From NCBI GenBank assembly GCA_934593275.1, contig CAKTQE010000001.1:1-64000 (forward strand): 64,000 bases of DNA. Reading direction: 5' to 3'. The notes under the pieces are model-generated. The model ran no database searches, was not told the origin of the DNA, and worked only from the letters and a program-made list of their open reading frames with translations. Positions within the stretch are counted from its first letter, which is position 1, and each line of letters starts with the position of its first letter. The position numbers and the translations under genes were made by a program. This DNA is from an uncultured Oscillospiraceae bacterium (GTDB taxonomy: Bacteria; Bacillota; Clostridia; Oscillospirales; Oscillospiraceae). Shown here in pieces: positions 1 through 64,000 of this stretch.

Positions 1-67
1 CCCTCTTTGCGTTTTATTTTTAGAATACCACACTCTTGCTTGAAAGTAAAGTTTTAATAGGTTTGCG

Positions 68-2140
68 CTAGTAGGGGAAGTTGCCCATGTCCAGGCTATT
101 CAGGATATGACCCTTCAAATCCAGGGTCACGTTCTCGCTCACTGCCATGGGGTTGCCTGCGTTGATGGTTCCGGACGGCACATCCTTCGTCAGGTAGAAG
201 ATTCCGCCGTCTGTCAGGAATCCGCCTACCTTGGCCGTGCCGGTTTCGAAAGTATTCACGACGTTGTATGTGCCGTCCCCGGACACCAGAAGGGTCTCCG
301 AGCTGCAAGGTTCTCCGCACTGCCGGCAGTTGCCCTCAGGGTTCGCCAGTTTATGGGCGCAGATGTTGACCGTCAGGGTGACGGGATCGGTGTTCACATT
401 GTAGCTGCCGACGGTCAGGGTGCAGTAGACCTGGGCGGAAAGCAGCCAGGACTTGCCGGCCACCGGGGTCAGCTTGCCCGCATTATTATAAAGTTCCTTC
501 AGAGAGAGGGTCGGCTGGTTGAAGCCTTCCAGCTCGGTGTCATCCTTCAGCTTCCACTGGTAGGCAATGTTCCCGGTCAGGCCGGTGGCCAGGGTGCCAG
601 CCACCAGGACTTCATCGTTTCCCTGCCAGGAATCCAAATCCCCGCGCTTGCAGCTGGCGGAGGCATCCTTGGGCTGGGTGGTGACGGTGATGGGCGCACC
701 GAGAACGTTGACGGTGACGGTCTTGGAGACCGTGGTTCCGTCCGTGCCGGTGACAGTAACGGTCAGATTGTAGGTACCCTGCTTCACGGTTGCATCCGTT
801 GTCACCGTCAAAGTCTTGCCGTCGGTGGAGAGGCTCTCCGTCAGGCCGGTGTGGTCTCCCACCCACTGGGTTTTCAGGGTGTCCATATCCACATTCTTGG
901 CGGAAATGGCAAAGGTGGCCGTCTGATCGGCAACGCCCTCATAGAGGTAGCCCTGCTGAGTCTTCACCGAGAACATGGGGCCGGTGACTTCGCCGATGTA
1001 GTAAGTCTTCCCGACGTAATCCACAATATCGCCGATATCTCCCACGTCCATATCCGCCATCGATGCGTCCTTCTCGTTGGAAGTCAGAATGGGCAGATTG
1101 CCGGGATTGTACGCATACGTGGTTCTCATTTCGATGCCGTATTTACCGCCGGTGGCGTAGATGGAGCCGCTGCGCGCATACAGGTAGGAGCAGACAATAC
1201 CGGCACGCGAGCCGCCATTGGCCTCCAGCTTGCCGCCCTTCAAATCCACGGAACAAACAGATATGGCATTATAATCGCCGCCGCTGGCCTTAACGGTGCC
1301 GCTCTCAAGGCACAGGGTTCCTGTGCCATAGCCGGTGCCCGTGTAGCCACTGTCAAAGATGGCACCGTTAAGCACCCTGCTTTCGCTCCTGCCGTTTCCG
1401 ACGACCGTCAGGGTGCCGGTGCCCTTGACGGTCAGCTTGTAGTTGTTCAGATCCAGAGGCGCGCCGCACTCGATCTTGTTGTCGCCCACCAGGGTCAGGG
1501 TGGTGTCATCGATGAGCTTGACGGGGGTGGTAAAGGTCCGGTTGTTCCAGGTCTCCTCGCCGGAGATTTCCCAGACATCCTCCGCCAGGGTGGACACCTG
1601 GCTGTTTACCCAGTTGAACAAGGCTTCCAGCTTCTCCACGCCGGTGATCTGCGCCTGCTGGGTCTCGCTCAGGGCTTCAAAAGCGGAGTACGCCGCTTCC
1701 AGCGCATCCAGGTAGCTTTCGGACATATCGTCCACGTCGGGCAGCGCGTCGATCATGGCCTGCACCGCCGCCACGGCCTCGTCTTCTGTGGGCGCAGGCT
1801 CAGTGGGAGCCTCTGTTGGGGCAGGAGCCACCGTGGTCTCCGGGACGGGTGCCTCGGTGGGTGCCGGGGTAGGCTCCGCCGCCGGGGCTTCCGTAGCGGG
1901 GGCTTCCGTTGCGGGAGCTTCCGTTGCGGGAGCTTCCGTTGCGGGGGCTTCCGTTGCGGGAGCTTCCGTTGCGGGGGCTTCCGTTGCGGGGGCTTCCGTA
2001 GCAGGAGCTTCCGTGGCCGGAGCCTCGGTGGGGGCTTCCGTAACCTGGGTCGGCTCTGTCTCCTGGGCAAAGGCCGGAGCCGGGAGCATTCCCACCACCA
2101 GGGTCAGTGCCAGAAACAAACTGAATAATCTTCTTTTCAT
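68..2140 (-). CDS. Secreted Thr/Glu/Ala/Pro-repeat surface protein
   Basis: The product is about 690 residues. A signal peptide (KRR, then a hydrophobic core ending in PAFA) is followed by roughly a dozen TEAPA-type repeats (residues about 30-110), a short helical domain (about 120-185), and a beta-rich region with Ig-like segments. An HKL...CRQCG...C cluster near residue 600 resembles a small metal-binding knuckle. The ATG at 2140 is preferred over an upstream TTG because AGGAG lies 8 nt before it. The protein ends abruptly (DLKGH...NFPY) just where beta-helix repeats usually begin, and there is no LPxTG or other anchor, so it may be a truncated form of a longer surface protein. The ligand and function are unknown. 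The exported, wall-associated location is inferred from composition. Confidence 0.75.
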   Translation of the reverse strand: MKRRLFSLFLALTLVVGMLPAPAFAQETEPTQVTEAPTEAPATEAPATEAPATEAPATEAPATEAPATEAPATEAPATEAPATEAPAAEPTPAPTEAPVPETTVAPAPTEAPTEPAPTEDEAVAAVQAMIDALPDVDDMSESYLDALEAAYSAFEALSETQQAQITGVEKLEALFNWVNSQVSTLAEDVWEISGEETWNNRTFTTPVKLIDDTTLTLVGDNKIECGAPLDLNNYKLTVKGTGTLTVVGNGRSESRVLNGAIFDSGYTGTGYGTGTLCLESGTVKASGGDYNAISVCSVDLKGGKLEANGGSRAGIVCSYLYARSGSIYATGGKYGIEMRTTYAYNPGNLPILTSNEKDASMADMDVGDIGDIVDYVGKTYYIGEVTGPMFSVKTQQGYLYEGVADQTATFAISAKNVDMDTLKTQWVGDHTGLTESLSTDGKTLTVTTDATVKQGTYNLTVTVTGTDGTTVSKTVTVNVLGAPITVTTQPKDASASCKRGDLDSWQGNDEVLVAGTLATGLTGNIAYQWKLKDDTELEGFNQPTLSLKELYNNAGKLTPVAGKSWLLSAQVYCTLTVGSYNVNTDPVTLTVNICAHKLANPEGNCRQCGEPCSSETLLVSGDGTYNVVNTFETGTAKVGGFLTDGGIFYLTKDVPSGTINAGNPMAVSENVTLDLKGHILNSLDMGNFPY
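1880..2035. repeat. 15-bp tandem repeats encoding ATEAP units
   Basis: About ten copies of a 15-bp unit (GCTTCCGTTGCGGGG and close variants, plus-strand reading) lie inside the surface-protein gene. Each unit is five codons, so copy-number changes would shorten or lengthen the stalk without shifting the frame. Confidence 0.85.
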
Positions 2141-2146
2141 ACGCAA

Positions 2147-2463
2147 TTCTCCTTTTCCGGAAAATGGGTCTATTTATTGGTCATATTATAATCTATGGCG
2201 GTCAAAAAATCTATCCTCCCAAAGTATGATTTTGCATTTCATCCTTCTCTTTGTTGCAAAAGACATCGTCGTGAACGAATTTCCGAAAGAATACCGTCAT
2301 TGCGAGCCGGTGGAATTGCCGACAATTTTACAATTCCAAAACATTCCCTTATCATATGGCGATCTAACAAACAAAGAAGATCAGAACACATCAGCGTCTG
2401 GGCCGGGTCTTTTTTTGCTATTTTACCGGAAACAGGGGCACACTTCTTAGGGAGGGATGGAAC
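2147..2463. other. Intergenic region without a recognised gene
   Basis: This gap separates divergent genes. Short open frames on both strands lack codon structure and conserved features. A TATAAT-like box on the minus strand (2185-2190) may serve the surface-protein gene, but no good -35 partner is visible. The spoVAC Shine-Dalgarno GGGAGGGA lies at the right end. Confidence 0.5.
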
Positions 2464-2901
2464 ATGACCCAAAAACAATATGCTGCCCTTGTAAAGGAAA
2501 TCAGCCCCAAATCCCCAATCGGGAAAGACTGCCTGTACGCCTTTGTCATCGGAGGCCTGATCTGCACCCTGGGCCAGGGGCTTTGCGCCCTTTACGGCAG
2601 CTTCGGCCTATCCCGGCAGGACGGTGCCACCGCCGCTTCCATGACCTTGGTCGCCCTGTCCGCCTTGCTCACGGGCCTGAGCCTTTACGATGACCTGGCC
2701 AAAGCCGCGGGAGCCGGAACACTGGTCCCCATCACCGGCTTTGCCAACGCCATCGCCGCCCCGGCAGTAGAATTCAAAACCGAGGGCCTGGTTCTGGGGG
2801 TGGGTGCCAAACTCTTCACCATTGCCGGCCCCGTCATTGTCTATGGCCTCAGTGCTTCGGTGGTCTACGGGTTTATTTACTGGCTCACAATGATTGTATA
2901 G
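2464..2901 (+). CDS. spoVAC: Stage V sporulation protein AC (SpoVAC)
   Basis: The 145-residue protein has three or more membrane segments and the family pattern: a basic N-terminus, FVIGGLICTLGQ, LLTGLSLYDDLAK-AGAGT-VPITGFAN and TEGLVLGVGAKLF. In Bacillus, SpoVAC is part of the inner-membrane channel complex that moves Ca-dipicolinic acid into the forespore and out at germination. A GGGAGGGA site sits 8 nt before the ATG. It is normally followed by spoVAD and spoVAE genes. Here it is followed by a terminator and a toxin-antitoxin pair, so it is an orphan copy. Whether the organism sporulates cannot be decided from this gene alone. Confidence 0.85.
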   Translation: MTQKQYAALVKEISPKSPIGKDCLYAFVIGGLICTLGQGLCALYGSFGLSRQDGATAASMTLVALSALLTGLSLYDDLAKAAGAGTLVPITGFANAIAAPAVEFKTEGLVLGVGAKLFTIAGPVIVYGLSASVVYGFIYWLTMIV

Positions 2902-2925
2902 CGCAATATAGTATTATCATACGCA

Positions 2926-2959
2926 AAACGCACCTATTCAACTGAAAATAGGTGCGTTT
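2926..2959. terminator. Bidirectional intrinsic terminator between spoVAC and abiEii
   Basis: Perfect 13-bp stem AAACGCACCTATT / AATAGGTGCGTTT with an 8-nt loop, with short T runs on both strands. It lies between convergent genes. Confidence 0.8.
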
Positions 2960-3005
2960 CAGCATATTTCTTCTAAGAATCAGAAAATATTTGGGCATTT
3001 TTCAA

Positions 3006-3917
3006 TTACGTAATAGAAAAAACGCCACTTTCAATGATCTGCCGTAATGCAGTAGCCGCAATTTCATATGGAACCTCTTCAAAGAGGATCTTTGCTGTGA
3101 TGCTTTCATAGTCTTGTTTGTAGACAGCTCTATCAAGAATCTCCTGCAAAAGGATATTCATGTCAATATCATCCTTGGCTGAACGGCAATTCACATGCGG
3201 CTTTCGCTCTTCCCGGACGCTCTGCACAAGCTTTTTCAAGGAGTCATTCAATGTAACGGTCCCCGTCAGCTTGTAAATATCGTACACATGCCGGGAATGC
3301 TCATAAACGGCATCCGATAGGTAGTAGTCTCCCAGTGCGAATACCTTGTCAATCAAAGTGCGTTCTGCTGACTGGACATTCAACGCAAAGGGCTGTAAGT
3401 CATACTGTTTGATCAGCTCTGTATAGCCGTTACGCTCCAGATAATCATAAATCAAGCTGGATGCCAACATCTTCTTACAAGGATATGCTTTGATGTAAAC
3501 CGCCGTCTCCACAATCAAGTGTTCTTTCAAATAGCTGGTTTGGAAAATTGTAGGATAGTCCACAATATACCGGTTATAATCCCGGCGACTACGGACATTT
3601 TCTGGATTGGCAAGGGTAAACCCAAATTCATCAATAATAGAAACGATAACCTCTTTTAGATTCTTCCGCTGTCCTTCGGTAGGGTGTGATTCGGTCTCGA
3701 TATTCAAATCAATATCTTCGGAAAAGCGGTTTATCAATTTGTAGCACTTAGAAAGAGACGTGCCACCTTTGAAAATAATATTGGGCAGTTTGGTCACGAT
3801 TCGATGAAGAAACAGTGTTACATAGTAGTCCTTTTCGATGATGCTGGCCTCAATACCGGTATCCTCGGATACCCGGAGAAGAACCTGTTCAAACAGAGCT
3901 TGATCATTGTGTAACAC
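3006..3917 (-). CDS. AbiEii-family nucleotidyltransferase toxin
   Basis: The 303-residue protein belongs to the AbiEii/DUF1814 nucleotidyltransferase-like family. Visible motifs are GGTSLSK (residues 51-57), the nucleotide-binding turn, and RFSEDIDL (64-71), giving the metal-binding D-x-D (D68/D70). AbiEii proteins are toxins of AbiE systems, originally found as phage abortive-infection loci and classed as type IV toxin-antitoxin modules; some act as nucleotidyltransferases on tRNA. The start is GTG at 3917 with GAGGTGA 8 nt upstream. It overlaps the antitoxin gene by 14 nt, as expected for a co-translated pair. Base composition is visibly AT-richer than the flanks, which suggests horizontal acquisition. 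Confidence 0.87.
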   Translation of the reverse strand: MLHNDQALFEQVLLRVSEDTGIEASIIEKDYYVTLFLHRIVTKLPNIIFKGGTSLSKCYKLINRFSEDIDLNIETESHPTEGQRKNLKEVIVSIIDEFGFTLANPENVRSRRDYNRYIVDYPTIFQTSYLKEHLIVETAVYIKAYPCKKMLASSLIYDYLERNGYTELIKQYDLQPFALNVQSAERTLIDKVFALGDYYLSDAVYEHSRHVYDIYKLTGTVTLNDSLKKLVQSVREERKPHVNCRSAKDDIDMNILLQEILDRAVYKQDYESITAKILFEEVPYEIAATALRQIIESGVFSIT

Positions 3918-4524
3918 TATAAATCACCTCGCTCTCAATCAGCGTTCGCATTGCTTTATCCGGGAACACCGGCGCATAGGTTGAAATGTCCTTTCTGGTA
4001 ATCTTTCGGTCTGAAATGAATCTTGCGATGATTGCTTTCTTTTCATCATTGAGCAAATCTGAGGTCAAGTCATTCATCAGTTCCAGAAAGCTCAGGACAT
4101 CCGCATTCGCTGCTGTAATTCTCGTTCTGGCTCTCCGAAGCCGTACTTTCTGCTTTCCAACATACACATCCCGGCTGCGAGTCGTTTCATTATTGGTGTA
4201 CACCTCAATAACATTGGGCATCTGCGTTGTCAGCCGGAGCTGATTCTGAAAGGTGATACCAGAGTAGTATCCAACAGTTTCCCCTTTCTGGGAGATGTAC
4301 TTTCGTTCAATAACCTTTCTGGGGTTCAGCAGGCTCTTGCCGAAAGGCGTCTGGGTGGGGATATAATAAACGCCCTTTTCGTAGCGAACAAGTTTCCCCT
4401 CTTCACAAAGCTGATTGAGCTGCTTATAAATCCATGGCCGGGAATAGTTTCCAAAGGAAAGCTCTGAGGACAAAATAGGTTCATTGACTCCATACTGCTG
4501 CAAAAGGGATTCAAACAGGGTCAT
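3904..4524 (-). CDS. AbiEi-type antitoxin (winged-helix, DUF6088-like)
   Basis: The 206-residue protein has an N-terminal winged-helix region (residues 1-60, with SRPWIYKQLNQLCEEGKLVRYEKGVYYIPT, the usual helix plus wing of AbiEi antitoxins). A mixed domain follows, with GYYSGITFQNQLRLTTQMP and the RRARTRI segment. In known AbiE pairs this protein represses its own operon and neutralises AbiEii. The ATG at 4524 has GGAG 9 nt upstream. It is the first gene of the pair behind a strong promoter (4567-4595). The palindrome CTTTCAAAG between promoter and gene is a possible autorepression site (inference). Confidence 0.85.
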   Translation of the reverse strand: MTLFESLLQQYGVNEPILSSELSFGNYSRPWIYKQLNQLCEEGKLVRYEKGVYYIPTQTPFGKSLLNPRKVIERKYISQKGETVGYYSGITFQNQLRLTTQMPNVIEVYTNNETTRSRDVYVGKQKVRLRRARTRITAANADVLSFLELMNDLTSDLLNDEKKAIIARFISDRKITRKDISTYAPVFPDKAMRTLIESEVIYSVTQ

Positions 4525-4566
4525 CTTTCACATCTCCTTCCATATAGTATATTCTCTTTCAAAGAA

Positions 4567-4595
4567 ATTATAACATTTTCTACTTGATTAGTCAA
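4567..4595 (-). promoter_or_regulatory. Promoter of the AbiE toxin-antitoxin operon
   Basis: On the minus strand: TTGACT, 17-bp spacer, TATAAT. It lies 43 nt upstream of the antitoxin start codon. Confidence 0.8.
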
Positions 4596-4644
4596 CTATT
4601 TGATATTTATCTGAGTGTCTTTCTTCCAGCACTCCTATGACACA

Positions 4645-4682
4645 AAAACGATACCCAGCAGTTTCAAACTGGGTATCGTTTT
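4645..4682 (-). terminator. Terminator after the DivIVA-domain gene
   Basis: A 14-bp stem with arms AAAACGATACCCAG and CTGGGTATCGTTTT around a 10-nt loop. T runs lie on both strands. It ends the minus-strand operon whose last stop is at 4695. Confidence 0.85.
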
Positions 4683-4694
4683 TTATTGGAATGT

Positions 4695-5207
4695 TTACCG
4701 GGTCTCTTTTTTGAGGGCCTTGATGTTCTGGGAGAACGCTTTCCAGGAATCCTTGGCTACGTTGCCAACCTCGGTCAGTCGCTTTTGCAGTTCTTCCCGG
4801 TTGGGCACGTTTTTCTGCCGGGGCTGTACCGTCAGGCTTTGCTCCACCGTCTGGCTATGCTCCACCGTCTGGCAACGCCGCTCTGCTTCCAGTGCTTCCG
4901 CCCGGGCCATTGCCGCAAGCTCCTGACGGATGTCTTCCGCTTCCTGGGTCTTTTGTTCCAGGGCGGCCTTTGCTTCAGCCAGTTCCCGCTGGGTGGATTC
5001 CAGGCTCACGGCCAGGAAGCGAATATTCTCGGTCTGACCGTTCTTTTCCCGGGTCAGCTCCTCTACCTTTTTTTCCAGGTTTTCCAGCTCCAGGTCCCGG
5101 CGGCGCAGCATCCCCTCCATCCGTTCCAGAAAGGAATCGACCTCCGCCACATTATATCCCCGCAAGCCCCGGGAAAACTCTACTTCCCGGACAATATCCG
5201 CATCCAT
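4695..5207 (-). CDS. DivIVA-domain protein
   Basis: The protein is about 170 residues. The N-terminal DivIVA domain (EFSRGLRGYNVAEVDSFLERM) is followed by a long coiled coil (about residues 30-110). DivIVA-family proteins bind curved membranes at poles and septa and recruit division or wall-synthesis partners. The C-terminal part is a Gln/Thr-rich linker and a short basic helix. Of two in-frame ATGs, the one at 5207 has GGAGG at a good distance, whereas 5213 would overlap it. It lies 25 nt after the deacetylase-like gene and is probably co-transcribed, which suggests a shared envelope role (inference). It is shorter and more divergent than classical DivIVA, so the gene symbol is left open. 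Confidence 0.85.
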   Translation of the reverse strand: MDADIVREVEFSRGLRGYNVAEVDSFLERMEGMLRRRDLELENLEKKVEELTREKNGQTENIRFLAVSLESTQRELAEAKAALEQKTQEAEDIRQELAAMARAEALEAERRCQTVEHSQTVEQSLTVQPRQKNVPNREELQKRLTEVGNVAKDSWKAFSQNIKALKKETR

Positions 5208-5232
5208 TGCCATTCCTCCGCCTTTTTATCTT

Positions 5233-7272
5233 TTAGTTGGGGACGTTCACGCGGTTGGCCATATCCAGCACCACGTTGCAGTCAAAGTAGTTGGTAAAGA
5301 GATTGCTGCGCCAAGCCATGGCATTGCCGGTGACCATCAGGCGGCTCTGGTGTACATAGGTAATGTTGATATCCGTCTTGATCTCCTGGGTGGTGGCACC
5401 TACAAAGTAGCGATACCCGGCATCATACAGCACGGAGAACTTGTTGCCGGAGTAATCGTCAATGTCCGTACCCCGGGCAAAGACGATGGTATCCACTTCC
5501 CCAATGATGGGAATCACCTGGCTGGTGAAGTTCTGAATGTCCGTGCGGATCTCATTGACGCTCAATTGCTTGTAATCCTTGTTGGCGTAGCTGTAGCAAG
5601 CCAGGGTGTAGCCCTTTGCCCGCAGCGCATCCGCCACGGCCTTGGCCTCGGTGATCTGGGCCTGACGCTGCTCCTCGCCCTTGCTGGAATAGGAGCTGTC
5701 GGTCCGGTAGCCGAAGACACCCTGAGAGCCGGTAACGGCCAGGGTGGCCCGGGAACCCTTATAGGAGAAGTCCGGATGGGCCTTGATAAAGTTTTCCAGA
5801 ATGGGAACCAGGTCATAATCGCCTACCAGGGACTGATTGTTCATGTCCACATAGGCGGCCTTGATGTCGCCGTTGCCGTCCAGCACCAGCTTATTGGCAA
5901 AGCCCGCACCCATGGCATCGGGTTCGCCGTCTTTGTTGCCGTCTACCATGTACTCAAAGTAGTTGACCATGGTCTCGGTGATCATCACCGGCTTTTTGCC
6001 CTCAGGCAGGTAAATGGAGTCATAGGCAAAGTTCATGCTGCCGGTCAAATCCTGATTGCTGGCCACAAAATGCTTGAAGTCCACCAGTACGTAGCCGTTG
6101 TTATACAGCTGGTCCAGAATTTTGGAGAATTCCTCGGTGGAAACGAAGTTCCGGTTGTATTGGCCGCCGTTTTCCTTATCGGCATAGGCCCGGACCGGAT
6201 CTTGCATCAGCACATGGAAAGACAGGTTGGGAATGGCGTTGACATCCTTCCACTCCACCAGCTTGGCCTTTTCATTCAGGTAAGCGGCTTTCTTGGCGTT
6301 CAGCTCCGTCTTGAGTTCTTCGTTGCTGCCGGTATAGCTGTCCAGCACCTCAATGGCACCGGCATAGTCATACTCTGTGGCCTTTAGTTCCGCCTCGGAA
6401 AGCAGCGTCTGGTACGCCCGGGCTGCCTCGTCCGCTTCCTGGCTGGCGGCAATGGACTCCTGCTGAGCCTTTTCGTCCTTGATTTTCTTGTTCTTAAAAG
6501 CGTTGGTCAGCGCACCGGACACAAAGGAGATCACCAGCAGCACCGCCACACCGGCGATGACCACCGGCAAATAGGCTTCCTTGAAAATCTGCATCTTGGT
6601 GGGACGCTTTCTTCTTCTGCGGCGGCCATCCTCACCAATGGGGTCCGGCTCCGGATTTTTCCGGCGGTTGATCGGCTCCATATACCAGCTCAGGAACTTG
6701 GAAAACAGGCTGGGCTTCTGGGGCTTTTTGGTTTTCTCCGTTTTTTGCTTCTTGGCGGGCATTTTGATTTTCGGCAGCTTGAAACGCTTCCGGTCCTCCC
6801 GGGTGCTGGGCTCGTCTACAGGCCCGGTGCCGTAGTCCTCACCGTAGGGTGCATCCTCCTGGGGATAGTCCTCCTGAGGATACTCTTCCTGCCCCTCTTC
6901 CGACTCCCGGCGTTCCCGTCTGGGGAAATACAGGTCCTCACCCAAATCATCGCCCTCGGTGTAGTCCCCGTCATCCTGGGGGGCGTTTTCATCCTGGGCG
7001 TAGGAGTCAAACCCATCCTCCTGGGCAAACTCCTGCTGGTCTAAATCGTAATTTTCATAATCCTCCGGAGTCAGTTCCTGGTCGTCCAGCTCAAAATCCT
7101 GAAAATTCTCCGGGTTTTCTCCGGCTTTGGGCTTTTCAGTCCCGTCCAGATCGTCATCATCAAACTGAGACAGATCAAATTCACCGGGGTCGTCACTATT
7201 CAAAAACTCTTCGGGGTCAAACCCCATGTCTTTTTCAAAATCGAAATCCATATCGAAATCATTCTTATCCAT
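5233..7272 (-). CDS. Membrane-anchored polysaccharide-deacetylase-fold protein, probably catalytically dead
   Basis: The product is 679 residues. A very acidic, Asp/Glu/Tyr-rich cytoplasmic region (about 1-150) is followed by a basic stretch, one membrane segment (about 234-256), a coiled coil (about 260-335) and an extracellular NodB-like domain (about 345-679: SFHVLMQDPVRAY, ILDQLYNNGYVLVDF, GFANKLVLD, GVFGYRT). In clostridial relatives, as I recall them, the metal-binding motifs read DDVNYY and SHSYGH. Here they read TMVNYF (near residue 432) and CYSYAN (near 557), so the Asp and both His ligands appear lost. It may be a glycan-binding pseudoenzyme. It starts at an ATG with AGGG 8 nt upstream and is followed by the DivIVA-domain gene. 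Confidence 0.7.
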   Translation of the reverse strand: MDKNDFDMDFDFEKDMGFDPEEFLNSDDPGEFDLSQFDDDDLDGTEKPKAGENPENFQDFELDDQELTPEDYENYDLDQQEFAQEDGFDSYAQDENAPQDDGDYTEGDDLGEDLYFPRRERRESEEGQEEYPQEDYPQEDAPYGEDYGTGPVDEPSTREDRKRFKLPKIKMPAKKQKTEKTKKPQKPSLFSKFLSWYMEPINRRKNPEPDPIGEDGRRRRRKRPTKMQIFKEAYLPVVIAGVAVLLVISFVSGALTNAFKNKKIKDEKAQQESIAASQEADEAARAYQTLLSEAELKATEYDYAGAIEVLDSYTGSNEELKTELNAKKAAYLNEKAKLVEWKDVNAIPNLSFHVLMQDPVRAYADKENGGQYNRNFVSTEEFSKILDQLYNNGYVLVDFKHFVASNQDLTGSMNFAYDSIYLPEGKKPVMITETMVNYFEYMVDGNKDGEPDAMGAGFANKLVLDGNGDIKAAYVDMNNQSLVGDYDLVPILENFIKAHPDFSYKGSRATLAVTGSQGVFGYRTDSSYSSKGEEQRQAQITEAKAVADALRAKGYTLACYSYANKDYKQLSVNEIRTDIQNFTSQVIPIIGEVDTIVFARGTDIDDYSGNKFSVLYDAGYRYFVGATTQEIKTDINITYVHQSRLMVTGNAMAWRSNLFTNYFDCNVVLDMANRVNVPN

Positions 7273-7397
7273 GGCAAATCCCTACCTTATGGTATAATCG
7301 ATTATATTCTATCATCCCGGGTAAAAAAAAGCAAGATGAATTGACATAAAACTAGATTAAGATTGCATGAATCTTTTTGAGCTTTCCCGAAACTTTC

Positions 7398-7426
7398 TTG
7401 CTTTTGGCGCCGTTTTATGGTATCAT
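7398..7426 (+). promoter_or_regulatory. Promoter of luxS-mtnN
   Basis: TTGCTT, 17-bp spacer, TATCAT. It lies 37 nt upstream of the luxS start. Confidence 0.7.
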
Positions 7427-7463
7427 GTCCGGGAAATTCAGAAAACACGCCGGAGGGTTCCCT

Positions 7464-7940
7464 ATGGAAAAAATCACCAGCTTTACCATTGACCATCTGC
7501 GCCTACAGCCCGGCCTTTATGTGTCCCGGAAGGATACCGCCGGAGGCCAGACCGTTACCACCTTTGACCTGCGCCTGACAAGCCCCAATGAAGAACCGGT
7601 TATGAACACCGCCGAGGTCCATACCATGGAGCATCTGGCCGCCATCTATCTGCGAAATGAGCCGGAGTGGAAAGACAAGGTTCTCTATTTTGGCCCTATG
7701 GGCTGCCGCACCGGCTTTTATCTGCTGCTATTTGGGGACTACAGCTCCCGGCAGGTACTGCCCCTGGTGACCGACTGTTTCCGCTTCATCCGGGACTACC
7801 AGGGACAAGTCCCCGGTGCCAGCCCCAAAGACTGCGGCAACTACCTGGACATGAACCTGTCTATGGCAAACTACTGGGGCAGAAAATACACCCAGCTTTT
7901 GGAAAACATTACAGAAGACCGGCTTGTTTACCCGGAGTAA
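7464..7940 (+). CDS. luxS: S-ribosylhomocysteine lyase LuxS
   Basis: The 158-residue protein matches LuxS length and motifs. Zinc ligands are H53 and H57 in HTMEH and C124 in KDCGNY. The catalytic Cys is C81 in GPMGCRTGFY. It cleaves S-ribosylhomocysteine to homocysteine and DPD, the precursor of autoinducer-2. The ATG at 7464 is preceded by GGAGGG. An upstream in-frame extension has no Shine-Dalgarno. The gene is followed 10 nt later by mtnN, whose product makes the LuxS substrate, so the two form a complete SAH-recycling operon. Confidence 0.97.
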   Translation: MEKITSFTIDHLRLQPGLYVSRKDTAGGQTVTTFDLRLTSPNEEPVMNTAEVHTMEHLAAIYLRNEPEWKDKVLYFGPMGCRTGFYLLLFGDYSSRQVLPLVTDCFRFIRDYQGQVPGASPKDCGNYLDMNLSMANYWGRKYTQLLENITEDRLVYPE

Positions 7941-7950
7941 GGAGAATAGA

Positions 7951-8667
7951 ATGACAAAACTCGGAATTATCGGAGCCATGGACCAGGAAGTGGAAATCCT
8001 GGTGGCCGCTATGGAACACTGCACCCAGCAAACGGTTGCCGGAAGCCGCTTTTTTGAGGGTACTCTGGAGGGGCTGCCCGCCGTTGTAGTCCAGTGCGGC
8101 ATTGGCAAGGTCAACGCCGCACTGTGCGCCCAGATCCTTTGCTCCAATTATCAGGTGACCCACCTGGTAAACACCGGTATTGCCGGTTCCCTCACCCCGG
8201 AGCTGGATATTGCGGACCTGGTTATCAGCCAGGATGCCATGTACCACGATGTGGACTGCACGGAGTTCGGCTATCCCTACGGCCAGGTTCCCAGAATGGA
8301 CACCCTGACTTTCCCCGCGGACGAGCAGCTGATGGCCTGGGCCTTTGCCGCTGCCGAGGCCGTAAACCCGGGTCACGCCAAAATCGGCCGGGTGGCCAGC
8401 GGCGACCAGTTCATTGCCAACAAGGAGCGGAAGGACTTTATCATTGAAAAGACCCAGGCCCTCTGCACGGAAATGGAAGGTGCCGCCATTGCCCAGACCG
8501 CTTACCGAAACGGCGTTCCTTTCGTCATCCTCCGGGCCATTTCCGACAAGGCGGACAACAGTGCCCAGATGGACTACCCCACCTTTGAAAACATGGCTGC
8601 CCACCACTGCGCCCAGGTGACCCGGGCCATGGCAAAAACCCTGTTTGAAAGCGAGAATCAGGCCTGA
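7951..8667 (+). CDS. mtnN: 5'-methylthioadenosine/S-adenosylhomocysteine nucleosidase
   Basis: The 238-residue protein shows family motifs: GIIGAMDQEVEIL (N-terminal Glu acting on water), NTGIAGSL, GDQF, TEMEGAAIAQ (binding the ribose and methionine part) and RAISDKAD (catalytic Asp). It hydrolyses SAH to S-ribosylhomocysteine and adenine, feeding LuxS directly upstream. It also degrades methylthioadenosine and 5'-deoxyadenosine, the latter being a by-product of radical SAM enzymes such as the one at 11.3 kb. The ATG at 7951 has AAGGAG upstream. A strong terminator follows. Confidence 0.95.
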   Translation: MTKLGIIGAMDQEVEILVAAMEHCTQQTVAGSRFFEGTLEGLPAVVVQCGIGKVNAALCAQILCSNYQVTHLVNTGIAGSLTPELDIADLVISQDAMYHDVDCTEFGYPYGQVPRMDTLTFPADEQLMAWAFAAAEAVNPGHAKIGRVASGDQFIANKERKDFIIEKTQALCTEMEGAAIAQTAYRNGVPFVILRAISDKADNSAQMDYPTFENMAAHHCAQVTRAMAKTLFESENQA

Positions 8668-8690
8668 CGGCCACACCAAAGCACCTATTA

Positions 8691-8723
8691 AAACGCCCCG
8701 GCTCTTCCTGAGTCGGGGCGTTT
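8691..8723 (+). terminator. Terminator after mtnN
   Basis: Stem AAACGCCCCG / CGGGGCGTTT with a 13-nt loop, 24 nt after the mtnN stop. Confidence 0.8.
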
Positions 8724-8740
8724 CCCTATGAACGCAAGAA

Positions 8741-8772
8741 AGAGAGGCCATTTCCGCAACGGCCTCTCTTTT
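8741..8772. terminator. Second convergent terminator
   Basis: Stem AGAGAGGCC / GGCCTCTCT with an 11-nt loop and a T run on the plus strand. It lies between the mtnN terminator and the convergent gene ending at 8790. Confidence 0.65.
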
Positions 8773-8789
8773 CGTATTTTCTGACTCTC

Positions 8790-9104
8790 TTAGCCTTCGA
8801 AATCGCCCTCATCGGCAACAGGCTCATCGGATTCCGGCTCCTGAGCTACAGGCTCTTCTGTGGCAGGGGTCTCCTGGACAGGCTCTTCTACGGGCATCTC
8901 TTCGGAAGCGGGAGCTTCTTCGGAAACCGGGGTCTCCTCAGCGGCAGGAGCTTCTTCCTCCATACCCTCATCCCAGGGGCAGCAGCCGATCACACGCTTG
9001 GCCCAGGCAACCACCTTATCACCGTAGGCAGCCAGCAGATAAACCACACCGGCAATGGCAGCCAGCACAGCCAGAACTTTAACGACAGCATTCAAGGTTT
9101 TCAT
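8790..9104 (-). CDS. Small membrane-anchored acidic protein of unknown function
   Basis: The product is about 104 residues. A hydrophobic segment (residues 3-25, VVKVLAVLAAIAGVVYLLAAYG) is followed by a short amphipathic basic helix, then CCPWDEG, then a Pro/Glu/Ala-rich acidic tail of imperfect EEAP/EEPV repeats to the C-terminus. I do not recognise a family. The ATG at 9104 has GGAGG 7 nt upstream, which makes the longer frame to 9158 unlikely. A promoter lies at 9196-9224. The perfect palindrome ATGTTGCAACAT (9125-9136) sits in the untranslated leader and could be an operator or a small RNA hairpin (inference). Confidence 0.7.
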   Translation of the reverse strand: MKTLNAVVKVLAVLAAIAGVVYLLAAYGDKVVAWAKRVIGCCPWDEGMEEEAPAAEETPVSEEAPASEEMPVEEPVQETPATEEPVAQEPESDEPVADEGDFEG

Positions 9105-9195
9105 AGGAATATCCTCCATTTCATATGTTGCAACATGGAAATACACAGAACCCACCACATCTACAAAACCTGGGAACCGAGTTCTTGCTTTCTAT

Positions 9196-9224
9196 AGTAT
9201 AGCCAACTCCCGGGCAAAATGCAA
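9196..9224 (-). promoter_or_regulatory. Promoter of the small acidic membrane protein
   Basis: On the minus strand: TTGCAT, 17-bp spacer, TATACT. Confidence 0.7.
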
Positions 9225-9289
9225 GAGAGATTTGGGAAAAAAGCGCAAATTGCCCCTTTTGTACCAAACTTCCCCGAAAAATCCAATTT

Positions 9290-10303
9290 TTACCCTTTTC
9301 CCAGGAGCCAACGCAGCTTTTTCCGGTTCAGAATCCAACTGCACCCGGTCAGCACCAGCAAAATCACCGCCAGTTCCAGCAGCTTTTCTCCCCACATGGC
9401 TACAGAAGACGTAAACCCCATAACCGGAATGCCCCACCGGGGGAACCAGACGGAAATAGCCGTCATCACCGGGTTCTGGTGCCAGGCAAAGTAAATCAGG
9501 CTGTTTTGCCCCAGGTAGATGGCAGGCTTCCAGCACATCCAGCAAGCGGCAATAATCACCGCGCCAATGCCTCCAAAGGCAGACAGATAGCTGAGCGGTG
9601 CAATGCCGTACTGACTGCTGAAAAGGTCCAGCACCGGGGCCTTTCCCAGAATTCCTGGCATCCCTGCCGCCAGATTCACAAGTCCAAAGGCGAAAAAGGC
9701 CAGAATGCCCCAGCGGCTTCTGGAATGCTCTAAAATCCAGCTGCCCTTGTCCCGCAGCAAATACCCGCCCAGGAAAAAGGGCAGGGCCGAAAAGCACAAA
9801 TCCAAATCCCAGGGCAGGGCCGGGCCGCCCAACATCCCGTAAGCAACCCCCACGGCTCCCAGGGCCAGACCGATTCCCGCCAACGCACCGGGATTTTTCA
9901 CGTACCGCACCAAAAAATAGGCCCCCAGTTCCAGGAAAAACAGGCAGGCCAGAAACCACAGCGTCCACATCCGCCGCTGCAGCAGCACCTGGGCCGTAAG
10001 GGTCATGACTCTGGGCCAGATGGCGTTTCCCCGAACCGTGGTCAGATACCCCTCGGATAGAATCATGGGAATGGCCAGGGTCACATAGGGCAGCAGCAGC
10101 CCCCGGCACTTCCCTTTCAAAAACACAGGAAAGGGCTTGTCTGCCCGGAACAGGAACCCGGACAAAAAGAAAAACAGGGGTACATGAAAGGTAAACAGCC
10201 AATTTGCCACCGGATGACCGGAAATGATATGAGAAAATAAAATTGCTAAAATTCCAAAGCCTCTGGCCGCATCCACCCAGGCCACCCGCTCTTTGGATGC
10301 CAT
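9290..10303 (-). CDS. Acyltransferase-3 family membrane protein
   Basis: The 337-residue integral membrane protein has about ten hydrophobic segments and the Acyl_transf_3 signature. AWVDAARGFGILAILFSH (the conserved D...R..A...V..H pattern) comes first, then FHVPLFFFLSGFLF. Such enzymes transfer acetyl or other acyl groups to extracytoplasmic sugars or lipids. The residue composition resembles the fucose 4-O-acetylase-like subgroup. The acceptor cannot be predicted. It starts at an ATG with GGAGGG 8 nt upstream, 84 nt after the HxlR-type gene, and may share its transcript. Confidence 0.9.
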   Translation of the reverse strand: MASKERVAWVDAARGFGILAILFSHIISGHPVANWLFTFHVPLFFFLSGFLFRADKPFPVFLKGKCRGLLLPYVTLAIPMILSEGYLTTVRGNAIWPRVMTLTAQVLLQRRMWTLWFLACLFFLELGAYFLVRYVKNPGALAGIGLALGAVGVAYGMLGGPALPWDLDLCFSALPFFLGGYLLRDKGSWILEHSRSRWGILAFFAFGLVNLAAGMPGILGKAPVLDLFSSQYGIAPLSYLSAFGGIGAVIIAACWMCWKPAIYLGQNSLIYFAWHQNPVMTAISVWFPRWGIPVMGFTSSVAMWGEKLLELAVILLVLTGCSWILNRKKLRWLLGKG

Positions 10304-10387
10304 GGCATCCCCTCCTTGTGCCGTTTTTCTGTCATTATACGAAAAGCAGGTCTTCCCGTCAAGTGCGCAACGAAGCCGCCGCTTTCG

Positions 10388-10711
10388 TCAATTCTGCTCT
10401 TTATAGGCACGGCCCCAGGCTTCCATGGCATCCATAATGGGGCGCATGGACTCTCCCAGTTCAGACAGTGCGTACTCCACCCTGGGCGGGACCTCCGGAT
10501 AGACGGTGCGGGTGATGATGCCGTCACTCTCCATGGAACGAAGACTGTCGGTCAATACCTTTTGGCTGATGCCCTCCAAATCCTTTTTCAGTTCGTTGAA
10601 CCGCCAGGGGCGCGCCAGCAAATTGCGCATGATCAGCAGTTTCCATTTGCTGCCGATCATCTGGACGGTGGTGGCTACCGGGCAAGCAGGAAGTTCTTCT
10701 TTTGTCAGCAT
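10388..10711 (-). CDS. HxlR-family transcriptional regulator
   Basis: The 107-residue protein is a one-domain winged helix of the HxlR (DUF24) group. A conserved Cys (ACPVATTVQMIGSKWKLLIM) precedes the recognition region RFNELKKDLEGISQKVLTDSLRSMESDG and the wing VPPRVEYALSELG. Members sense redox-active or electrophilic compounds, often through that N-terminal Cys, and usually control a divergent operon. The ATG at 10711 is preferred because AGAGGTG lies 6 nt upstream; the GTG at 10720 overlaps it. The gene is divergent from the Cys-repeat peptide/radical SAM operon, and a likely operator sits in that operon's promoter. Confidence 0.93.
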   Translation of the reverse strand: MLTKEELPACPVATTVQMIGSKWKLLIMRNLLARPWRFNELKKDLEGISQKVLTDSLRSMESDGIITRTVYPEVPPRVEYALSELGESMRPIMDAMEAWGRAYKEQN

Positions 10712-10743
10712 ATATAGCACCTCTTTTTGAATGTTATATTTTT

Positions 10744-10772
10744 ATTATAGTGCAGCGCTCCAAAAAACGCAA
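10744..10772 (-). promoter_or_regulatory. Promoter of the HxlR-family gene
   Basis: On the minus strand: TTGCGT, 17-bp spacer, TATAAT, 33 nt before the start codon. Confidence 0.75.
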
Positions 10773-10794
10773 GAGCCAATCTCCTTGCCCAATA

Positions 10795-10823
10795 GTTACC
10801 AAAAGGTGACTGAGTAATAAAAT
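10795..10823 (+). promoter_or_regulatory. Promoter with overlapping HxlR-type operator for the ACG-repeat peptide operon
   Basis: The near-perfect inverted repeat GTTACC-AAAA-GGTGAC (10795-10810) overlaps a -35-like TTACCA (10796-10801), which is followed after 16 bp by TAAAAT (10818-10823). The size and position fit a dimeric HxlR-family repressor. Binding by the adjacent HxlR protein is inference. Confidence 0.6.
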
Positions 10824-10912
10824 AGTGCGTACTTGTGCCATGAAAAATTCCGAGTAAAATAAGAATCACAGAGGGGCGATACACCCGCTGAATACAATCT
10901 GGAGGTAATAAT

Positions 10913-11239
10913 ATGGCACTTTCTAATCTCTTTGGCTGGCACAAGAAGACGGAGGCTTCCGCTCCCGCAGCAGCTTGCGGCACCGCCTGCGGTGCCGGTG
11001 ACAAGCCCACTGAAAAGCCCGCCGCCTGTGGCACTGCCTGTGGTGCTGCTGACAAGCCCGCTGAGAAGCCCGCCGCCTGCGGCACTGCTTGCGGCGCAGG
11101 TGACAAGCCCGCCGAGAAGCCCGCTGCCTGTGGCACTGCCTGTGGCACTGCCTGTGGCACTGCCTGTGGTGCTGCTGACAAGCCCGCTGAGAAACCCGCC
11201 GCCTGCGGCACTGCCTGTGGTGCAGGTGACAAGCAGTAA
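10913..11239 (+). CDS. ACG-repeat cysteine-rich peptide, putative radical SAM-modified RiPP precursor
   Basis: The 108-residue product has a short leader-like N-terminus (MALSNLFGWHKKTEASAPAA) followed by five blocks of about 17 residues, each ACGTACG plus A(G/A)DKP(A/T)EKPA. The fourth block carries four ACGs instead of two. All twelve Cys lie in ACG units, and there is no other aromatic-rich or structured region. The gene starts with GGAGGTAATAATATG and is directly followed by a radical SAM/SPASM enzyme, the usual arrangement for Cys-rich RiPP precursors with thioether or other Cys-centred modification. I recall computationally flagged CXXX-repeat peptides next to such maturases, but cannot confirm membership. 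No transporter or protease gene adjoins it, so the product may stay inside the cell or be exported by unlinked genes. Confidence 0.85.
   Translation: MALSNLFGWHKKTEASAPAAACGTACGAGDKPTEKPAACGTACGAADKPAEKPAACGTACGAGDKPAEKPAACGTACGTACGTACGAADKPAEKPAACGTACGAGDKQ
10973..11236 (+). repeat. 51-bp in-frame tandem repeats of the Cys-rich peptide gene
   Basis: Five 51-bp-type units (17 codons), one expanded by two extra 12-bp ACGT-coding units. The near-identical nucleotide sequence, differing mainly at synonymous sites, implies recent duplication and allows copy-number change without a frameshift. Confidence 0.85.
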
Positions 11240-11270
11240 AAATCCAAGGGGTATGCTCCAAGGAAAACTT

Positions 11271-11322
11271 GGGGCGTATCTCCAAGAGGGCAGCCGCCCC
11301 TGCACTTTTGGAGATACGTCCC
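11271..11322 (+). promoter_or_regulatory. Strong RNA hairpin between peptide and maturase genes
   Basis: A 15-bp stem GGGGCGTATCTCCAA / TTGGAGATACGTCCC (one G-U pair) closes a GC-rich loop that contains GGGCAGCCGCCC. There is no T run, so it is unlikely to be a classical terminator. A smaller competing stem, CCAAG (11259-11263) / CTTGG (11268-11272), overlaps its left edge. It probably sets the ratio of peptide to maturase by RNA processing or 3'-end protection. Confidence 0.65.
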
Positions 11323-11343
11323 ATCACAACAAGGAGGCTCATT

Positions 11344-12387
11344 ATGAAACAGTATTTTTCTTTCCAATGGCACATCACCGATGAATGTGACCAGCGGTGC
11401 AAGCACTGCTACATCTTCTCTGAAAACTGCAACAAAAAGCTGGATGCCATGTCCTGGCAGCAAATGCAGGACACATTCTACAACTGCCTGGACTTCTGCC
11501 AGGTCTATGACCGTCTGCCCTATTTTTACATCACCGGCGGCGACCCCATTCTCCACCCGGACTTCTGGCGTCTGTGTGGGCTTCTGAAACAGCACAGCAT
11601 TCCTTTTACCATTCTCGGAAACCCCTTCCACCTGACCGATGAAGTTTGCCGGAAGCTCAAAGAATACGGCTGCGAAAAATACCAGCTTTCCATTGACGGA
11701 TTGCGTGAAACCCACGACTGGTTCCGCAAGCCCGGCAGTTTTGACTGCACTTTGGAGAAAATCGGCTGCATCAATCGGGCGGGCATCCGCTCTGTGGTAA
11801 TGACCACCGTTTCCGGCACGAACATTGACCAGCTACCCGGAATCATCGATGCGGTGGTAAAGGCCCATGCCAATGTCTTTGCGTTCGCCCGCTATTGCCC
11901 CACCAGCGAGGAAAAGGATGTGGGCATTGAGCCGCTGCGTTACCGCAAGCTGCTCTCTGACTGTGACCAGAAATTCAAGGAATACGAGGCCGCCGGTTGT
12001 GAGACCTACTTCAACAAGAAAGACCATCTGTGGACACTGTACGAGTACGAAACCGGTGCTTTCAAAATCCCCGAAGCCGTAGAGGAGGGCATGATCTACG
12101 GTGGCTGCAACTGCGGCAACTGCCACCTGACCATCCTCCCCACAGGAGATGTTTACGCCTGTCGCCGGGTACAAAACAGCAAAGTAGCCAATGTGTTCAC
12201 TGACCGACTGGCGGATGTCTGGGTGTGCCAGATGGAGCAGTACCGGGATTACAAGAAATTTGAAAAGTGCAGCAAGTGTGAGCTTTTGGCGTTCTGCCGG
12301 GGCTGTCCCGCCGTGGCCAGCGGAAAGGACGGAAACTTTTACGCCGCCGACCCCCAGTGCTGGAAGGAGATCAAGGAAAATGCCTGA
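11344..12387 (+). CDS. Radical SAM/SPASM peptide maturase
   Basis: The 347-residue protein has the radical SAM cluster motif CDQRCKHC (residues 15-22), the SAM-binding YITGGDPILH, and a C-terminal SPASM-type Cys set (GGCNCGNC, YACRR, CSKCELLAFCRGC) for auxiliary Fe-S clusters. Such enzymes form thioether, C-C or epimer modifications on ribosomal peptides. The adjacent ACG-repeat peptide is the obvious substrate. The ATG at 11344 has AAGGAGG 7 nt upstream; a longer open frame runs into the hairpin and is not used. The stop overlaps the nitroreductase start by 8 nt, so translation is coupled. Confidence 0.93.
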   Translation: MKQYFSFQWHITDECDQRCKHCYIFSENCNKKLDAMSWQQMQDTFYNCLDFCQVYDRLPYFYITGGDPILHPDFWRLCGLLKQHSIPFTILGNPFHLTDEVCRKLKEYGCEKYQLSIDGLRETHDWFRKPGSFDCTLEKIGCINRAGIRSVVMTTVSGTNIDQLPGIIDAVVKAHANVFAFARYCPTSEEKDVGIEPLRYRKLLSDCDQKFKEYEAAGCETYFNKKDHLWTLYEYETGAFKIPEAVEEGMIYGGCNCGNCHLTILPTGDVYACRRVQNSKVANVFTDRLADVWVCQMEQYRDYKKFEKCSKCELLAFCRGCPAVASGKDGNFYAADPQCWKEIKENA

Positions 12388-12982
12388 TATTTTTGAAACC
12401 ATTGCTCACCGCCGTTCCATCCGGCGGTTTGAGCCGAAGCAAATTGAAGAAGCCGCCTTGCAGCAGATCATTCAGGCCGGTTTATATGCGCCCAGCGCAG
12501 GAGGACGGCAAGGCGTGATCTTCGCTGTCTGTCAGGACAAAGAAGTAAACGAACGGCTGGGAAAAATCAAGCGGGCAAATTCCCATCCCCGCATGGCAAC
12601 GGCCACCAGCTTTGTTTCCCGGGAGCAGCCCAGCATCGCAGATGATCCCAAGCTGACAAACGCCTTTTATGGCGCACCAACTGTGATCACCATGTTCGCA
12701 CCGAAGAATTTCCTGTTCTCCGTAGATGACTGTGCGGTTGCGGCAGAAAATATGATGCTAGCGGCGGATGCCCTGGGTATCGGCTCCTGCTACATCGGAC
12801 AGGGCTGGCCCGCCTTTGACGACCCTTACGGACAGGAAATCTTGCGGCAGTGGATCATTCCAACAGACCATTACGCCGTCATGCAATTGCTCTTGGGTTA
12901 TCCCAAGGAGGGCGATAAGCACCCCACCCCGAAGCCCAGAAAAGAGGGCCGGGTGATCCGAATCGGAGGTATTGTAAAATGA
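12380..12982 (+). CDS. Nitroreductase-family flavoprotein
   Basis: The 200-residue protein is a typical FMN-dependent nitroreductase. It opens with FETIAHRRSIRRFEPKQIEE (FMN phosphate-binding Arg/Ser), then GLYAPSAGGRQ, with AAENMMLAADALGIGSCYIG and a C-terminal LLLGYPKEG. Its reductant and substrate are unknown; the family reduces nitro groups, quinones and flavins or performs dehydrogenation on peptides. It lies between the maturase and a ferredoxin fusion with overlaps at both ends, which suggests it is part of the same modification or electron-transfer chain (inference). Confidence 0.92.
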   Translation: MPDIFETIAHRRSIRRFEPKQIEEAALQQIIQAGLYAPSAGGRQGVIFAVCQDKEVNERLGKIKRANSHPRMATATSFVSREQPSIADDPKLTNAFYGAPTVITMFAPKNFLFSVDDCAVAAENMMLAADALGIGSCYIGQGWPAFDDPYGQEILRQWIIPTDHYAVMQLLLGYPKEGDKHPTPKPRKEGRVIRIGGIVK

Positions 12983-13584
12983 ACGCACAAACCTGTTTGG
13001 AAAAACTGAAGCTCTGCGGAGTGCTGTCTTTTGCCACCGTAGATAAAAACGGCGCACCCCAGATCCGCTGCATCAGCGCGATTCATTATGAACCGGATTC
13101 TCTGTATTTCTTCACGGCACGGGGCAAGGCATTTTGTGACGAACTGCTGACCGATGGACGGGTGCAGATTCTGGCTTATACCCGGTTCAAGGAAATGATC
13201 CGGCTGTCCGGCAAGGCCGTTCCCGCTGCGGAGCAGGAAGAAAAAATCAACAGGATCTTTACAGAACAGCCCTATCTTGCCAATGTATATCCCGGAGATA
13301 CCCGAAAGATCGGCATCATCTTTGAATTGAAGAACTTCTCCATCGAATATTTCAATTTGGGTGTGAACCCCATCTTCCGAGAAACCTATACTGTCGGTCT
13401 GTGTCCGGTGGAGGAGAAGGGCTATCGTATCACCGATGCCTGCATCGGCTGCGGCACCTGCCTGAACCACTGCCCCCAGAAGTGCATTGTTCCCGGCGCG
13501 CAATACACCATCCAGCCGGAGCATTGTCTCCATTGCGGGGCGTGCTATGAAAACTGTCCGGTAAAGGCGGTGGAAAAGCTATGA
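12979..13584 (+). CDS. FMN-binding split-barrel / two-cluster ferredoxin fusion
   Basis: The product is 201 residues. Residues 1-135 resemble pyridoxamine-5'-phosphate-oxidase-like flavin-binding split-barrel proteins (GVLSFATVDKNGAPQIRCIS, LYFFTARGKAF). Residues 145-201 hold two 4Fe-4S motifs, CIGCGTCLNHC and CLHCGACYENC. This architecture can pass electrons from ferredoxin-type clusters to flavin, plausibly serving the nitroreductase or the radical SAM enzyme (inference). The start overlaps the nitroreductase stop as ATGA, and its stop overlaps the macrodomain start. Confidence 0.9.
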   Translation: MNAQTCLEKLKLCGVLSFATVDKNGAPQIRCISAIHYEPDSLYFFTARGKAFCDELLTDGRVQILAYTRFKEMIRLSGKAVPAAEQEEKINRIFTEQPYLANVYPGDTRKIGIIFELKNFSIEYFNLGVNPIFRETYTVGLCPVEEKGYRITDACIGCGTCLNHCPQKCIVPGAQYTIQPEHCLHCGACYENCPVKAVEKL

Positions 13585-14363
13585 ATCAAGCACAGCGGCG
13601 GCTGTTTCTCATCAAATCGCTTTTGAACGAGAAAACAGAATATCGGGATATGGCTATTCCGGCAGAGCCGGAGCACCAACGGCAGCTTTTGCGGGGCCTG
13701 ATGAATATCCGGAATTCACGGCCTATTGATGTGGATTTTCTGGCCGTGCAGGATGACTATCTGCAAGGGGAACTGGCAGCCAAAGGCATTACGGACATCG
13801 AGAATTTAGTCCCTGTTCAGCCAGGGCTGTACCTCTGGCAGGGAGATATTACAACCCTGAAATGCGATGCCATCGTCAATGCCGCCAATGCAGGACTCAC
13901 CGGCTGCTATATTCCCAGCCACCGCTGCATTGACAACGCCATTCACACCTTTGCAGGGGTGGAACTGCGCCTTGCCTGTGGGGAACTGATGGAACAGCAG
14001 GGCTACCCCGAACCCACCGGACAGGCAAAAATCACCCCAGCGTTTAATCTTCCCTGCAAGTATGTACTGCATACCGTTGGACCCATCGTCAAGGGACGGG
14101 TAACAAAACAGGATGAAGCACTTCTCGCCTCCTGCTACCGCTCCTGCCTGGAACTGGCGGCAGAAAACGGCTTGGAAAGTGTGGCGTTCTGCTGTATTTC
14201 CACGGGAGAATTTCATTTTCCCAATGAGCAGGCGGCGCAAATCGCCATAGAAACCGTGAAACAGTTTATGAATACTAAAACCAGTGTAAAGAAAGTGATC
14301 TTCAATGTTTTCAAAGACTTGGACAACGAAATCTACGCCCGATTGCTGGGCGCAAATGAATAA
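13581..14363 (+). CDS. Zinc-type macrodomain protein-ADP-ribose hydrolase
   Basis: The 260-residue protein has an N-terminal helical extension (1-75) and a macrodomain. Motifs are QGDITTLKCDAIVNAAN (88-103), then GCYIPSHRCIDNAIHTFAG, whose C109, H114 and C116 match the Cys/His cluster of the Zn-Macro class, and HTVGPIV with a late CISTGEFHFP phosphate loop. Zn-Macro enzymes remove ADP-ribose placed by class M sirtuins, and exactly such a sirtuin follows with an 8-nt overlap. In known systems the target is lipoylated GcvH-L, encoded alongside. No GcvH-L or LplA gene is present here, so the target may differ. Confidence 0.93.
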   Translation: MNQAQRRLFLIKSLLNEKTEYRDMAIPAEPEHQRQLLRGLMNIRNSRPIDVDFLAVQDDYLQGELAAKGITDIENLVPVQPGLYLWQGDITTLKCDAIVNAANAGLTGCYIPSHRCIDNAIHTFAGVELRLACGELMEQQGYPEPTGQAKITPAFNLPCKYVLHTVGPIVKGRVTKQDEALLASCYRSCLELAAENGLESVAFCCISTGEFHFPNEQAAQIAIETVKQFMNTKTSVKKVIFNVFKDLDNEIYARLLGANE

Positions 14364-15171
14364 TTTGCAGACCGCTCTGAGCCAGGCGGATACCGTGGTG
14401 ATCGGTGCCGGGGCCGGTCTTTCAACCTCTGCCGGATTCGTTTACACCGGAGAGCGGTTCCAGAAATACTTTTCGGATTTTGAGAAAAAATATGGCTTTC
14501 AGGATATGTATTCCGGTGGGTTCTACCCCTTTGCAACGCCAGAGGAGCATTGGGCCTATTGGAGCCGTTATATTTTCATCAACCGGTATATGGATGCCCC
14601 CAAGCCGGTCTATGAAACTCTTTTGAAGCTGGTGGCCGAAAAAGACTATTTCGTGATCACCACCAATGTGGACCACTGCTTTCAAAAGGCGGGTTTTGAT
14701 AAAAAGCGGCTGTTCTATACCCAGGGGGATTACGGCCTGTTCCAGTGCAGTACCCCCTGCTGTCAGGAAACCTTCGAAAATGAAAAAACCATTCTCGAAA
14801 TGGTGGGACGGCAGGAAGACATGAAAGTCCCCACAGAGCTTCTGCCTGTCTGCCCCCACTGCGGCAAACCCTTGACCATGAATCTCCGCTCCGATGATCG
14901 GTTTGTAGAGGACGAGGGCTGGCACCGGGCAGCACAGCGGTATGAACAGTTTCTCCGCAGTCGGGGCAATGGGAAAATTCTTTTTCTGGAATTGGGCGTT
15001 GGTTATAACACCCCGGGGATCATCAAGTATCCGTTCTGGCAAATGACCGCACGAAATCCCAATGCCACCTATGCCAGTATCAACCTTGGGCAAGCCATTT
15101 GCCCAAAGGAAATACAGCAGCAATCCATCTGCATGGATGGGGACATCGGTGAGACCCTTGCATCCTTATAA
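14356..15171 (+). CDS. Class M sirtuin (SirTM), putative protein ADP-ribosyltransferase
   Basis: The 271-residue protein has a Rossmann GAGAGLSTSAG (17-27) and TTNVDH (102-107). At the position of the deacetylase His it has Q123 in TQGDYG. N104 and Q123 are 19 residues apart, the same spacing as the two residues reported essential in streptococcal SirTM. Cys pairs (CSTPCC, CPHCG) look like a zinc site. SirTM enzymes use NAD+ to mono-ADP-ribosylate proteins rather than deacetylate. The gene ends the operon and is followed by a terminator. The partnership with the macrodomain implies reversible modification, possibly redox-responsive given the HxlR regulator (inference). Confidence 0.93.
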   Translation: MNNLQTALSQADTVVIGAGAGLSTSAGFVYTGERFQKYFSDFEKKYGFQDMYSGGFYPFATPEEHWAYWSRYIFINRYMDAPKPVYETLLKLVAEKDYFVITTNVDHCFQKAGFDKKRLFYTQGDYGLFQCSTPCCQETFENEKTILEMVGRQEDMKVPTELLPVCPHCGKPLTMNLRSDDRFVEDEGWHRAAQRYEQFLRSRGNGKILFLELGVGYNTPGIIKYPFWQMTARNPNATYASINLGQAICPKEIQQQSICMDGDIGETLASL

Positions 15172-15173
15172 AG

Positions 15174-15210
15174 AAAAGAAGCCGCTGGGAGGAAAACAGC
15201 GGCTTCTTTT
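15174..15210 (+). terminator. Terminator of the peptide-sirtuin operon
   Basis: A 14-bp stem AAAAGAAGCCGCTG / CAGCGGCTTCTTTT with a 9-nt loop directly after the sirtuin stop. It also serves the convergent TRAP gene. Confidence 0.88.
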
Positions 15211-15226
15211 GGAGAATATTTTGTGT

Positions 15227-17170
15227 TTATGCGGTCTTTACAGAGGCCGCTCTTTTCTTGTCCAGGATGCTCAGAGCCACCACCGAGCCGGAAAGAACCA
15301 GGCCCACCACGTCGGTCATGGTGCCGGGGTAGATCATCATCAGGCCGCCCAGCAGTGCCAGTCCTCTGCGGAACCAGCTGAGTCTTCCAAAGAGGTAGCC
15401 CTCCATGGCGGCGGATACCGAGGCGATGCCTACAAGAGAGGTAACGGTAATGAGAATGACCTCGGGAACGGTGGTATCGATCAGCAGCATTGAGGGGCTG
15501 AGGGCAAAGGCATAGGGTACGATGAACGCGCCAATGGCCAGTTTTGTGGACTCCAGAGCGGTTTTCATGGGGTTTGCCTGGGCAATGGCGGAACCGGCAT
15601 AGGCGGCCAGAGCCACCGGCGGGGTCAAATCTGCCACGATGCCAAAGTAGAAGACGAAGAAGTGGGCCGCCACCATGGGAACACCCATCCGCACCAGAAT
15701 CGGGGCGCAGGTGGCTGCCATGATGCAGTAGGTGGCGGTGGTGGGAACACCCATGCCCAGAACGATGCAGCAAATCATGGTCAGGAACAGGGCGATCAGC
15801 ACATTGTCTCCCGCCAGAACCACAATGGCGTTGATAATCACATTGGCCAGGCCCGTCATGGTGATGGTACCGGCAATAATGCCCGCAATGCCACAGGCCG
15901 CCGCCACGGTGATGGAACCCTGGCCACCGGCTGCCAAAGCTTCCAGCAGCCGCATGGGGGTGATGCGGGTCTCGGCACTAAAGAGGGTGACTACGATACA
16001 GGCAACAATAGACAGAGCCGCGGCGTACTGAATGCTCTTCTGGCTGGTGCTGACCAGGTAAATCAGTAGCACCATAGGAAGCAGCAGATAGCTCTTTTTC
16101 AGCAGCGGGACGATCTTGGGAAGCGACTCCTTGGGAAGACCCCGCAACCCCATTTTCTTGGCTTCCAGATGGACGGAGATAAAAATACCGGTAAAATACA
16201 GCAGTGCCGGAAGCACGGCTTTCAGGGCGATCTGGCCGTAGGGGATCTGCACATAGTCTGCCATCAGGAAAGCGGCTGCGCCCATAATGGGGGGCATGAT
16301 CTGGCCGCCGGTGGAGGCAGCGGCTTCCGCAGCCCCGGCAAACTCCGGCTTATAGCCCGCTTCTTTCATCAGCGGAATGGTCACGGCACCGGAACCCACC
16401 GTATTGGCTACGGAAGAACCGGAGACCACGCCCTCCAAGGCACTGGCCACCACCGCCACCTTGGCAGGGCCGCCGGAAAACCGGCCTACCAGAGCGTTGG
16501 CCGCCTGGATGAAGTAATCCGCAATGCCGGTGCGCTCCAAGAAAGCACCGAAGACGATGAACACCACAATGAACTTGGAACAGACATTGATGGGGGTTGC
16601 CAGAATGCCCTCTTTTCCGTAGAACAGATACCGGATGGAGTAATTGATTTTGCCCCAGAGCGAGGGGTTGGAAAGTCCTGCGGTAAGGGCATAGATTAGG
16701 AAGCACCCGGCCACCAGCAGAATGGGCAGGCCCACGCTTCTGCGGCATACCTCTGCCAGGGCCACAATGCCTACAATGCCTATGACAATCTGATAGTCCG
16801 CAAAGATGCTGCCCTGCTGGATGATGGTCTTGGCGTTAAAGGCATAGTACAAAAACGCCGCGGTACCCAGAGTCATCAGCACCAGGTCATACCAGGGGAT
16901 GTAGTTCACCCTCTGTCGACCCTTTTTCGCCGGGAACACCAGGTAGCCCAGCAGCACGATCCAGGCCACAAAGGTGGTCAGCCGCAATTCCTCCAGCCAA
17001 CTAGCAAAGAGGGTCACGCACAGGCAAAATACAGAAAACGTTGCCAGAATCAGATTCACGGCGATTCTGGGTTTTCCCTCCCAGATACGGACGTTGGATT
17101 CCCGGTCATATTTCTTCATGACCTCATCCAGGCCCATGGGTTCCTGGGCTTTTTTATCAAACAGACTCAT
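15227..17170 (-). CDS. TAXI-type TRAP transporter fused permease
   Basis: The 647-residue protein fuses the small (4-TM) and large (12-TM) TRAP permease subunits, as is usual for TAXI systems. Conserved parts include the DctM-like EGVVSGSSVANTVGSGAVTIPLMKEAGY and GGQIMPPIMGAAAFLMADY, and near the C-terminus GMGVPTTATYCIMA. It moves a small organic acid or amino acid using an ion gradient together with the binding lipoprotein encoded just upstream. The ATG at 17170 has AAGGAGGG 9 nt upstream. Two strong hairpins separate it from the binding-protein gene. Confidence 0.95.
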   Translation of the reverse strand: MSLFDKKAQEPMGLDEVMKKYDRESNVRIWEGKPRIAVNLILATFSVFCLCVTLFASWLEELRLTTFVAWIVLLGYLVFPAKKGRQRVNYIPWYDLVLMTLGTAAFLYYAFNAKTIIQQGSIFADYQIVIGIVGIVALAEVCRRSVGLPILLVAGCFLIYALTAGLSNPSLWGKINYSIRYLFYGKEGILATPINVCSKFIVVFIVFGAFLERTGIADYFIQAANALVGRFSGGPAKVAVVASALEGVVSGSSVANTVGSGAVTIPLMKEAGYKPEFAGAAEAAASTGGQIMPPIMGAAAFLMADYVQIPYGQIALKAVLPALLYFTGIFISVHLEAKKMGLRGLPKESLPKIVPLLKKSYLLLPMVLLIYLVSTSQKSIQYAAALSIVACIVVTLFSAETRITPMRLLEALAAGGQGSITVAAACGIAGIIAGTITMTGLANVIINAIVVLAGDNVLIALFLTMICCIVLGMGVPTTATYCIMAATCAPILVRMGVPMVAAHFFVFYFGIVADLTPPVALAAYAGSAIAQANPMKTALESTKLAIGAFIVPYAFALSPSMLLIDTTVPEVILITVTSLVGIASVSAAMEGYLFGRLSWFRRGLALLGGLMMIYPGTMTDVVGLVLSGSVVALSILDKKRAASVKTA

Positions 17171-17201
17171 AGAAGATTCCCTCCTTTTGGATCATCGGAA
17201 A

Positions 17202-17239
17202 CGCTGAAGAAACGGCCCTCTGCTGCCGTTTCTTCGGCG
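17202..17239 (-). promoter_or_regulatory. Intercistronic hairpin A in the TAXI operon
   Basis: A 15-bp imperfect stem CGCTGAAGAAACGGC / GCCGTTTCTTCGGCG with an 8-nt loop and no T run. It is likely a 3' stabiliser or partial attenuator that gives more binding protein than permease. Confidence 0.65.
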
Positions 17240-17248
17240 TTCCCTCAC

Positions 17249-17280
17249 TCCGGCGAGGCGGGGGGTACCGCCTCGCCGGA
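17249..17280 (-). promoter_or_regulatory. Intercistronic hairpin B in the TAXI operon
   Basis: A perfect 13-bp GC-rich stem TCCGGCGAGGCGG / CCGCCTCGCCGGA with a 6-nt loop, starting five bases after the binding-protein stop. Confidence 0.7.
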
Positions 17281-17285
17281 ATAAA

Positions 17286-18254
17286 TTACTGTGCATCTAC
17301 GGTAATGCCCTTTTCGGCAAAATACTTGGCTGCGCCCTTGTGGAACGGAGCGGTCATGCCGGAGGTGGCATTGTCCAAGCTCAGCTCCGCACCCTTGCCG
17401 TTTTCCTTGGCAATGTCGGCGGCGTTGTCAAAGATGGCCTTGGTCAGATTATAAACACTGTCCTCGGAAGCATCCTTGGAAACGATCAGGGTGGCCTTGA
17501 CGGTAACGGTAGATACGTCGCTTGTCTGGCCGGGATAGGTACCGGCAGGGATGGTATAGGCGGTGTAGAACGGGCAGGACGCCATCATAGCATCAGCCAC
17601 GGTACCGTCAATGGGGACCAAGTATGCGGAATTGGTGGTACACAGCTCCGTAATGGCGGGGGTGGGTGCGCCGGCTACGATGAACGCCGCATCGATCTTG
17701 CCGTCTTTCAAAGCGTCCGCGCTGTCCGCAAAGCTCTGATACTGGGCCTTGATGTCATTCTCCGTCAGACCGGCAGCGGTCAGCACATCCATGGCGTTGA
17801 AGTAAACGCCGGAACCGGGTGCGCCAATGGATACGGCCTTGCCTTTCAGGTCTGCCACGGACTTGATGTTTGCATCCATGGTCACCAGCTGAACAGACTC
17901 GGCATAGAGTCCGGCAACGACCCGGAAAGAATCCACCTTGCCGGTGCTTTCAAAGGAGCGGGTACCCTCCCAGGCGTAGGCCATGACATCGGACTGGACG
18001 GTACCCAGCTGATAGTCACCGGACTGGATGCCCTGGATATTGGCCTTGGAGCCGTCGGTGGCAACCACGGTCACATCAATACCCGCTTTATTCTTAATGT
18101 ACTGGCCCAGAACGCCACCGTAGCCGTAATAGGTTCCGGCAGAACCGCCGGTACCCATGGTCATCTTGGAAGCGGAGGTCCCGCCGCCGCAGGCAGCCAG
18201 AGAAAGGGTCAGGGCCGTGGTCAGGGCCAAGGTAAACAGTTTCTTGAATTTCAT
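17286..18254 (-). CDS. TAXI-family TRAP transporter substrate-binding lipoprotein
   Basis: The 322-residue protein has a lipoprotein signal (LTLSLAAC, lipidated Cys at residue 22) followed by the TAXI N-terminal pattern MTMGTGGSAGTYYGYGG. GAPGSGVYFNAMDVL and a large C-terminal periplasmic-binding fold follow. It captures the ligand outside the membrane for the permease at 15.2-17.2 kb. The ligand is unknown; TAXI proteins of this type often bind glutamate or C4-acids. It starts at an ATG with GGAGGAAAC upstream and has a clear promoter. Confidence 0.95.
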   Translation of the reverse strand: MKFKKLFTLALTTALTLSLAACGGGTSASKMTMGTGGSAGTYYGYGGVLGQYIKNKAGIDVTVVATDGSKANIQGIQSGDYQLGTVQSDVMAYAWEGTRSFESTGKVDSFRVVAGLYAESVQLVTMDANIKSVADLKGKAVSIGAPGSGVYFNAMDVLTAAGLTENDIKAQYQSFADSADALKDGKIDAAFIVAGAPTPAITELCTTNSAYLVPIDGTVADAMMASCPFYTAYTIPAGTYPGQTSDVSTVTVKATLIVSKDASEDSVYNLTKAIFDNAADIAKENGKGAELSLDNATSGMTAPFHKGAAKYFAEKGITVDAQ

Positions 18255-18304
18255 AGATGTTTCCTCCTTTTCATTTTTGGACGCTCCAAAAACTTGATGG
18301 GTGC

Positions 18305-18333
18305 ATTATATCGCAGTTTTTGCATTTTTTCAA
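18305..18333 (-). promoter_or_regulatory. Promoter of the TAXI TRAP operon
   Basis: On the minus strand: TTGAAA, 17-bp spacer, TATAAT, 51 nt before the start codon. Confidence 0.8.
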
Positions 18334-18700
18334 GAGCGAAATTGCATCATTTTATGCTGTGCGGACATTTGTTTTCGGACATATACCGTATGAAGCCTTA
18401 ATTATTCTATGTTTTTAATGTTTTTTCTTTTCCGTTTCGTCTTTTTGCACATTTCTAATTTCAGTTTTAAGTGTATTTTTTACAATTCCAGCAGTCGAAA
18501 TGCTTCTATTTATTATTTACGGTCTTTTGCAGGATTTATGACATCTGAAAGAGCATTAAATTCGTCGTGCATTTTTGGCATTTTCCTACACGTTCTATTC
18601 TTCATTTTCCGCGTTGATTTTCAGAATTTATTCCCATTTTAATCATTTTACACAAATTTGCGGTCATACTCTGTTCATATTTTGAAACTCCAAAGTGTCG
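18334..18700. other. AT-rich intergenic region without a recognised gene
   Basis: This stretch between the divergent TAXI and uracil permease promoters is markedly AT-rich, with many T runs. Short open frames have no Shine-Dalgarno or coding bias. I see no RNA gene or repeat in it. Confidence 0.5.
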
Positions 18701-18707
18701 GAATGAC

Positions 18708-18736
18708 TTGCATTTTTCCCCCGCGGCGAGTATACT
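18708..18736 (+). promoter_or_regulatory. Promoter of the uracil permease gene
   Basis: TTGCAT, 17-bp spacer, TATACT, predicting a transcript start near 18743. Confidence 0.75.
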
Positions 18737-18769
18737 GACATGGAAAAACGCAGGAGAGGAGGAAAGGAA

Positions 18770-18835
18770 ATGCAAAAAGCCCTTCCCTCCCCTTTTTTGC
18801 GAATAGAAAGGAAGTTTTTTAATGGCAGCTCCTGA
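18770..18835 (+). CDS. Possible 21-residue leader ORF overlapping uraA
   Basis: An ATG with an excellent GGAGGAAAGGA site opens a 21-codon frame (MQKALPSPF...NGSS). It overlaps the first 14 nt of the permease gene in another frame. CCCTTCCCTCCCC followed by T6 within it can pair partly with the upstream GGAGAGGAGGAAAGG. That pairing would hide the Shine-Dalgarno or form a weak attenuator. The arrangement suggests translational coupling or a regulatory leader, but no homologue is recognised. Confidence 0.45.
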   Translation: MQKALPSPFLRIERKFFNGSS

Positions 18836-20186
18836 AACGAACAATGAAGTGGTGTATGATGCCAGCACTCTGGCCGCTCCCAAGCGTCTGCTGCTGGGTG
18901 TACAGCATCTGTTCGCCATGTTTGGCGCAACGGTACTGGTTCCCGCTCTGACCGGCCTGGACGTGGCCAACGCCCTGCTGTTTGCAGGACTCGGCACCCT
19001 GCTGTTCCACCTAATCACCGGCAGAAAGGTTCCCGCATTCCTGGGTTCCTCCTTCGCCTTTATCGGCGGCTACAACGCCATCCGCGCCCACGGTGTGGGT
19101 GATGAGCTTCTCCCCTACGCCTGCTTCGGTGTGGCCTGTGCCGGTCTTGTGTACCTGGTCATGGCGTTCTTCTTCAAGCAGTTCGGTGCCAAGAAGGTCA
19201 TGCGCTACTTCCCCCCCATCGTCACCGGCCCCATCATCATCTGCATCGGCCTGACCCTTTCCGGCTCCGCCGTGACCAACTGCTCCGCCAACTGGTGGGT
19301 GGCTCTGGTTGCAATTCTTATTGTAGTCGGCTGCAACATCTGGGGCAAGGGCATGGTGAAGATCATCCCCATTCTGCTGGGTGTGATTGGCTCCTATGTC
19401 TTCTCCATGATCGTGGATCCCGCCTCCCGGGAGAACCTGGTAAAGCTGGTCAGCGAGGCCAAGTGGATCGGTCTGCCCATTGTCTGGAACAAGACCGCCC
19501 TGTCCATCTTCGGAAACAACCTGGACACCGGGATGCTGGTCACCGCCATCGTCACCATCATGCCCATTTCCCTGGCCACCATGATGGAGCATGTAGGCGA
19601 CATCTGCGCCATCTCCTCCACCGTTGGCAAGAACTTCGTAGAAGACCCCGGCCTGCACCGGACCCTGGTAGGCGACGGCCTGGCAACCACCCTGGCTTCC
19701 CTCTTCGGTGCCCCCGCCAACACCACCTACGGCGAGAACACCGGTGTGCTGGCTCTGAGCAAGGTTTACGACCCCAAGGTTATCCGTATGGCCGCTTTCT
19801 TCGCCATCATCCTGTCTTTCTGCCCCAAGTTCTCCGCACTGATCGTGGCCATGCCCGCCGCTACCATGGGCGGTGTCAGCTTGGTACTCTACGGCATGAT
19901 CTCCGCCGTGGGTGTCCGGAACGTGGTTGAAAACCAGGTAGACTTCACCAAGAGCCGCAACGTTCTGATTGCCGCCATGATCATGGGTCTGGCCGTGGGC
20001 GTCAGCTATGCCGGTTCCATCCAGATTCCCGTAGGCTCCATCACCATCAACCTCTCCGGTCTGGCTGTGGCCGCTCTGGTGGGCATTGTGATGAACGCCG
20101 TTCTTCCCGGCAAGGACTACGAGTTCGGCGCCAACGAGCAGGGCGATACCGCCGTGGTCAACTTCGGCAGCCGCGCCCAGAAGTAA
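18822..20186 (+). CDS. uraA: Uracil permease (NCS2 family)
   Basis: The 454-residue protein has about 12-14 membrane segments and NCS2 motifs. These are LLLGVQHLFAMFGATVLVP at the N-terminus, the central E-containing segment TMMEHVGDICAIS, and TTYGENTGVLAL. The last is the form found in uracil rather than xanthine/urate permeases. It imports uracil with protons for pyrimidine salvage. The ATG at 18822 has AAAGGAAG upstream. It is a single-gene unit with its own promoter and terminator. No PyrR-type binding loop was recognised in the leader. Confidence 0.93.
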   Translation: MAAPETNNEVVYDASTLAAPKRLLLGVQHLFAMFGATVLVPALTGLDVANALLFAGLGTLLFHLITGRKVPAFLGSSFAFIGGYNAIRAHGVGDELLPYACFGVACAGLVYLVMAFFFKQFGAKKVMRYFPPIVTGPIIICIGLTLSGSAVTNCSANWWVALVAILIVVGCNIWGKGMVKIIPILLGVIGSYVFSMIVDPASRENLVKLVSEAKWIGLPIVWNKTALSIFGNNLDTGMLVTAIVTIMPISLATMMEHVGDICAISSTVGKNFVEDPGLHRTLVGDGLATTLASLFGAPANTTYGENTGVLALSKVYDPKVIRMAAFFAIILSFCPKFSALIVAMPAATMGGVSLVLYGMISAVGVRNVVENQVDFTKSRNVLIAAMIMGLAVGVSYAGSIQIPVGSITINLSGLAVAALVGIVMNAVLPGKDYEFGANEQGDTAVVNFGSRAQK

Positions 20187-20208
20187 TTCAAAACCTCATA
20201 AAACCCAC

Positions 20209-20244
20209 AACCCCCATACCAGGCTTCGCCTCGGTATGGGGGTT
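20209..20244. terminator. Bidirectional terminator after uraA
   Basis: Stem AACCCCCATACC / GGTATGGGGGTT with a 12-nt loop and a T-rich tail, between convergent genes. Confidence 0.88.
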
Positions 20245-20256
20245 CTCTTTTTTCAT

Positions 20257-21453
20257 TTACTTTCTTTGCAGTGCGTAGTCGTTGTGGAGCCAGCTGATGC
20301 GCACGTCCGGGTCGGTGCAGATGACGGCGTTGCCGCGGCTGTACATGCACTTGCCCTCCGGGGCTTTTCCGGCGGCCATGGAACGTAGGGCCTTGAGGGC
20401 TGCGGGACCGGCAGGGCCGTCATCGAAGACCACCAGATTCTCTGAGCCGGTTTTTAGATGGCCGGTGGCCTCGTCAATATAGGGTCCCAGGACGGTGCCG
20501 TCCTCATAGGTGTAGAACCGGGTTTCCCCCTCGGATACGGGGAAGCCGCAGAGAATGGCCAGGGATTTGGGTCCGGTGTAGATGCCGGTGGCGATTTTCT
20601 CCGCTCCGGTTGCCGCGGGGACCATCAGATAGACAGAAATCGGCACCTCATACAAACACCGGGAGAAGCCCTCAATAGTAAAGAACACCCCCTGGTCCGC
20701 CCCCTGGTCCAGCAGCGTCTGGGCCACTGCGTCCACCACAAAGGCATTTTTCGCCCAGCCAAAGTCCAACAGGGCGTTTAGCTCATTTTCCTGGGCAAAG
20801 CGGAGATACTCTTCACTGACATGCAGTTCTACCCGGTTCTCCCCCAGCAGTTCCAGACGGATGTGGCTGTCAGAGGAGAGATAGGTCATCAGCTCTTTTA
20901 CAAATGCTGCGGCCTCGGGGTTTCTGTCCGGGTCATAAAGCTGGGCATCATGGTCATTTTCACAGGCAAACAGGGCGTTGTAGCGGCTGTAAAGAGGGGC
21001 AAAGTACAGTGCGCGGCTGCCGGTCCGCGCCCAGGACTCCAAAGCTTCATAGAGTTCCTTTCCAACAGTCACCGGGGTGTTGGGCTGGGTGCTGAGGGTA
21101 TAGAGATTCACGGTGTTTTCCGTCTCTACGCTGTCCAGCTGGGCAGCGGCAGATTGCAGGGCCTCAGAATAAAGGGCCGTCACACGGCGTTTTTCCTGAG
21201 CCACATCCTCCGCCTGGTCAAAATTGTATTCCAGAATGACCTCCTGGGCGGCGGGGGTTTTGGTGGTGACCTCAATCATCTGCCAGCCCTTTTTGGGGGT
21301 GAGCATGGTGTTCAGGGCATAGGCAAAGGCCGCCGCTCCAACGGCCAGGGCCAGTACAAAAAGAACCGTTCTCTTGGCGTAGTTTCCCTCTTTCAAATCC
21401 AGACGGTTCACTTCCGGGACATGGGGACGGCGGTCCCGCTGGTATCTAGACAT
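20257..21453 (-). CDS. Membrane-anchored, divergent ApbE-like protein
   Basis: The 398-residue protein has a short basic cytoplasmic tail, one membrane segment (about 32-52, TVLFVLALAVGAAAFAYAL) and an extracytoplasmic domain. Its order of motifs recalls ApbE flavin transferases: VGKELYEALESWARTGSRALYFAPLYSRYNALF, then LLDFGWAKNAFVVDAVAQTLLDQGA. The canonical LGGIAKG, the later GG and the Mg-binding Asp/Thr are not conserved. It may therefore be an inactive or re-purposed relative (inference, moderate). The ATG at 21453 has GGAAG upstream; the longer frame to 21588 runs through the opp terminator and is rejected. Confidence 0.6.
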   Translation of the reverse strand: MSRYQRDRRPHVPEVNRLDLKEGNYAKRTVLFVLALAVGAAAFAYALNTMLTPKKGWQMIEVTTKTPAAQEVILEYNFDQAEDVAQEKRRVTALYSEALQSAAAQLDSVETENTVNLYTLSTQPNTPVTVGKELYEALESWARTGSRALYFAPLYSRYNALFACENDHDAQLYDPDRNPEAAAFVKELMTYLSSDSHIRLELLGENRVELHVSEEYLRFAQENELNALLDFGWAKNAFVVDAVAQTLLDQGADQGVFFTIEGFSRCLYEVPISVYLMVPAATGAEKIATGIYTGPKSLAILCGFPVSEGETRFYTYEDGTVLGPYIDEATGHLKTGSENLVVFDDGPAGPAALKALRSMAAGKAPEGKCMYSRGNAVICTDPDVRISWLHNDYALQRK

Positions 21454-21500
21454 AGCAGGTCTTCCTTTCGTTGGTTCTCCCGGATTTCCGGGTTTTAAAA

Positions 21501-21527
21501 TGCCCGACTTCCTGGGGAAGCCGGGCA
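21501..21527 (-). terminator. Terminator of the opp operon
   Basis: Stem TGCCCGACTTCC / GGAAGCCGGGCA with a 3-nt loop, followed on the minus strand by TTTTAAAA, 20 nt past the oppF stop. Confidence 0.75.
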
Positions 21528-21547
21528 AAATGCGTTCAAACCTGGGA

Positions 21548-22849
21548 CTACAGTACCGCCAGGAACAGAAGCAGCAGGAAAATCGCAAGGATCACAGCCC
21601 GGAATACCAGGCCGACGACAGCACCCTTTTTCAGTGCCTTGTAGTTGCGAATGTAATTGTGCTTCCGGAAAGCCACGCAGCCCAGCAGACTCAGCAGCGG
21701 CAGGAAGAATGCCAGGATATTGTACCAGAAAGAACCGGTATCCCGGGCGGGAGCCATATGGATCTCCTCACGGGAGGGGGCAGGCTCTTCTGCCTTTTTA
21801 GGCTCCTCGTTTTCGTCCCGAATGGTCACGCTCTTGATGGGTACATTCTTGGCACGAAGAGCCTTGTATTCCTCGATTTCCTTTTTGTTGCCGTAGACAA
21901 AGTGGTTGTTACCAATGTCCACCATCTGGGGGCCGTCCTCACTGTAATCGTGAACAGAGGGGTCGTAGGTGAACAGCTCCTTGTTCTTTTCCAGCTTGGG
22001 GTCCGGAATGGGAATGGCGGAAATCAGGCTGCGGGTGTAGGGGTGCATGGGGAAGTTAAACAGTTCCTCCGCCTCGGCCACCTCCACGATGTCGCCCTTG
22101 TAGATAACGCCGATACGGTCAGAAATGAACCGGACGATGGACAGGTCATGGGCGATGAACAGATAGGTGGTTCCCTGCTCTCTCTGGAACTTCTTGAGAA
22201 GATTCAGAACCTGGGCGCGGATGGAAACGTCCAAAGCGGAAATAGGCTCATCGGCCACCACCAGTTCCGGCTCCATGATCATGGCACGGGCCAGGCCGAT
22301 TCTCTGACGCTGACCGCCGGAGAATTCGTGGGGGTAACGGGTCAGATGCTCCGGCAGAAGACCCACCTCGTTGATCATCTTCTCCACTTTCTGCACACGG
22401 TCCGCCTCATTTTCGTAGAGGTGGAAGTTGTACAGGCCCTCGGAGACGATGTAGTCAACGGTGGCACGTTCGTTCAGAGAGGCGGCGGGGTCCTGGAAGA
22501 CCATCTGGATGTTCCGGATGACCTCCCGGTCCAGGGTGTGGGGGATTTTACCGGAGATCCGCACACCCTTGTACAGGATCTCACCGGCAGAACAGGGGTT
22601 TACACGGATGACCGCACGGCCAATGGTCGTCTTACCGGAACCGGATTCACCCACCAGAGAAAAGGTTTCGCCTTTGTAGATATCAAAGCTGGCGTTTTTT
22701 ACGGCCTTAAAGGCTTTGTCTCCCTTGCCAAAGGTAATGTCCACATTGCGGACGGAGAGCAAAACCTCCTTGCCGGTCTTTTCATCAATGGGGCCATGCT
22801 CGGGAATATGTCTGGAAGTGGCTTCCAACTTGTTTGCTTCTTTGCTCAC
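21548..22849 (-). CDS. oppF: Oligopeptide ABC transporter ATPase OppF with C-terminal membrane extension
   Basis: The product is about 433 residues. The ABC domain shows GESGSGKTT (Walker A), [14 protein letters not shown] (Q-loop), [14 protein letters not shown] (signature), [12 protein letters not shown] (Walker B) and the OppF C-terminal [16 protein letters not shown]. Beyond the usual end there is a linker of about 80 residues and two hydrophobic segments ([16 protein letters not shown] and a longer C-terminal one). These would tether the ATPase to the membrane and are not standard for OppF. The GTG at 22849 is 10 nt after AAAGGAGG; the alternative TTG start overlaps that site. It is the last gene of the opp operon. 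Confidence 0.93.
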
Positions 22850-22866
22850 GACGGCATGACCTCCTT

Positions 22867-24612
22867 TCAAATATTAAATGCTTCCACGAGTTTCTCGTGA
22901 AGGTTCTGGATGGCTTCGGGCTTTTCGATCTTCGGTGCTCTGGGGTCCAGCAGCCAGGTCTTGGCAAAGTGGGTGTCGCTGACACGGAACATGGGCGCGT
23001 CCTGGAGCGTATCGATTTTCAGGCAGTAAGGGTTCCGGGGTGCAAAGGGGTCACCGATGATCTTGTTGTACAGGGAGGGAGGGGTACCGGTAATGGAGTA
23101 CAGCTCCGTATTCCGCTGGGCAAGCTGGGGAAGGCTGGAAAGCATGGCCCAGGTGTAGGGGTGACGGGGGTCGTAGAAAACCTCTTCTACCGTACCCAGC
23201 TCCACAATCTGACCGGCATACAGCACGGCCACACGGTCAGCCACATTGGCAACCACGCCCAGGTCATGGGTGATGAAGACGATGGTGTAGCCAAATTCTT
23301 TCTGCAAGTCCTTGATAAGCTTCAGGATCTGGGCCTGGATGGTCACGTCCAGAGCGGTGGTGGGTTCGTCACAGATCAGGATTTTGGGCTGGCAGGACAG
23401 GGCGATGGCGATAACGATTCTCTGCCGCATACCGCCGGAATACTGGAACGGATAATCGTCAAACCGGTTTTCGGCGTTGGGGATACCGACCTTCTTCATC
23501 AGCTCCATGGCACGGATACGGGCCTCGCCCTCAGAGCAATGCTGGTGCTTGAGGATGATGGAGGTGATCTGCTGGCCGATGGTGATAATGGGGTTCAGAG
23601 AGGTCATGGGGTCCTGGAAGACCGTGGCGATTTTCTTACCACGGATCTGGGACAGGTCCTTGCTGTATTTGATGTTGGCCAAATCCAGAATACAGGTACC
23701 GTGGAGGCGGTTTTCCTCTTCCTCGGTGAGCTTGACCCGGAAAGTCACGGCACCGAACACATCGTTGAGAACCTGGTCATCGGTCATGTCCAGGCCCTGG
23801 CGCATGGCTTCCTTGCAGGCTTTCAGCAGCTTCTTGATCATCCGGTTCCGGGAGGACCAGTCATAGCGGCCCACGGTCAGGTAGATTTCCTTGGCCAGAT
23901 GGGAGTTCCGGGTATGGGTCTCCAGGGAAATGGCCTGGGAGGTCTCCTTGTGGTACTGCTCTTTCAATGCGGCCATTTTCCGGCTATATTCCTCATTGTA
24001 AGCGGTGTCTGCCTGGGCGGCCTTGGCACATGCTGCCTGGGCGGCCTTGCGCTGCTTTTCAACGGACTCAATCTGCTTGGCCAGGTCATTGATTTTGGCG
24101 GTACAGGCCTTGATTTTGTCCTTTTCGGAGGAATCCAAGGTCAGTTTCAGGTTGAAAGCCTCGGCACGGTTAAAGCGCAGTTCTTCCAGCTGCTCCTGGA
24201 ATGCCAGGCCCTCCTGGTCAGAGATGCTGGACTTGGCCTTTTTCTCAGCTTCCAGAGCCTTGATTTCCTTGTAGGTCTTGGCACCCCGCTCCAGCTTGGA
24301 GTAGGCGTCCAGGTGCATCCGGATGGAGTTGATCCGGGCAATTTCCCGATGGCCCACGTTCAGGGTGGTGTCGGCCAGTTCCGGGTCGTTGAAAATGATT
24401 TTGCCGCTGTCAACATAGCCGTTGGAATCCAGCATGTTGGCAAAGGTCTTGGTAAATACGGACTTACCGGAGCCGGACTCGCCCACGATGGCGATGGACT
24501 CTCCCTCGTAAATATCCAGGCTGATGCCACGGATGGCAGTCAGAGAACGGCCACGGACCTTGAATTTTACAACCAGGTCCTGGACGGAAAGCAATACTTT
24601 TTTCTGTTCCAT
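22867..24612 (-). CDS. oppD: Oligopeptide ABC transporter ATPase OppD with large insertion
   Basis: The 581-residue protein is about 230 longer than usual. Walker A GESGSGKS lies at 44-51, but the Q-loop [11 protein letters not shown] only appears at 331, instead of some 55-60 residues later. The intervening segment (about 76-310) is Lys/Glu/Ala-rich and mostly coiled coil. Signature SGGMRQR, Walker [13 protein letters not shown] and the OppD C-terminal Cys region ([11 protein letters not shown]) are intact, so the protein should still hydrolyse ATP. It starts at an ATG with AAGGAGG upstream, 12 nt after oppC. Confidence 0.93.
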
Positions 24613-24624
24613 GTTCCGTCCTCC

Positions 24625-25587
24625 TTACATATGGGTTCTGGGGTCAGACGCGTCGCCCAGGTTCTGGCCGACAACATACAAGACCACCGTGATGATGGAG
24701 GCAATGGCCACAGGACTCCAGAACTCCATCTGCCAGCCGGGGGTCACCATGGCGGCTTCCGCAGCGTAAATCAGACGGCCCAGAGACATTTCGCTCATAC
24801 CCATGCCGATGTAGGACAGGAACACTTCGTAGGAAATGTAGCTGGGCAGCTCGGTAGCCAGCAGGGTCACGATGACGGAGGTCATAAAAGGCAGGATGTT
24901 CTTGGTAGCGATTTTAAACAGAGAGGTACCCAGGCACTTGGAGGCCAGATTGTACTCCCGGTCCCGGATGATCAGAACCTGATTCCGGATAAAGTAGGCA
25001 ATGCTGAGCCAGCCCACGATGGTCAGGGCAAAGACCATGGTCCAGAACGTGGGGGAAAACAGCATGGACAGAACGGAAATGATCAGAATCATGGGGACGT
25101 TGCCGATGATGGTATAAACCTCCATCATAACCATATCCACTTTCTTGGAAAAGCCCCACACGGCACCCAGCATGACACCGATGGTCATGTTGATGGCGGC
25201 ACACAGGAAAGCCAGGGAAATGGAAATCCGGGAGCCGTTCCACACCGCGTCAAAGGTGGACTCACCGGAGGCACCGGCACCCAGAATCCAGCGCAGCTGG
25301 GGTCCAAAATAGCTCATGGCATCAGCGGGGCTTAAGTGCTTGGCGTTGGGATCTAGGAGGTTTGCGTAGGGGTCATAGTTGGTCACAGAGGGGTAAATAT
25401 ACGCGAACAAAATGACAAACAGCAATAGACCCAAAGCGATGATGTTGATCTTCTTCCGGAAAAACACCCGGAACACAGACTTCCAGTAGGAATATCTGGG
25501 AGCGGCGATCTTTTCAGACTCCGCATCGTTATGGATAATGGGAGCAAAAAGCTCCTCGTCAGTAAACTGGTTCAATTCTTCTTGCAT
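24625..25587 (-). CDS. oppC: Oligopeptide ABC transporter permease OppC
   Basis: The product is about 320 residues. The N-terminal cytoplasmic tail is followed by TM1 (IIALGLLLFVILFAYIYP), a periplasmic loop and the permease core of five TMs. The core carries the EAA-type loop YNLASKCLGTSLFKIATKNILP, which contacts the ATPases. The ATG at 25587 sits 5 nt after AGGTGA; an in-frame GTG at 25596 would overlap the oppB stop and is a possible alternative. It pairs with OppB for peptide uptake. Confidence 0.93.
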   Translation of the reverse strand: MQEELNQFTDEELFAPIIHNDAESEKIAAPRYSYWKSVFRVFFRKKINIIALGLLLFVILFAYIYPSVTNYDPYANLLDPNAKHLSPADAMSYFGPQLRWILGAGASGESTFDAVWNGSRISISLAFLCAAINMTIGVMLGAVWGFSKKVDMVMMEVYTIIGNVPMILIISVLSMLFSPTFWTMVFALTIVGWLSIAYFIRNQVLIIRDREYNLASKCLGTSLFKIATKNILPFMTSVIVTLLATELPSYISYEVFLSYIGMGMSEMSLGRLIYAAEAAMVTPGWQMEFWSPVAIASIITVVLYVVGQNLGDASDPRTHM

Positions 25588-25592
25588 ATCTA

Positions 25593-27170
25593 TCACCTGC
25601 CCTTGGAAGTAAAGGAGATTCTGGGATCGACCATGGAAATGAGAACGTCACCCAGGATGGTGGAAACAACGGTCAGAATGGCGTAGAACAGAGTCACGCC
25701 CACGATGACACCGTTGTCATACTTGTTAATGGCAATGGTCAAGAGGTTACCGGCACCGGGAACGGAGTAAATACGCTCGGTGATGATGGCGCCGGTCATG
25801 GCAAAGAGCATACTCTGGGGAATGCCATGGACAATGGGAATGGCGGCGTTCTTCCAGATGTGCTTGGTGAAAATCTCATTCTCATTCAGGCCGCCGGAAC
25901 GGGCGAACTTGACGTAATCACTGTTCATCTGGTCGATCATGTACCGGCGCATCCACTTCATGAGGTTGGCGATGCTGGGCAGGGCCAGGGAAATGATGGG
26001 CAACACGTACATGGCCTTGGAATTGGTGTCCATATCAAACAGGGTGGGCAGCTTAAACACACTGCCGCCAATAGCCTTGAACAGGAAAATGTAAGCAAGG
26101 CTGGGTACCGCGATGATGAACATAATATAGACCGTACCGATCTTGTCCAGAACGCCGTCCTTGAACCGGGCCATGGCAAGGCCCAGAGGCAGACCGATGA
26201 TATAGGACATGATGGTGGCGATAATACCGATGACAAAGGAGAAGCCCAGCTTGGACATGTTGTTCTTGTGGGTGATGGTATGGGTATAATCGTCCACAAA
26301 ACGGCTGGCCAGCATGGGGCTTTGGTCCCGGGAACCGGCAATATAGGTGGCAGTGTGCAGATCATCAGCACTCTTTTCCGTGTGGCCGGAGGGGAAGGTC
26401 ACATCATCCAGGACATAACCGCCCTGAGAGGAGGTCATGGTTTCGAAAACATCAACACCCCGGTTCACAGTATAGCTTTCGCCCAGGTGCAGGGTGGCGA
26501 AATTCTGGTGAACGAAGGGGAAGGAATCGTCAAAGTAAAGCAGGTACTTGTGCATGGTGCCGTTGCCCATAATGGCAGGGGCAAACTTCCCGCCGTAGAC
26601 GGGATCATGGAGGGTAAAGGTCAGTTTCCGGGGGCCAATGTCCACGGACTCGTCCACATAATGGACATTGTCAATGAAGATCATATCCGTAAAGTAGGAA
26701 AGCACCCGCTTGATCAGCGGACGATCCCGGGTGGCGTAAATGGTCGCCTGGCCGCCGTCCTTGACCTGACCGTTTCTTTTCCGGTCAGCATCCAGCCGGA
26801 TAATGGAATATCCCTGGGACTCGTATTCTTCCGTAAACTTCTGAATATAGGTGGCAGCGGTCTCGGAAGCCTTGTCCGCAGTCACACCGATTTTCAGGGC
26901 TTCGCCACGGGTGTTGTCATCGATCTCACCGCTGGCCTGGAGGTTTCTGACATAATCAGAGTAAGTCACATAGTCGATGTAGCCAAAAGCCTTGTAACGG
27001 CTCTGCTCATAAGTGATTCTGGCATTGCTCTGCATTTTGGAATAGTTCGGGTCGCCAGCAAAAATCGTGGTGCGGTCCATCAAAGAATACACCAGCACCA
27101 TGATCAAAACGACAACGCAAACCGCAGACAGCAAACCTTTTACAATTCGTCCAAAAATATATTTTGCCAC
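25593..27170 (-). CDS. oppB: Oligopeptide ABC transporter permease OppB with enlarged extracytoplasmic domain
   Basis: The product is 525 residues, compared with a usual 300-330. TM1 (8-30) is followed by an extracytoplasmic stretch of about 270 residues before the conserved core begins (FSFVIGIIATIMSYIIGLPLGLAMARF). The EAA loop YVKFARSGGLNENEIFTKHIWKNA and the C-terminal GDVLISMVDPRI are standard. The added domain probably contacts the enlarged OppA or folds as a second binding module (inference). The start is GTG with AGGTGA upstream. It is separated from oppA by a hairpin and a palindromic repeat. Confidence 0.92.
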   Translation of the reverse strand: MAKYIFGRIVKGLLSAVCVVVLIMVLVYSLMDRTTIFAGDPNYSKMQSNARITYEQSRYKAFGYIDYVTYSDYVRNLQASGEIDDNTRGEALKIGVTADKASETAATYIQKFTEEYESQGYSIIRLDADRKRNGQVKDGGQATIYATRDRPLIKRVLSYFTDMIFIDNVHYVDESVDIGPRKLTFTLHDPVYGGKFAPAIMGNGTMHKYLLYFDDSFPFVHQNFATLHLGESYTVNRGVDVFETMTSSQGGYVLDDVTFPSGHTEKSADDLHTATYIAGSRDQSPMLASRFVDDYTHTITHKNNMSKLGFSFVIGIIATIMSYIIGLPLGLAMARFKDGVLDKIGTVYIMFIIAVPSLAYIFLFKAIGGSVFKLPTLFDMDTNSKAMYVLPIISLALPSIANLMKWMRRYMIDQMNSDYVKFARSGGLNENEIFTKHIWKNAAIPIVHGIPQSMLFAMTGAIITERIYSVPGAGNLLTIAINKYDNGVIVGVTLFYAILTVVSTILGDVLISMVDPRISFTSKGR

Positions 27171-27197
27171 GGTTTCACCTTTTTTCTTTGAAATTTT

Positions 27198-27326
27198 AGG
27201 AAGCTCTGAATCAAAGAGGCCAGTCGCTCCCGAATCGTATAGGTACGGAACGGGCCATAGGAATCATTCCGCAAGAAACTTTTCAATGTGCCGCTAGTAA
27301 CGGCAGCCTCATTGATTCAGAGTTCC
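27198..27326. repeat. Palindromic intergenic repeat, copy 1
   Basis: The ends AGGAAGCTCTGAATCAAAGAGGC and GCCTCATTGATTCAGAGTTCC are near-perfect inverted repeats around a 129-bp element. The same ends recur at 53153-53232. It looks like a small non-coding mobile repeat (MITE-like). Confidence 0.7.
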
Positions 27327-27346
27327 CCTCTTGAAAGTAGCCGAAA

Positions 27347-27374
27347 GTGTGGGGGAGTATTCGCTCCCCCACAC
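27347..27374 (-). promoter_or_regulatory. Hairpin between oppA and oppB
   Basis: A perfect 11-bp stem GTGTGGGGGAG / CTCCCCCACAC with a 6-nt loop just after the oppA stop, without a T run. It is typical of elements that raise binding-protein mRNA above that of the downstream genes. Confidence 0.75.
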
Positions 27375-27398
27375 GTATGCTTCAATTGGTACTATGAA

Positions 27399-29636
27399 TT
27401 AGTACAGGCCGATGTTCTTGGTCATGTAACCGTAGGGCTGGATGACGTCCAGATAGCTCTGGGCATCGCCGTAGTCGGGGCCCCAGCCGGAGGTGCCAGG
27501 AGTAATGTCGTAGTTGGCTTCGCTGCCGTTGCTGGTACGGTAGTAAGCGTAACTGAAAGAGGTTTGATCGGCGAATGCCACCAGGTCAACGATGACCCGG
27601 CCGTCAGTGACCTTCTCGATGGACTGCTTGTAAGCCTGCATCCGGTTGGTAATGGTCTCGCTGTGAGCACCGTAGGGAACATCGATGTGGATGGGGTTCT
27701 CCTTGGAGACTTCCACGCCGACCTGTGCCAGCTCGGCAACAGCCTTGTCCAGGTACTTTACAGCTTCCTCGGGGTTGTACCAGCCGTCGAAGCCGTCGCC
27801 GGAACCGGCGCCGCCGTCAGCAGTGGGATCCCAAACCTTCAGAGCAACGCCGTCAGCATCCAGCTGGGCCTGTTCGATCTGGCCGAAGTAGGTACCGGCG
27901 GGGAAGGTGGTAGCCTGGCCGTTGATGTCAACGGTGACTTCACCGGCAGTCTTCAGGAAGTTGCCGGGGGTGAAAGAGTTTCTCAGGGAAGCGTACTTCA
28001 GCTCCTCGCCAACGATGGTGGAGTTGAAAGCGCCACGGTCAAAAGCCATGGCCATGGCCACACGGAAGTTCTGGTTGTTCAGAGCGGTACGGGTGGCGGC
28101 CTTCATGGCATCGGTCTGATTGGACACGCCAACGGTGTTGTCGTTGAAGTTGGCCCAGGAGCCGCGGTTCAGGTTGACCCAACCGCAGAAGGTAGTACCA
28201 TCGTTGGCGGTAGTGTAGTGGTACAGATCGAAGTAGGTCTTGTCAGAACCGGCGGGCTTATCTTCCTTGGCCAGAACCAGAGCGGAGGAGTTGAAGAGGC
28301 AGCCGGCGATGGTGCCAGCCTTGGCCTCGTTGTAGCTCCGCAGAGGATCGGAGTTGTCGTTGTAGTAGATGTTCAGGGTGTGGGTCTGGACAGCGTCAGC
28401 ATTCCAGTAAGAGGGGTTGGCCACATAGCTGGTGACGTTCTTCTCGGTGAAGTTCTTCACCAGGTAGGGGCCGCAGTAAGCAATGTTGGCAGGGGTGGTG
28501 CCGTACTTGCCAGCGGTGTACTCCTCGCCTTCGGTGGAGAAGGTGCCGCCCTGAGCCTTGTAGAAAGAGCGGTTCAGAGGAGCGAAGCAGCCGTAGCCCA
28601 TCATGGACAGGAATGCGGGGAAGGGACCTTCCAGGGTGTACTCCAGGGTGTAGTCGTCAAGAGCCTTGACACCGACTTCAGCAAAGTCGGTCACTTCACC
28701 GCTGATGTAAGCATCGTAGTTCTTGATGCCGCAGCCGCCGGAAACAGTCATCAGGTAGCCCAGAGCATCGTTGTTGTCGATAACGTGCTGCATGGAAGCG
28801 ACCCAGTCGTCAGCGGTAACTTCGCCAACTTCACGGCCCTGCTGATCGACCCACTTCACACCCTTGCGCAGGTGGAAGGTGTAGACAGTGCCGTCCTCGG
28901 AAACGTCAACGCTCTCAGCCAGGTCGAACTGCTGCTCGTCCTTGGTGTCGTACTCCAGCAAGGGGGCGTAAGTAGGAGCGATGAAGTACTGGTCGGAGGT
29001 AAAGCTGGAAGCGATGGTATCCCAGGTAGCCAGCTCATAGTTGATGGCATAATTCCAGGTGTCGTTCAGGGTGTAGTTGTGCTCCGCCAGGTATGCCTTG
29101 GCAGCTTCGTTCCAGGAAGCTGCATCCGCGCTCTCGCCCCACAGGGCAGTCAGGGCATCCCGGTCCTCGGTGGTGATCAGCTCGTTGGTAACCAGCTGGG
29201 TGTACCATCTGTATTCGTCCAGACCCCAGGAGACGGAGGTATTGGTACGGGGAACCACACGGTTCATGGCGTAGGCGCCGCCGTTGCCGTAAACGGGGAT
29301 GAACACGCCGGACTCCATCAGCTTGGCCTCGGCAATGGCCATCTTGGCCATACGCAGGTCCAGGTCAACGACCTCGGACTTGGCGTCCTGATAGACGGTG
29401 TTGAACTCGCCCAGGTTCCAATCATAAACAGTGTCGGAAGCCTCGTCGACGTCCATTGCGTCGATGGCAGCCCAGTCAAGATCGGTGTAACCATCGGCAG
29501 CATCGGTGGCTGCGGGAGCGGTCTCGGCGGGAGCCGTGGTCGCAGCAGCAGTGGTCGCGGTGCTGTTGTTGCCGCCGCAGGCAGCCATGGACAGAACCAT
29601 GGTCAGGGCCAGCAACAGTGCAAGGGTTTTTTTCAT
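27399..29636 (-). CDS. oppA: Oligopeptide-binding lipoprotein OppA
   Basis: The 745-residue protein has a lipoprotein signal (LTMVLSMAACGG, Cys near residue 20), an Ala/Thr-rich linker and an SBP_bac_5 domain. Recognisable parts are YTFHLRKGVKWVD, NDALGYL, YLVKNFTEKNVTSYVANPSYWN and NPEEAVKYLDKAVAEL. It is longer than the usual 520-600 residues. The ATG at 29636 has GGAGGAAA upstream; the longer open frame to 29744 spans the promoter and is rejected. It is the first gene of oppABCDF and delivers peptides to OppBC. Confidence 0.94.
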   Translation of the reverse strand: MKKTLALLLALTMVLSMAACGGNNSTATTAAATTAPAETAPAATDAADGYTDLDWAAIDAMDVDEASDTVYDWNLGEFNTVYQDAKSEVVDLDLRMAKMAIAEAKLMESGVFIPVYGNGGAYAMNRVVPRTNTSVSWGLDEYRWYTQLVTNELITTEDRDALTALWGESADAASWNEAAKAYLAEHNYTLNDTWNYAINYELATWDTIASSFTSDQYFIAPTYAPLLEYDTKDEQQFDLAESVDVSEDGTVYTFHLRKGVKWVDQQGREVGEVTADDWVASMQHVIDNNDALGYLMTVSGGCGIKNYDAYISGEVTDFAEVGVKALDDYTLEYTLEGPFPAFLSMMGYGCFAPLNRSFYKAQGGTFSTEGEEYTAGKYGTTPANIAYCGPYLVKNFTEKNVTSYVANPSYWNADAVQTHTLNIYYNDNSDPLRSYNEAKAGTIAGCLFNSSALVLAKEDKPAGSDKTYFDLYHYTTANDGTTFCGWVNLNRGSWANFNDNTVGVSNQTDAMKAATRTALNNQNFRVAMAMAFDRGAFNSTIVGEELKYASLRNSFTPGNFLKTAGEVTVDINGQATTFPAGTYFGQIEQAQLDADGVALKVWDPTADGGAGSGDGFDGWYNPEEAVKYLDKAVAELAQVGVEVSKENPIHIDVPYGAHSETITNRMQAYKQSIEKVTDGRVIVDLVAFADQTSFSYAYYRTSNGSEANYDITPGTSGWGPDYGDAQSYLDVIQPYGYMTKNIGLY

Positions 29637-29700
29637 TGCATTTTCCTCCTTTTCGTTTTGCGGGAATCTGAATATTCCTTTTCCGATTCCTGCACGCATC

Positions 29701-29755
29701 CCACGCCTTGCGTGGCACGTGATAGAATCATACCATGACTTCAATAAAAAAGCAA
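29701..29755 (-). promoter_or_regulatory. Promoter and 5' hairpin of the opp operon
   Basis: On the minus strand: TTGCTT (29750-29755), 17-bp spacer, TATGAT (29727-29732). The transcript would begin near 29720, just before the hairpin CCACGC-CTT-GCGTGG (29701-29715), a possible 5' stabiliser. Confidence 0.75.
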
Positions 29756-29760
29756 GCCCA

Positions 29761-30038
29761 TAGTTGATTATTCTACGCTTTTCGATACATTTTCTGTGGA
29801 ATGTGCAAAGGTAAACCGGCGCTAACCGGTGCCTTCCTCCTCTTTTCAGGGTTCTCCCCTACCCCGCTTTTCCGCAATCTGCGTACACCTGTCCGGTATT
29901 CACTTACATTTTGCCCTATTTTCCCCTAAATTATGAAATTTTTACTGTTCAAAGCCGAACCTTTTGCCGCACACTTGTTTTTGCGGCAAAGACAGCCTGC
30001 AAGTTCTGAATGCTTTCCTTCATTTACCAGGGAAAAAG
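29761..30038. other. Intergenic region without a recognised gene
   Basis: This gap of nearly 280 bp between the opp promoter and the ppdK terminator is AT-rich and C/T-rich. I see no coding frame with a ribosome site and no repeat. Confidence 0.5.
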
Positions 30039-30070
30039 AAAAACGGGCCCCAATTCTGGGGCCCGTTTTT
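30039..30070 (-). terminator. Terminator of ppdK
   Basis: A perfect 13-bp stem with arms AAAAACGGGCCCC and GGGGCCCGTTTTT around a 6-nt loop, 16 nt after the ppdK stop. Confidence 0.9.
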
Positions 30071-30086
30071 GCAAGTGTTCACTTTT

Positions 30087-32948
30087 TTACTTATTCCGGT
30101 TCTCCATGAAAACCTTCTTGGCCTCGGCAAAGCCTGCCTTGGCACCGGCGAACCCTGCCTTGGCGGCATCGGCCAGCTCGGCGGCAGCTTCCATGGCTAC
30201 CTCCTTGGCGTTCTCAGCGAACTCCTTGGCGGCTTTCTGGGCAGCTTCCTTGGCAGCTTCACGGGAGGCTGTCTTCTCTTCCTCGGCAGTCTCCTGCTCC
30301 GCTTCCTTGGCGGCAGCTTCCTTAATGGCAGCCTGGGCGGCGGCCAGACGGGCAATGGGTACCCGGAAGGGGCTGCAGGAAACGTAGTCCAGGCCCACAT
30401 TGTGGCAGAACTCTACAGAGCTGGGGTCGCCGCCGTGTTCACCGCAGATACCGCAGTGCAGGTAGGGGCGGGTCTTCTTGCCCAGTTCCAGAGCGATCTT
30501 GATCAGCTTGCCCACGCCGTTCTGGTCCAGCTTGGCGAAGGGGTCATTCTCGTAAATCTTGGCTTCATAGTAGGCGTTCAGGAACTTGCCTGCATCGTCA
30601 CGGGAGAAGCCGAAGGTCATCTGGGTCAGGTCGTTGGTGCCGAAGCTGAAGAACTCGGCTTCCTTGGCCACCTCGTCAGCGGTCAGGGCGGCACGGGGGA
30701 TCTCGATCATGGTGCCGACCTTATAGGTCATTTCCACACCGGCATTCTTGATCTCCTCGTCAGCGGTCTGGCAGACGGTCTTCTTCACGTAGGCCAGCTC
30801 CTTGACCTCGCCCACCAGGGGGATCATGATCTCGGGAACCATCTTCCAGTCGGGATGAGCCTTCTGGACGTTGATGGCGGCACGGATCACGGCACGGGTC
30901 TGCATTCTGGCGATTTCCGGATAGGTAACGGCCAGACGGCAGCCACGGTGGCCCATCATGGGGTTGAACTCATGGAGGGAAGCAATAATGTTCTTGATCT
31001 GCTCCACGGTCTTGCCCTTGGCGGCAGCCAGGGCCTCAATTTCGGGCTGGGTGGTGGGAACGAACTCATGCAGAGGGGGATCCAGGAACCGGATGGTAAC
31101 GGGCATGCCCTCCATGGCCTCGTAGATGTTCTCAAAGTCGCTCTGCTGGTAGGGCAGGATCTTATCCAGGGCCTCTTCCCGCTCCTCCACGGTATCGGAG
31201 CAGATCATCTCCCGGAAAGCGGCGATACGCTCGGGGTCAAAGAACATATGCTCGGTACGGCACAGGCCAATGCCTTCCGCACCCAGCTCCCGGGCCTTTC
31301 TGGCATCGTTGGGGGTATCGGCATTGGTGCGGACACGCAGGCGGCGGAACTTGTCAGCCAGGGCCATGATGCGGCCAAATTCACCGGCGATCTCGGCATC
31401 AACCGTGGGGATCACGCCCTCGTAGATGTTGCCGGTGGAGCCGTCAATGGAGATGAAGTCGCCCTCGTGGTAGGTCTTGCCACCCAGGGTGAAACGCTTG
31501 TTCTCCTCGTCCATGGCAATGTCACCGCAGCCGGAAACGCAGCAGGAACCCATGCCACGGGCAACAACGGCAGCGTGAGAGGTCATGCCGCCACGAACGG
31601 TCAGAATGCCCTGAGCGACCTTCATGCCGGTAATATCCTCAGGAGAGGTTTCCAGACGGACCAGAACCACCTTTTCGCCTCTGGCGGCCCACTCCTCGGC
31701 ATCCTCCGCGGAGAACACCACCTTGCCGCAAGCGGCTCCGGGAGAAGCACCCAGGCCACGGCCAATGGGGGTAGCGGCTTTCAGGGCGTTGGTATCAAAC
31801 TGGGGATGGAGCAGAGTATCCAGGTTCCGGGGCTCGATCATGGCCACGGCTTTCTTCTCATCGATCATGCCCTCGTCCAGCAGGTCGCAGGCGATTTTCA
31901 GAGCGGCCTTGGCGGTACGCTTGCCGTTACGGGTCTGGAGCATGTAGAGCTTGCCGTTTTCCACGGTGAACTCCATGTCCTGCATATCCCGGTAGTGGTC
32001 TTCAAGCAGGGCGCAGACCTTGGTGAACTGCTCAAAAGCGGCGGGGAACTTGTCCGCCATCTGGGCAATGGGCATGGGGGTACGGACACCGGCCACCACG
32101 TCTTCGCCCTGGGCATTGGTCAGGAACTCGCCCATGAGCTTCTTCTCACCGGTGGCGGGGTCACGGGTAAAGGCAACGCCGGTACCGGAATTCTCGTTCA
32201 GGTTGCCAAAGACCATGGGCATGACGTTGACGGCAGTACCCCAGGAGTAGGGAATGTCGTTGTCACGGCGGTAAACATTGGCACGGGGGTTATCCCAGGA
32301 GCGGAACACGGCCCGGATGGCCTCGTACAGCTGCACCTTGGGGTCAGAGGGGAAGTCCACACCCAGCTTTTCTTTGTATTCCGCCTTAAACTGGGCCGCC
32401 AGTTCTTTCAGATCCTCAGCGGTCAGCTCCACGTCATAGGTGACACCCTTCCGGGCCTTCATCTCATCAATGAGCTGCTCAAAATACTTCTTGCCAACTT
32501 CCATAACCACGTCGGAGAACATCTGGATAAACCGGCGGTAGGAGTCGTAAACGAACCGGGCGAAGGCGGGATCGGGGTTGCCCTTGATCATGGCATCCAC
32601 CACATCGTCATTGAGGCCCAGGTTCAGAATGGTATCCATCATGCCGGGCATGGAAGCACGGGCACCGGAACGGACGGAAACCAGCAGCGGATTGTTGAGG
32701 TCCCCGAACTTCTTGCCGTTGATCTGCTCCATCTTGTCCACGTATTCCATGATTTGGGCCATGATCTCGTCATTGATCTTCTCGCCGTCCTCATAATACT
32801 TGGTGCAGGCCTCCGTAGAAATAGTAAAGCCCTGGGGAACCGGCAGTCCGATTCTGGTCATTTCCGCCAGATTCGCGCCCTTACCACCCAGAAGCTCTCG
32901 CATAGAACCGTCACCCTCGGTAAACAGGTAAACATACTTGTGAGACAT
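30087..32948 (-). CDS. ppdK: Pyruvate, phosphate dikinase with Ala-rich C-terminal tail
   Basis: The 953-residue enzyme interconverts pyruvate + ATP + Pi and PEP + AMP + PPi. The N-terminal ATP-grasp half begins YVYLFTEGDGSMRELLGGKGANLAEMTRIGLPVP. The phospho-carrier His lies near residue 456 in GGMTSHAAVVARGMG. The PEP-binding TIM barrel includes RTEHMFFD and the C-terminal HCGICGEHGGDPSSVEF. The normal end (VPIARLAAAQAAI) falls near residue 876. It is followed by about 76 extra residues of Ala/Lys/Glu-rich repeats predicted to be a long helix, which is unusual. GAAAGGGG precedes the ATG. Confidence 0.96.
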   Translation of the reverse strand: MSHKYVYLFTEGDGSMRELLGGKGANLAEMTRIGLPVPQGFTISTEACTKYYEDGEKINDEIMAQIMEYVDKMEQINGKKFGDLNNPLLVSVRSGARASMPGMMDTILNLGLNDDVVDAMIKGNPDPAFARFVYDSYRRFIQMFSDVVMEVGKKYFEQLIDEMKARKGVTYDVELTAEDLKELAAQFKAEYKEKLGVDFPSDPKVQLYEAIRAVFRSWDNPRANVYRRDNDIPYSWGTAVNVMPMVFGNLNENSGTGVAFTRDPATGEKKLMGEFLTNAQGEDVVAGVRTPMPIAQMADKFPAAFEQFTKVCALLEDHYRDMQDMEFTVENGKLYMLQTRNGKRTAKAALKIACDLLDEGMIDEKKAVAMIEPRNLDTLLHPQFDTNALKAATPIGRGLGASPGAACGKVVFSAEDAEEWAARGEKVVLVRLETSPEDITGMKVAQGILTVRGGMTSHAAVVARGMGSCCVSGCGDIAMDEENKRFTLGGKTYHEGDFISIDGSTGNIYEGVIPTVDAEIAGEFGRIMALADKFRRLRVRTNADTPNDARKARELGAEGIGLCRTEHMFFDPERIAAFREMICSDTVEEREEALDKILPYQQSDFENIYEAMEGMPVTIRFLDPPLHEFVPTTQPEIEALAAAKGKTVEQIKNIIASLHEFNPMMGHRGCRLAVTYPEIARMQTRAVIRAAINVQKAHPDWKMVPEIMIPLVGEVKELAYVKKTVCQTADEEIKNAGVEMTYKVGTMIEIPRAALTADEVAKEAEFFSFGTNDLTQMTFGFSRDDAGKFLNAYYEAKIYENDPFAKLDQNGVGKLIKIALELGKKTRPYLHCGICGEHGGDPSSVEFCHNVGLDYVSCSPFRVPIARLAAAQAAIKEAAAKEAEQETAEEEKTASREAAKEAAQKAAKEFAENAKEVAMEAAAELADAAKAGFAGAKAGFAEAKKVFMENRNK

Positions 32949-33027
32949 ACAATACCCCTTTCGATAAACGGACTTTTCATTCGTTTTGTCCGATATTTAC
33001 ACATTTGCATTTCTCAAGTGCCAAAAT

Positions 33028-33056
33028 AGTATATCATAATCGTCTGGCTATTTCAA
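33028..33056 (-). promoter_or_regulatory. Promoter of ppdK
   Basis: On the minus strand: TTGAAA, 17-bp spacer, TATACT, about 80 nt before the start codon. Confidence 0.75.
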
Positions 33057-33218
33057 TAGCTTTTGCCATTTCTTGGAATCTTCTGCAATTTGTACAAAAT
33101 CCAATTGTGGTTTTGTCAGTTTCGTAGATTTTTGTCGACTCCCCGGCCCTGAAACTGTTGAAACTGTCCTTATTCTGCCACCCAGAGCCGGGAATTATTT
33201 TCCCATTGGGGGCCATTC

Positions 33219-33752
33219 TTAAAAAAGCAGCAGCGACACCCAGGTGACCGTGTTTTGGCCGTACTGGAATTCCAGGCCGTTTTCTTCCAGAGTGGGAATG
33301 ATGTTGATGCCCTGGCTTTCCACGCAGGGATGCATTTTTTCGGGATGGCGGCAGGGCTTGCCGTCTAAAATGGCGCAGCGTCCACAAATGGCGCAGGCTT
33401 CTGTAGATAGAATATAAGGCTCCGCCCCGTTGTCCCGCAGGATGTCCCCTACCCGGTCTGTCAGTTCCTCATGGTCCCGGCGGGTGGCCAGGGTGGCTTC
33501 CATATCGCCAATGTCCGAAACCTCCGTCAGGGTGGAGATCAGCAGGGCCTTTTCATAGCCCAGGCACTTCTTTTTGCATTCCTCCACCGTCCCCACCCCC
33601 GGGGGGCAGGCCCAGCTTTTGCCGTACATGGCGCATTCATGCTGACAGATCCAGCGCACACGGTCCGAGAATTCCAGGGTCTTGGGGTCTACCCAGGCGT
33701 AAATATACAAAGGCAGCTCCGCCAGGGCCGCCTCGACTTTTTGAACATCCAT
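33219..33752 (-). CDS. DUF2284-family Cys-rich putative metal-binding protein
   Basis: The 177-residue protein has the family's Cys pattern: CQHECAMYGKSWACPPGVGTVEECKKKC in the first half, and CAICGRCAILDGKPCRHPEKMHPC in the second. These residues are likely Fe-S or other metal ligands. The cellular role is not established. The ATG at 33752 has GAGGGAA 7 nt upstream; a longer frame to 33806 has none. It is a single gene with no obvious partner. Confidence 0.88.
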   Translation of the reverse strand: MDVQKVEAALAELPLYIYAWVDPKTLEFSDRVRWICQHECAMYGKSWACPPGVGTVEECKKKCLGYEKALLISTLTEVSDIGDMEATLATRRDHEELTDRVGDILRDNGAEPYILSTEACAICGRCAILDGKPCRHPEKMHPCVESQGINIIPTLEENGLEFQYGQNTVTWVSLLLF

Positions 33753-33859
33753 ATGTGTTCCCTCGGTTTTTTCTAATTTTTCGTTTCGCGGTGAACAGTA
33801 TACCATTTTTTCAAAGGAATATCAATGGGGTGGCACCATTCAACCTCACAGGTTGTATT

Positions 33860-34260
33860 CGGTAGATGGCGGGCGGCAGGTTGCCGATGGAATTGAGGTG
33901 TGATTGCCCCCGGCAATCAATAGATTTTGATTCGCTGCGCGAAGCACCACCCCTACGATACATTTGTTGCAAATACCGTATATTTTACGTGTCTAATGTC
34001 GGTTTATCGTTTCGAATAATAGGAAAAACGTTGTACATTGACGTAGGGGCGGCAATCTGCCGCCCGCCACGTGGCAATAATAACCTGTGCCGGTGAATGG
34101 AATTACCTAATATACGGAACAATGTAGCGGCGATGATTCATCGCCACTCCAGCCCCGCCAGGGGCTGGCACCGTTGGACGATGCGGATACAAACGTACCA
34201 CGGTTCCGGCCCTGCGGGCCGGGTGGCGGCAGATTGCCGCCGCTACAGTGGGGGGTACCA
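33860..34260. repeat. Cluster of GGCGGCA-GAT-TGCCGCC palindromic repeats
   Basis: Three related palindromes occur: one near 33870-33890, one at 34047-34067 in the opposite orientation beside GTAGGGGC, and one near 34226-34242. Further palindromes are GGCGATGATTCATCGCC (about 34129-34145), CAGCCCCGCCAGGGGCTG (about 34150-34167) and CCGGCCCTGCGGGCCGG. Outer arms GTAGCGGC (34124) and GCCGCTAC (34238) enclose the right half. The region is non-coding and could form an extended cruciform or structured RNA. Confidence 0.7.
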
Positions 34261-34305
34261 CCCCCCCGGTATGTCATTGCCCCAATGTTTTACGCTGCTC
34301 CGCTC

Positions 34306-34334
34306 TTGCCTTTCTTCCTTCCGTATACTATAAT
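34306..34334 (+). promoter_or_regulatory. Vegetative-type promoter upstream of the ECF sigma gene
   Basis: TTGCCT, 17-bp spacer, TATAAT. Confidence 0.6.
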
Positions 34335-34403
34335 TTCCACCGAAAAGAAAGCATTTCGGGGATGGTGCATACCTGGCTTTCCCATAAATTTTTATAGAAA
34401 CCG

Positions 34404-34431
34404 TGAAACCTTTTGGTGTTCTCTGCGTGTA
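34404..34431 (+). promoter_or_regulatory. ECF-type autoregulatory promoter
   Basis: TGAAAC (followed by CTTTT), 16-bp spacer, CGTGTA. This is the TGAAACnTTT/CGT form used by Firmicutes ECF sigma factors, 35 nt before the sigma gene start. Confidence 0.75.
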
Positions 34432-34465
34432 TGTAAGTAAAGGCACATAAGAAAGGACTGATAAC

Positions 34466-35023
34466 ATGGAGGACTCCAATATTCTGGCACTGTATTTTTC
34501 CCGCTGTGAGGATGCCATTGCGGAGACGGGCCGGAAATATGGCGGCTACTGCTACAAAATTGCCTACAATATTCTATCCAACCGGGAGGATTCTGAAGAA
34601 AGTGTCAACGACACCTATTTGTCCGCCTGGAACAGCATTCCACCCCAAAGGCCCCAGCGACTTTCTACATTCTTAGGAAAGCTGACCCGCAACCATGCCA
34701 TTGACCGGTGGAGAAAAAGAAGCAGCCAAAAACGGGGCGGCAGCGAAACGGAACTGGCCCTGGAAGAACTGGGGCAATGTGTCTCCGGTGTACCCAGTGC
34801 CGAGTCTATGATGATTCGAAAAGAAATTCTCGATTGCCTGAACCGGTTTTTAACAGCTCTGCCAAAGGAGCAGAAAACCGTATTTTTATGCCGGTACTGG
34901 TACATGAATTCCCTGGAAGAAATTGCCCAGAAAACGGGCTTTTCTGTGGGCAAAATCAAATCCATGCTCCACAGAGCCCGGAAGCGTCTGGCCCTGGAAC
35001 TTCAAAAGGAGGAGCTGCAATGA
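34466..35023 (+). CDS. ECF-type RNA polymerase sigma factor
   Basis: The 185-residue protein has region 2 (AYNILSNREDSEESVNDTYLSAWNSIPP, and LSTFLGKLTRNHAIDRWRK) and region 4 (LPKEQKTVFLCRYWYMNSLEEIAQKTGFSVGKIKSMLHRARKRL). It has no region 3, as expected for group 4 sigmas. It directs transcription of an envelope-stress regulon, probably including its own gene through the TGAAAC/CGTGTA promoter upstream. Its stop overlaps the next gene as ATGA, so the two are translated together as a sigma/anti-sigma-like pair. Confidence 0.93.
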   Translation: MEDSNILALYFSRCEDAIAETGRKYGGYCYKIAYNILSNREDSEESVNDTYLSAWNSIPPQRPQRLSTFLGKLTRNHAIDRWRKRSSQKRGGSETELALEELGQCVSGVPSAESMMIRKEILDCLNRFLTALPKEQKTVFLCRYWYMNSLEEIAQKTGFSVGKIKSMLHRARKRLALELQKEELQ

Positions 35024-36762
35024 CGAACCTGGAACTTTTTCGGCTCTTAGGAGACATTCGGGAAGAACATTTGCAGGATGCGGAGCAGCTGCAAATGGCC
35101 CCGGGACTCAGGGCGCAAAAGCGGTCTGCCAAACGGACGGTGCTGGTGGCGGCACTGATTCTATTGACTTTCCTGCTGGTGGGCTGTGCGGTGGTCTATG
35201 CCATTTGCGTCGCAGACCTGCGCATCGGAAACCGGGAGACCACCCGTTCTGTATTTGACCCCTACCACCGGGAAATCATCGGCACCGAGCCGGTTTCCCA
35301 ACAGGTGCTGACCTACGCCGGGATCCAGGGCAGCCCCGGCTATCAGGCGGCCAAGGAATGGTTTGAATTCTTGCAGACCTATGACCCGGATGGCTCCATC
35401 AGAAAGGAGGCCTTTCTGGGCGACCCGGAAATCCTATTTCCGGATACTTATTTAAGCTACCACACCTACTCCCAGGAAATGGTGGACAAACTCCATGAAT
35501 TGGCAGACAAATACGACTTGCAGCTTTTGAGTACGCCCATGGAGTTTTCCTCTACGGGGAAACTCACCCGGGTGCTTTCCATTGACCATGTACTCCTGCC
35601 GGGAAGCACCGTGGAAGCCTTTCTGGACGGGGGTGCCTGCTATCCCCAGGGGAACTTCTGGCTCTCCATGAATCTCAATATGCCCGAGGGGCCTGACATG
35701 TGGCAGTATACCGTTTACGGCATTCTTGAGTACTGCCGGAAGGACTGCCTGAGTCCGGAAGTTGCCTATCTGGATCAAGGCAAAGCTTTAACGGAATGGA
35801 ATTATAAAACCACCTCCGGAGCCACGGTTCTAATCGTCAAGGAACAGGAGGGCGATGCCTATTTCTTCTGTGACTGCGGCGATGCCACCTATGTGTTTGA
35901 GTTCCGGGCAGGGTTTGACCCCGAGACCGATATCCCGGATTTTGAACGGGCGTGGATGACCGACAGACAAATCGAGCAAATCGCTGATGCCCTGGACTGG
36001 AATCTGCGCCCCCAGCTGCCGGATGCCGCTGCCGCTGCCGAAGAGAGCCACCCCCAGGGCTGGGAAATCGAGACGAAACAGGCCATCTTCGACGGCTGCT
36101 TGGGCCGGTTGGTGCTGCACCTGACGGCTCCCAAGGGAACGGGACTCCTGACCCACGAAGTGGAACAGATACTCCCCTCCAATGATGATTTGCTCTCCGC
36201 GGGGGAACTTCAACTCTCCCCCATCTCTTGGAGCATCGGCGCGGAAGAGGACGGTGACGGCCTGAAAAACACCGCGGACATTGTTTATACCTTCGGTCTG
36301 CCCCCAGAGGATGCCGCAGCTTTCCCCTTGGATGCCAGCTGGACTGCCCATCTGGAAGACCTGGTGACCAGCTACTCCGAGGGTCTAAAGGACATGGAGT
36401 ACGTCATTGCCCAGGGCGTCCTGGAGTGTCCCGTAAGCTTTCAGGGCAGCGACCAAAGAAGCATCGAATTCTTGGAGGCCCCCCTCCTTGTGACCGCACC
36501 CAACTGTGACGTGACCCTGGAATCCATCCGGCTTCGCTGCCTGGGGGTCACACTGACCTTCCGGGAGGGTACCGAAAAAGCAGGCAGCATCGGTGCCATC
36601 GCAATATTGGAGGACGGCACCCAGATTCCCATGAACATCGGCTACACGAGAAAAACCTACAGCTGCCGGGAAGCCGACACCCCCATTGACCTGGACAAGG
36701 TCCGCGCTCTCCGCCTGTCTGACGGAACGGAGCTGCCCCTGCCCCAGAAAGACAGTCCCTAA
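35020..36762 (+). CDS. Membrane-bound partner of the ECF sigma factor (putative anti-sigma)
   Basis: The 580-residue protein has a short cytoplasmic N-terminus (1-43), one membrane segment (about 44-66, TVLVAALILLTFLLVGCAVVY) and a large extracytoplasmic region. That region has no motif I can name. The position, ATGA overlap with the sigma gene and topology are those of anti-sigma factors or their sensor domains, but the cytoplasmic part lacks a zinc-anti-sigma HxxxCxxC. The function is inferred from context. A longer upstream frame overlaps the sigma gene and is rejected because GGAGG directly precedes the ATG at 35020. Confidence 0.7.
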   Translation: MTNLELFRLLGDIREEHLQDAEQLQMAPGLRAQKRSAKRTVLVAALILLTFLLVGCAVVYAICVADLRIGNRETTRSVFDPYHREIIGTEPVSQQVLTYAGIQGSPGYQAAKEWFEFLQTYDPDGSIRKEAFLGDPEILFPDTYLSYHTYSQEMVDKLHELADKYDLQLLSTPMEFSSTGKLTRVLSIDHVLLPGSTVEAFLDGGACYPQGNFWLSMNLNMPEGPDMWQYTVYGILEYCRKDCLSPEVAYLDQGKALTEWNYKTTSGATVLIVKEQEGDAYFFCDCGDATYVFEFRAGFDPETDIPDFERAWMTDRQIEQIADALDWNLRPQLPDAAAAAEESHPQGWEIETKQAIFDGCLGRLVLHLTAPKGTGLLTHEVEQILPSNDDLLSAGELQLSPISWSIGAEEDGDGLKNTADIVYTFGLPPEDAAAFPLDASWTAHLEDLVTSYSEGLKDMEYVIAQGVLECPVSFQGSDQRSIEFLEAPLLVTAPNCDVTLESIRLRCLGVTLTFREGTEKAGSIGAIAILEDGTQIPMNIGYTRKTYSCREADTPIDLDKVRALRLSDGTELPLPQKDSP

Positions 36763-36767
36763 ACACC

Positions 36768-36800
36768 TGCCGCAGCCGGAACAGCAAACCGGCTGCGGCA
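36768..36800 (+). terminator. Hairpin after the anti-sigma-like gene
   Basis: A perfect 12-bp stem TGCCGCAGCCGG / CCGGCTGCGGCA with a 9-nt loop, 6 nt after the stop codon. There is no T run, so termination may be Rho-assisted or weak. Confidence 0.6.
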
Positions 36801-36892
36801 AAACTATGCGTTCTGTATGTTTTACCGTTGCATTGAATAAAACAAGCAGTTTTGTCCGGCATATTGTTCACAAATATTTCACAGCAATTTGA

Positions 36893-36921
36893 TTGTAAAA
36901 CTCTATCACTTTTATTATAAT
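36893..36921 (+). promoter_or_regulatory. Promoter of the adhesin-sortase operon
   Basis: TTGTAA, 17-bp spacer, TATAAT, leaving a leader of about 285 nt before the adhesin gene. Confidence 0.75.
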
Positions 36922-37008
36922 TATAGTGAAAATTAACAAACCACTGTTGCTTATGATTGGTCAGCACTTGATACACGCTGGCGTGTTTTCAGAAAGGGGC
37001 TTGTCAAA

Positions 37009-37110
37009 ATGAAATGGACATACAAAATCTATTCAAATTCTCCGGGGAATCGGTCTGCCCTTTTGGCCCTTCCTCCGAATTGGCATACGCTTTTTCATGG
37101 CGCGTTTTGA
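37009..37110 (+). CDS. Possible 33-residue leader peptide of the adhesin operon
   Basis: The frame begins MKWTYKIYSNSPGNR and ends LFHGAF, with AAAGGGG 9 nt before the ATG. Its stop codon (37108-37110) lies at the end of the left arm of the leader terminator. A ribosome finishing the peptide would sit on that arm. The arrangement is like a transcription-attenuation leader. No homologue is recognised and expression is unproven. Confidence 0.45.
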   Translation: MKWTYKIYSNSPGNRSALLALPPNWHTLFHGAF

Positions 37111-37145
37111 TGGCAGTCTGCTGCTTTCAAAAACGCGCCTTTTTT
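37099..37145 (+). terminator. Leader terminator (attenuator) of the adhesin-sortase operon
   Basis: A perfect 10-bp stem GGCGCGTTTT / AAAACGCGCC (37099-37108, 37130-37139) followed by T6. It lies about 70 nt upstream of the adhesin start and downstream of the promoter, so the operon must be read through it. Confidence 0.8.
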
Positions 37146-37212
37146 CATAGAGCAGCATCCGCCGATCAGGCTCCATATCCACAAATACTCAAAGAAAGGA
37201 AGGTTGCGCGCA

Positions 37213-39750
37213 ATGAAGAAGAAACTCATCAAGCTAACATCCTGGGTGGTCACAGCGGGAATCCTGATGACCCTGTTTTGCGGTGTCGCCATGGCGGACG
37301 GAATTCCGGAAACCACCGGCAGCGGCACTCCGGATGACCCTACAGTTACCACGACCACCACCACACAGACCGATGCTCAGACCGGGGAAACCACCGTGAA
37401 CGTCACCATCCAAAAAGCATGGTCCGATGAAACTCTGAGCGGTCAGGAACAAGGAACGTTCCACGAGACCACTGATGCCAACGGAGGCCTCATCAGTGCC
37501 GACGGCAACGCTTCCGGCTCTGAGACGACTGTAAAAGAAACATGGGAAGATGCCGACAATCAGCAGGTTCAGACCGACAATGGCTCCGGTGAAACCCAGG
37601 AGGGTCTGGGCGTAGAAACAGAGGTTCCGGACATCACTCTGGTTCTTGACCCCGGCGAAACCAGCCAGGAACGCGAAAATGCCCCGGCCTGGTTCCAGGA
37701 GGATACGTTAAGCATTCCGGAATGGATCCGCAGCCAGGAAAGCGGAACACCGGTTTGGATCACCGGCGACAGCAGTACCGAACAAGACGGTACCGTAACC
37801 AACATCACAGTGGAGGCCACCGGCAGCGATACCACCTATACAAGACGCATTACCGCCCCGGATGGGACGGTAACAGAGGAAAAAGCCACCTACACCCGTG
37901 ACGACCAGGGACGCATTACCGGATACCATATGGAGACCGCGGAAACAACTCCTGCCACCTCCATACATACCGCACCCCCGGAAAACGCGGAAATTCACGC
38001 AGATGGCGGCTGGACCACCTGTGACTACGAACTGCCGGAAAAACCTACGGTTCCTGAGCCGGAAAAGGACGCAGATGGCAATGTCCTCAACGGTCAGATG
38101 GTTGCGGAGCTGCGGGACGGGAACGGCAGCGTGGTAGGCTATACCGTTGTGACCGTTCAGAACGGTACGGCGGTTCACTTTTCTGACCCTGTAATGGGCA
38201 GCCTGGTATCCACCACCACCAAGGTGGAGCCACTGGAAAACGGTCTTCAAAAATACATTACCACCAGGACCCGGCTGACAAAGCACCGCTACAGTACCTC
38301 CAGTGCTTCCGTCACCGGCGGGGAGCGAACCGTGACCGCCCAGATGGGAGAAATCATGGGCTTTGCCACCATTGACAATGATGAATTTATGACCTATATG
38401 CCGGATCTTCAGAACCAGGGGGACGGCAGCACCGATTCTCAGACAGAGCTTTACAACCGTCCTTCCATCGCCGCCGTTGGATACAGCGATACCAACCAGT
38501 ATTTCCAGTGGCTGGGAGAATATGGCATTGAGAGCATGATCCGGGTCCGGGCCGGAGACGTAAACACCTGGCAGCCCCACCAGTTTGTGCTGGAAGGCGC
38601 AGACGGCAGCAAATACTACGTCTACTGCGCGGACTTTGAGGTCAACCCCCAGTCGGGCGCGGAATACAATATGGAACGAATTGAGGATGCGGACTATGTA
38701 GCACCGGAAGCCGCGGACAAGATACGTGCCATTGCCCTGAAAGGCTATTGGGGCGTTGAAAACAGCAGCACAGACCCGGCCCTCCCCACCCCCGGAAGCC
38801 TGGATGCTTTCCGCAAAATGCTGACCGATGCCAACGTCTTGACCGAAGCCCAGGCCGCCGGTCTGACCGATGGAATGGCACTCACCGCCACCCAGGCCGC
38901 CATCTGGTATTACGGCAACAGCGGCAGTACCATGCTAAGCCCGGAGGATATTGTTGGCCAGTATTTCCGGGGCGCAGCGGGCTTTACAGAAACCGATCCC
39001 GCAAAAAAGGCAGTCATTAACAGCATTTACGCCCACCTGATCGGCATGGAGGGGACTCCTGCCGATACGGGAAACACCCTGCTTACAGTCGGTGATTTTG
39101 CCCAGCAGATCGAGCTTACGGTGAAAGAGCGGCAGGAAGACGGACGGTACGATACCGATGTGGTTCTCTCCATGGCCGTGGTGCTGGACGATACCACCAG
39201 CGATTTGACGGTGTATGTGTCCACAGGCGGGCAGGAAATCGGCGTTTACCGCATGAGCGGTACCCCATCCGCAGGACAGCGGATGGCGCAGAGGAACCCC
39301 GACGGTTCTTATAGACTGTCCGGACTGCTGCTGAACGGCGACACCCCCATTACCCTGAACCTGGGCGGCACCCAAAATCTGGAAAACGGCGTGTATCTCT
39401 TCACCTGCAACGCAGGGCCGAACGGGCAGCCGTCCCAGACTTTCATCGGAGCCGGTGTGTCCCAGCAGAGCATCGACATGCGCGTGGATTTCCAGTTCAG
39501 CGTCACGGATCCCGTGGTCACCGTTCACTCTGCCAACACCGGCCGGGAGTACGAAACACTGGAATGGACCGCCTCTTACCATACGTTCCGGAACAGTGAC
39601 AGCCATGAGGGATCCGGCGGATACAGAAACACCAGCGTCCCCAAAACCGGCGACAGTCTGTTCCCGGTTCAGGCGGGGCTTGGTGTCGGCATTGCGCTGT
39701 GCCTCCTTTTGGCGGCGGTCTGCCAGTATAAAAAGGAACGGGCGTGGTAA
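37213..39750 (+). CDS. Cell-wall-anchored thioester-domain adhesin
   Basis: The product is about 845 residues. A signal peptide (to about residue 30) is followed by a long Thr/Gly/Glu-rich stalk region. A thioester domain has C472 in YVYCADFEV and Q561 in LTATQAAIWYY, the Cys and Gln that form the internal thioester in Gram-positive adhesins. A pilin/adhesin-type beta domain precedes the sorting signal VPKTGD, a hydrophobic helix and KKERAW. Such domains covalently capture host-surface proteins or amines. The ATG at 37213 has AAGGAAGG upstream. The class B sortase gene overlaps its end. The adhesin is the probable sortase substrate, though a VPKTG signal with a class B enzyme is not the best-known pairing. 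Confidence 0.85.
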   Translation: MKKKLIKLTSWVVTAGILMTLFCGVAMADGIPETTGSGTPDDPTVTTTTTTQTDAQTGETTVNVTIQKAWSDETLSGQEQGTFHETTDANGGLISADGNASGSETTVKETWEDADNQQVQTDNGSGETQEGLGVETEVPDITLVLDPGETSQERENAPAWFQEDTLSIPEWIRSQESGTPVWITGDSSTEQDGTVTNITVEATGSDTTYTRRITAPDGTVTEEKATYTRDDQGRITGYHMETAETTPATSIHTAPPENAEIHADGGWTTCDYELPEKPTVPEPEKDADGNVLNGQMVAELRDGNGSVVGYTVVTVQNGTAVHFSDPVMGSLVSTTTKVEPLENGLQKYITTRTRLTKHRYSTSSASVTGGERTVTAQMGEIMGFATIDNDEFMTYMPDLQNQGDGSTDSQTELYNRPSIAAVGYSDTNQYFQWLGEYGIESMIRVRAGDVNTWQPHQFVLEGADGSKYYVYCADFEVNPQSGAEYNMERIEDADYVAPEAADKIRAIALKGYWGVENSSTDPALPTPGSLDAFRKMLTDANVLTEAQAAGLTDGMALTATQAAIWYYGNSGSTMLSPEDIVGQYFRGAAGFTETDPAKKAVINSIYAHLIGMEGTPADTGNTLLTVGDFAQQIELTVKERQEDGRYDTDVVLSMAVVLDDTTSDLTVYVSTGGQEIGVYRMSGTPSAGQRMAQRNPDGSYRLSGLLLNGDTPITLNLGGTQNLENGVYLFTCNAGPNGQPSQTFIGAGVSQQSIDMRVDFQFSVTDPVVTVHSANTGREYETLEWTASYHTFRNSDSHEGSGGYRNTSVPKTGDSLFPVQAGLGVGIALCLLLAAVCQYKKERAW

Positions 39751-40661
39751 ATGTGAAATTTCAAACGGGTTCAAGTAAAAAGCAGTTCATCCCCCGGACT
39801 GATCGTCCGTGGAGCCGCCTGTCGGTCATTGCCCTCTCCATGGCCCTGCTGCTCACTGCTGCCCTTGCCGCCACCGTGATTCTGCGGAAACAGGAAACTG
39901 CCAAAACCGAGGAATTGCAGAAGATATACCGTCAGACAAGTCCGGCAAGCACCACCGAAACATCCCCCGGCAGCTTGGAAGCAGCGTCCCAAGAAACGAC
40001 CATGGAGACCGCCCCGGCAGCGGAGCTTTCCCCCCAGGAACGGTTTCTGCCCCTGCTGGACATCAATCCCGATACGGTGGGATGGCTCCGGGCCGGGTGT
40101 CTGATCGATGAGCCGGTGGTATACCGGGACAACGACTTTTATTTAAGCCACAACTTTTATGGAGACCCAACCGGCACCGGAACTTTGTTTTTGGATGCGG
40201 AAAATACCGACTGGGTGACGGAACCCTATCTTGTGTTCTACGGCCACCACCTCAAGGACGGCAGCAAGTTTGGAGGTCTTAAAAAGTATTGTAGCCTTGG
40301 ATATGTGCAAAACGACCCCTTTGTGCTGTGGGATCCCCTTTACTCTGACGCACCGGAAACCTATGTGGTGTTCTCCGTATTTGAAGCCTCCATGGTGGAA
40401 GAACAAGAGGACTATTTCTATCTGCGGCGGTTTGAAGAACTGCGCACAGGGGGTTCTGAAGAATTGGAGCAGCTGATCGGCGAACTCCGGGAACGGTCTT
40501 TATTGGACCTTCCGATAGACGTGGACGCTGAGGACCGGATCATGGTTTTGGTAACATGCAGCTATGGCACAAAGGATGGCCGTCTTCTGGTATGCTGCAG
40601 AAATATCCGGCAGGAAGAGACCCAAGACGAACTAAAAAACGCCATAAAGGGGCAATCTTGA
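39744..40661 (+). CDS. Class B-type sortase
   Basis: The 305-residue protein has an N-terminal membrane anchor (about 27-48), a Thr/Ser/Ala-rich linker and a sortase domain from residue 95. The domain shows class B features: DTVGWLRAGCLIDEPVVYRDNDFYLSHNFYG, catalytic H168 in FYGHHLKDGSKFG, and C272 in VTCSYGTKDGR with a following Arg in LLVCCRNIR. It should join the adhesin's sorting motif to a cell-wall or pilin nucleophile. The start is GTG, 7 nt inside the adhesin gene, with AAAGGAA upstream, so the two are translationally coupled. Confidence 0.9.
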   Translation: MVNVKFQTGSSKKQFIPRTDRPWSRLSVIALSMALLLTAALAATVILRKQETAKTEELQKIYRQTSPASTTETSPGSLEAASQETTMETAPAAELSPQERFLPLLDINPDTVGWLRAGCLIDEPVVYRDNDFYLSHNFYGDPTGTGTLFLDAENTDWVTEPYLVFYGHHLKDGSKFGGLKKYCSLGYVQNDPFVLWDPLYSDAPETYVVFSVFEASMVEEQEDYFYLRRFEELRTGGSEELEQLIGELRERSLLDLPIDVDAEDRIMVLVTCSYGTKDGRLLVCCRNIRQEETQDELKNAIKGQS

Positions 40662-40672
40662 GCAGCGCAAAA

Positions 40673-40700
40673 AGCCGCCCCGGAAAAATCCGGGGCGGCT
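40673..40700. terminator. Bidirectional terminator between sortase and rpsU genes
   Basis: Stem AGCCGCCCCGG / CCGGGGCGGCT with a 6-nt loop. On the minus strand it is followed by TTTTT, so it mainly ends rpsU. Confidence 0.88.
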
Positions 40701-40720
40701 AGCGCACAACTCAAGAGGGA

Positions 40721-40903
40721 TTAATAGAACTTTCTCTTGTTCTTACGGGCAGCTTCAGACTTCTGCTTACGCTTCAGGCTGGGGCTGACGTAATGCTCGC
40801 GCTTCTTAACTTCGGCGATAACGCCCTCCTTGGCACAGCTACGCTTAAACCGGCGCAGTGCGCTTTCCAGAGACTCGTTTTCCTTTACGCGAATTTCAGA
40901 CAT
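40721..40903 (-). CDS. rpsU: 30S ribosomal protein S21
   Basis: The 60-residue basic protein has the bS21 pattern: [20 protein letters not shown] at the N-terminus, [19 protein letters not shown], then a Lys/Arg-rich tail. It is a component of the small subunit near the anti-Shine-Dalgarno region of 16S rRNA. The ATG at 40903 has GGAGGG upstream; the longer frame to 40957 is not used. A consensus promoter lies just upstream. Confidence 0.97.
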
Positions 40904-40968
40904 TGTTTTCCCTCCCTCCGATGCATCCGGCTTGATCCAGGATGCGTTCAGGGCCATACGGCTTGTTT

Positions 40969-40997
40969 ATTATATGGTCTCTTTCCCGAAATGTCAA
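40969..40997 (-). promoter_or_regulatory. Consensus promoter of rpsU
   Basis: On the minus strand: TTGACA, 17-bp spacer, TATAAT. This exact consensus match explains strong separate expression after leuS. Confidence 0.9.
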
Positions 40998-41031
40998 GAA
41001 ATAATTCCGGTTTTTTCGAAAAAATTCAAAA

Positions 41032-43455
41032 TTATTTCACGATCAGGTTGACCAGCTTGTTTTTGACCACAATGGTCTTCACAATGCTGCCCCCCTGCTT
41101 TTCCAGGAACCGGGCAATTTTTTCATCGGCCAGGGCGTTCTTTACAACGGTGTCGTTATCCAGGTCCGCTTCCATCTGGACGGTACCCCGCATTTTGCCG
41201 TTGACCTGCACGGCCATGGTGACCTCCTGGTCCTTGCACTTCTCCTCGTCATAGGTGGGCCAAGGCTCGTAGGCGATGGTGTGGTCATGGCCCAGCAGCT
41301 GCCAGAGTTCTTCGCCCACGTGGGGAATGATGCAGGAGATCATCTTCACAAAGCCCTCGGCGTAAGCCTTGGGGCAGGTGCCGTTTTTGTAGACCTCATT
41401 GACAAAGACCATCATCTGAGCAATGGCGGTGTTGAAGCCCAGGGACTCAAAGTCAGAGGTAACTTTCTTCACGGTCTGGTGATAGATTTTGGTCAGCTTG
41501 CCATCGTCGGTTTCCGTGATGTTGGCAGGCTCGGAGAAGAAATTCCAGACCCGGTTGATAAACTTCTTGGCACCGGCCACGCCCTGGGCACTCCAAGGCT
41601 TGGAAACCTCCAGGGGACCCATGAACATTTCATACAGCCGCAGGGTATCCGCACCATAGTCTCTGACGATGTCACTGGGGTTCACCACAAACTCCGGGAA
41701 ACGCTTGCCCATCTTGATGCCGTTTTCGCCCAGGATCATGCCCTGGTGTACCAGCTTCTGGAACGGCTCTTTCACGGGAGACAGGCCCTCATCATAGAGG
41801 AAGCGGTTCCAGATTCGGGAGTACATCAGGTGGCCTACGGCGTGTTCCGGGCCGCCTACATACAGGTCAACAGGCAGCCAGTGCTTCAAAAGCTCCTGGT
41901 TGCAGAACTCTTTGTCGTTCTTGGGGTCAATATAGCGCATATAGTACCAGGAGGAACCGGCGGAACCGGGCATGGTAGAGGTCTCCCGGGTGCCCTTGAT
42001 GCCGTGGCGGTCATACTGCTTCCACTCTACCGCATTTTCCAGAGGGGCCTGGCCGTTGCGGCCCTTGTAGTCCTCCAACTCCGGCAGAATGACGGGCAGT
42101 TCCTCATCGGGGACAAAATAGGTCTTGCCGTCCTGGGTGTACACGCAGGGTACAGGCTCGCCCCAGTATCTCTGGCGGGCAAAAATCCACTCCCGGAAAT
42201 GGTAGTTGATTTTTCTTCTGGCCACGCCCATATTTTCCAGCTTCTGGGTGATAGCCTCCTTGGCCTCCTCCACGGTCAGGCCCGTGAACTCCTCGGAGTT
42301 TACCAGACGGCAGCCCTTGCCCAGGTAATCCTGCTTTTCAAAGGCACACTGGGAAACATCCCGGCCCTCAATGACCTGGATCATGGGGATGTTGTGGGCC
42401 ACGGCGTACTCAAAGTCCCGCTGGTCGTGGCTGGGGACCGCCATAACCGCGCCGGTGCCGTAGTTGGCCAGAACGAAATCACCGATGAACACGGGGACTT
42501 GCTTGCCGTTGACGGGGTTGATGGCGTATACGCCTTTCAAGGGGCAACCGGTCTTGCCCTTGTTCAGCTCCGTCCGATCCATGTCGCTCTTTTTCACGGT
42601 CTCGGCAATGTAGGCGTTGACCTCATCCTTGTTTTCGATGCGGTCCATAAGGGTCTGAACAATTTTGCCGTCCGGGGCCAGGACCATAAAGGTGATGCCG
42701 TAGATGGTCTCAATACAGGTGGTGTAGATGGAAAAATCCCCGCCGCCTACCAGCTTGAAGTCCACTTCCACGCCGGTGGATTTGCCGATCCAGTTCCGCT
42801 GAATCTCCTTGGTGGACTCCGGCCAGTCGATTTCGTTCAGGCCCTCCAGAAGCTTTTCGGCAAAGGCGGGCTGATCGATGACCCACTGCATCATGTTTTT
42901 CTTTACAACAGGGAAGCCGCCCCGCTCGGACTTGCCGTCAATGACCTCGTCATTGCTCAGCACGGTACCCAGTTCCTCGCACCAGTTCACCGGCATTTCA
43001 ATGCGCTTGGCGTAGCCCGCCTCATAGAGCTTCTTGAAAATCCACTGGGTCCACTTATAGAAGCTGGGGTCAGAGGTGGCGATCATCTTGGACCAGTCGT
43101 AGTCAAAGCCCAGCTCCTGCAGCTGCTTGGAAAAAGTCTTGATGTTCTCCTGGGTAAAACCCTCGGGGTGGTTGCCGGTGTTGATGGCGTACTGCTCGGC
43201 GGGCAGACCAAAGGAGTCATAGCCCATGGGGTGCAGCACATTGTAGCCCTGCATCCGCTTCATCCGGGACATGATGTCCGTAGCGGTATAGCCCTCGGGG
43301 TGGCCCGCATGGAGTCCTACACCGGAGGGGTAGGGAAACATATCCAGGACATAATACTTGGGCTTGGAGAAGTCCCAGACATCCGTGTGGAACGTATCAT
43401 TCTCCTGCCAGTATTTGTGCCATTTTTCTTCAATTTTTGCGAAATCGTAATTCAT
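41032..43455 (-). CDS. leuS: Leucyl-tRNA synthetase
   Basis: The enzyme is about 807 residues. The class I HIGH motif is HAGH in PYPSGVGLHAGHPEGYTATD. There is a CP1 editing domain (TGAVMAVPSHDQRDFEYA) and the catalytic core WYYMRYIDPKN. The second signature, normally KMSKS, reads KMGKR in LGENGIKMGKRFPEF. The C-terminal anticodon-binding domain follows, with MAVQVNGKMRG. It charges tRNA-Leu and proofreads. Two ATGs are possible (43467 and 43455); the second is better spaced from GGAG. The KMGKR change removes the conserved Ser and second Lys, although the rest of the enzyme is intact. Confidence 0.97.
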   Translation of the reverse strand: MNYDFAKIEEKWHKYWQENDTFHTDVWDFSKPKYYVLDMFPYPSGVGLHAGHPEGYTATDIMSRMKRMQGYNVLHPMGYDSFGLPAEQYAINTGNHPEGFTQENIKTFSKQLQELGFDYDWSKMIATSDPSFYKWTQWIFKKLYEAGYAKRIEMPVNWCEELGTVLSNDEVIDGKSERGGFPVVKKNMMQWVIDQPAFAEKLLEGLNEIDWPESTKEIQRNWIGKSTGVEVDFKLVGGGDFSIYTTCIETIYGITFMVLAPDGKIVQTLMDRIENKDEVNAYIAETVKKSDMDRTELNKGKTGCPLKGVYAINPVNGKQVPVFIGDFVLANYGTGAVMAVPSHDQRDFEYAVAHNIPMIQVIEGRDVSQCAFEKQDYLGKGCRLVNSEEFTGLTVEEAKEAITQKLENMGVARRKINYHFREWIFARQRYWGEPVPCVYTQDGKTYFVPDEELPVILPELEDYKGRNGQAPLENAVEWKQYDRHGIKGTRETSTMPGSAGSSWYYMRYIDPKNDKEFCNQELLKHWLPVDLYVGGPEHAVGHLMYSRIWNRFLYDEGLSPVKEPFQKLVHQGMILGENGIKMGKRFPEFVVNPSDIVRDYGADTLRLYEMFMGPLEVSKPWSAQGVAGAKKFINRVWNFFSEPANITETDDGKLTKIYHQTVKKVTSDFESLGFNTAIAQMMVFVNEVYKNGTCPKAYAEGFVKMISCIIPHVGEELWQLLGHDHTIAYEPWPTYDEEKCKDQEVTMAVQVNGKMRGTVQMEADLDNDTVVKNALADEKIARFLEKQGGSIVKTIVVKNKLVNLIVK

Positions 43456-43473
43456 GGAACCTGACATCTCCTG

Positions 43474-43845
43474 TTAATTTGTGGGTTCTACCACAATAAT
43501 ATCTTTCAAATCAATGCGCTCCGCATCTGCCCACAGGCGCTCCAGGGCGTAAAATTCGCGGGCTTCTTCGGTGAACACGTGGACAACAATGCTGCCGTAA
43601 TCCAGCAGCTCCCAGGAATTGCCCCGGTGGCCTTCCCGGCTGAGCATAGTCTCTCCCAGCTGCTCCAAGGTGTACTCGGCGTAGTCGCAGAGGGTCTTGA
43701 CATGGGTATTGGAGGTGCCGGTGCAGATCAGGAAGTAGTCCGCCAGGGAGCTGATCTTGTCGATTTTCAGCAGTTCAATGTCCATACCCTTTTTGGAGTC
43801 CAGGGCCTTGGTGACCTCATAGGCGATCTGTTTGGGTGTAAGCAT
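43474..43845 (-). CDS. rsfS: Ribosomal silencing factor RsfS
   Basis: The 123-residue protein shows DIELLKIDKISSLADYFLICTGTSNTHVKTLCDYAE and GHRGNSWELLDYGSIVVHVFTEEAREFYALERLWADA, the hallmark strand-helix pattern of the family. It binds L14 and keeps 50S subunits from joining 30S when nutrients fall. It is next to nadD/yqeK and leuS, a common arrangement. Confidence 0.96.
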   Translation of the reverse strand: MLTPKQIAYEVTKALDSKKGMDIELLKIDKISSLADYFLICTGTSNTHVKTLCDYAEYTLEQLGETMLSREGHRGNSWELLDYGSIVVHVFTEEAREFYALERLWADAERIDLKDIIVVEPTN

Positions 43846-43867
43846 GTATTTGTATTCCTTTCTTGGC

Positions 43868-45046
43868 TCAAAGTGTGTGTCCGTTCAAATAGGCCAGGGC
43901 CTGCCGGGAGGCCGGGGACACCTCGCCCCCCTGCTCTGCCAGATGCTCCAGGGTCATTTCCAACCCCAGCTTCAACGCCCCCCGAATATCGGAAAAGGCC
44001 ATCGCCCGCAGGGTCTCCACTCCGGGAAAATCCCGGTTGGGTTCCATATAGTCTGCCACATAAATAATGGTTTCCAGCAAATTCATATGGGCCTTGCCGG
44101 TGGTATGGGATTCAATGGCGGAAACCACCGCCTCATTTTCCCCAAAAATCCGCTGGGCAACCAGGCTGCCCGTAAGGGCATGGAGGGTTTTGGGATATTT
44201 TCTTGAAAAATCATCCAACATTTTACCATAGGCACTGCACAAAGTCAATTGCAGCGGCCCGTCCAGGGCCTTGGTAATGTCGTGCAGAAGCCCTGCCCGA
44301 CCGGCATCCCGCTCGTCCGCGCCCCAGCGTCTGGCCAGTTCCACCGCCGTATCCCGACAGCCCAGCACATGGCGCACCCGATTGGGATTTAAGAGCCTCA
44401 CCACCACCTTTTGAAGCTCCTCCATGGGAAGATTCTTAAAATCCGCCCCGGAATCATAGAGCTTTTCCCGGCGAATGTAGTCAAAGACTTTGGGGTGTAA
44501 AAAGGCTTCCCCGGCTCCAAAGGCAATGAGCCGCCGCAGCTGGGTGGAGGAAATGGCCGTCACCGGGTTGTCCAGCAGCACGACCCGGCCCCCCAGGGCT
44601 TCCAGAGCCGCCTTGCCCTGGTCCCGAAGCGGCTCTTCTTTTTTATCTCCCCGGCGCAGGGCAACGACCGTCACCTTTTTGAGAATGTTTTCACTGTTTT
44701 TCCACAGGGGAAGCTTTTGAAACTGGTCCGTTCCCAGCAGCAGGTAGAGTTCCGCCCCGGGGTGGTTTTGAGAAACGGTGCAGACCGTTTCATAGGTCAG
44801 CCCTCCCCCGGTAAGTTCCAGATCCGAAACCTCCAGACAAGGCTCGTCGGCTGCTGCCAGGGTCAGCATTTGGACTCTCTGTGCATCGCTGGCACCGCTT
44901 TCCGGCCTGGGCTTTCCCGGGGTCTGCCGGTCCGGCATCAGAAGAAGCTTTGTAAGTCCCAGGGTCTTCGCCGCATAGGCGGCGCTGCGGATATGCCCCA
45001 CGTGGGGCGGATTGAAAGAGCCTCCGAAAATACCGATTTTTTCCAT
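43868..45046 (-). CDS. nadD: Nicotinate-nucleotide adenylyltransferase fused to YqeK HD-domain hydrolase
   Basis: The 392-residue protein contains two enzymes usually encoded separately. Residues 1-190 are NadD: GIFGGSFNPPHVGHIRSA with the HxGH motif, LLLGTDQF, and the ISSTQLRRLI motif near 175. Residues 205-392 are YqeK-like: VLGCRDTAVELARR, then the HD pair in AGLLHDITK, HALTGSLVAQRIFG and ADYMEPNRDF. YqeK proteins hydrolyse diadenosine tetraphosphate. The ATG at 45046 has AAAGGGGAG upstream. The fusion keeps both motif sets, so both activities are expected. Confidence 0.94.
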   Translation of the reverse strand: MEKIGIFGGSFNPPHVGHIRSAAYAAKTLGLTKLLLMPDRQTPGKPRPESGASDAQRVQMLTLAAADEPCLEVSDLELTGGGLTYETVCTVSQNHPGAELYLLLGTDQFQKLPLWKNSENILKKVTVVALRRGDKKEEPLRDQGKAALEALGGRVVLLDNPVTAISSTQLRRLIAFGAGEAFLHPKVFDYIRREKLYDSGADFKNLPMEELQKVVVRLLNPNRVRHVLGCRDTAVELARRWGADERDAGRAGLLHDITKALDGPLQLTLCSAYGKMLDDFSRKYPKTLHALTGSLVAQRIFGENEAVVSAIESHTTGKAHMNLLETIIYVADYMEPNRDFPGVETLRAMAFSDIRGALKLGLEMTLEHLAEQGGEVSPASRQALAYLNGHTL

Positions 45047-45127
45047 TTTCTCTCCCCTTTTCCACTGCGCCGGGTCCATATTCTTTCATCTATGGTCCCA
45101 GCGGCACCCTTTTATACGTTTATACGG

Positions 45128-45601
45128 TTAGCGTTCCTTTTGCCGAAGCTGCTTTTCCCGGTCCCGCTCGATGGCCTTTTCCACGGCCTTTTCCTTAAAG
45201 TAGGCGTTGCGCTGCTCCCGGACCAGCTTGGCGGCGTGGCGGCGGGCGCGAATGCCCTTGCGAACGGGGTCAGACTTGCTGACCGGGGTCTCTTTCCGCT
45301 TGGCCCGTCCGGTCATATTCCGCTGGGCCTGAAGCTTTTCACTAAAACGGTAAATCACAAACTTGGTACCCACACAGGCCACGCCCTCGGCACCGGTGGC
45401 CTCACAGATGGCCTGGCTGACCTCCTGGGGAGACATCAACGCCCCCTCTAAGACCTTTCCCTTGACCAGTTCTCTGGCGGTAAGCTGGTTTTCCGCTTCC
45501 GCGATCACCGCCTCGGTCACGCCGCCTTTTCCAACCATGAGGGTGGTATCCAACTGGTTGGACTTGGCTCTCAGTTCTGCCCGTTCCTTACTGTTCAGCA
45601 T
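45128..45601 (-). CDS. YhbY/CRS1-type RNA-binding protein with basic C-terminal tail
   Basis: Residues 1-97 form the KH-like CRM fold (MLNSKERAELRAKSNQLDTTLMVGKGGVTEAVIAEA, with the GxxG-type GKGG loop, and LEGALMSPQEVSQAI). The remaining 60 residues are highly Lys/Arg/Glu-rich and probably helical, an extension beyond the usual length of about 97. The family associates with pre-50S ribosomal particles. The gene overlaps rdgB by 14 nt. Confidence 0.92.
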   Translation of the reverse strand: MLNSKERAELRAKSNQLDTTLMVGKGGVTEAVIAEAENQLTARELVKGKVLEGALMSPQEVSQAICEATGAEGVACVGTKFVIYRFSEKLQAQRNMTGRAKRKETPVSKSDPVRKGIRARRHAAKLVREQRNAYFKEKAVEKAIERDREKQLRQKER

Positions 45602-46193
45602 AGCCTGCCTCCTTTAGCTTCTCATAAAAAATCTTCAACGCCTCGCCCCGATGGGAAACCCGGTTTTTCTGTTCCTGGGGAACCTGGGCCAGGGTCTTCC
45701 CAAAGGGGGGATAATAAAAAATGGGGTCGTAGCCAAAACCGCCTTCCCCTTCCGGGGCATGGGTCACAAAGCCGTGGACCTCGCCCCGGGCCTGGATGGT
45801 GGTACCCTCCGGGGTCACCAGGGTGATGACGCAGACGAACTGGGCCTGCCGCTGTTCGTCCGGTACATGCTCCATGTTGTGAAGCAGCAGCTGCACCCGT
45901 CCGGCATCGTCTAAAGTCTCGTCAAAACCATAGCGGGCGGAGTAAATGCCCGGCTCTCCGTTCAGGGCATCCACAGCGATGCCGGAATCATCCGCCAGTG
46001 CCGGAAGACCCGTTGCCTGCATCACGGCATTGGCCTTTAAAAAGGAGTTTTCCTCAAAGGTGCTGCCGGTTTCCTCTACGTCAATATCCACGCCCAATTC
46101 CGACTCCAACACCAGCTGGATGTTGAATTTTTCCGTGATCTGGCTGATTTCTGCCAGCTTGTGCTTGTTTTTGCTTGCCAAAACTACTTTCAT
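45588..46193 (-). CDS. rdgB: XTP/dITP diphosphatase (RdgB/HAM1)
   Basis: The 201-residue protein has the family motifs: LASKNKHKLAEI at the N-terminus, ETGSTFEENSFLKA, LADDSGIAVDAL, YSARYGFD, GGFGYDPIFYYPPFGKT and VSHRGEALKIF. It hydrolyses non-canonical purine triphosphates such as ITP, dITP and XTP to the monophosphates, protecting DNA and RNA. AAGGAG lies 8 nt before the ATG. Confidence 0.97.
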   Translation of the reverse strand: MKVVLASKNKHKLAEISQITEKFNIQLVLESELGVDIDVEETGSTFEENSFLKANAVMQATGLPALADDSGIAVDALNGEPGIYSARYGFDETLDDAGRVQLLLHNMEHVPDEQRQAQFVCVITLVTPEGTTIQARGEVHGFVTHAPEGEGGFGYDPIFYYPPFGKTLAQVPQEQKNRVSHRGEALKIFYEKLKEAGYAEQ

Positions 46194-46204
46194 TGGTATT
46201 CTCC

Positions 46205-47110
46205 TTACAGCAGGGCGTTTACAAAGTCCTCCGCCACAAAGGGCATGAGGTCTTCTGCCTTTTCGCCCACACCGATGAACTTTACGGGGATTTGCAGGGT
46301 ATTGGCAACGGCAATGACGATGCCGCCCTTGGCGGTGCCGTCCAGCTTGGTCACGGCCAGGGCCGTCACCCCGGCGATTTCCTTAAACTGCTTGGCCTGG
46401 ATGAGACCGTTCTGGCCGGTGGTGCCGTCCAGCACCAGCAGCACCTCCCGGGCGGCGTTGGGCAGTTCCCGCTCCACAATGCGGCTGATTTTGTTCAGCT
46501 CGTTCATCAGGTTCTGCTTGTTGTGCAGCCGTCCGGCGGTGTCCACGATGATCACATCCACGTCCCGGGTTTTGGCGGACTGAATGCCGTCATAGACTAC
46601 AGACGCCGGGTCGGCCCCCTCGTGCTGCCGCACGATGTCCGCTCCGCTGCGCTCTGCCCAGATTTCCAGCTGGTCTGCCGCCGCAGCACGGAAGGTATCT
46701 CCCGCCACCAGCAGCACCTTTTTGCCCTGGTCGCACAGCTGCTTGGCAATTTTGCCAATGGTGGTGGTCTTGCCCACGCCGTTGACACCGATGACCAGGA
46801 TCACACTGGGGGTGGTGGAAAGGTCTAATTCCGGAGAGCCGACACTGACCATCTCCGCCAGAATCTTCCGCAGAGCGGCCTTGGCCTCCTCGGCCTGGGT
46901 GATGTGCTGCTCCCGCACAGCCTTGCGCAAAGCCGCCGTGGCCTTTCCGGCGGTTTCCACGCCCAAATCCGCCAGAATCAGGCATTCTTCCAGTTCATCA
47001 TAAAAATCATCATCGATTTCCGTATCTCCGGAAAACAGGTCGTTCCAGCTGTCACTGAGGGCATCTCTGGTTTTTGCCAGTCCGGCCTTGATTTTGTCAA
47101 AAAATCCCAT
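46205..47110 (-). CDS. ftsY: Signal recognition particle receptor FtsY
   Basis: The 301-residue protein is a short FtsY without the long acidic A domain. The N domain begins MGFFDKIKAGLAKTRDALSD. The G domain has GVNGVGKTTTIGKIA (P-loop), DTFRAAA, DTAGRLHN, TKLDGTAKGG and GVGEKAEDL. It docks SRP-bound ribosomes at the membrane. The ATG at 47110 has AGGAG upstream; an earlier in-frame TTG is rejected. It starts 10 nt after smc. Confidence 0.97.
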   Translation of the reverse strand: MGFFDKIKAGLAKTRDALSDSWNDLFSGDTEIDDDFYDELEECLILADLGVETAGKATAALRKAVREQHITQAEEAKAALRKILAEMVSVGSPELDLSTTPSVILVIGVNGVGKTTTIGKIAKQLCDQGKKVLLVAGDTFRAAAADQLEIWAERSGADIVRQHEGADPASVVYDGIQSAKTRDVDVIIVDTAGRLHNKQNLMNELNKISRIVERELPNAAREVLLVLDGTTGQNGLIQAKQFKEIAGVTALAVTKLDGTAKGGIVIAVANTLQIPVKFIGVGEKAEDLMPFVAEDFVNALL

Positions 47111-47120
47111 ATTCTTCTCC

Positions 47121-50100
47121 TTATTCTCCAATTCCCAGATATTGCTCCATCTGGTTCAAATCCAGCCGCAGAAGCTTGGAAACGCCTTGCTCCTGCATGG
47201 TCACGCCGTAAAGCACGTCAGCCGCTTCCATGGTGCCACGCCGGTGGGTGATGACAATAAACTGGGTCTTTTTCAAATTGTGCAGGTATCCCGCAAAACG
47301 GTCTACATTCCGGTCATCCAGTGCCGCGTCAATTTCGTCCAACAGACAGAACGGTGTGGGTCGGACTTTCAAAATGGCAAAGTACAGGGCTGTTGCCACA
47401 AAGGCCTTTTCACCGCCGGAAAGCAATGTAATGGTCTTGACCTGCTTTCCGGGAGGCTGCACCCGAATTTCGATGCCGCAGGTCAGAGGGTTCTCCGGGT
47501 CTTCCAGAATCAACTGGCCCTTGCCGCCGCCGAACATCTCCTCAAAGACCTGGCCGAAGTAATGGTCGATTCTGGCGAACTGCTCCACAAAAATCGTGGT
47601 CATTTCCTTGGTAATATCCCGGATGATGCTTTCCAGCTCCCGCTTGGAGGTCAGCACGTCATCCCGCTGCTCTGCCAGATAGCTGTAACGCTCGTTGACC
47701 CGGGCGTATTCATCAATGGCTCCCAGGTTGGGGGTACCCAAAGCGGCGATTTTCCGTTTCAGTTCCCCGATGCGGCGGTTCCCCGCGGTGACGGATTCTA
47801 TTTCTCCCCGGGAATCCAGAGCGGTGCCGGGGGTCAGGCCGTAGGAATCCCACAGTTTGTCCACAATTTGCCGCTCCTCCATAGAGGAGGTCACTTTTTT
47901 CTGCTCCAACAGGGCGCAGGCCCGCTCCATATTGAGAATTTCCTTGTTCTTCTCCTGGGCGTCGTGTTCCGCCTTGGTCTTGGTCGCCTCGGTCTGGGCG
48001 CGGTCGGTCAGCATGTTTTGCAGGGTCTCGTTCATTTCCGCCGCTTCCCGGTCGTTATCCTGCTGACGCTGCTCCAACGCGGCGATTTCCCCCAGAAGCC
48101 GCTGGTTTTCCTGGGCGATGGCATCCATGAGGGTTTGCTTTTTCTCCCGGTCTCCCTCCATGTCTGACCGCAAAGAACGCAAATCCTCCATATGGGTAAT
48201 GGCCGTCCCCCGCTCGGCATCCAGTGCCGCTTCCCGGGTCCGCAGCTCCGTCAGGTGGCCTGTAATGGCATCTGTTGCTTGGGCGGTCTGAGACTGGCTG
48301 CCCTCCAAACCGGACAGCTGCTGCCGGGTCTCCCGAAGCTGCTTTTCGTAGACCTGGATCTTGGCCTTTTGAGCCGCCAGACGTTCCCCGTCTGCCCGAT
48401 CCCGGTCTTTGAGGCTCTCCAACTCCCGACAGGCGGCATTTTCCGCATCCTCAATGGCTCCGCACAGCACCTCAAACTGCTTTTCCTGGCCCTGGAGACG
48501 CAAAACCTGATCCTCTGCCTCCCGAAGCTGGTCCCGGGCGGTGGACAGCTGGAACTCCACCTGGTCGTACTGCCGCTGGAACTCCTGAAGCCGCCCCTCC
48601 TCTTCCTGACGCTGGGCCAGAAGCTTCTGCTCCTGGGCCGCCAGCTTTTCCAGCTCATTGGCTCTTGACAGAATGCCCGCATCCTTGTTGACGGAGCCGC
48701 CGGTCATGGAACCGCCGGAATTCATAACCTGACCGTCCAGAGTCACAATGCGGAATCGGTTCTTAAATTGCCTTGCCATGGCAATGGCCGCGTCCAGGTC
48801 CTCAGCGATCACGGTACGGCCCAGAAGATTTAAAACGATGTTTTTATATTTGGGGTCATAGGTCACCAGGTCCGCCCCGATGCCCACGAAGCCCCGGCAA
48901 CGCTCGACTCCCGGCTCCTGCAGGCTCTTGCCCCAGATATTGGACAGGGGCAGGAAGGTGGCCCGGCCACCGCCGATGCGTTTCAGGTAGCCGATGGCGG
49001 CTTTGCCGTCGGATTCGCTGTCCACCACGATCTGCTGCATGGCCGCACCCAGGGCAATTTCAATGGCCACGGCATAGCTGTCTTCCGTGCGGATGAGCCT
49101 GGATACAGGGCCGTGGATGTTTTTAAGTCCCCCACGCTGGGCCTCTTGCATGACCATCCGAACGGATTTCTGATAGCTTTCAAAATCCCGCTCCATGGCC
49201 CGGAACACCCGAAGCTTGGCGGTCACGCCCTCCAGGGCGGCCCCCAGCTGCCGCAGCCGTTCCGCGGAGGCATCCCGGTTCTTTTGCCGGTTTTCCTGCC
49301 GCAGGGCAAAGCCGGAAATCACATTGTTGGAGGCCACCACCTGGTCCTTTGCCTCTTTCAGGGCCTTGCGGCTGGCATCCAGGTTGGCTTTCGCTTCTTC
49401 CAGTCTGGTTTTTCCGGCGGAAATATCCGCTTCCAGCTGCTGTAACCGCTCTCCGGCATCGCCCCGGTTTTCCTCAATACCCCGGATGTCTGCCTCACAG
49501 CCTGCAATATCCGCCTGTAAATTGGCTTCCGTTCCTCTTAATTCCAGGAACTGACGGCTAAGGCCCTGGGCAGAAGCGGTCATTTCCTGAAGCTGCCTCT
49601 GGGAATCCGTGACGGCCTGACGGACGTCTTCCAAATCCCGGTCAATTTGCTCCACCCGAAGCTGGGTCTGCTGGATCTGGCTGTCCAGTCCTCCAGAACG
49701 GTCCTGCTGGCCTTTCAGTTCTTCTTCAATGCGGCGCAGGTTTCCGTTGTTGTTTTCCACATTGCCTTGAAGCACCGCCATCTGGCCATCCAGCTGCTGA
49801 TGGGTGCTGCCCAGCATATTGGTTTTCACCCGCACGGACTCCAGAAGCCCGTCCTTTTCCCGGAGGGACGCGCCCAATTGCTCTGCCTGACGGTACAGAC
49901 CATCCAAATCGTCATGGGCCTGCTGCAATACGAAAGAAGCGGAAGCATAGTCCTCCTCTGCCTTTTTGGCGGCGGCGGAGAGCTTATCCAGGGTGTCCAG
50001 CCATACGGCCACCTCTACCCCTTTCAGCTCCTGCTTCATTTCCAGATATTTCTGGGCCTTTTCCGACTGGGCTTTCAAGGGTTCCAGCTGCAATTCAAGC

Positions 50101-50690
50101 TCGGACACCTTGTCCCCAATGCGCAGCAGATTGTCCTCCGTCCGCTCCAACTGGCGTTCGGTTTCCTCTTTTCTGTGGCGGTATTTGGAGATACCGGCGG
50201 CCTCCTCAAAGATTTCCCGGCGGTCTCCGCTTTTTAACGACAGAATTTCATCAATGCGGCCCTGGCCGATATTGGAGTACCCCTCCCGGCCCAGGCCCGT
50301 GTCCATCAGCAGCTCGTTGATGTCCTTGAGCCGTGCGGACTGACGGTTGATATAGTATTCTCCGTCACCGGAGCGGTAATACCGGCGGGTGACCACCACC
50401 TCGTCCGCGTCATAGGACAACGCCCTGTCCGAGTTGTCCAATGTCAGTGTGGCTTCCGCAAACCCCAGCTGGGGGCGTTTGGCGGTGCCGCCAAAAATAA
50501 CGTCCTCCATTTTGGCACCCCGGAGGGTTTTGGAGCTTTGTTCGCCCATGACCCAAAGGATGGCATCGGAAATATTGGACTTTCCTGAGCCATTGGGACC
50601 GACGATGGCAGTAATGTCATCTCCAAACCGGATCACCGTTTTATCCGGGAAGGACTTAAAGCCCTGCAATTCCAGTGATTTTAAGTACAC
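47121..50690 (-). CDS. smc: Chromosome segregation protein SMC
   Basis: The 1189-residue ATPase of the condensin complex. Walker A GPNGSGKSN lies at 32-40, followed by DAILWVMGEQSSKTLRG. Two coiled-coil arms (about 170-500 and 670-1020) flank the hinge (about 505-660, with GLKNIHGPVSRLI and GGSMTGGSV). The C-terminal head has LLSGGEKAFVATALYFA and FCLLDEIDAALDD. With ScpA/B it organises and separates chromosomes. The start codon is GTG at 50690, 8 nt after GAGG, behind a clear promoter. It heads the housekeeping operon that runs to leuS. Confidence 0.98.
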   Translation of the reverse strand: MYLKSLELQGFKSFPDKTVIRFGDDITAIVGPNGSGKSNISDAILWVMGEQSSKTLRGAKMEDVIFGGTAKRPQLGFAEATLTLDNSDRALSYDADEVVVTRRYYRSGDGEYYINRQSARLKDINELLMDTGLGREGYSNIGQGRIDEILSLKSGDRREIFEEAAGISKYRHRKEETERQLERTEDNLLRIGDKVSELELQLEPLKAQSEKAQKYLEMKQELKGVEVAVWLDTLDKLSAAAKKAEEDYASASFVLQQAHDDLDGLYRQAEQLGASLREKDGLLESVRVKTNMLGSTHQQLDGQMAVLQGNVENNNGNLRRIEEELKGQQDRSGGLDSQIQQTQLRVEQIDRDLEDVRQAVTDSQRQLQEMTASAQGLSRQFLELRGTEANLQADIAGCEADIRGIEENRGDAGERLQQLEADISAGKTRLEEAKANLDASRKALKEAKDQVVASNNVISGFALRQENRQKNRDASAERLRQLGAALEGVTAKLRVFRAMERDFESYQKSVRMVMQEAQRGGLKNIHGPVSRLIRTEDSYAVAIEIALGAAMQQIVVDSESDGKAAIGYLKRIGGGRATFLPLSNIWGKSLQEPGVERCRGFVGIGADLVTYDPKYKNIVLNLLGRTVIAEDLDAAIAMARQFKNRFRIVTLDGQVMNSGGSMTGGSVNKDAGILSRANELEKLAAQEQKLLAQRQEEEGRLQEFQRQYDQVEFQLSTARDQLREAEDQVLRLQGQEKQFEVLCGAIEDAENAACRELESLKDRDRADGERLAAQKAKIQVYEKQLRETRQQLSGLEGSQSQTAQATDAITGHLTELRTREAALDAERGTAITHMEDLRSLRSDMEGDREKKQTLMDAIAQENQRLLGEIAALEQRQQDNDREAAEMNETLQNMLTDRAQTEATKTKAEHDAQEKNKEILNMERACALLEQKKVTSSMEERQIVDKLWDSYGLTPGTALDSRGEIESVTAGNRRIGELKRKIAALGTPNLGAIDEYARVNERYSYLAEQRDDVLTSKRELESIIRDITKEMTTIFVEQFARIDHYFGQVFEEMFGGGKGQLILEDPENPLTCGIEIRVQPPGKQVKTITLLSGGEKAFVATALYFAILKVRPTPFCLLDEIDAALDDRNVDRFAGYLHNLKKTQFIVITHRRGTMEAADVLYGVTMQEQGVSKLLRLDLNQMEQYLGIGE

Positions 50691-50723
50691 AGCATAACCT
50701 CGTTACGTATAATGAATCAGTTT

Positions 50724-50752
50724 ATTATACCTATAATCGGGCTTAAATGCAA
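50724..50752 (-). promoter_or_regulatory. Promoter of the smc operon
   Basis: On the minus strand: TTGCAT, 17-bp spacer, TATAAT, giving a leader of about 27 nt before the GTG start. Confidence 0.82.
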
Positions 50753-50914
50753 CGGTTTCTTTTTGAAAAAGCGATTCTTCCCATAATTTTTCTTTTTGAA
50801 TGCCGGAAGCCCCCAAAGCATTCAAAGGGTTGTGGATTCTGCCGAAAAAATTCACTCCGGCTTCCCCATCTCCCCGTTTTTTCTTGTGACATTCACCAAA
50901 TAACCGGGCATTAA

Positions 50915-50943
50915 TTGACTTTTGCCCAAATATGCGGTAGAAT
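50915..50943 (+). promoter_or_regulatory. Promoter of the APH-type kinase gene
   Basis: TTGACT, 17-bp spacer, TAGAAT. A weak hairpin CAGCAGTGG / CCACTTCTG (50958-50980) followed by a T-rich stretch lies in the leader and could cause partial attenuation. Confidence 0.7.
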
Positions 50944-51033
50944 GGGCCGGAATGTGGCAGCAGTGGTCTTCCCACTTCTGTCTTTTCTTTTCACGTATTT
51001 CAAAAATAAAACCATGAGAGGTCGTAGAGGACT

Positions 51034-52134
51034 GTGGATTTTAATAAGAAATTAGAGCAGGTGTGTCGGCTCTTCCGGATTGAGGATACCTATCTCGGCT
51101 ACGAAACCATCCAGATGGGCAATGTCAACCGCACCTACAAAGTAAACTTCCGGTTAAAAAACGGAAATCCAAAATCTTTTCTGGTTCAAAATGTCAATAC
51201 TTACGCATTCCGTGACCCCGTAGGACTGATGGACAATATTGATAAGGTCACAGAACACATCCGGGCCAAATGCCCGGACCGGACGTGTCTGCACTTCCAC
51301 CATACCGCGGACCGGAAAACCTACGTCATTGACGGCAGCAACTTCTGGCGCATGACCAACTATATTCCCTCCATCACCTTTAACTCCGTAAAAGACCCGG
51401 AAATTCTCAGAAATGCCGGACGGGTGTTTGGAGAATTCCAGGACCAGCTTTCCGACTTTGACATTCACTCCCTCCGGGAGACCATTCCCAATTTCCACAA
51501 TACCCGGCAGCGTTACGCCGACTTTAAGGCCGCCGTCGCCGAAGACAAGGCCGGACGGGTCCAGGAGGTTCAGGAAGAAATTGACTTCTTACTGGCAAAC
51601 GAAGATCTGGCCTGCACTCTGACAGACCTGTATAACCAAGGCCGTCTTCCCCTGCGGGTGACCCACAATGACACCAAAATCAACAACGTTCTGTTCAGCA
51701 CCGACGATCACCGGGCATTGGTGGTCATCGACCTGGATACCGTCATGCCCGGACTCATGGGCCATGATTTTGGTGATGCCATCCGTTTTGCCGCCAACCG
51801 CTGTGAAGAGGACTGCAAAGACCCCAGCCAGGCCGGCGTGGACATGGATGTATTCAGGGCTTTCTCCCAGGGGTTCCTGGAAATGACCGCCGCTTCCATG
51901 ACCCAGGAAGAGGCCGACACCCTGGCCCTGAGCTGCTTCTGCCTGACGGCGGAGCTTTGCACCCGGTTCCTGGGGGACTATCTGCAAGGAGACCCCTATT
52001 TTAAGACCCTCTACCCCGAGCATAACCTGGTGCGCACCCGCTGCCAGATCGCCCTGTGCAAAGACATGCTGGCCAAGCGGGCAGAAATGGAGCAAATCGT
52101 CCAGGACTGTCTGGCCGCTGCCCGAAAAGCCTGA
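51034..52134 (+). CDS. APH-family phosphotransferase, N-acetylhexosamine-kinase-like
   Basis: The 366-residue protein has an aminoglycoside-phosphotransferase/choline-kinase fold. The nucleotide-binding N-lobe includes MGNVNRTYKV and FLVQNVNTYAF. The Brenner motif is RVTHNDTKINNVLF (catalytic Asp) and the metal-binding motif is VVIDLDTVMPG. The overall pattern, especially NVN..AF, resembles N-acetylhexosamine 1-kinases (NahK) that phosphorylate GlcNAc/GalNAc at C1, but the substrate is not certain. It starts at GTG with AGAGG 3 nt upstream. It is a single gene with its own promoter and terminator. Confidence 0.82.
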   Translation: MDFNKKLEQVCRLFRIEDTYLGYETIQMGNVNRTYKVNFRLKNGNPKSFLVQNVNTYAFRDPVGLMDNIDKVTEHIRAKCPDRTCLHFHHTADRKTYVIDGSNFWRMTNYIPSITFNSVKDPEILRNAGRVFGEFQDQLSDFDIHSLRETIPNFHNTRQRYADFKAAVAEDKAGRVQEVQEEIDFLLANEDLACTLTDLYNQGRLPLRVTHNDTKINNVLFSTDDHRALVVIDLDTVMPGLMGHDFGDAIRFAANRCEEDCKDPSQAGVDMDVFRAFSQGFLEMTAASMTQEEADTLALSCFCLTAELCTRFLGDYLQGDPYFKTLYPEHNLVRTRCQIALCKDMLAKRAEMEQIVQDCLAAARKA

Positions 52135-52146
52135 GAAATCCCAGAA

Positions 52147-52184
52147 AAAATTTTCCCGTCTGCAAGAGTGCAGGCGGGAATTTT
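52147..52184. terminator. Bidirectional terminator after the kinase gene
   Basis: Long stem: AAAATTTTCCCGTCTGCA pairs with TGCAGGCGGGAATTTT, with a 4-nt loop. It serves convergent genes. Confidence 0.85.
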
Positions 52185-52189
52185 GTATA

Positions 52190-53089
52190 TCATGAACCAA
52201 GGAGGTTGGGGCGAAATCCCTCCATGAGGGCATCGTTCTCCATGATAAAGGGCCGAGCGGTATCCTGGCCCCAGGCGGTGTCGTATTTTTCCGTCAGGTA
52301 ATCGCTGAGGGCCTGCCGGTCTTGGAACCGGAGCAGTCGGTAAGGCTCCTGGAACGCCACCTTTTCCACGAAGAGCAGCGTTCCCTCCTCTCCGGGAAGC
52401 AGCACACCGGTGTGGCCCACGGAAAGGGTTCCCGCATCATCGGAAAATCGGTCATGGAAAATCACGGTGATCAGGCTTGCGCTTCCTTGTGTGAACTGAA
52501 TCCCCCGCTGTGTCCAGCCCTCCCTAAAAGCCCGGACCTGCTCCTCTGTATTGGTGGAATCCGCCGCGGCCACCGGAGCAAAGAGGGCGCAGAATTTGGC
52601 CTGACTCTCGCCGCAGAGTCCCGCCTCATCCTGTTTCAGGGCCTCCAAATCCAGAAACAGGAAGTCTTCTCCCTGGGTGGCGGGTGCATCCGGGGCCACG
52701 GTCACACGGTCTCCCAAAAGGCCAAAGGCGGTAATGCGGCAATTGTAGCCGGGAAAACTCCCGTTTTGGGCCATCCATTCCTCCTGCATGGCGTAGGGGT
52801 CGTATTTGGTAAATGCCGCCGGAGCCTTTTCAAACCCCTTTGTCAGCCACTGCGCTTTCACACTGGCGTTGAACCGGTCCACACGGGTCATCAGGTTCTC
52901 AATGCGATAATCCAAAATCCCCGCTTGCTTGAGCGTCTCCTCCAATAGCCCCCGGGAAGCCCCATCCGTCAAATTGGAATACTCTACGGTTTCCACCATA
53001 GGCTGTGTCGGCTCCGTTTTCCCGGCACAGCCGGTAAACAGCACCAGGGTCAGAGCCAAAAGTGCCGCCCGTTTCAGAAAATTCTTCAT
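52190..53089 (-). CDS. DUF4300-family lipoprotein
   Basis: The 299-residue protein has a lipoprotein signal (LVLFTGCAG, lipidated Cys near residue 21). It resembles the DUF4300 family of Gram-positive surface lipoproteins (VEYSNLTDGASRGLLEETL, GYNCRITAFGLLGD). The function is unknown. The ATG at 53089 has AGGAGAAG upstream. A palindromic repeat and a terminator separate it from the polysaccharide operon behind it. Confidence 0.75.
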   Translation of the reverse strand: MKNFLKRAALLALTLVLFTGCAGKTEPTQPMVETVEYSNLTDGASRGLLEETLKQAGILDYRIENLMTRVDRFNASVKAQWLTKGFEKAPAAFTKYDPYAMQEEWMAQNGSFPGYNCRITAFGLLGDRVTVAPDAPATQGEDFLFLDLEALKQDEAGLCGESQAKFCALFAPVAAADSTNTEEQVRAFREGWTQRGIQFTQGSASLITVIFHDRFSDDAGTLSVGHTGVLLPGEEGTLLFVEKVAFQEPYRLLRFQDRQALSDYLTEKYDTAWGQDTARPFIMENDALMEGFRPNLLGS

Positions 53090-53152
53090 GTGCTTCTCCT
53101 TTGTTGTTTTTATTAGTGTACCCCAAAAGCCACAGGAAGCCGCAAAAATCTT

Positions 53153-53232
53153 AGGAAGCTCTGATTAAATCGGCAAGAGCTGACGGCAAAAGATTCGCCG
53201 CTCAGCCGCAGACGATTTATTCAGAGTTTCCC
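53153..53232. repeat. Palindromic intergenic repeat, copy 2
   Basis: The ends AGGAAGCTCTGATTAAATCG and CGATTTATTCAGAGTTTCCC are inverted repeats matching the ends of the element at 27198-27326, around a different, shorter GC-rich core. Confidence 0.7.
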
Positions 53233-53242
53233 TTATGGCTAA

Positions 53243-53282
53243 AACGGCACACAGACCGCCGTCTACGGTGCTGTGTGCCGTT
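53243..53282 (-). terminator. Terminator of the surface-polysaccharide operon
   Basis: A perfect 12-bp stem AACGGCACACAG / CTGTGTGCCGTT with a 16-nt loop, 37 nt after the last stop, with TTTT on the minus strand. Confidence 0.75.
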
Positions 53283-53318
53283 CCTGTTGCCGAGCATGAA
53301 CGCCATGCCGGAAAATAA

Positions 53319-54299
53319 TCAGGTAATGCTCTGCATATAGCCGTAGACAGACATTTTCCCGTCCACGGTTTCCGGGTAGTGCTTGCGCCAGTTCAGCTTG
53401 TGGAAAATCTGATTTTCGGTCAGGCGTTTCCACAAGTCCTCCTCATAGGGTTTGTCCGTATAGTCAAAAAGGGTATAGACCTCCCGGTTGTTGGGACCAA
53501 TGGCATCCACCGCATCCCGGGACTCCGGATACAGGTCGTAGAGCATCCGGAAGCACAGATTGATGGGATGGTAGTCCATCAGGTGACCGTATTTTTTCTG
53601 GTATTCCAGGAAGAAGCGATAACAGAAGTCGTAGACCATGCACTCCGTTCCCCCAGCCAGCAGGAAAGAAGTCAGGCCACCGTAGTAGGGATTCCGGTTC
53701 CGGTCCTCCTTGCCCCACATCTGGATGCTGTAAAGCTCCGCATCCAAATAGGCTTTCGGAATTTTGTCGCTGACGAATACAGTGGAGTCCACCCACATTC
53801 CTCCAAAACGGCTGAGCAGATTCATCCGCAAAAGGTCTGAAAAATGGGTCAAAGTCAGCTTGCCGGATTTGAGATTTTTGTAGACATAGGGTGGAAATGT
53901 CACATACTGGCCAATGTTTTCTCCCGTCAGCAGCACCACTTTCGCATTTTCCGGGGCATTTTTCCGCAGAGAGCGGATGCACAGCTTGACAACCTCCGGC
54001 ATATGCGCCTCCCCCTGGAGCCAGCATACCCAGATGAATTTTTGGTCTGATTCCGGTTTGTGAGGCGTAAAATGATAGTCCCGGAGAAAATCCCCGAAAT
54101 CCTCTGTAAGAATGTCATAGCAGGTATCCAGCCACTTCATCCGGTTCTCCCTCACGGGGTACAGCCGATCAGTCCGTTCCTTGCCAAATTTCAGGATGTA
54201 GGTAGGTTTTGTAAATTTGGCATTGAGCAGGTTTCCCACTTTCTGCTGGATTTTCAGCCGCTTGTAATCCGCCTCTGTCAGGCCCAGGGAATCTCTCAT
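53319..54299 (-). CDS. Capsular polysaccharide synthesis-type glycosyltransferase
   Basis: The 326-residue protein resembles the Caps_synth/GT32-like family. It has KFIWVCWLQGEAHMPEVVKLCIRSLRKN, then HFSDLLRMNLLSRFGGMWVDSTVF with the D-x-D-type site (WVDST), and YPIN-like HPINLCFRMLYD. It probably transfers a sugar during surface-polysaccharide assembly. The ATG at 54299 has GGAGTG upstream; the longer frame overlaps the GH13 gene and is less likely. It is the last gene of the six-gene operon. Confidence 0.82.
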   Translation of the reverse strand: MRDSLGLTEADYKRLKIQQKVGNLLNAKFTKPTYILKFGKERTDRLYPVRENRMKWLDTCYDILTEDFGDFLRDYHFTPHKPESDQKFIWVCWLQGEAHMPEVVKLCIRSLRKNAPENAKVVLLTGENIGQYVTFPPYVYKNLKSGKLTLTHFSDLLRMNLLSRFGGMWVDSTVFVSDKIPKAYLDAELYSIQMWGKEDRNRNPYYGGLTSFLLAGGTECMVYDFCYRFFLEYQKKYGHLMDYHPINLCFRMLYDLYPESRDAVDAIGPNNREVYTLFDYTDKPYEEDLWKRLTENQIFHKLNWRKHYPETVDGKMSVYGYMQSIT

Positions 54300-54325
54300 G
54301 TTCTGTCCACTCCGTTCTCCGCATG

Positions 54326-55978
54326 TTATTTCCAAAGGTACACCCTTGTCTCGTAGGGCTGTAGGGTTCCGGGGATGGGGTCTTGGTAATTGCACAAAAT
54401 CAGCTTGCCCTGGTCCAGCCGGAAGTCCTTGGGGGGCTGATAGTTCTGCCGCCTGGGGCTAAAGGAGCAGATGACCAGTATCCGCTGCCGTCCATCCCGC
54501 ATGGAATACTGATACAACCACTTACTGCCCTTGGTATACTCCTCATAGGTACCCCAGCGGACACAGCTGAGCCGTTTGCGCAGGGCAATGGCCAATCTGT
54601 AGAAATTCAAAACGGAATTCAAATCTTCGTCCTGGCTGGCCACATTGATCTGACGGTAATTGTCATTGACATAAAACCAGGGTGTCCCGGTGGTAAAGCC
54701 CGCATTTTCGCTGCCGTCCCACTGCATGGGTGTCCGGGCGGAATCCCGGGAGCAACGCCAAAGTCTGTGAAGCCTGGCCCTGGGGGTCATCCGCTGGGCG
54801 TAGTGGTCAAAGTAATAGAGGGTCGCCACGTCCTCATACATCTCGGGGCTCCCCGGGTGCCAGTTGGTCATGCCGATCTCCTGGCCCTGATAGACAAAGG
54901 GGGTGCCTTTCTGGAACAGATACATGGCCGCCAGCATTTTGGCACTTTGCTCCCGGTAGTTCACGTCTCCATACCTGGAAACGATTCTGGGGTGGTCGTG
55001 GTTTTCCAGGAACAGCATGTTCCAGCCCCGGCCCTCCAACTTCCGCTGCCACAGGCGATAGGCTCTTTTCAGCCGTTTGAGAGAGAATTTCAGGGGGAAG
55101 AAATCTTGGAACAGGCAGTCGGCGCACATGGCGGCGTTCTGGATCATCATGCTGAATTCCTGATTTTTCCCCTCCTGAATGTAGCGCAGGGCGATTTTCG
55201 GCGTCACCATAGGGGCCTCTGCCAAGGTCATGCAGTCATAGTCTTTCAGCACGGAATCCCGGAATTCCGACAGATATTCGTGGATTTTCGGCCCGTGGTT
55301 GTAGTGAAACAGGCCCTTATAAACCGGCATCAGGCGGTCATTGGGCAACCCCGGCTTCTTGGAGATGAACGTGATCACGTTCTCCCGGAAGCCGTCCACT
55401 CCCAAATCCAGCCAAAAGCGCATGATGTTTTTGACTTCCTCCCGAACCAGAGGGTTGTCCATATTCAGGTCCGGCTGCTTGACCGCAAACAGGTGCAGGT
55501 AGTATTCTTTCCGTACCGGGTCATAGGTCCAGGCCTTGCCCTCAAAATGGGAATCCCAGTTGTTGGGAAGCTTCCCGTTTTTCTTGGCGGGCCGCCAGAT
55601 ATAGTAATCTGTATAAGGTTCAATGCGGCGGCGGCTTTTCTGAAACCACTCATGTTCATCACTGGTGTGGTTGATGACCAGATCCATAATGACCTTCATC
55701 CCCCGGCTGTGGGCTGCTTCCAGCACCGCCTGAAAGGCTTCCATGCCGCCGAACATGGGGTCAATGTCCAGATAGTCCGAAACATCGTAGCCGCAGTCCG
55801 CCCCACCGGAGGGATACAGCGGGGAAAACCAGATGCCGTTACAGCCCAGGCTTTTGATATAATCCAGCTTTTGAAGCACCCCATACAGGTCCCCCATGCC
55901 GTCGCCGTTGCCATCCATAAAGCTTCTGGGCCAAATCTGATAAAATACGGTATCTTTATACCATTGGGTTTGCTCCAT
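54326..55978 (-). CDS. GH13 alpha-glucosidase-like protein with Asn at the nucleophile position
   Basis: The 550-residue protein has the GH13 fold of oligo-1,6-/alpha-glucosidases: WYKDTVFYQIWPRSFMDGNGDG, GIWFSPLYPSGGADCGYDVSDY and region I DLVINHTSDEHEW (99-111). Region II reads GVDGFRENVITF: the catalytic nucleophile, normally Asp, is Asn at residue 200 (codon AAC). The acid/base E254 (TLAEAP) and D328 (NHDHPR) are present. Standard hydrolysis should therefore be lost or strongly reduced. It may bind or rearrange glycans, or the change may be recent. It is embedded among glycosyltransferase genes rather than sugar-uptake genes. Confidence 0.88.
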   Translation of the reverse strand: MEQTQWYKDTVFYQIWPRSFMDGNGDGMGDLYGVLQKLDYIKSLGCNGIWFSPLYPSGGADCGYDVSDYLDIDPMFGGMEAFQAVLEAAHSRGMKVIMDLVINHTSDEHEWFQKSRRRIEPYTDYYIWRPAKKNGKLPNNWDSHFEGKAWTYDPVRKEYYLHLFAVKQPDLNMDNPLVREEVKNIMRFWLDLGVDGFRENVITFISKKPGLPNDRLMPVYKGLFHYNHGPKIHEYLSEFRDSVLKDYDCMTLAEAPMVTPKIALRYIQEGKNQEFSMMIQNAAMCADCLFQDFFPLKFSLKRLKRAYRLWQRKLEGRGWNMLFLENHDHPRIVSRYGDVNYREQSAKMLAAMYLFQKGTPFVYQGQEIGMTNWHPGSPEMYEDVATLYYFDHYAQRMTPRARLHRLWRCSRDSARTPMQWDGSENAGFTTGTPWFYVNDNYRQINVASQDEDLNSVLNFYRLAIALRKRLSCVRWGTYEEYTKGSKWLYQYSMRDGRQRILVICSFSPRRQNYQPPKDFRLDQGKLILCNYQDPIPGTLQPYETRVYLWK

Positions 55979-56071
55979 GGTCCATCCCTCGTTTCTTGCT
56001 GTTCCTTACATTATATCTTTCTCTCCAAAAAAGGTCAAGGGTGCGATTCTTGCGGACTGCACCCTTGAAGA

Positions 56072-57241
56072 TCATTTTTTAAATAATTTTTTTCGGACCT
56101 TCTCCAGAGTTTCCCGCCAGAACAGCGACAAAATCACTTTTTTATAGGGATAGGTAATGCCCCGGACGTGATAGGCCACGTCTGCCCCACGCTCCTGGGC
56201 CGTAGGTGGAATTTTCCGGGCATCCGGACCCAAACGGTACAGCCGCAGTTCCTCTCCGGGGACCTTTGCCAGCACATTCCACTCCTGGGGCCGCATTTCC
56301 CGGCCATAGGTTTGGAGCAGCTCTGCCCCCTGGATTCGGGAGGCAGTCAAAACATAGTCCTTTCCCTCAAAGCATTCCTTGGCACCGTAGAGATCTACGC
56401 ACAGGTTTTCCCGGTCCAGAGCTTTTCTCAGCCAAAGATTTTCCATCCAGGCATCATACACCGCCCGTGACGCAGGAAGCTCCGAAAGCCGCAATGTGTC
56501 CCGCCGTCCCCCTTGGGCCAAGGGTACCTGAAACAGTCCGGTTTTTATTGCGAAATTCACCCCCGCATCAGAAAAACAGGTTGTCCGGGCAACTCTTGGG
56601 TACAGAAAAAAACGGTTGGTTTCAATGGTATAGGCAATGTAGTATTTCAGCCACGAATTCTTTCCCCATTCCTTGATATGGCCGGGAATTTTGGGAGAAG
56701 CCCCGAAATCATAGTCGGCATTCCGCTCCAACCAGTTGGAAAACAGGCCCCACTGCTCCTTGGTCCACATCTGACCCCAGGAACAGGCATACTGGAAATA
56801 CCAGTTGTCATAGCCGTCATCCAGCGGCTCAAAAACTTTGTCCGTCAGCTGGCTTAAACGGTGGTTATACAGGGCCACACCGGCAATCTGGTCTTTCCCT
56901 TTGACGAATTCCAGGCATTCCAGGGCGTACCGGTAAAAATCCGGGGACACATACAAATCATCCTCCAAAAGGATGATGCCATCGTGGCTCTGGGTCAGGC
57001 CGCCGCACTGGAGAATATGCCGCTTGAGGCCCAGGTTTTCCTGCTGGTAAAGCACCTGTTTTTCCCCAAAGGGCCAGGAAAAGCTCTGGGCGTAGCTTAA
57101 AACGTCCTGGTTATCCCCCCGGTCAATGCTGATGATGAGGGGGGCATTTTCCGGGTATTCTCCCTGTAGGAGACTCCCTAAAATCCGTTTCAGGGACTCT
57201 ATTCGGTTGTAGGCCACCACCACAATGGGCAAATCAGCCAT
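56072..57241 (-). CDS. GT2-like glycosyltransferase
   Basis: The 389-residue protein has PIVVVAYNRIESLKRILGSLL, then IISIDRGDN and GIILLEDDLYVSPDFYRYALECLEFV with an EDD metal/nucleotide-sugar site. The middle region (YFQYACSWGQMWTKEQW) resembles transferases acting on surface glycans. A C-terminal basic helix may touch the membrane. The ATG at 57241 has GGAGG 9 nt upstream and lies inside the previous gene's end by 8 nt; longer frames overlap that gene. Confidence 0.85.
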   Translation of the reverse strand: MADLPIVVVAYNRIESLKRILGSLLQGEYPENAPLIISIDRGDNQDVLSYAQSFSWPFGEKQVLYQQENLGLKRHILQCGGLTQSHDGIILLEDDLYVSPDFYRYALECLEFVKGKDQIAGVALYNHRLSQLTDKVFEPLDDGYDNWYFQYACSWGQMWTKEQWGLFSNWLERNADYDFGASPKIPGHIKEWGKNSWLKYYIAYTIETNRFFLYPRVARTTCFSDAGVNFAIKTGLFQVPLAQGGRRDTLRLSELPASRAVYDAWMENLWLRKALDRENLCVDLYGAKECFEGKDYVLTASRIQGAELLQTYGREMRPQEWNVLAKVPGEELRLYRLGPDARKIPPTAQERGADVAYHVRGITYPYKKVILSLFWRETLEKVRKKLFKK

Positions 57242-58358
57242 GGTTTCTGCCTCCCTCCGCAATGCGCACCGCCTGATCATAGCCCTTAGCCACGGCGGCA
57301 AAACTGAATTTTTCCCCAAGCTGTGTCCGAAGCTCCTGAGAAACATCAGGGTTTTCAAGCAAAGCATCCAGAGCGGCTGCAAATTCCTCCGGCTTTTCCG
57401 GGTTTGCCATCAGGCCGTTTTTCCCCGGGACTACCACGTCACAGGCCCCGTCGGCATAGACGGAGGCCGCCACCGGCAGCCCCGCACAGCCCGCCTCCAC
57501 CAGAATGAGTCCAAAACAGTCTGACCTGGAGGGTACCGCCAGAACCGTGGCTCCTGAGTACTCGGAAAGCAAGGCTTCCCCCTCCCGGTAGCCCAGCCAA
57601 TCGATTCTGCTGCTGACACCCAGGCGATCTGCCAGGGCCTGAATTTCTGCCTGCTGGCCGTCTACATCATTGCCCACTACCCGAAGCCGGGCGTTTAGAT
57701 GTTCCATAGCCGCCAAGGCCTCCACCAGCAAATCCAGCCCCTTTTCCCGGGATATCCGGCCCACATACAAAATGGTATTCTCCTGGGGCTGCCGGGTAAG
57801 CTTTACAAAGGGGGTCACATCCACCGTCAGCAACGCCACGGCGATTTTCTCCTCCGGTGCCCCCCAGTGCAGCAGCTTTTCCTTAGCCCGGGTGCCGCTG
57901 GCCAGATAGGCATCGGCTTTCCCGATAATGAGCTTCCGGGTAAGCTTTTGCACCCGGCCGATATAAGCCTCAGACCGCAGGGTACCGTCTGTCATGTTGA
58001 TATAGGGAACACCGTGGCGTTTGGCCCACAGCAGCGTCCGCACCGCGGAAAGATTGTATTCCCCGCCGATGATCACCTGGGGCTTGAGCCGGTTCAGCAT
58101 TTTGGTCAGCCCATAGGGAATATGGATATACCGGGTGGCCGTACCGCCCACGTCTCCCCCCTTGACCCGCAGGATTTTGGAACTGAGAAAATAGGTGTCC
58201 TTTAGTTCCTCCTCCGATACTTTCCAGGCCCGGTCCGCCTCGGTATGGCTGGTATAGAGAACCTGATAACGGTATTGGGATTCTCCGGACTGCATATAGG
58301 AAAACAAAGCCGTTCGGTAAGGGGCGGGAATATTGCTGAGGATCAACACATTTTTCAT
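57234..58358 (-). CDS. GT4-family glycosyltransferase
   Basis: The 374-residue protein is a GT-B enzyme. The N-terminal half starts MKNVLILSNIPAPYRTALF. The C-terminal half has ILYVGRISREKGLDLLVEAL and the nucleotide-sugar E-x7-E segment in VPSRSDCFGLILVEAGCAGLPV. The donor and acceptor are unknown. It overlaps the preceding GT4 gene as ATGA. Confidence 0.93.
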   Translation of the reverse strand: MKNVLILSNIPAPYRTALFSYMQSGESQYRYQVLYTSHTEADRAWKVSEEELKDTYFLSSKILRVKGGDVGGTATRYIHIPYGLTKMLNRLKPQVIIGGEYNLSAVRTLLWAKRHGVPYINMTDGTLRSEAYIGRVQKLTRKLIIGKADAYLASGTRAKEKLLHWGAPEEKIAVALLTVDVTPFVKLTRQPQENTILYVGRISREKGLDLLVEALAAMEHLNARLRVVGNDVDGQQAEIQALADRLGVSSRIDWLGYREGEALLSEYSGATVLAVPSRSDCFGLILVEAGCAGLPVAASVYADGACDVVVPGKNGLMANPEKPEEFAAALDALLENPDVSQELRTQLGEKFSFAAVAKGYDQAVRIAEGGRNHG

Positions 58359-59533
58359 CGTCTTTGCTCCATGGCTTTTTCGTAGATTTCCATCAAACGC
58401 CGGTAGTTTTCCGCCGGGTCCATGTCTTTTTTGTATCTGGCGAGTACCGCCTCGGTCCAGTCCTGTTTCTTTTCCCAGAAAGCCGCCAGGGTATCCGCCA
58501 AAGATTGGGGGTCATCCCCCCGGAATTTCATACCGGTGACACCCTCTTCAATCAGGCTGCCGCCGTTGCCCAGCCGGGATACCAGCACCGGGGTACCCAC
58601 GGAAAAGGACTCCGCAATGCTCATGGGGAAGCCCTCGTACCACTGGGTAGGCAGAATCATGGCCCGGCTCTCCCGCAGCAGCAGCCTGACCTCCTCATTG
58701 GACACAAAGCCCAAAAGGCGCACATTGTGAAGCCCGTTGGTCCCTATAAACTCCCGGCACCAGTCTTCCAGGGGACCGCTGCCGCAAATCAGCAATTCCG
58801 GACCCAAATCGCCCAACAGACGCCAGCCCTCCAGCAAAACCTTGATGCCTTTCAGCTCGTCCAGCCGTCCCGCAAAGAGGATTTGATTTTTTCGCCGGTT
58901 TCCGGGCAGCGGCTCCAAGGTCTGCTCCACGGCGTTGGCCTTGACCAAAACCCGCTCCGGGGACAGCCCCGGAAGCTTCAACAGCTTCTGGCGGTTAAAT
59001 TCCGTCAGGCAGATGTAGGTCAGCTTCTTATAAATTCCCGTGGCCCGGTGCAGCTTCATAGACAGCACACAGCAAAGCGTCTGGGCAAAGCTGCCCCGGT
59101 AGCACCGGTGCTTCAGGGCGCAGCCCAGGCCCTTTGTGACGCAATCCTCGCATATATGGCCCTGGCGGTAAAAGGTGGCCCCGGGACACAGAAGCCTAAA
59201 ATTATGAACGGTCTGCACCACCGCCGCCCCTTCCTTTCGGGCGGCATAGTACACCGCCGGGGAAATGAGCATCAGGGTATTGTGTACATGAACCAAATCA
59301 ATTTGATTCTCCCGCAGGATTTTCCGGACCTCCCGGTAAGTCCTGGGGTTAAAGAGAACAGAAAAAGGCAGGCACATCTTTTTCCACAAAGGGAATTCTG
59401 AAAGCTCTCCATTATTTCGGAAGTAGGTCAGAACCCTGTGGCCATGGGCCTGCAGCATTTTCTGCTCACCGAGTGCCACTACCTCCTCCCCGCCGGGGAT
59501 CTGGTAGAGATTGTGAACGATGAGTATATTCAT
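58355..59533 (-). CDS. GT4-family glycosyltransferase
   Basis: The 392-residue GT-B enzyme has MNILIVHNLYQIPGGEEVVALGE, a DLVHVHNTLMLISPAVYYAARKEGA acceptor region, and a Cys-rich loop (CPGATFYRQGHICEDCVTKGLGCALKHRCYRGS) typical of this subgroup. It ends with ILFAGRLDELKGIKVLLEGW and LPTQWYEGFPMSIAESFSVGTPV. The ATG at 59533 has GAGGGAA upstream. It starts 2 nt after the WecG-type gene. Confidence 0.93.
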   Translation of the reverse strand: MNILIVHNLYQIPGGEEVVALGEQKMLQAHGHRVLTYFRNNGELSEFPLWKKMCLPFSVLFNPRTYREVRKILRENQIDLVHVHNTLMLISPAVYYAARKEGAAVVQTVHNFRLLCPGATFYRQGHICEDCVTKGLGCALKHRCYRGSFAQTLCCVLSMKLHRATGIYKKLTYICLTEFNRQKLLKLPGLSPERVLVKANAVEQTLEPLPGNRRKNQILFAGRLDELKGIKVLLEGWRLLGDLGPELLICGSGPLEDWCREFIGTNGLHNVRLLGFVSNEEVRLLLRESRAMILPTQWYEGFPMSIAESFSVGTPVLVSRLGNGGSLIEEGVTGMKFRGDDPQSLADTLAAFWEKKQDWTEAVLARYKKDMDPAENYRRLMEIYEKAMEQRR

Positions 59534-59535
59534 TT

Positions 59536-60318
59536 TTATTTCCCTCGCAAATCCGCTTCGATGAGATAAAGCGTATTGGTGTAGAGATACCGATAAAACA
59601 GCCGCTTGGGGTCTTGCAGCAGCCGGTAGAACCATTCCAGGTTGTGCCGCTGCATCCAGTCCGGGGCGCGGTAGATGTTTTCCGCCGCATAGTCAAAGGC
59701 TGCGCCAACACCCACCATCAGCCCAGGGACCCGGCCCTGGTGGGCGTGCATCCAGATTTCCTGCTTGGGTGCGCCCAGGCCCACCCAGACGAAATCCGGC
59801 TGTTTTTCCCATAGCTCTTCCAGGAGGGCCTGGTCCTCCTCCTGGGTCATGGGGCGGAACGGCGGGCTAAAGCACCCGGCGATCTGGATACCGGGGTAGT
59901 GTGTGCGCAAATTCTTTTCCATTTTTTCCAGAGTCTCAGGGGTGCTGCCGTAAAAATAGTGCCGCCACCCCTTGGAAATACCGGCAGCAATGGCCTGCTG
60001 CATATAGTCCGGCCCTGTGACCCGGCGCATGGACCGGTAGCCTCTGCGGCGGCCGGTGGAAGAAAGGGGGCCGCCATCGGGAATGGCCAGAATGCCTCCG
60101 TTTTGAACCTCCATATAGCTGGGGTCTTTATAAGCCGTCACCGTGGTATGCACATTGGACACGCAGATATAATCCCCGGAGAGGATTTTGAGATTCCGCT
60201 CCGTAAAGTCCAGCAGCCAGGGCATGTCAATGGCCGCGATTTGGACCCCCAGAATGGGACACGTGGGCAGCGAGGCCTTATTCACCTGATGCTGGAAATC
60301 GCCTGCTGTCTTGTCCAC
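59536..60318 (-). CDS. WecG/TagA/CpsF-family (GT26) glycosyltransferase
   Basis: The 260-residue protein has the family core: VHTTVTAYKDPSYMEVQNGG, LAIPDGGPL, RVTGPDYM, HYFYGSTPETLEKMEKNL, PDFVWVGLGAPKQEIWMHAH and GVGAAFDYAAENIYRAPDWMQRHNLEWFYRLLQDPKRLFYRYL. Members add ManNAc(A)-type sugars to lipid-linked GlcNAc early in teichoic acid or enterobacterial-antigen-type synthesis. It heads the polysaccharide operon. The start is GTG at 60318 with AAGGAGGG 8 nt upstream. Confidence 0.95.
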   Translation of the reverse strand: MDKTAGDFQHQVNKASLPTCPILGVQIAAIDMPWLLDFTERNLKILSGDYICVSNVHTTVTAYKDPSYMEVQNGGILAIPDGGPLSSTGRRRGYRSMRRVTGPDYMQQAIAAGISKGWRHYFYGSTPETLEKMEKNLRTHYPGIQIAGCFSPPFRPMTQEEDQALLEELWEKQPDFVWVGLGAPKQEIWMHAHQGRVPGLMVGVGAAFDYAAENIYRAPDWMQRHNLEWFYRLLQDPKRLFYRYLYTNTLYLIEADLRGK

Positions 60319-60388
60319 GTTCTTCCCTCCTTGGTTGCAAATGGTTAGATGGTGTTATTATACCACCTTTTTTGTAAAAAATCTACTA

Positions 60389-61891
60389 TTACTTTTCTGT
60401 TGCTGTCAGACAGGCCTGCCGCAGTTCCTGTTCGTTTTTCTGACATTGCAGCCGGTCACAGAGATTCAGGTAGCTGTCGCAGCCCAAAAGCGTGATATAG
60501 TCCATGATTTCCCGGCTTTGGGTGATATGGGTCAGAAGCAGGGTCAGCTCCTGGCCGTCTCCAAAGCAGTCTGTTAAAAAGCCGATGGCGTTTCTGAGTC
60601 CTTTCTCCATGGCCTGGATTTGCTCCTGCCGCCGGGAAAGGCACCCGGCAAAGGCTTCTTTTATAAAAGCGTCCTGGGCTTCTTTCTCCCGGAAGCGGTT
60701 TTGCTGTGCTTCTTTGACCCAGGTGTCCAGGTACTTCAGGACCTGGGTCTCCCGGCGCAGTTCCTCGGCACCGGAAAGCTTGAACTGCCGTTTGGTTTCC
60801 AGGGCTTTCCGGCGGGTTTCCGTAAATTCTTCCAAGGGTTGGGTTCCTTTTAAGAAGACCGTCAGACACCCATGGAGGGCCTGGGCCAGCCGGTCCGCTT
60901 CTTCATAGTTCCGGGCGGTGCGGCGCAAGGACTCCAACACCTGATTGACCAGGGTGAACCGCTCTGTAAAATCCCCTTGTCGGGCCAGGGCCACCCGGGA
61001 ATTCCATTCTTCTTTCGAGGCCGTTCCCGCCAAAAGCCCAGGAACGCCGTAGTCCTGCCCGTATTTCCGGTAGAGCAAATAGTAAGCCGTAAAATCCCGG
61101 GCCGTTTCCTCCAGATTCAAAAATTCCCTTACCAGTTCTTCCCCCACCGGCAGTTCCAACTCCTCACAGCTTTGCAGGAGCCGGGACAAATCCTCCCAGC
61201 CCCGGGCGGTGACGTAGCGCAGGCGATCCTCCTGGCGGCTCACATGGTAGAATTTTTCCGGTTTCAGCCCCAGGAAGCACAGCACCGCCCCGTGAACCCC
61301 CGCCGCCTTTCCGTAGCCCAGAAACGCCTCCACACTGGCTTCTACAGAAATCAGGCGAATGCGGTCCAGGGTCACCACGTCAAAATCCCGGACGGACTTG
61401 TTATACTCCGGTGGGTTGCCCGCCGCCACGATGACCCAGCCCAGGGGCAGGGCGTGGTTTCCAAAGGTTTTGTTTTGCAGAAATTGCAGCATGGTAGGAG
61501 CCAGGGTTTCCGAAACGCAGTTGATTTCATCCAGAAACAGAATGCCCTCCCTCTTCCCGGAGCGGTCCATGGCGGCGTACACCGCGCCGATGATCTCGCT
61601 CATGGTATACTCCGTGACGGAAAAATGCTGGCCGCAGTAGTCCCGTTCCGCGATTTTCGGCAGACCCACGGCACTTTGCCGGGTGTGGTGGGTCATGGTA
61701 TAGGCCACCATGGGAAGCCCCGCTTCCCGGGCGGCTTGCTCCACAATGGCGGTTTTCCCCACTCCGGGAGGGCCGATCAGCAGCAAGGGCCGCTGGTTGA
61801 CCAAAGGATAGCGGTAATTCCCCTCAGGGTCCTTTTGCAGATAAACTGCCAGGGTGTTTTTGATTTCTTCCTTGGCCTTTTGAATATCCAT
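60389..61891 (-). CDS. MoxR-type AAA+ ATPase
   Basis: The 500-residue protein has an AAA+ module with Walker A IGPPGVGKTAIVEQAAREAG (residues 38-57), QSAVGLPKI, Walker B EGILFLDEINCVS, sensor 1 VAAGNPPEYN and the arginine region DRIRLI. A helical C-terminal half follows. MoxR ATPases act as chaperones with VWA-domain partners to mature or remodel protein complexes. The next gene upstream encodes such a VWA partner, 10 nt away. The client is unknown. Confidence 0.93.
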   Translation of the reverse strand: MDIQKAKEEIKNTLAVYLQKDPEGNYRYPLVNQRPLLLIGPPGVGKTAIVEQAAREAGLPMVAYTMTHHTRQSAVGLPKIAERDYCGQHFSVTEYTMSEIIGAVYAAMDRSGKREGILFLDEINCVSETLAPTMLQFLQNKTFGNHALPLGWVIVAAGNPPEYNKSVRDFDVVTLDRIRLISVEASVEAFLGYGKAAGVHGAVLCFLGLKPEKFYHVSRQEDRLRYVTARGWEDLSRLLQSCEELELPVGEELVREFLNLEETARDFTAYYLLYRKYGQDYGVPGLLAGTASKEEWNSRVALARQGDFTERFTLVNQVLESLRRTARNYEEADRLAQALHGCLTVFLKGTQPLEEFTETRRKALETKRQFKLSGAEELRRETQVLKYLDTWVKEAQQNRFREKEAQDAFIKEAFAGCLSRRQEQIQAMEKGLRNAIGFLTDCFGDGQELTLLLTHITQSREIMDYITLLGCDSYLNLCDRLQCQKNEQELRQACLTATEK

Positions 61892-61901
61892 ATACGTTCT
61901 C

Positions 61902-63095
61902 CTAGTCCAGTGTCAGGATTTTCGCCCATTTTGGCACCAATTCCGGGTGCTTTCGGGGTCCTGACAACACAAAAACCGTTTCATAATCCGGCTTTTGGGG
62001 ATAAAAGCCGTCCCCATCCGTAAAGTATAGCAACGCCCTGGGCTTTGGCAGCTCCCGCCTGTCCCGCATGGCCTGGATTTCCCGGAATACCGGCGTAAAA
62101 TCCGTACCGCCCCGGCCCTTGATTTTTATGGTTTTTCCGTAGTTTTCCCATTCCTGAGGGGAGCGCACCAGGGCTTTGTCTTGCAAGCAGCAGTCGCACT
62201 GGAAAAACACCACCTGCATTTTATGGAAAAAGTTCTCCTGGGTGCTGAAAATCCCATAGGTCTCCCCCAGGAACCGCTCAACCAGGGCCTTGTCGCAGGA
62301 GGCGGAAGTATCAATGGCGATGGCCAGGGTATCCAGGCGGCAAACCTCCTTGTATTCCAGGGGTTCCAGCAACGGCATATTGCCGTAGAGGGTCAGCCCC
62401 AGATGATAGGGAATGTAGTCAAAGCTCTCCTCGTCACATTCCAGTTCCTCTCCGGGTACGGTGTAACGCCGCAGATACCGGCGAAAATCGTACAAGGGGC
62501 CTTTCAAGTCCCCGGTGTCCAGTTCTCCGCTGCCGCCTGTTCTCCCCCGGTTCCCCTGGCCCAGGCCCTGACCGGAGGCGGTGAGTCCCTCCCAGCGGCG
62601 GCAAAGTTCTTTGGAAAGGGTCGGACTCCACAGGCTGTGGTCGTCAAAGGCCACCGCTTTTTGAAGCTCTTCCCGGCCATAGGGAAGCCTGGGCAGTTGC
62701 TTTAGAATATCCCAGGGGGTTCCCCGGACCTGGGTGAACAGCTCTTTCTGAAAAGAGCCGGAGGAAGAAAGCCGGGGCTGGTGCAGTTCTTCAATGAACT
62801 TTTCTGTCCAGATGTCACAGGCCAGCCCCCAATCCTTTGGGTCCACCCGGTCCGGAATGCGGATGTGGAGATACAGGCAGTGAAGCAGCATGTGCAAATA
62901 CCCCCGCCGCACCGCCGCCGGGTCCTGGGCGTAGAGCCTGATCAGGGAATCCGGGGCATATAGAACGGCCCCGTCGGTCCCCAGCCTGGCCCCAGGCTTT
63001 TGGGGCAGACATGCAAAGGCCCCGTTGAGTCCCGGATAAAGGCCGCAAAGCTCCGTGCGGCAAGCCGTCAGAATACGGCTGGGCAGGTCCTCCAT
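61902..63095 (-). CDS. VWA-like domain protein (DUF2201-type), partner of MoxR ATPase
   Basis: The 397-residue protein has an N-terminal metallopeptidase-like region (LHMLLHCLYLHI and DIWTEKFIEEL) and a C-terminal VWA-like domain. The MIDAS motif DTSASCD, GRGGTDFTPVF and YFTDGDGFYP are intact. The organisation matches the putative metallopeptidase plus VWA family found next to MoxR genes. The HxxxH of the N-terminal part reads HMLLHCLYLH, so hydrolase activity is uncertain. It lies between a small partner gene and moxR. Confidence 0.88.
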   Translation of the reverse strand: MEDLPSRILTACRTELCGLYPGLNGAFACLPQKPGARLGTDGAVLYAPDSLIRLYAQDPAAVRRGYLHMLLHCLYLHIRIPDRVDPKDWGLACDIWTEKFIEELHQPRLSSSGSFQKELFTQVRGTPWDILKQLPRLPYGREELQKAVAFDDHSLWSPTLSKELCRRWEGLTASGQGLGQGNRGRTGGSGELDTGDLKGPLYDFRRYLRRYTVPGEELECDEESFDYIPYHLGLTLYGNMPLLEPLEYKEVCRLDTLAIAIDTSASCDKALVERFLGETYGIFSTQENFFHKMQVVFFQCDCCLQDKALVRSPQEWENYGKTIKIKGRGGTDFTPVFREIQAMRDRRELPKPRALLYFTDGDGFYPQKPDYETVFVLSGPRKHPELVPKWAKILTLD

Positions 63096-63107
63096 TTTTT
63101 GCGCCTC

Positions 63108-63512
63108 CTACAGTGAAAAATCCCGGTCCCGAAACCCCATACGCTGCTTTTCTTTCAACAGCCACACCAGAATTTCCGGACGGTTCAGCTCCATGGCGGT
63201 TTGCAGAAATTCATCCACAAGGGATGCAGAAAACCGGACCCGATTGGAAAAGTCCTCCAATTCCGGCACCCGATTCTCTTCCATCAGGGCATTGACTGTA
63301 TTTTTAACCCGTTTTTGCAGATACCCCAGATATACGGCTTTTTGTGCTTCATCTCCACACCCCGGAGTGTAAAATCCCCGCAGGGCCGCCGCCAGCCGCA
63401 CCTCTTCCCGGGAGGCGGTCTTGAATTTTTGAAGCAGTTTCTCCCCCGTCAGCCCATTGGCCGACAGCACCTTTTGAAGCCTGACTGCCTCAGACTGTGT
63501 TTCCTGCCACAT
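63108..63512 (-). CDS. Small helical protein of the MoxR-VWA operon
   Basis: The 134-residue, mostly helical protein is the first gene of the MoxR/VWA unit and lies 12 nt before the VWA gene. I do not recognise its family. Helices such as VNALMEENRVPELEDFSNRV and AMELNRPEILVWLLKEKQRMGF suggest an adaptor. The ATG at 63512 lacks a strong Shine-Dalgarno. Confidence 0.65.
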   Translation of the reverse strand: MWQETQSEAVRLQKVLSANGLTGEKLLQKFKTASREEVRLAAALRGFYTPGCGDEAQKAVYLGYLQKRVKNTVNALMEENRVPELEDFSNRVRFSASLVDEFLQTAMELNRPEILVWLLKEKQRMGFRDRDFSL

Positions 63513-63609
63513 GGCCCCGCCCCCTCTTTTTTACCTATTATACCCATCTTTTCCCCTCCACGCAAGATAAGAATGTTGCGTACCATCCGTAAGAAATCCG
63601 ATTTGTTCC

Positions 63610-63638
63610 TTTACCTTTTGGGGAAAATGTGATAAAAT
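63610..63638 (+). promoter_or_regulatory. Promoter of the YfhO-family gene
   Basis: TTTACC, 17-bp spacer, TAAAAT, 46 nt before the start codon. Confidence 0.65.
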
Positions 63639-63684
63639 AGCAAGTCAATAGTCTAAAACCATTGTTCCCGGGGAGGTTCCTCAG

Positions 63685-64000
63685 ATGCGTTTGCCTGATT
63701 TGAGAAAAAAGAAATGGAATTTTACAGCGTTGTCCTTTGTATTCCCCTTTGTGGGGATGCTTCTGGTGATGCTGATCAGCGGATACAAGCCTTTCGGAAA
63801 ATACTCCATGCTGTATTCGGACATGTACCACCAGTATTATCCCTTTTTCGTAGCCTTTCGCCGCACCCTGCGGCAGGGGCAGAGCCTGTTGTACAATTGG
63901 AGCATCGGCATGGGGCTGGACTACCTGGGGCTGATTTCCTATTATTTGGGCAGCCCTTTGAATCTTCTGAGCGTTTTGGTGCCGGAAAAGTGGCTGCTGA
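63685..64000 (+). CDS. YfhO-family membrane protein (5' part, runs off the window)
   Basis: The visible 105 residues are the N-terminus of a YfhO-type integral membrane protein: basic start MRLPDLRKKKWN, TM1 (SFVFPFVGMLLVMLISG), then the extracytoplasmic SMLYSDMYHQYYPFFVAFRR and NWSIGMGLDYLGLISYYLGSPLNLL. YfhO proteins are large polytopic enzymes involved in glycosylation of teichoic acids or lipids in Gram-positives. GGGAGG lies 8 nt before the ATG. The gene is cut by the window end. It lies near, but is transcribed away from, the polysaccharide operon. Confidence 0.88.
   Translation, partial: MRLPDLRKKKWNFTALSFVFPFVGMLLVMLISGYKPFGKYSMLYSDMYHQYYPFFVAFRRTLRQGQSLLYNWSIGMGLDYLGLISYYLGSPLNLLSVLVPEKWLL

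Follow-up and report, generated by a model that had tools for sequence, protein, structure and literature searches.

The window, by which we mean the whole stretch of 64,000 nucleotides analysed, carries an operon of six genes and a divergent HxlR-type regulator gene; the operon brings together a Cys-repeat peptide, the enzyme predicted to modify it, detoxifying reductases and a predicted reversible ADP-ribosylation switch. The best explanation in our view, held with middling confidence and on the basis of sequence comparison, is a thiol/electrophile-stress operon of gut Clostridia that would make a cytosolic multi-thiol peptide. All genes listed in a sequence-only reading of this DNA were found, including a peptide whose Cys (12/12) all sit in ACG, and they are arranged as follows.

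10388..10720, minus strand: HxlR/DUF24-family regulator, divergent from the operon (Pfam PF01638, 7.5e-32).
10795..10810, no strand: inverted repeat GTTAC-N6-GTGAC with the pattern GTNAC-N6-GTNAC, a candidate and likely HxlR-family operator.
10825..10834, plus strand: conserved promoter element GTGCGTACTT, at a weak -35.
10913..11239, plus strand: ACGX-repeat precursor peptide of 108 aa with 12 Cys (TIGR04341).
11344..12387, plus strand: radical SAM/SPASM maturase of the ACGX system (TIGR04340).
12380..12982, plus strand: nitroreductase-family flavoenzyme (PF00881, 2.3e-25).
12979..13584, plus strand: PNPOx-like FMN domain fused to two [4Fe-4S] motifs (PF01243 and Fer4, Pfam).
13581..14363, plus strand: predicted Zn-type macrodomain ADP-ribosyl hydrolase (NF003163).
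14356..15171, plus strand: class M sirtuin (SirTM), start ATG at 14356 read from the sequence (best PDB match 5a3a, 1.6e-70).
15174..15210, no strand: intrinsic terminator with a 14-bp perfect stem and T-run, an inverted repeat closing the operon.

The last five genes of the operon overlap by 4-8 nt, and the gap between the peptide and maturase genes is 104 nt. The ACGX block was found again in dozens of genomes, far beyond chance, and the host range of the ACGX/SirTM stress-type operon is gut Clostridia; absences in the counts below carry less weight because MAGs are incomplete.

The adjacent peptide and maturase are clear members of the ACGX pair, scoring 116.2 bits against TIGR04341 (cut-off 28) and 609.6 bits against TIGR04340 (cut-off 400), and relatives of the peptide are listed in Pfam under PF27855. 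The sequence-only reading knew of no description of this combination. This holds in that our literature search, for which titles of 10 of the 28 papers containing ACGX were listed, found no paper on the pair, nor one tying it to SirTM, but not for the pair itself, which is already named in NCBIfam; those families cover the pair alone, and our analysis adds to it the HxlR regulon and the link with SirTM/Zn-Macro. Among 85 distinct peptides from related loci, Cys is followed by Gly at 550/555 positions and preceded by Ala at 514/555, and the X after ACG is Ala at 310/555, Ser at 178 and Thr at 59. The leader, MALSNLFGW in the window, is also conserved, with W9 in all 73 of the 85 peptides that start with MxL, and charged spacers (DKPxEK) occur in these peptides. 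A first test gave no peptide at 12 of 75 loci, and a looser one then found a short peptide at three of the 12. A Pfam search detected no transporter or peptidase among the six genes of the operon, and the commonest transporter-like clusters near 80 loci, named by eye, were ABC ATPase (7) and MATE-type (4). The peptide would remain in the cytosol after production.

The radical SAM enzyme, which has CX3CX2C in 104/104 maturase rows, is predicted to modify the cysteines of A-C-G. Its second-best NCBIfam family is SbtM (TIGR04082) with 151.8 bits, and SbtM is likewise second-best for four divergent relatives (307-547 bits to TIGR04340) and only third-ranked in a more distant one; the SbtM cut-off of 350 bits is reached neither in the window nor by the four relatives (171-198) or a fifth (121), and the heme b synthase family gives 103-186 bits to the window maturase and the four. 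Because SbtM is the nearest other family, a four-electron oxidation converting each Cys to 5-thiooxazole (-4 H per Cys) is favoured as the most likely reaction, and the product may act as a polyvalent soft thiolate that scavenges electrophiles or metals; the kinship suggests only that the enzyme works like SbtM. A somewhat unlikely alternative is that the enzyme forms thioether crosslinks of the sactipeptide or ranthipeptide kind, giving a folded cyclic peptide, possibly for signalling or metal binding. The SPASM domain (Pfam) and the best solved relative, 5wgg (8e-9), which we take to be the thioether maturase CteB, speak for it, and Thr, Ser or Ala at X with a Cys spacing of 4 would suit Cys-to-X crosslinks. 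However, the matches to StsB (62.1 bits, cut-off 625) and PapB (51.6 bits, cut-off 340) are far below that to SbtM, and X is mostly Ala, therefore offering no fixed acceptor. The 49.9 bits to pVip in PADLOC reflect weak general radical SAM similarity, and PADLOC gave no similarity for the window Macro or SirTM.

SbtM thio(seleno)oxazole RiPPs also start from Cys (PMC11002830, PMC12538549, PMC12668002), but the window maturase, besides its score below the cut-off, leaves the SbtM profile positions 1-197 unmatched, and its substrate has many ACG repeats. Many short xCG repeats (EGKCG) are likewise held by captophorin-type precursors; captophorins, bufferins, fontiphorin and bulbicupramide are described, in the parts of the sources used, as 5-thiooxazole metallophores made by MNIO iron enzymes with a partner protein, and peptides of the captophorin/bufferin type bind copper, with a proposed and disputed role in detoxification (PMC12668002, a preprint; PMC12538549). 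The window has a radical SAM enzyme instead, and a Pfam search of the seven locus proteins found no MNIO (DUF692) domain.

As for regulation, the window HxlR aligns with the B. subtilis HxlR and YybR chains, the latter being presumably HypR. Its sensor-type Cys lies in ACPV, as residue 12 of the frame LYMLTKEELPAC, and this N-terminal Cys is kept in 101/101 alignment rows. Relatives of B. subtilis HxlR sense electrophiles and oxidants via such a Cys, and the HypR, YodB and HxlR regulons of B. subtilis place flavin reductases under a DUF24 regulator of this kind; unlike the window, no RiPP or SirTM is named for these regulons in the portions of the sources used (PMC7835342, PMC6943732). With the HxlR fold and the N-terminal Cys, the gene probably encodes a redox regulator, which would sense reactive compounds and, from a position immediately before the weak promoter, switch the divergent operon on, though it could act as a repressor instead of an activator. 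HxlR is not universal, since an Rrf2-like regulator was seen by eye upstream at some ACGX loci.

The pattern GTNAC-N6-GTNAC occurs in 49/84 unique HxlR-to-peptide intergenic stretches (shuffle mean 0.05) and in 1/15 listed stretches of SirTM loci without maturase. The promoter was assigned by eye to a weak -35 TTGTGC (10833-10838) and a -10 TAAAAT (10855-10860). The element GTGCGTACTT is present in 73/84 ACGX stretches (shuffle mean 0.12) and, at SirTM loci without maturase, in 9/11 stretches (shuffle mean 0.02), or 8/10 when G209 is left out, in each set always behind an HxlR gene; G209 is the remnant of a natural deletion that lost the maturase and kept SirTM/Macro. A longer form of the element gave 27 matches in 23/45 genomes against 2 for a reversed control, and its exact sequence was not found in 22/45; by coordinates, 15 matches lie before ACGX operons and 6, including the G209 remnant, before SirTM/Macro operons without maturase.

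Within 4.5 kb downstream, a nitroreductase is encoded in 43/70 loci and an MDR-type reductase in 23/70, never both together, as expected for exchangeable detoxifiers; together with the invariant HxlR Cys, these counts strengthen the electrophile-stress setting that the sequence-only reading had suggested. The nitroreductase, or elsewhere the MDR quinone-reductase-like enzyme, and the FMN/ferredoxin protein would reduce the offending compounds. We consider it unlikely that the latter instead supplies the radical SAM enzyme with electrons. In favour, its gene is adjacent in the operon and its eight cluster Cys, i.e. those of two ferredoxin clusters, are kept in 58-59/59 rows, but relatives with 33-36% identity stand before Macro/SirTM at five loci without maturase (L149, L150, L151, L153 and L154; L157 is uninformative because the locus ends ~0.5 kb upstream of the gene), the G209 remnant retains the gene, and it is missing at 22/56 ACGX loci with room for it.

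The SirTM scores 20.9 against Pfam SIR2, just below the cut-off of 24, and its residues were placed by alignment to 5a3a, the SirTM entry of PMC4518038, with a chain numbering offset of 10. N103, Q122 and R177, numbered from residue 2, correspond to N118, Q137 and R192 of Spy and are kept in 87/87 rows; thus Gln replaces the catalytic His, together with Asn118 and Arg192 (Spy numbering), as in class M, and the gene overlaps that of a linked Zn-type macrodomain. The macrodomain scores 357.4 bits against NF003163 (cut-off 272), and among solved structures it best matches the Zn-Macros MorMacro (8rsi) and SauMacro (5kiv). C109, H114, C116, D118 and H122, covering the metal loop and the Dx3H motif, are kept in 75/75 rows; the choice of loop residues that would bind Zn is our own, and three Zn ligands are reported in the Zn-loop (PMC11490716). 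Judging from these invariant residues, SirTM is predicted to add ADP-ribose and the Zn-Macro to remove it, which would form a reversible switch on a target within the regulon other than lipoyl-GcvH. In ten genomes the part of the ACGX operon behind the maturase has SirTM and no Macro; a Macro relative (47-62%) is encoded in nine of them, elsewhere in eight and ~2 kb upstream of the maturase in one.

SirTM is encoded in 26/34 ACGX-carrying genomes (background 13-24%) and lies inside the ACGX operon in 18/34, so that the predicted co-conservation of SirTM/macrodomain genes with peptide and maturase was borne out. The separate comparisons with background were 8/8 vs 31/237, 11/18 vs 66/277 and 9/10 vs 37/235, and the enrichment is weaker yet still standing once sample centres are left out. 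On two trees the link has been made or broken repeatedly, with at least 4 and at least 7 changes forced by well-supported branches and 13 and 20 by parsimony. The ACGX-SirTM link is real but modular. This modularity, the promoter element shared with SirTM loci without maturase, and the absence of SirTM near 27/56 ACGX loci with room for it make it a considerable possibility, though we lean against it, that SirTM/Macro and the ACGX RiPP belong merely to one regulon and answer the same stress independently, with no biochemical contact; the overlapping genes of the window and the repeated joining in one operon exceed what co-regulation in trans needs.

The lack of GcvH and lipoate ligase genes noted earlier extends to whole genomes, full-length GcvH being found in 2/33 carriers (31/33 without) and LplA in 3/33, which rules out lipoyl-GcvH as the usual target of SirTM in carriers. 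According to Ariza et al. 2024 (PMC11490716), GcvH-L is the one SirTM target known so far, the targets of other SirTM/Zn-Macro systems being unknown. The peptide or a maturase had been proposed as the ADP-ribosylation target. Peptide ADP-ribosylation is possible, but we judge it improbable that the mature peptide is the SirTM substrate, replacing lipoyl-GcvH-L as thiol carrier, with reversal by the Zn-Macro and with the acceptor being Cys, either plain or modified, or Asp/Glu in the DKPxEK spacers. The enrichment, the scarcity of GcvH and the repeated origin of the link favour this substrate, and the operon logic matches that of the staphylococcal SirTM operon, with a thiol carrier, an enzyme equipping it, flavin oxidoreductases, SirTM and Macro (PMC4518038); MorMacro, the best solved match and of the minimal-pair type, did not act on GcvH-L, and according to the part of the source used no hydrolases of Cys-ADP-ribose other than Zn-Macros are known (PMC11490716). 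However, the one mapped acceptor is Asp27 of GcvH-L, not a thiol (PMC4518038), SirTM/Macro operons without peptide or maturase stand behind the same promoter element, and about half of ACGX operons have no SirTM. The number of Cys is also the same with or without SirTM (23 vs 22 loci, p=0.79). Strict dependence of SirTM on ACGX is argued against because the G209 deletion keeps SirTM, and full-length GcvH is likewise missing in 30/31 SirTM-carrying genomes without maturase, so another target must exist there. It is decidedly improbable that, more specifically, a polythiooxazole peptide made anaerobically by an SbtM-like radical SAM enzyme, rather than by an MNIO, is the physiological SirTM substrate and replaces lipoyl-GcvH-L, its thiols being ADP-ribosylated under electrophile stress and released by the Zn-Macro.

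The stress operon that we favour resembles the extended SirTM operon of Staphylococcaceae and Lactobacillales in having SirTM, Zn-Macro, flavin oxidoreductases and a thiol-bearing small carrier candidate in a redox-stress setting (Rack 2015, PMC4518038). Unlike that operon, the locus has neither GcvH-L nor LplA2 among its seven genes; its carrier candidate is a Cys-repeat RiPP accompanied by a radical SAM enzyme, and nitroreductase/MDR and FMN-ferredoxin proteins stand where the published operon has OYE and LLM. The minimal SirTM/Zn-Macro pairs (Ariza 2024, PMC11490716) have the same two enzymes, but the window pair lies in a larger operon with concrete target candidates.

Because these genomes mostly do not encode the only known target, the peptide can be tested as a candidate for the one that is missing, and the question of the SirTM target can now be addressed where about half of ACGX operons pair SirTM with a Cys-repeat peptide, a maturase and redox enzymes. 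If the peptide is a SirTM substrate, it would be the first target of a SirTM besides GcvH-L and, to our knowledge, the first ADP-ribosylated RiPP. If an SbtM-like enzyme acts on the ACG repeats, gut bacteria would have an anaerobic radical-SAM route to multi-thiooxazole peptides, a class described for iron-oxygenase pathways in the portions of the sources used (PMC12668002, a preprint; PMC12538549).

The sequence-only reading proposed an HxlR-type gene followed by a six-gene unit encoding a 12-Cys peptide, and this has been confirmed; the precursor peptide is 108 aa long and all of its Cys (12/12) lie within ACG. The peptide gene and the next gene are separated by 104 nt, and the later genes overlap by 4–8 nt. 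The features of the locus are as follows.

10388-15210, whole locus: divergent HxlR-type gene and six-gene unit running the other way
10795-10810, operator-like repeat ahead of the six-gene unit
10825-10834, GTGCGTACTT element ahead of the six-gene unit
15174-15210, perfect 14-bp terminator closing the six-gene unit

Family searches assigned the peptide to TIGR04341, the radical SAM/SPASM maturase to TIGR04340 (the pair is called ACGX here) and the macrodomain to NF003163, and the Pfam matches at the locus were nitroreductase, PNPOx_N plus Fer4, Macro and HxlR. The window sirtuin scored 20.9 against Pfam SIR2, slightly below the cut-off of 24, and is of class M (SirTM), with 5a3a as its top solved match and Asn118, Gln137 and Arg192 retained. 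For the Zn-type macrodomain hydrolase (Macro), the top solved match was MorMacro (8rsi) and the second SauMacro. Rfam and tRNA searches of the window gave no lead. Convergent on the operon terminator are TRAP/TAXI-type transporter and binding-protein-like genes, named by eye (15227-18254, minus strand). The view that the combination is undescribed can be kept in part: the peptide/maturase pair is already catalogued, whereas no description of a SirTM/Zn-Macro-ACGX operon or of its HxlR regulon, and nothing useful on the pair itself, was found among the open-licence PMC papers listed.

We have compared gene content at the best 80 of 569 confirmed maturase relatives, obtained by scanning genome contigs and biased to the kin of the window. 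Among these 80 loci, an ORF for a peptide containing three or more xCG preceded the maturase in 63 of the 75 with room upstream, a looser test gave a short peptide at three further loci, and a divergent HxlR gene was present in 55 of the 65 with room upstream. Where at least 3.9 kb was available downstream (56 of the best 80), we found nitroreductase in 39, the FMN/ferredoxin protein in 34, SirTM in 29, Macro in 22 and both of the latter in 21; within 4.5 kb downstream (70 loci from the same 80), nitroreductase was present in 43 and an MDR-type reductase, assigned by Pfam, in 23, with no locus having both. The peptide, maturase and HxlR are therefore usual among the best 80 of 569; one type of reductase can stand in for the other, and the SirTM/Macro module is optional. 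The replacement by MDR rules out a role for the nitroreductase as the azole dehydrogenase acting on the peptide. An association of SirTM with one peptide type is likewise ruled out, because the peptide Cys number did not differ, and a role in anti-phage defence was rejected, since SirTM and Macro had no PADLOC match.

Several loci carry additional genes. A DUF1848 gene, identified by PF08902 at L162 and by likeness at L176 and L144, follows the MDR or nitroreductase gene of the ACGX operon or stands immediately before Macro/SirTM. At L173, HxlR and the peptide gene are separated by a second nitroreductase-like gene (37%); the genome, G397, has GcvH and LplA as well. The ACGX locus L048 belongs to a cultured carrier, Oscillibacter valericigenes. 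Two others, L055 and L058, come from records whose titles name Candidatus Brocadia and Bacteroides and are possibly on misassigned Clostridia contigs.

The co-conservation of SirTM and macrodomain genes with the peptide and maturase, which the sequence-only reading set as a check, was borne out as an enrichment of SirTM in genomes with the maturase (carriers), but not as a fixed linkage, the module having been repeatedly joined or lost. In a class sample of 245 genomes, the maturase exceeded the TIGR04340 cut-off in 8, and SirTM (E≤1e-40) was found in 39, namely 8/8 carriers against 31/237 others (Fisher p=2e-7, ignoring relatedness); in all 8 it lay within 3.7 kb downstream of the maturase on the same strand. 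Carriers in two order samples were defined by E≤1e-100, a threshold that dropped G451 and G449 and kept G282 (487 bits). In the order of the genome G002 (n=295), SirTM was present in 11/18 carriers against 66/277 others (p=0.0013, ignoring relatedness) and inside the operon in 7, one of these inferred (G528, whose maturase gene at L213 is cut at two contig ends). In the order of G001 (n=245), the figures were 9/10 against 37/235 (p=1e-6, ignoring relatedness), with 5 inside the operon. Pooling the partly overlapping samples gave SirTM in 26 of 34 carriers and in-operon SirTM in 18. Because the sample centres G001 and G002 were reached via ACGX loci and are not random draws, we also excluded them, obtaining 24/32 and 17/32, with p=1.3e-6 (class), 0.003 (order of G002) and 6e-6 (order of G001), ignoring relatedness. 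Separately, distant SirTM-like genes (33–40% identity to the window SirTM) stand in tandem, two or three at a time, in G419:C22, G515:C1, G671:C22, G354:C158, G356:C12 and G691:C34 (genome:contig).

In the SirTM tree (65 rows, omitting three because of length and one duplicate, and scoring the genome G209 as 'none'), starred branches require at least 4 changes of the ACGX label, and parsimony gives 13, where shuffling gives a mean of 19.1; in the maturase tree (75 rows), SirTM presence changes at least 7 times, and 20 times by parsimony (shuffled mean 25.1). The association is clustered, yet repeatedly made or lost, and a single co-inherited SirTM/ACGX clade is unsupported by both trees. The locus L142 of G209 is not an ancestral ACGX-free form: a deletion has eliminated the maturase and fused the beginning of the peptide gene with what is left of a nitroreductase gene, and the FMN/ferredoxin, Macro and SirTM genes are retained. 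No ACGX-type maturase was found elsewhere in G209 (best E 2.5e-12). L157 was rejected as an FMN/ferredoxin locus lacking the maturase, because the contig stops roughly 0.5 kb upstream of the FMN/ferredoxin gene.

An N-terminal Cys of HxlR, aligned with that of B. subtilis HxlR, is present in 101/101 rows, which are loci, several sometimes from one genome. The B. subtilis Cys is described as reacting with formaldehyde, and the same Cys in other family members as sensing quinones, diamide and HOCl (PMC7835342, PMC6943732). Of 84 unique intergenic stretches, 49 contain GTNAC-N6-GTNAC (mean of dinucleotide-preserving shuffles, 0.05). After removal of duplicates (2/86 ACGX and 4/15 other stretches), and with shuffles that did not preserve dinucleotides, [AG]TGCNTACTT was found in 73/84 ACGX stretches and in 9/11 stretches of SirTM loci without the maturase, or 8/10 when the G209 remnant is excluded. 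The longer element AAAANAGTGCKTACTT had 27 matches in 23 of 45 genomes (2 for the reversed control): by coordinates, 15 lie ahead of ACGX operons, 6 ahead of SirTM/Macro operons without the maturase (one being G209), 3 directly past SirTM ahead of genes of an NAD(P)-binding reductase type or a 265-aa family, and 3 elsewhere. Since the promoter element is common to both kinds of operon, ACGX and SirTM/Macro appear to share one regulatory design, though not at every locus.

A conserved 265-aa protein (MNKNxYKTxxFxKGE...VYDFGN...) stands behind the same element at L205, L204 and L197 (G022, G041 and G195); its G022 copy had no match in a Pfam search, and it is probably a member of the regulon. 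The element also precedes a copper P-type ATPase-like gene, named by eye, at L203 (G206:C3), possibly by chance. An Rrf2-like gene (cluster c16, named by eye) replaces or accompanies HxlR upstream at L019, L029, L037 and L039 among the best 80 of 569 loci, and at L149 and L150, Rrf2-like genes are found ahead of SirTM/Macro as well.

The known SirTM target is lipoyl-GcvH-L, described as modified at Asp27 (PMC4518038), and MorMacro, which belongs to a minimal pair, is reported as inactive on it (PMC11490716). The lack of GcvH and lipoate ligase genes noticed in the window extends to the genome level: full-length GcvH was found in 2/33 carriers (G282 left out) and 1/31 other SirTM genomes, partial matches of 20–26 bits being excluded although some exceed the Pfam cut-off, and an LplA-type ligase in 3 of the same 33 carriers. 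Lipoyl-GcvH encoded elsewhere in the genome is thus ruled out as the usual target, and because GcvH is so rare in these genomes, the SirTM target in these Clostridia must usually differ from it. Candidates include the ACGX peptide, except in operons that lack it. Ten genomes have SirTM in the ACGX operon and no Macro behind the maturase; nine of them encode a Macro relative (47–62% identity), which in eight lies elsewhere in the genome and in the ninth some 2 kb ahead of the maturase.

Among 85 peptides, W9 of the leader MALSNLxGW is present in 73/73 beginning MxL, and in the repeats that follow, Gly comes directly after 550 of 555 Cys, with Cys spacing mostly 4 or 13 residues. Because the six operon genes include no transporter or peptidase by Pfam and transporter-like neighbours are few (the commonest clusters near the best 80 of 569 loci, named by eye, being ABC ATPase, 7, and MATE, 4), the product is likely cytosolic. 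Beyond its own family, the window maturase is closest to SbtM (151.8 bits); four divergent relatives score 171–198 bits, and for a fifth SbtM ranks third. The radical SAM protein at L178 (G451:C7), 611 aa long and greatly extended at its N terminus, scores 377 bits with TIGR04340 and 190 bits with SbtM and is possibly intermediate between the two families; a Cys-bearing small ORF was not found in the 700 nt upstream. SbtM is described as converting Cys to a thiooxazole by removal of four H (PMC11002830), and MNIO-modified EGKCG-repeat peptides as carrying 5-thiooxazoles that absorb near 302–305 nm and are easily alkylated, and as binding copper (PMC12668002, PMC12538549). From this similarity, which is below the family cut-off, we predict that the ACGX product would be an anaerobic counterpart of the MNIO-made 5-thiooxazole peptides.
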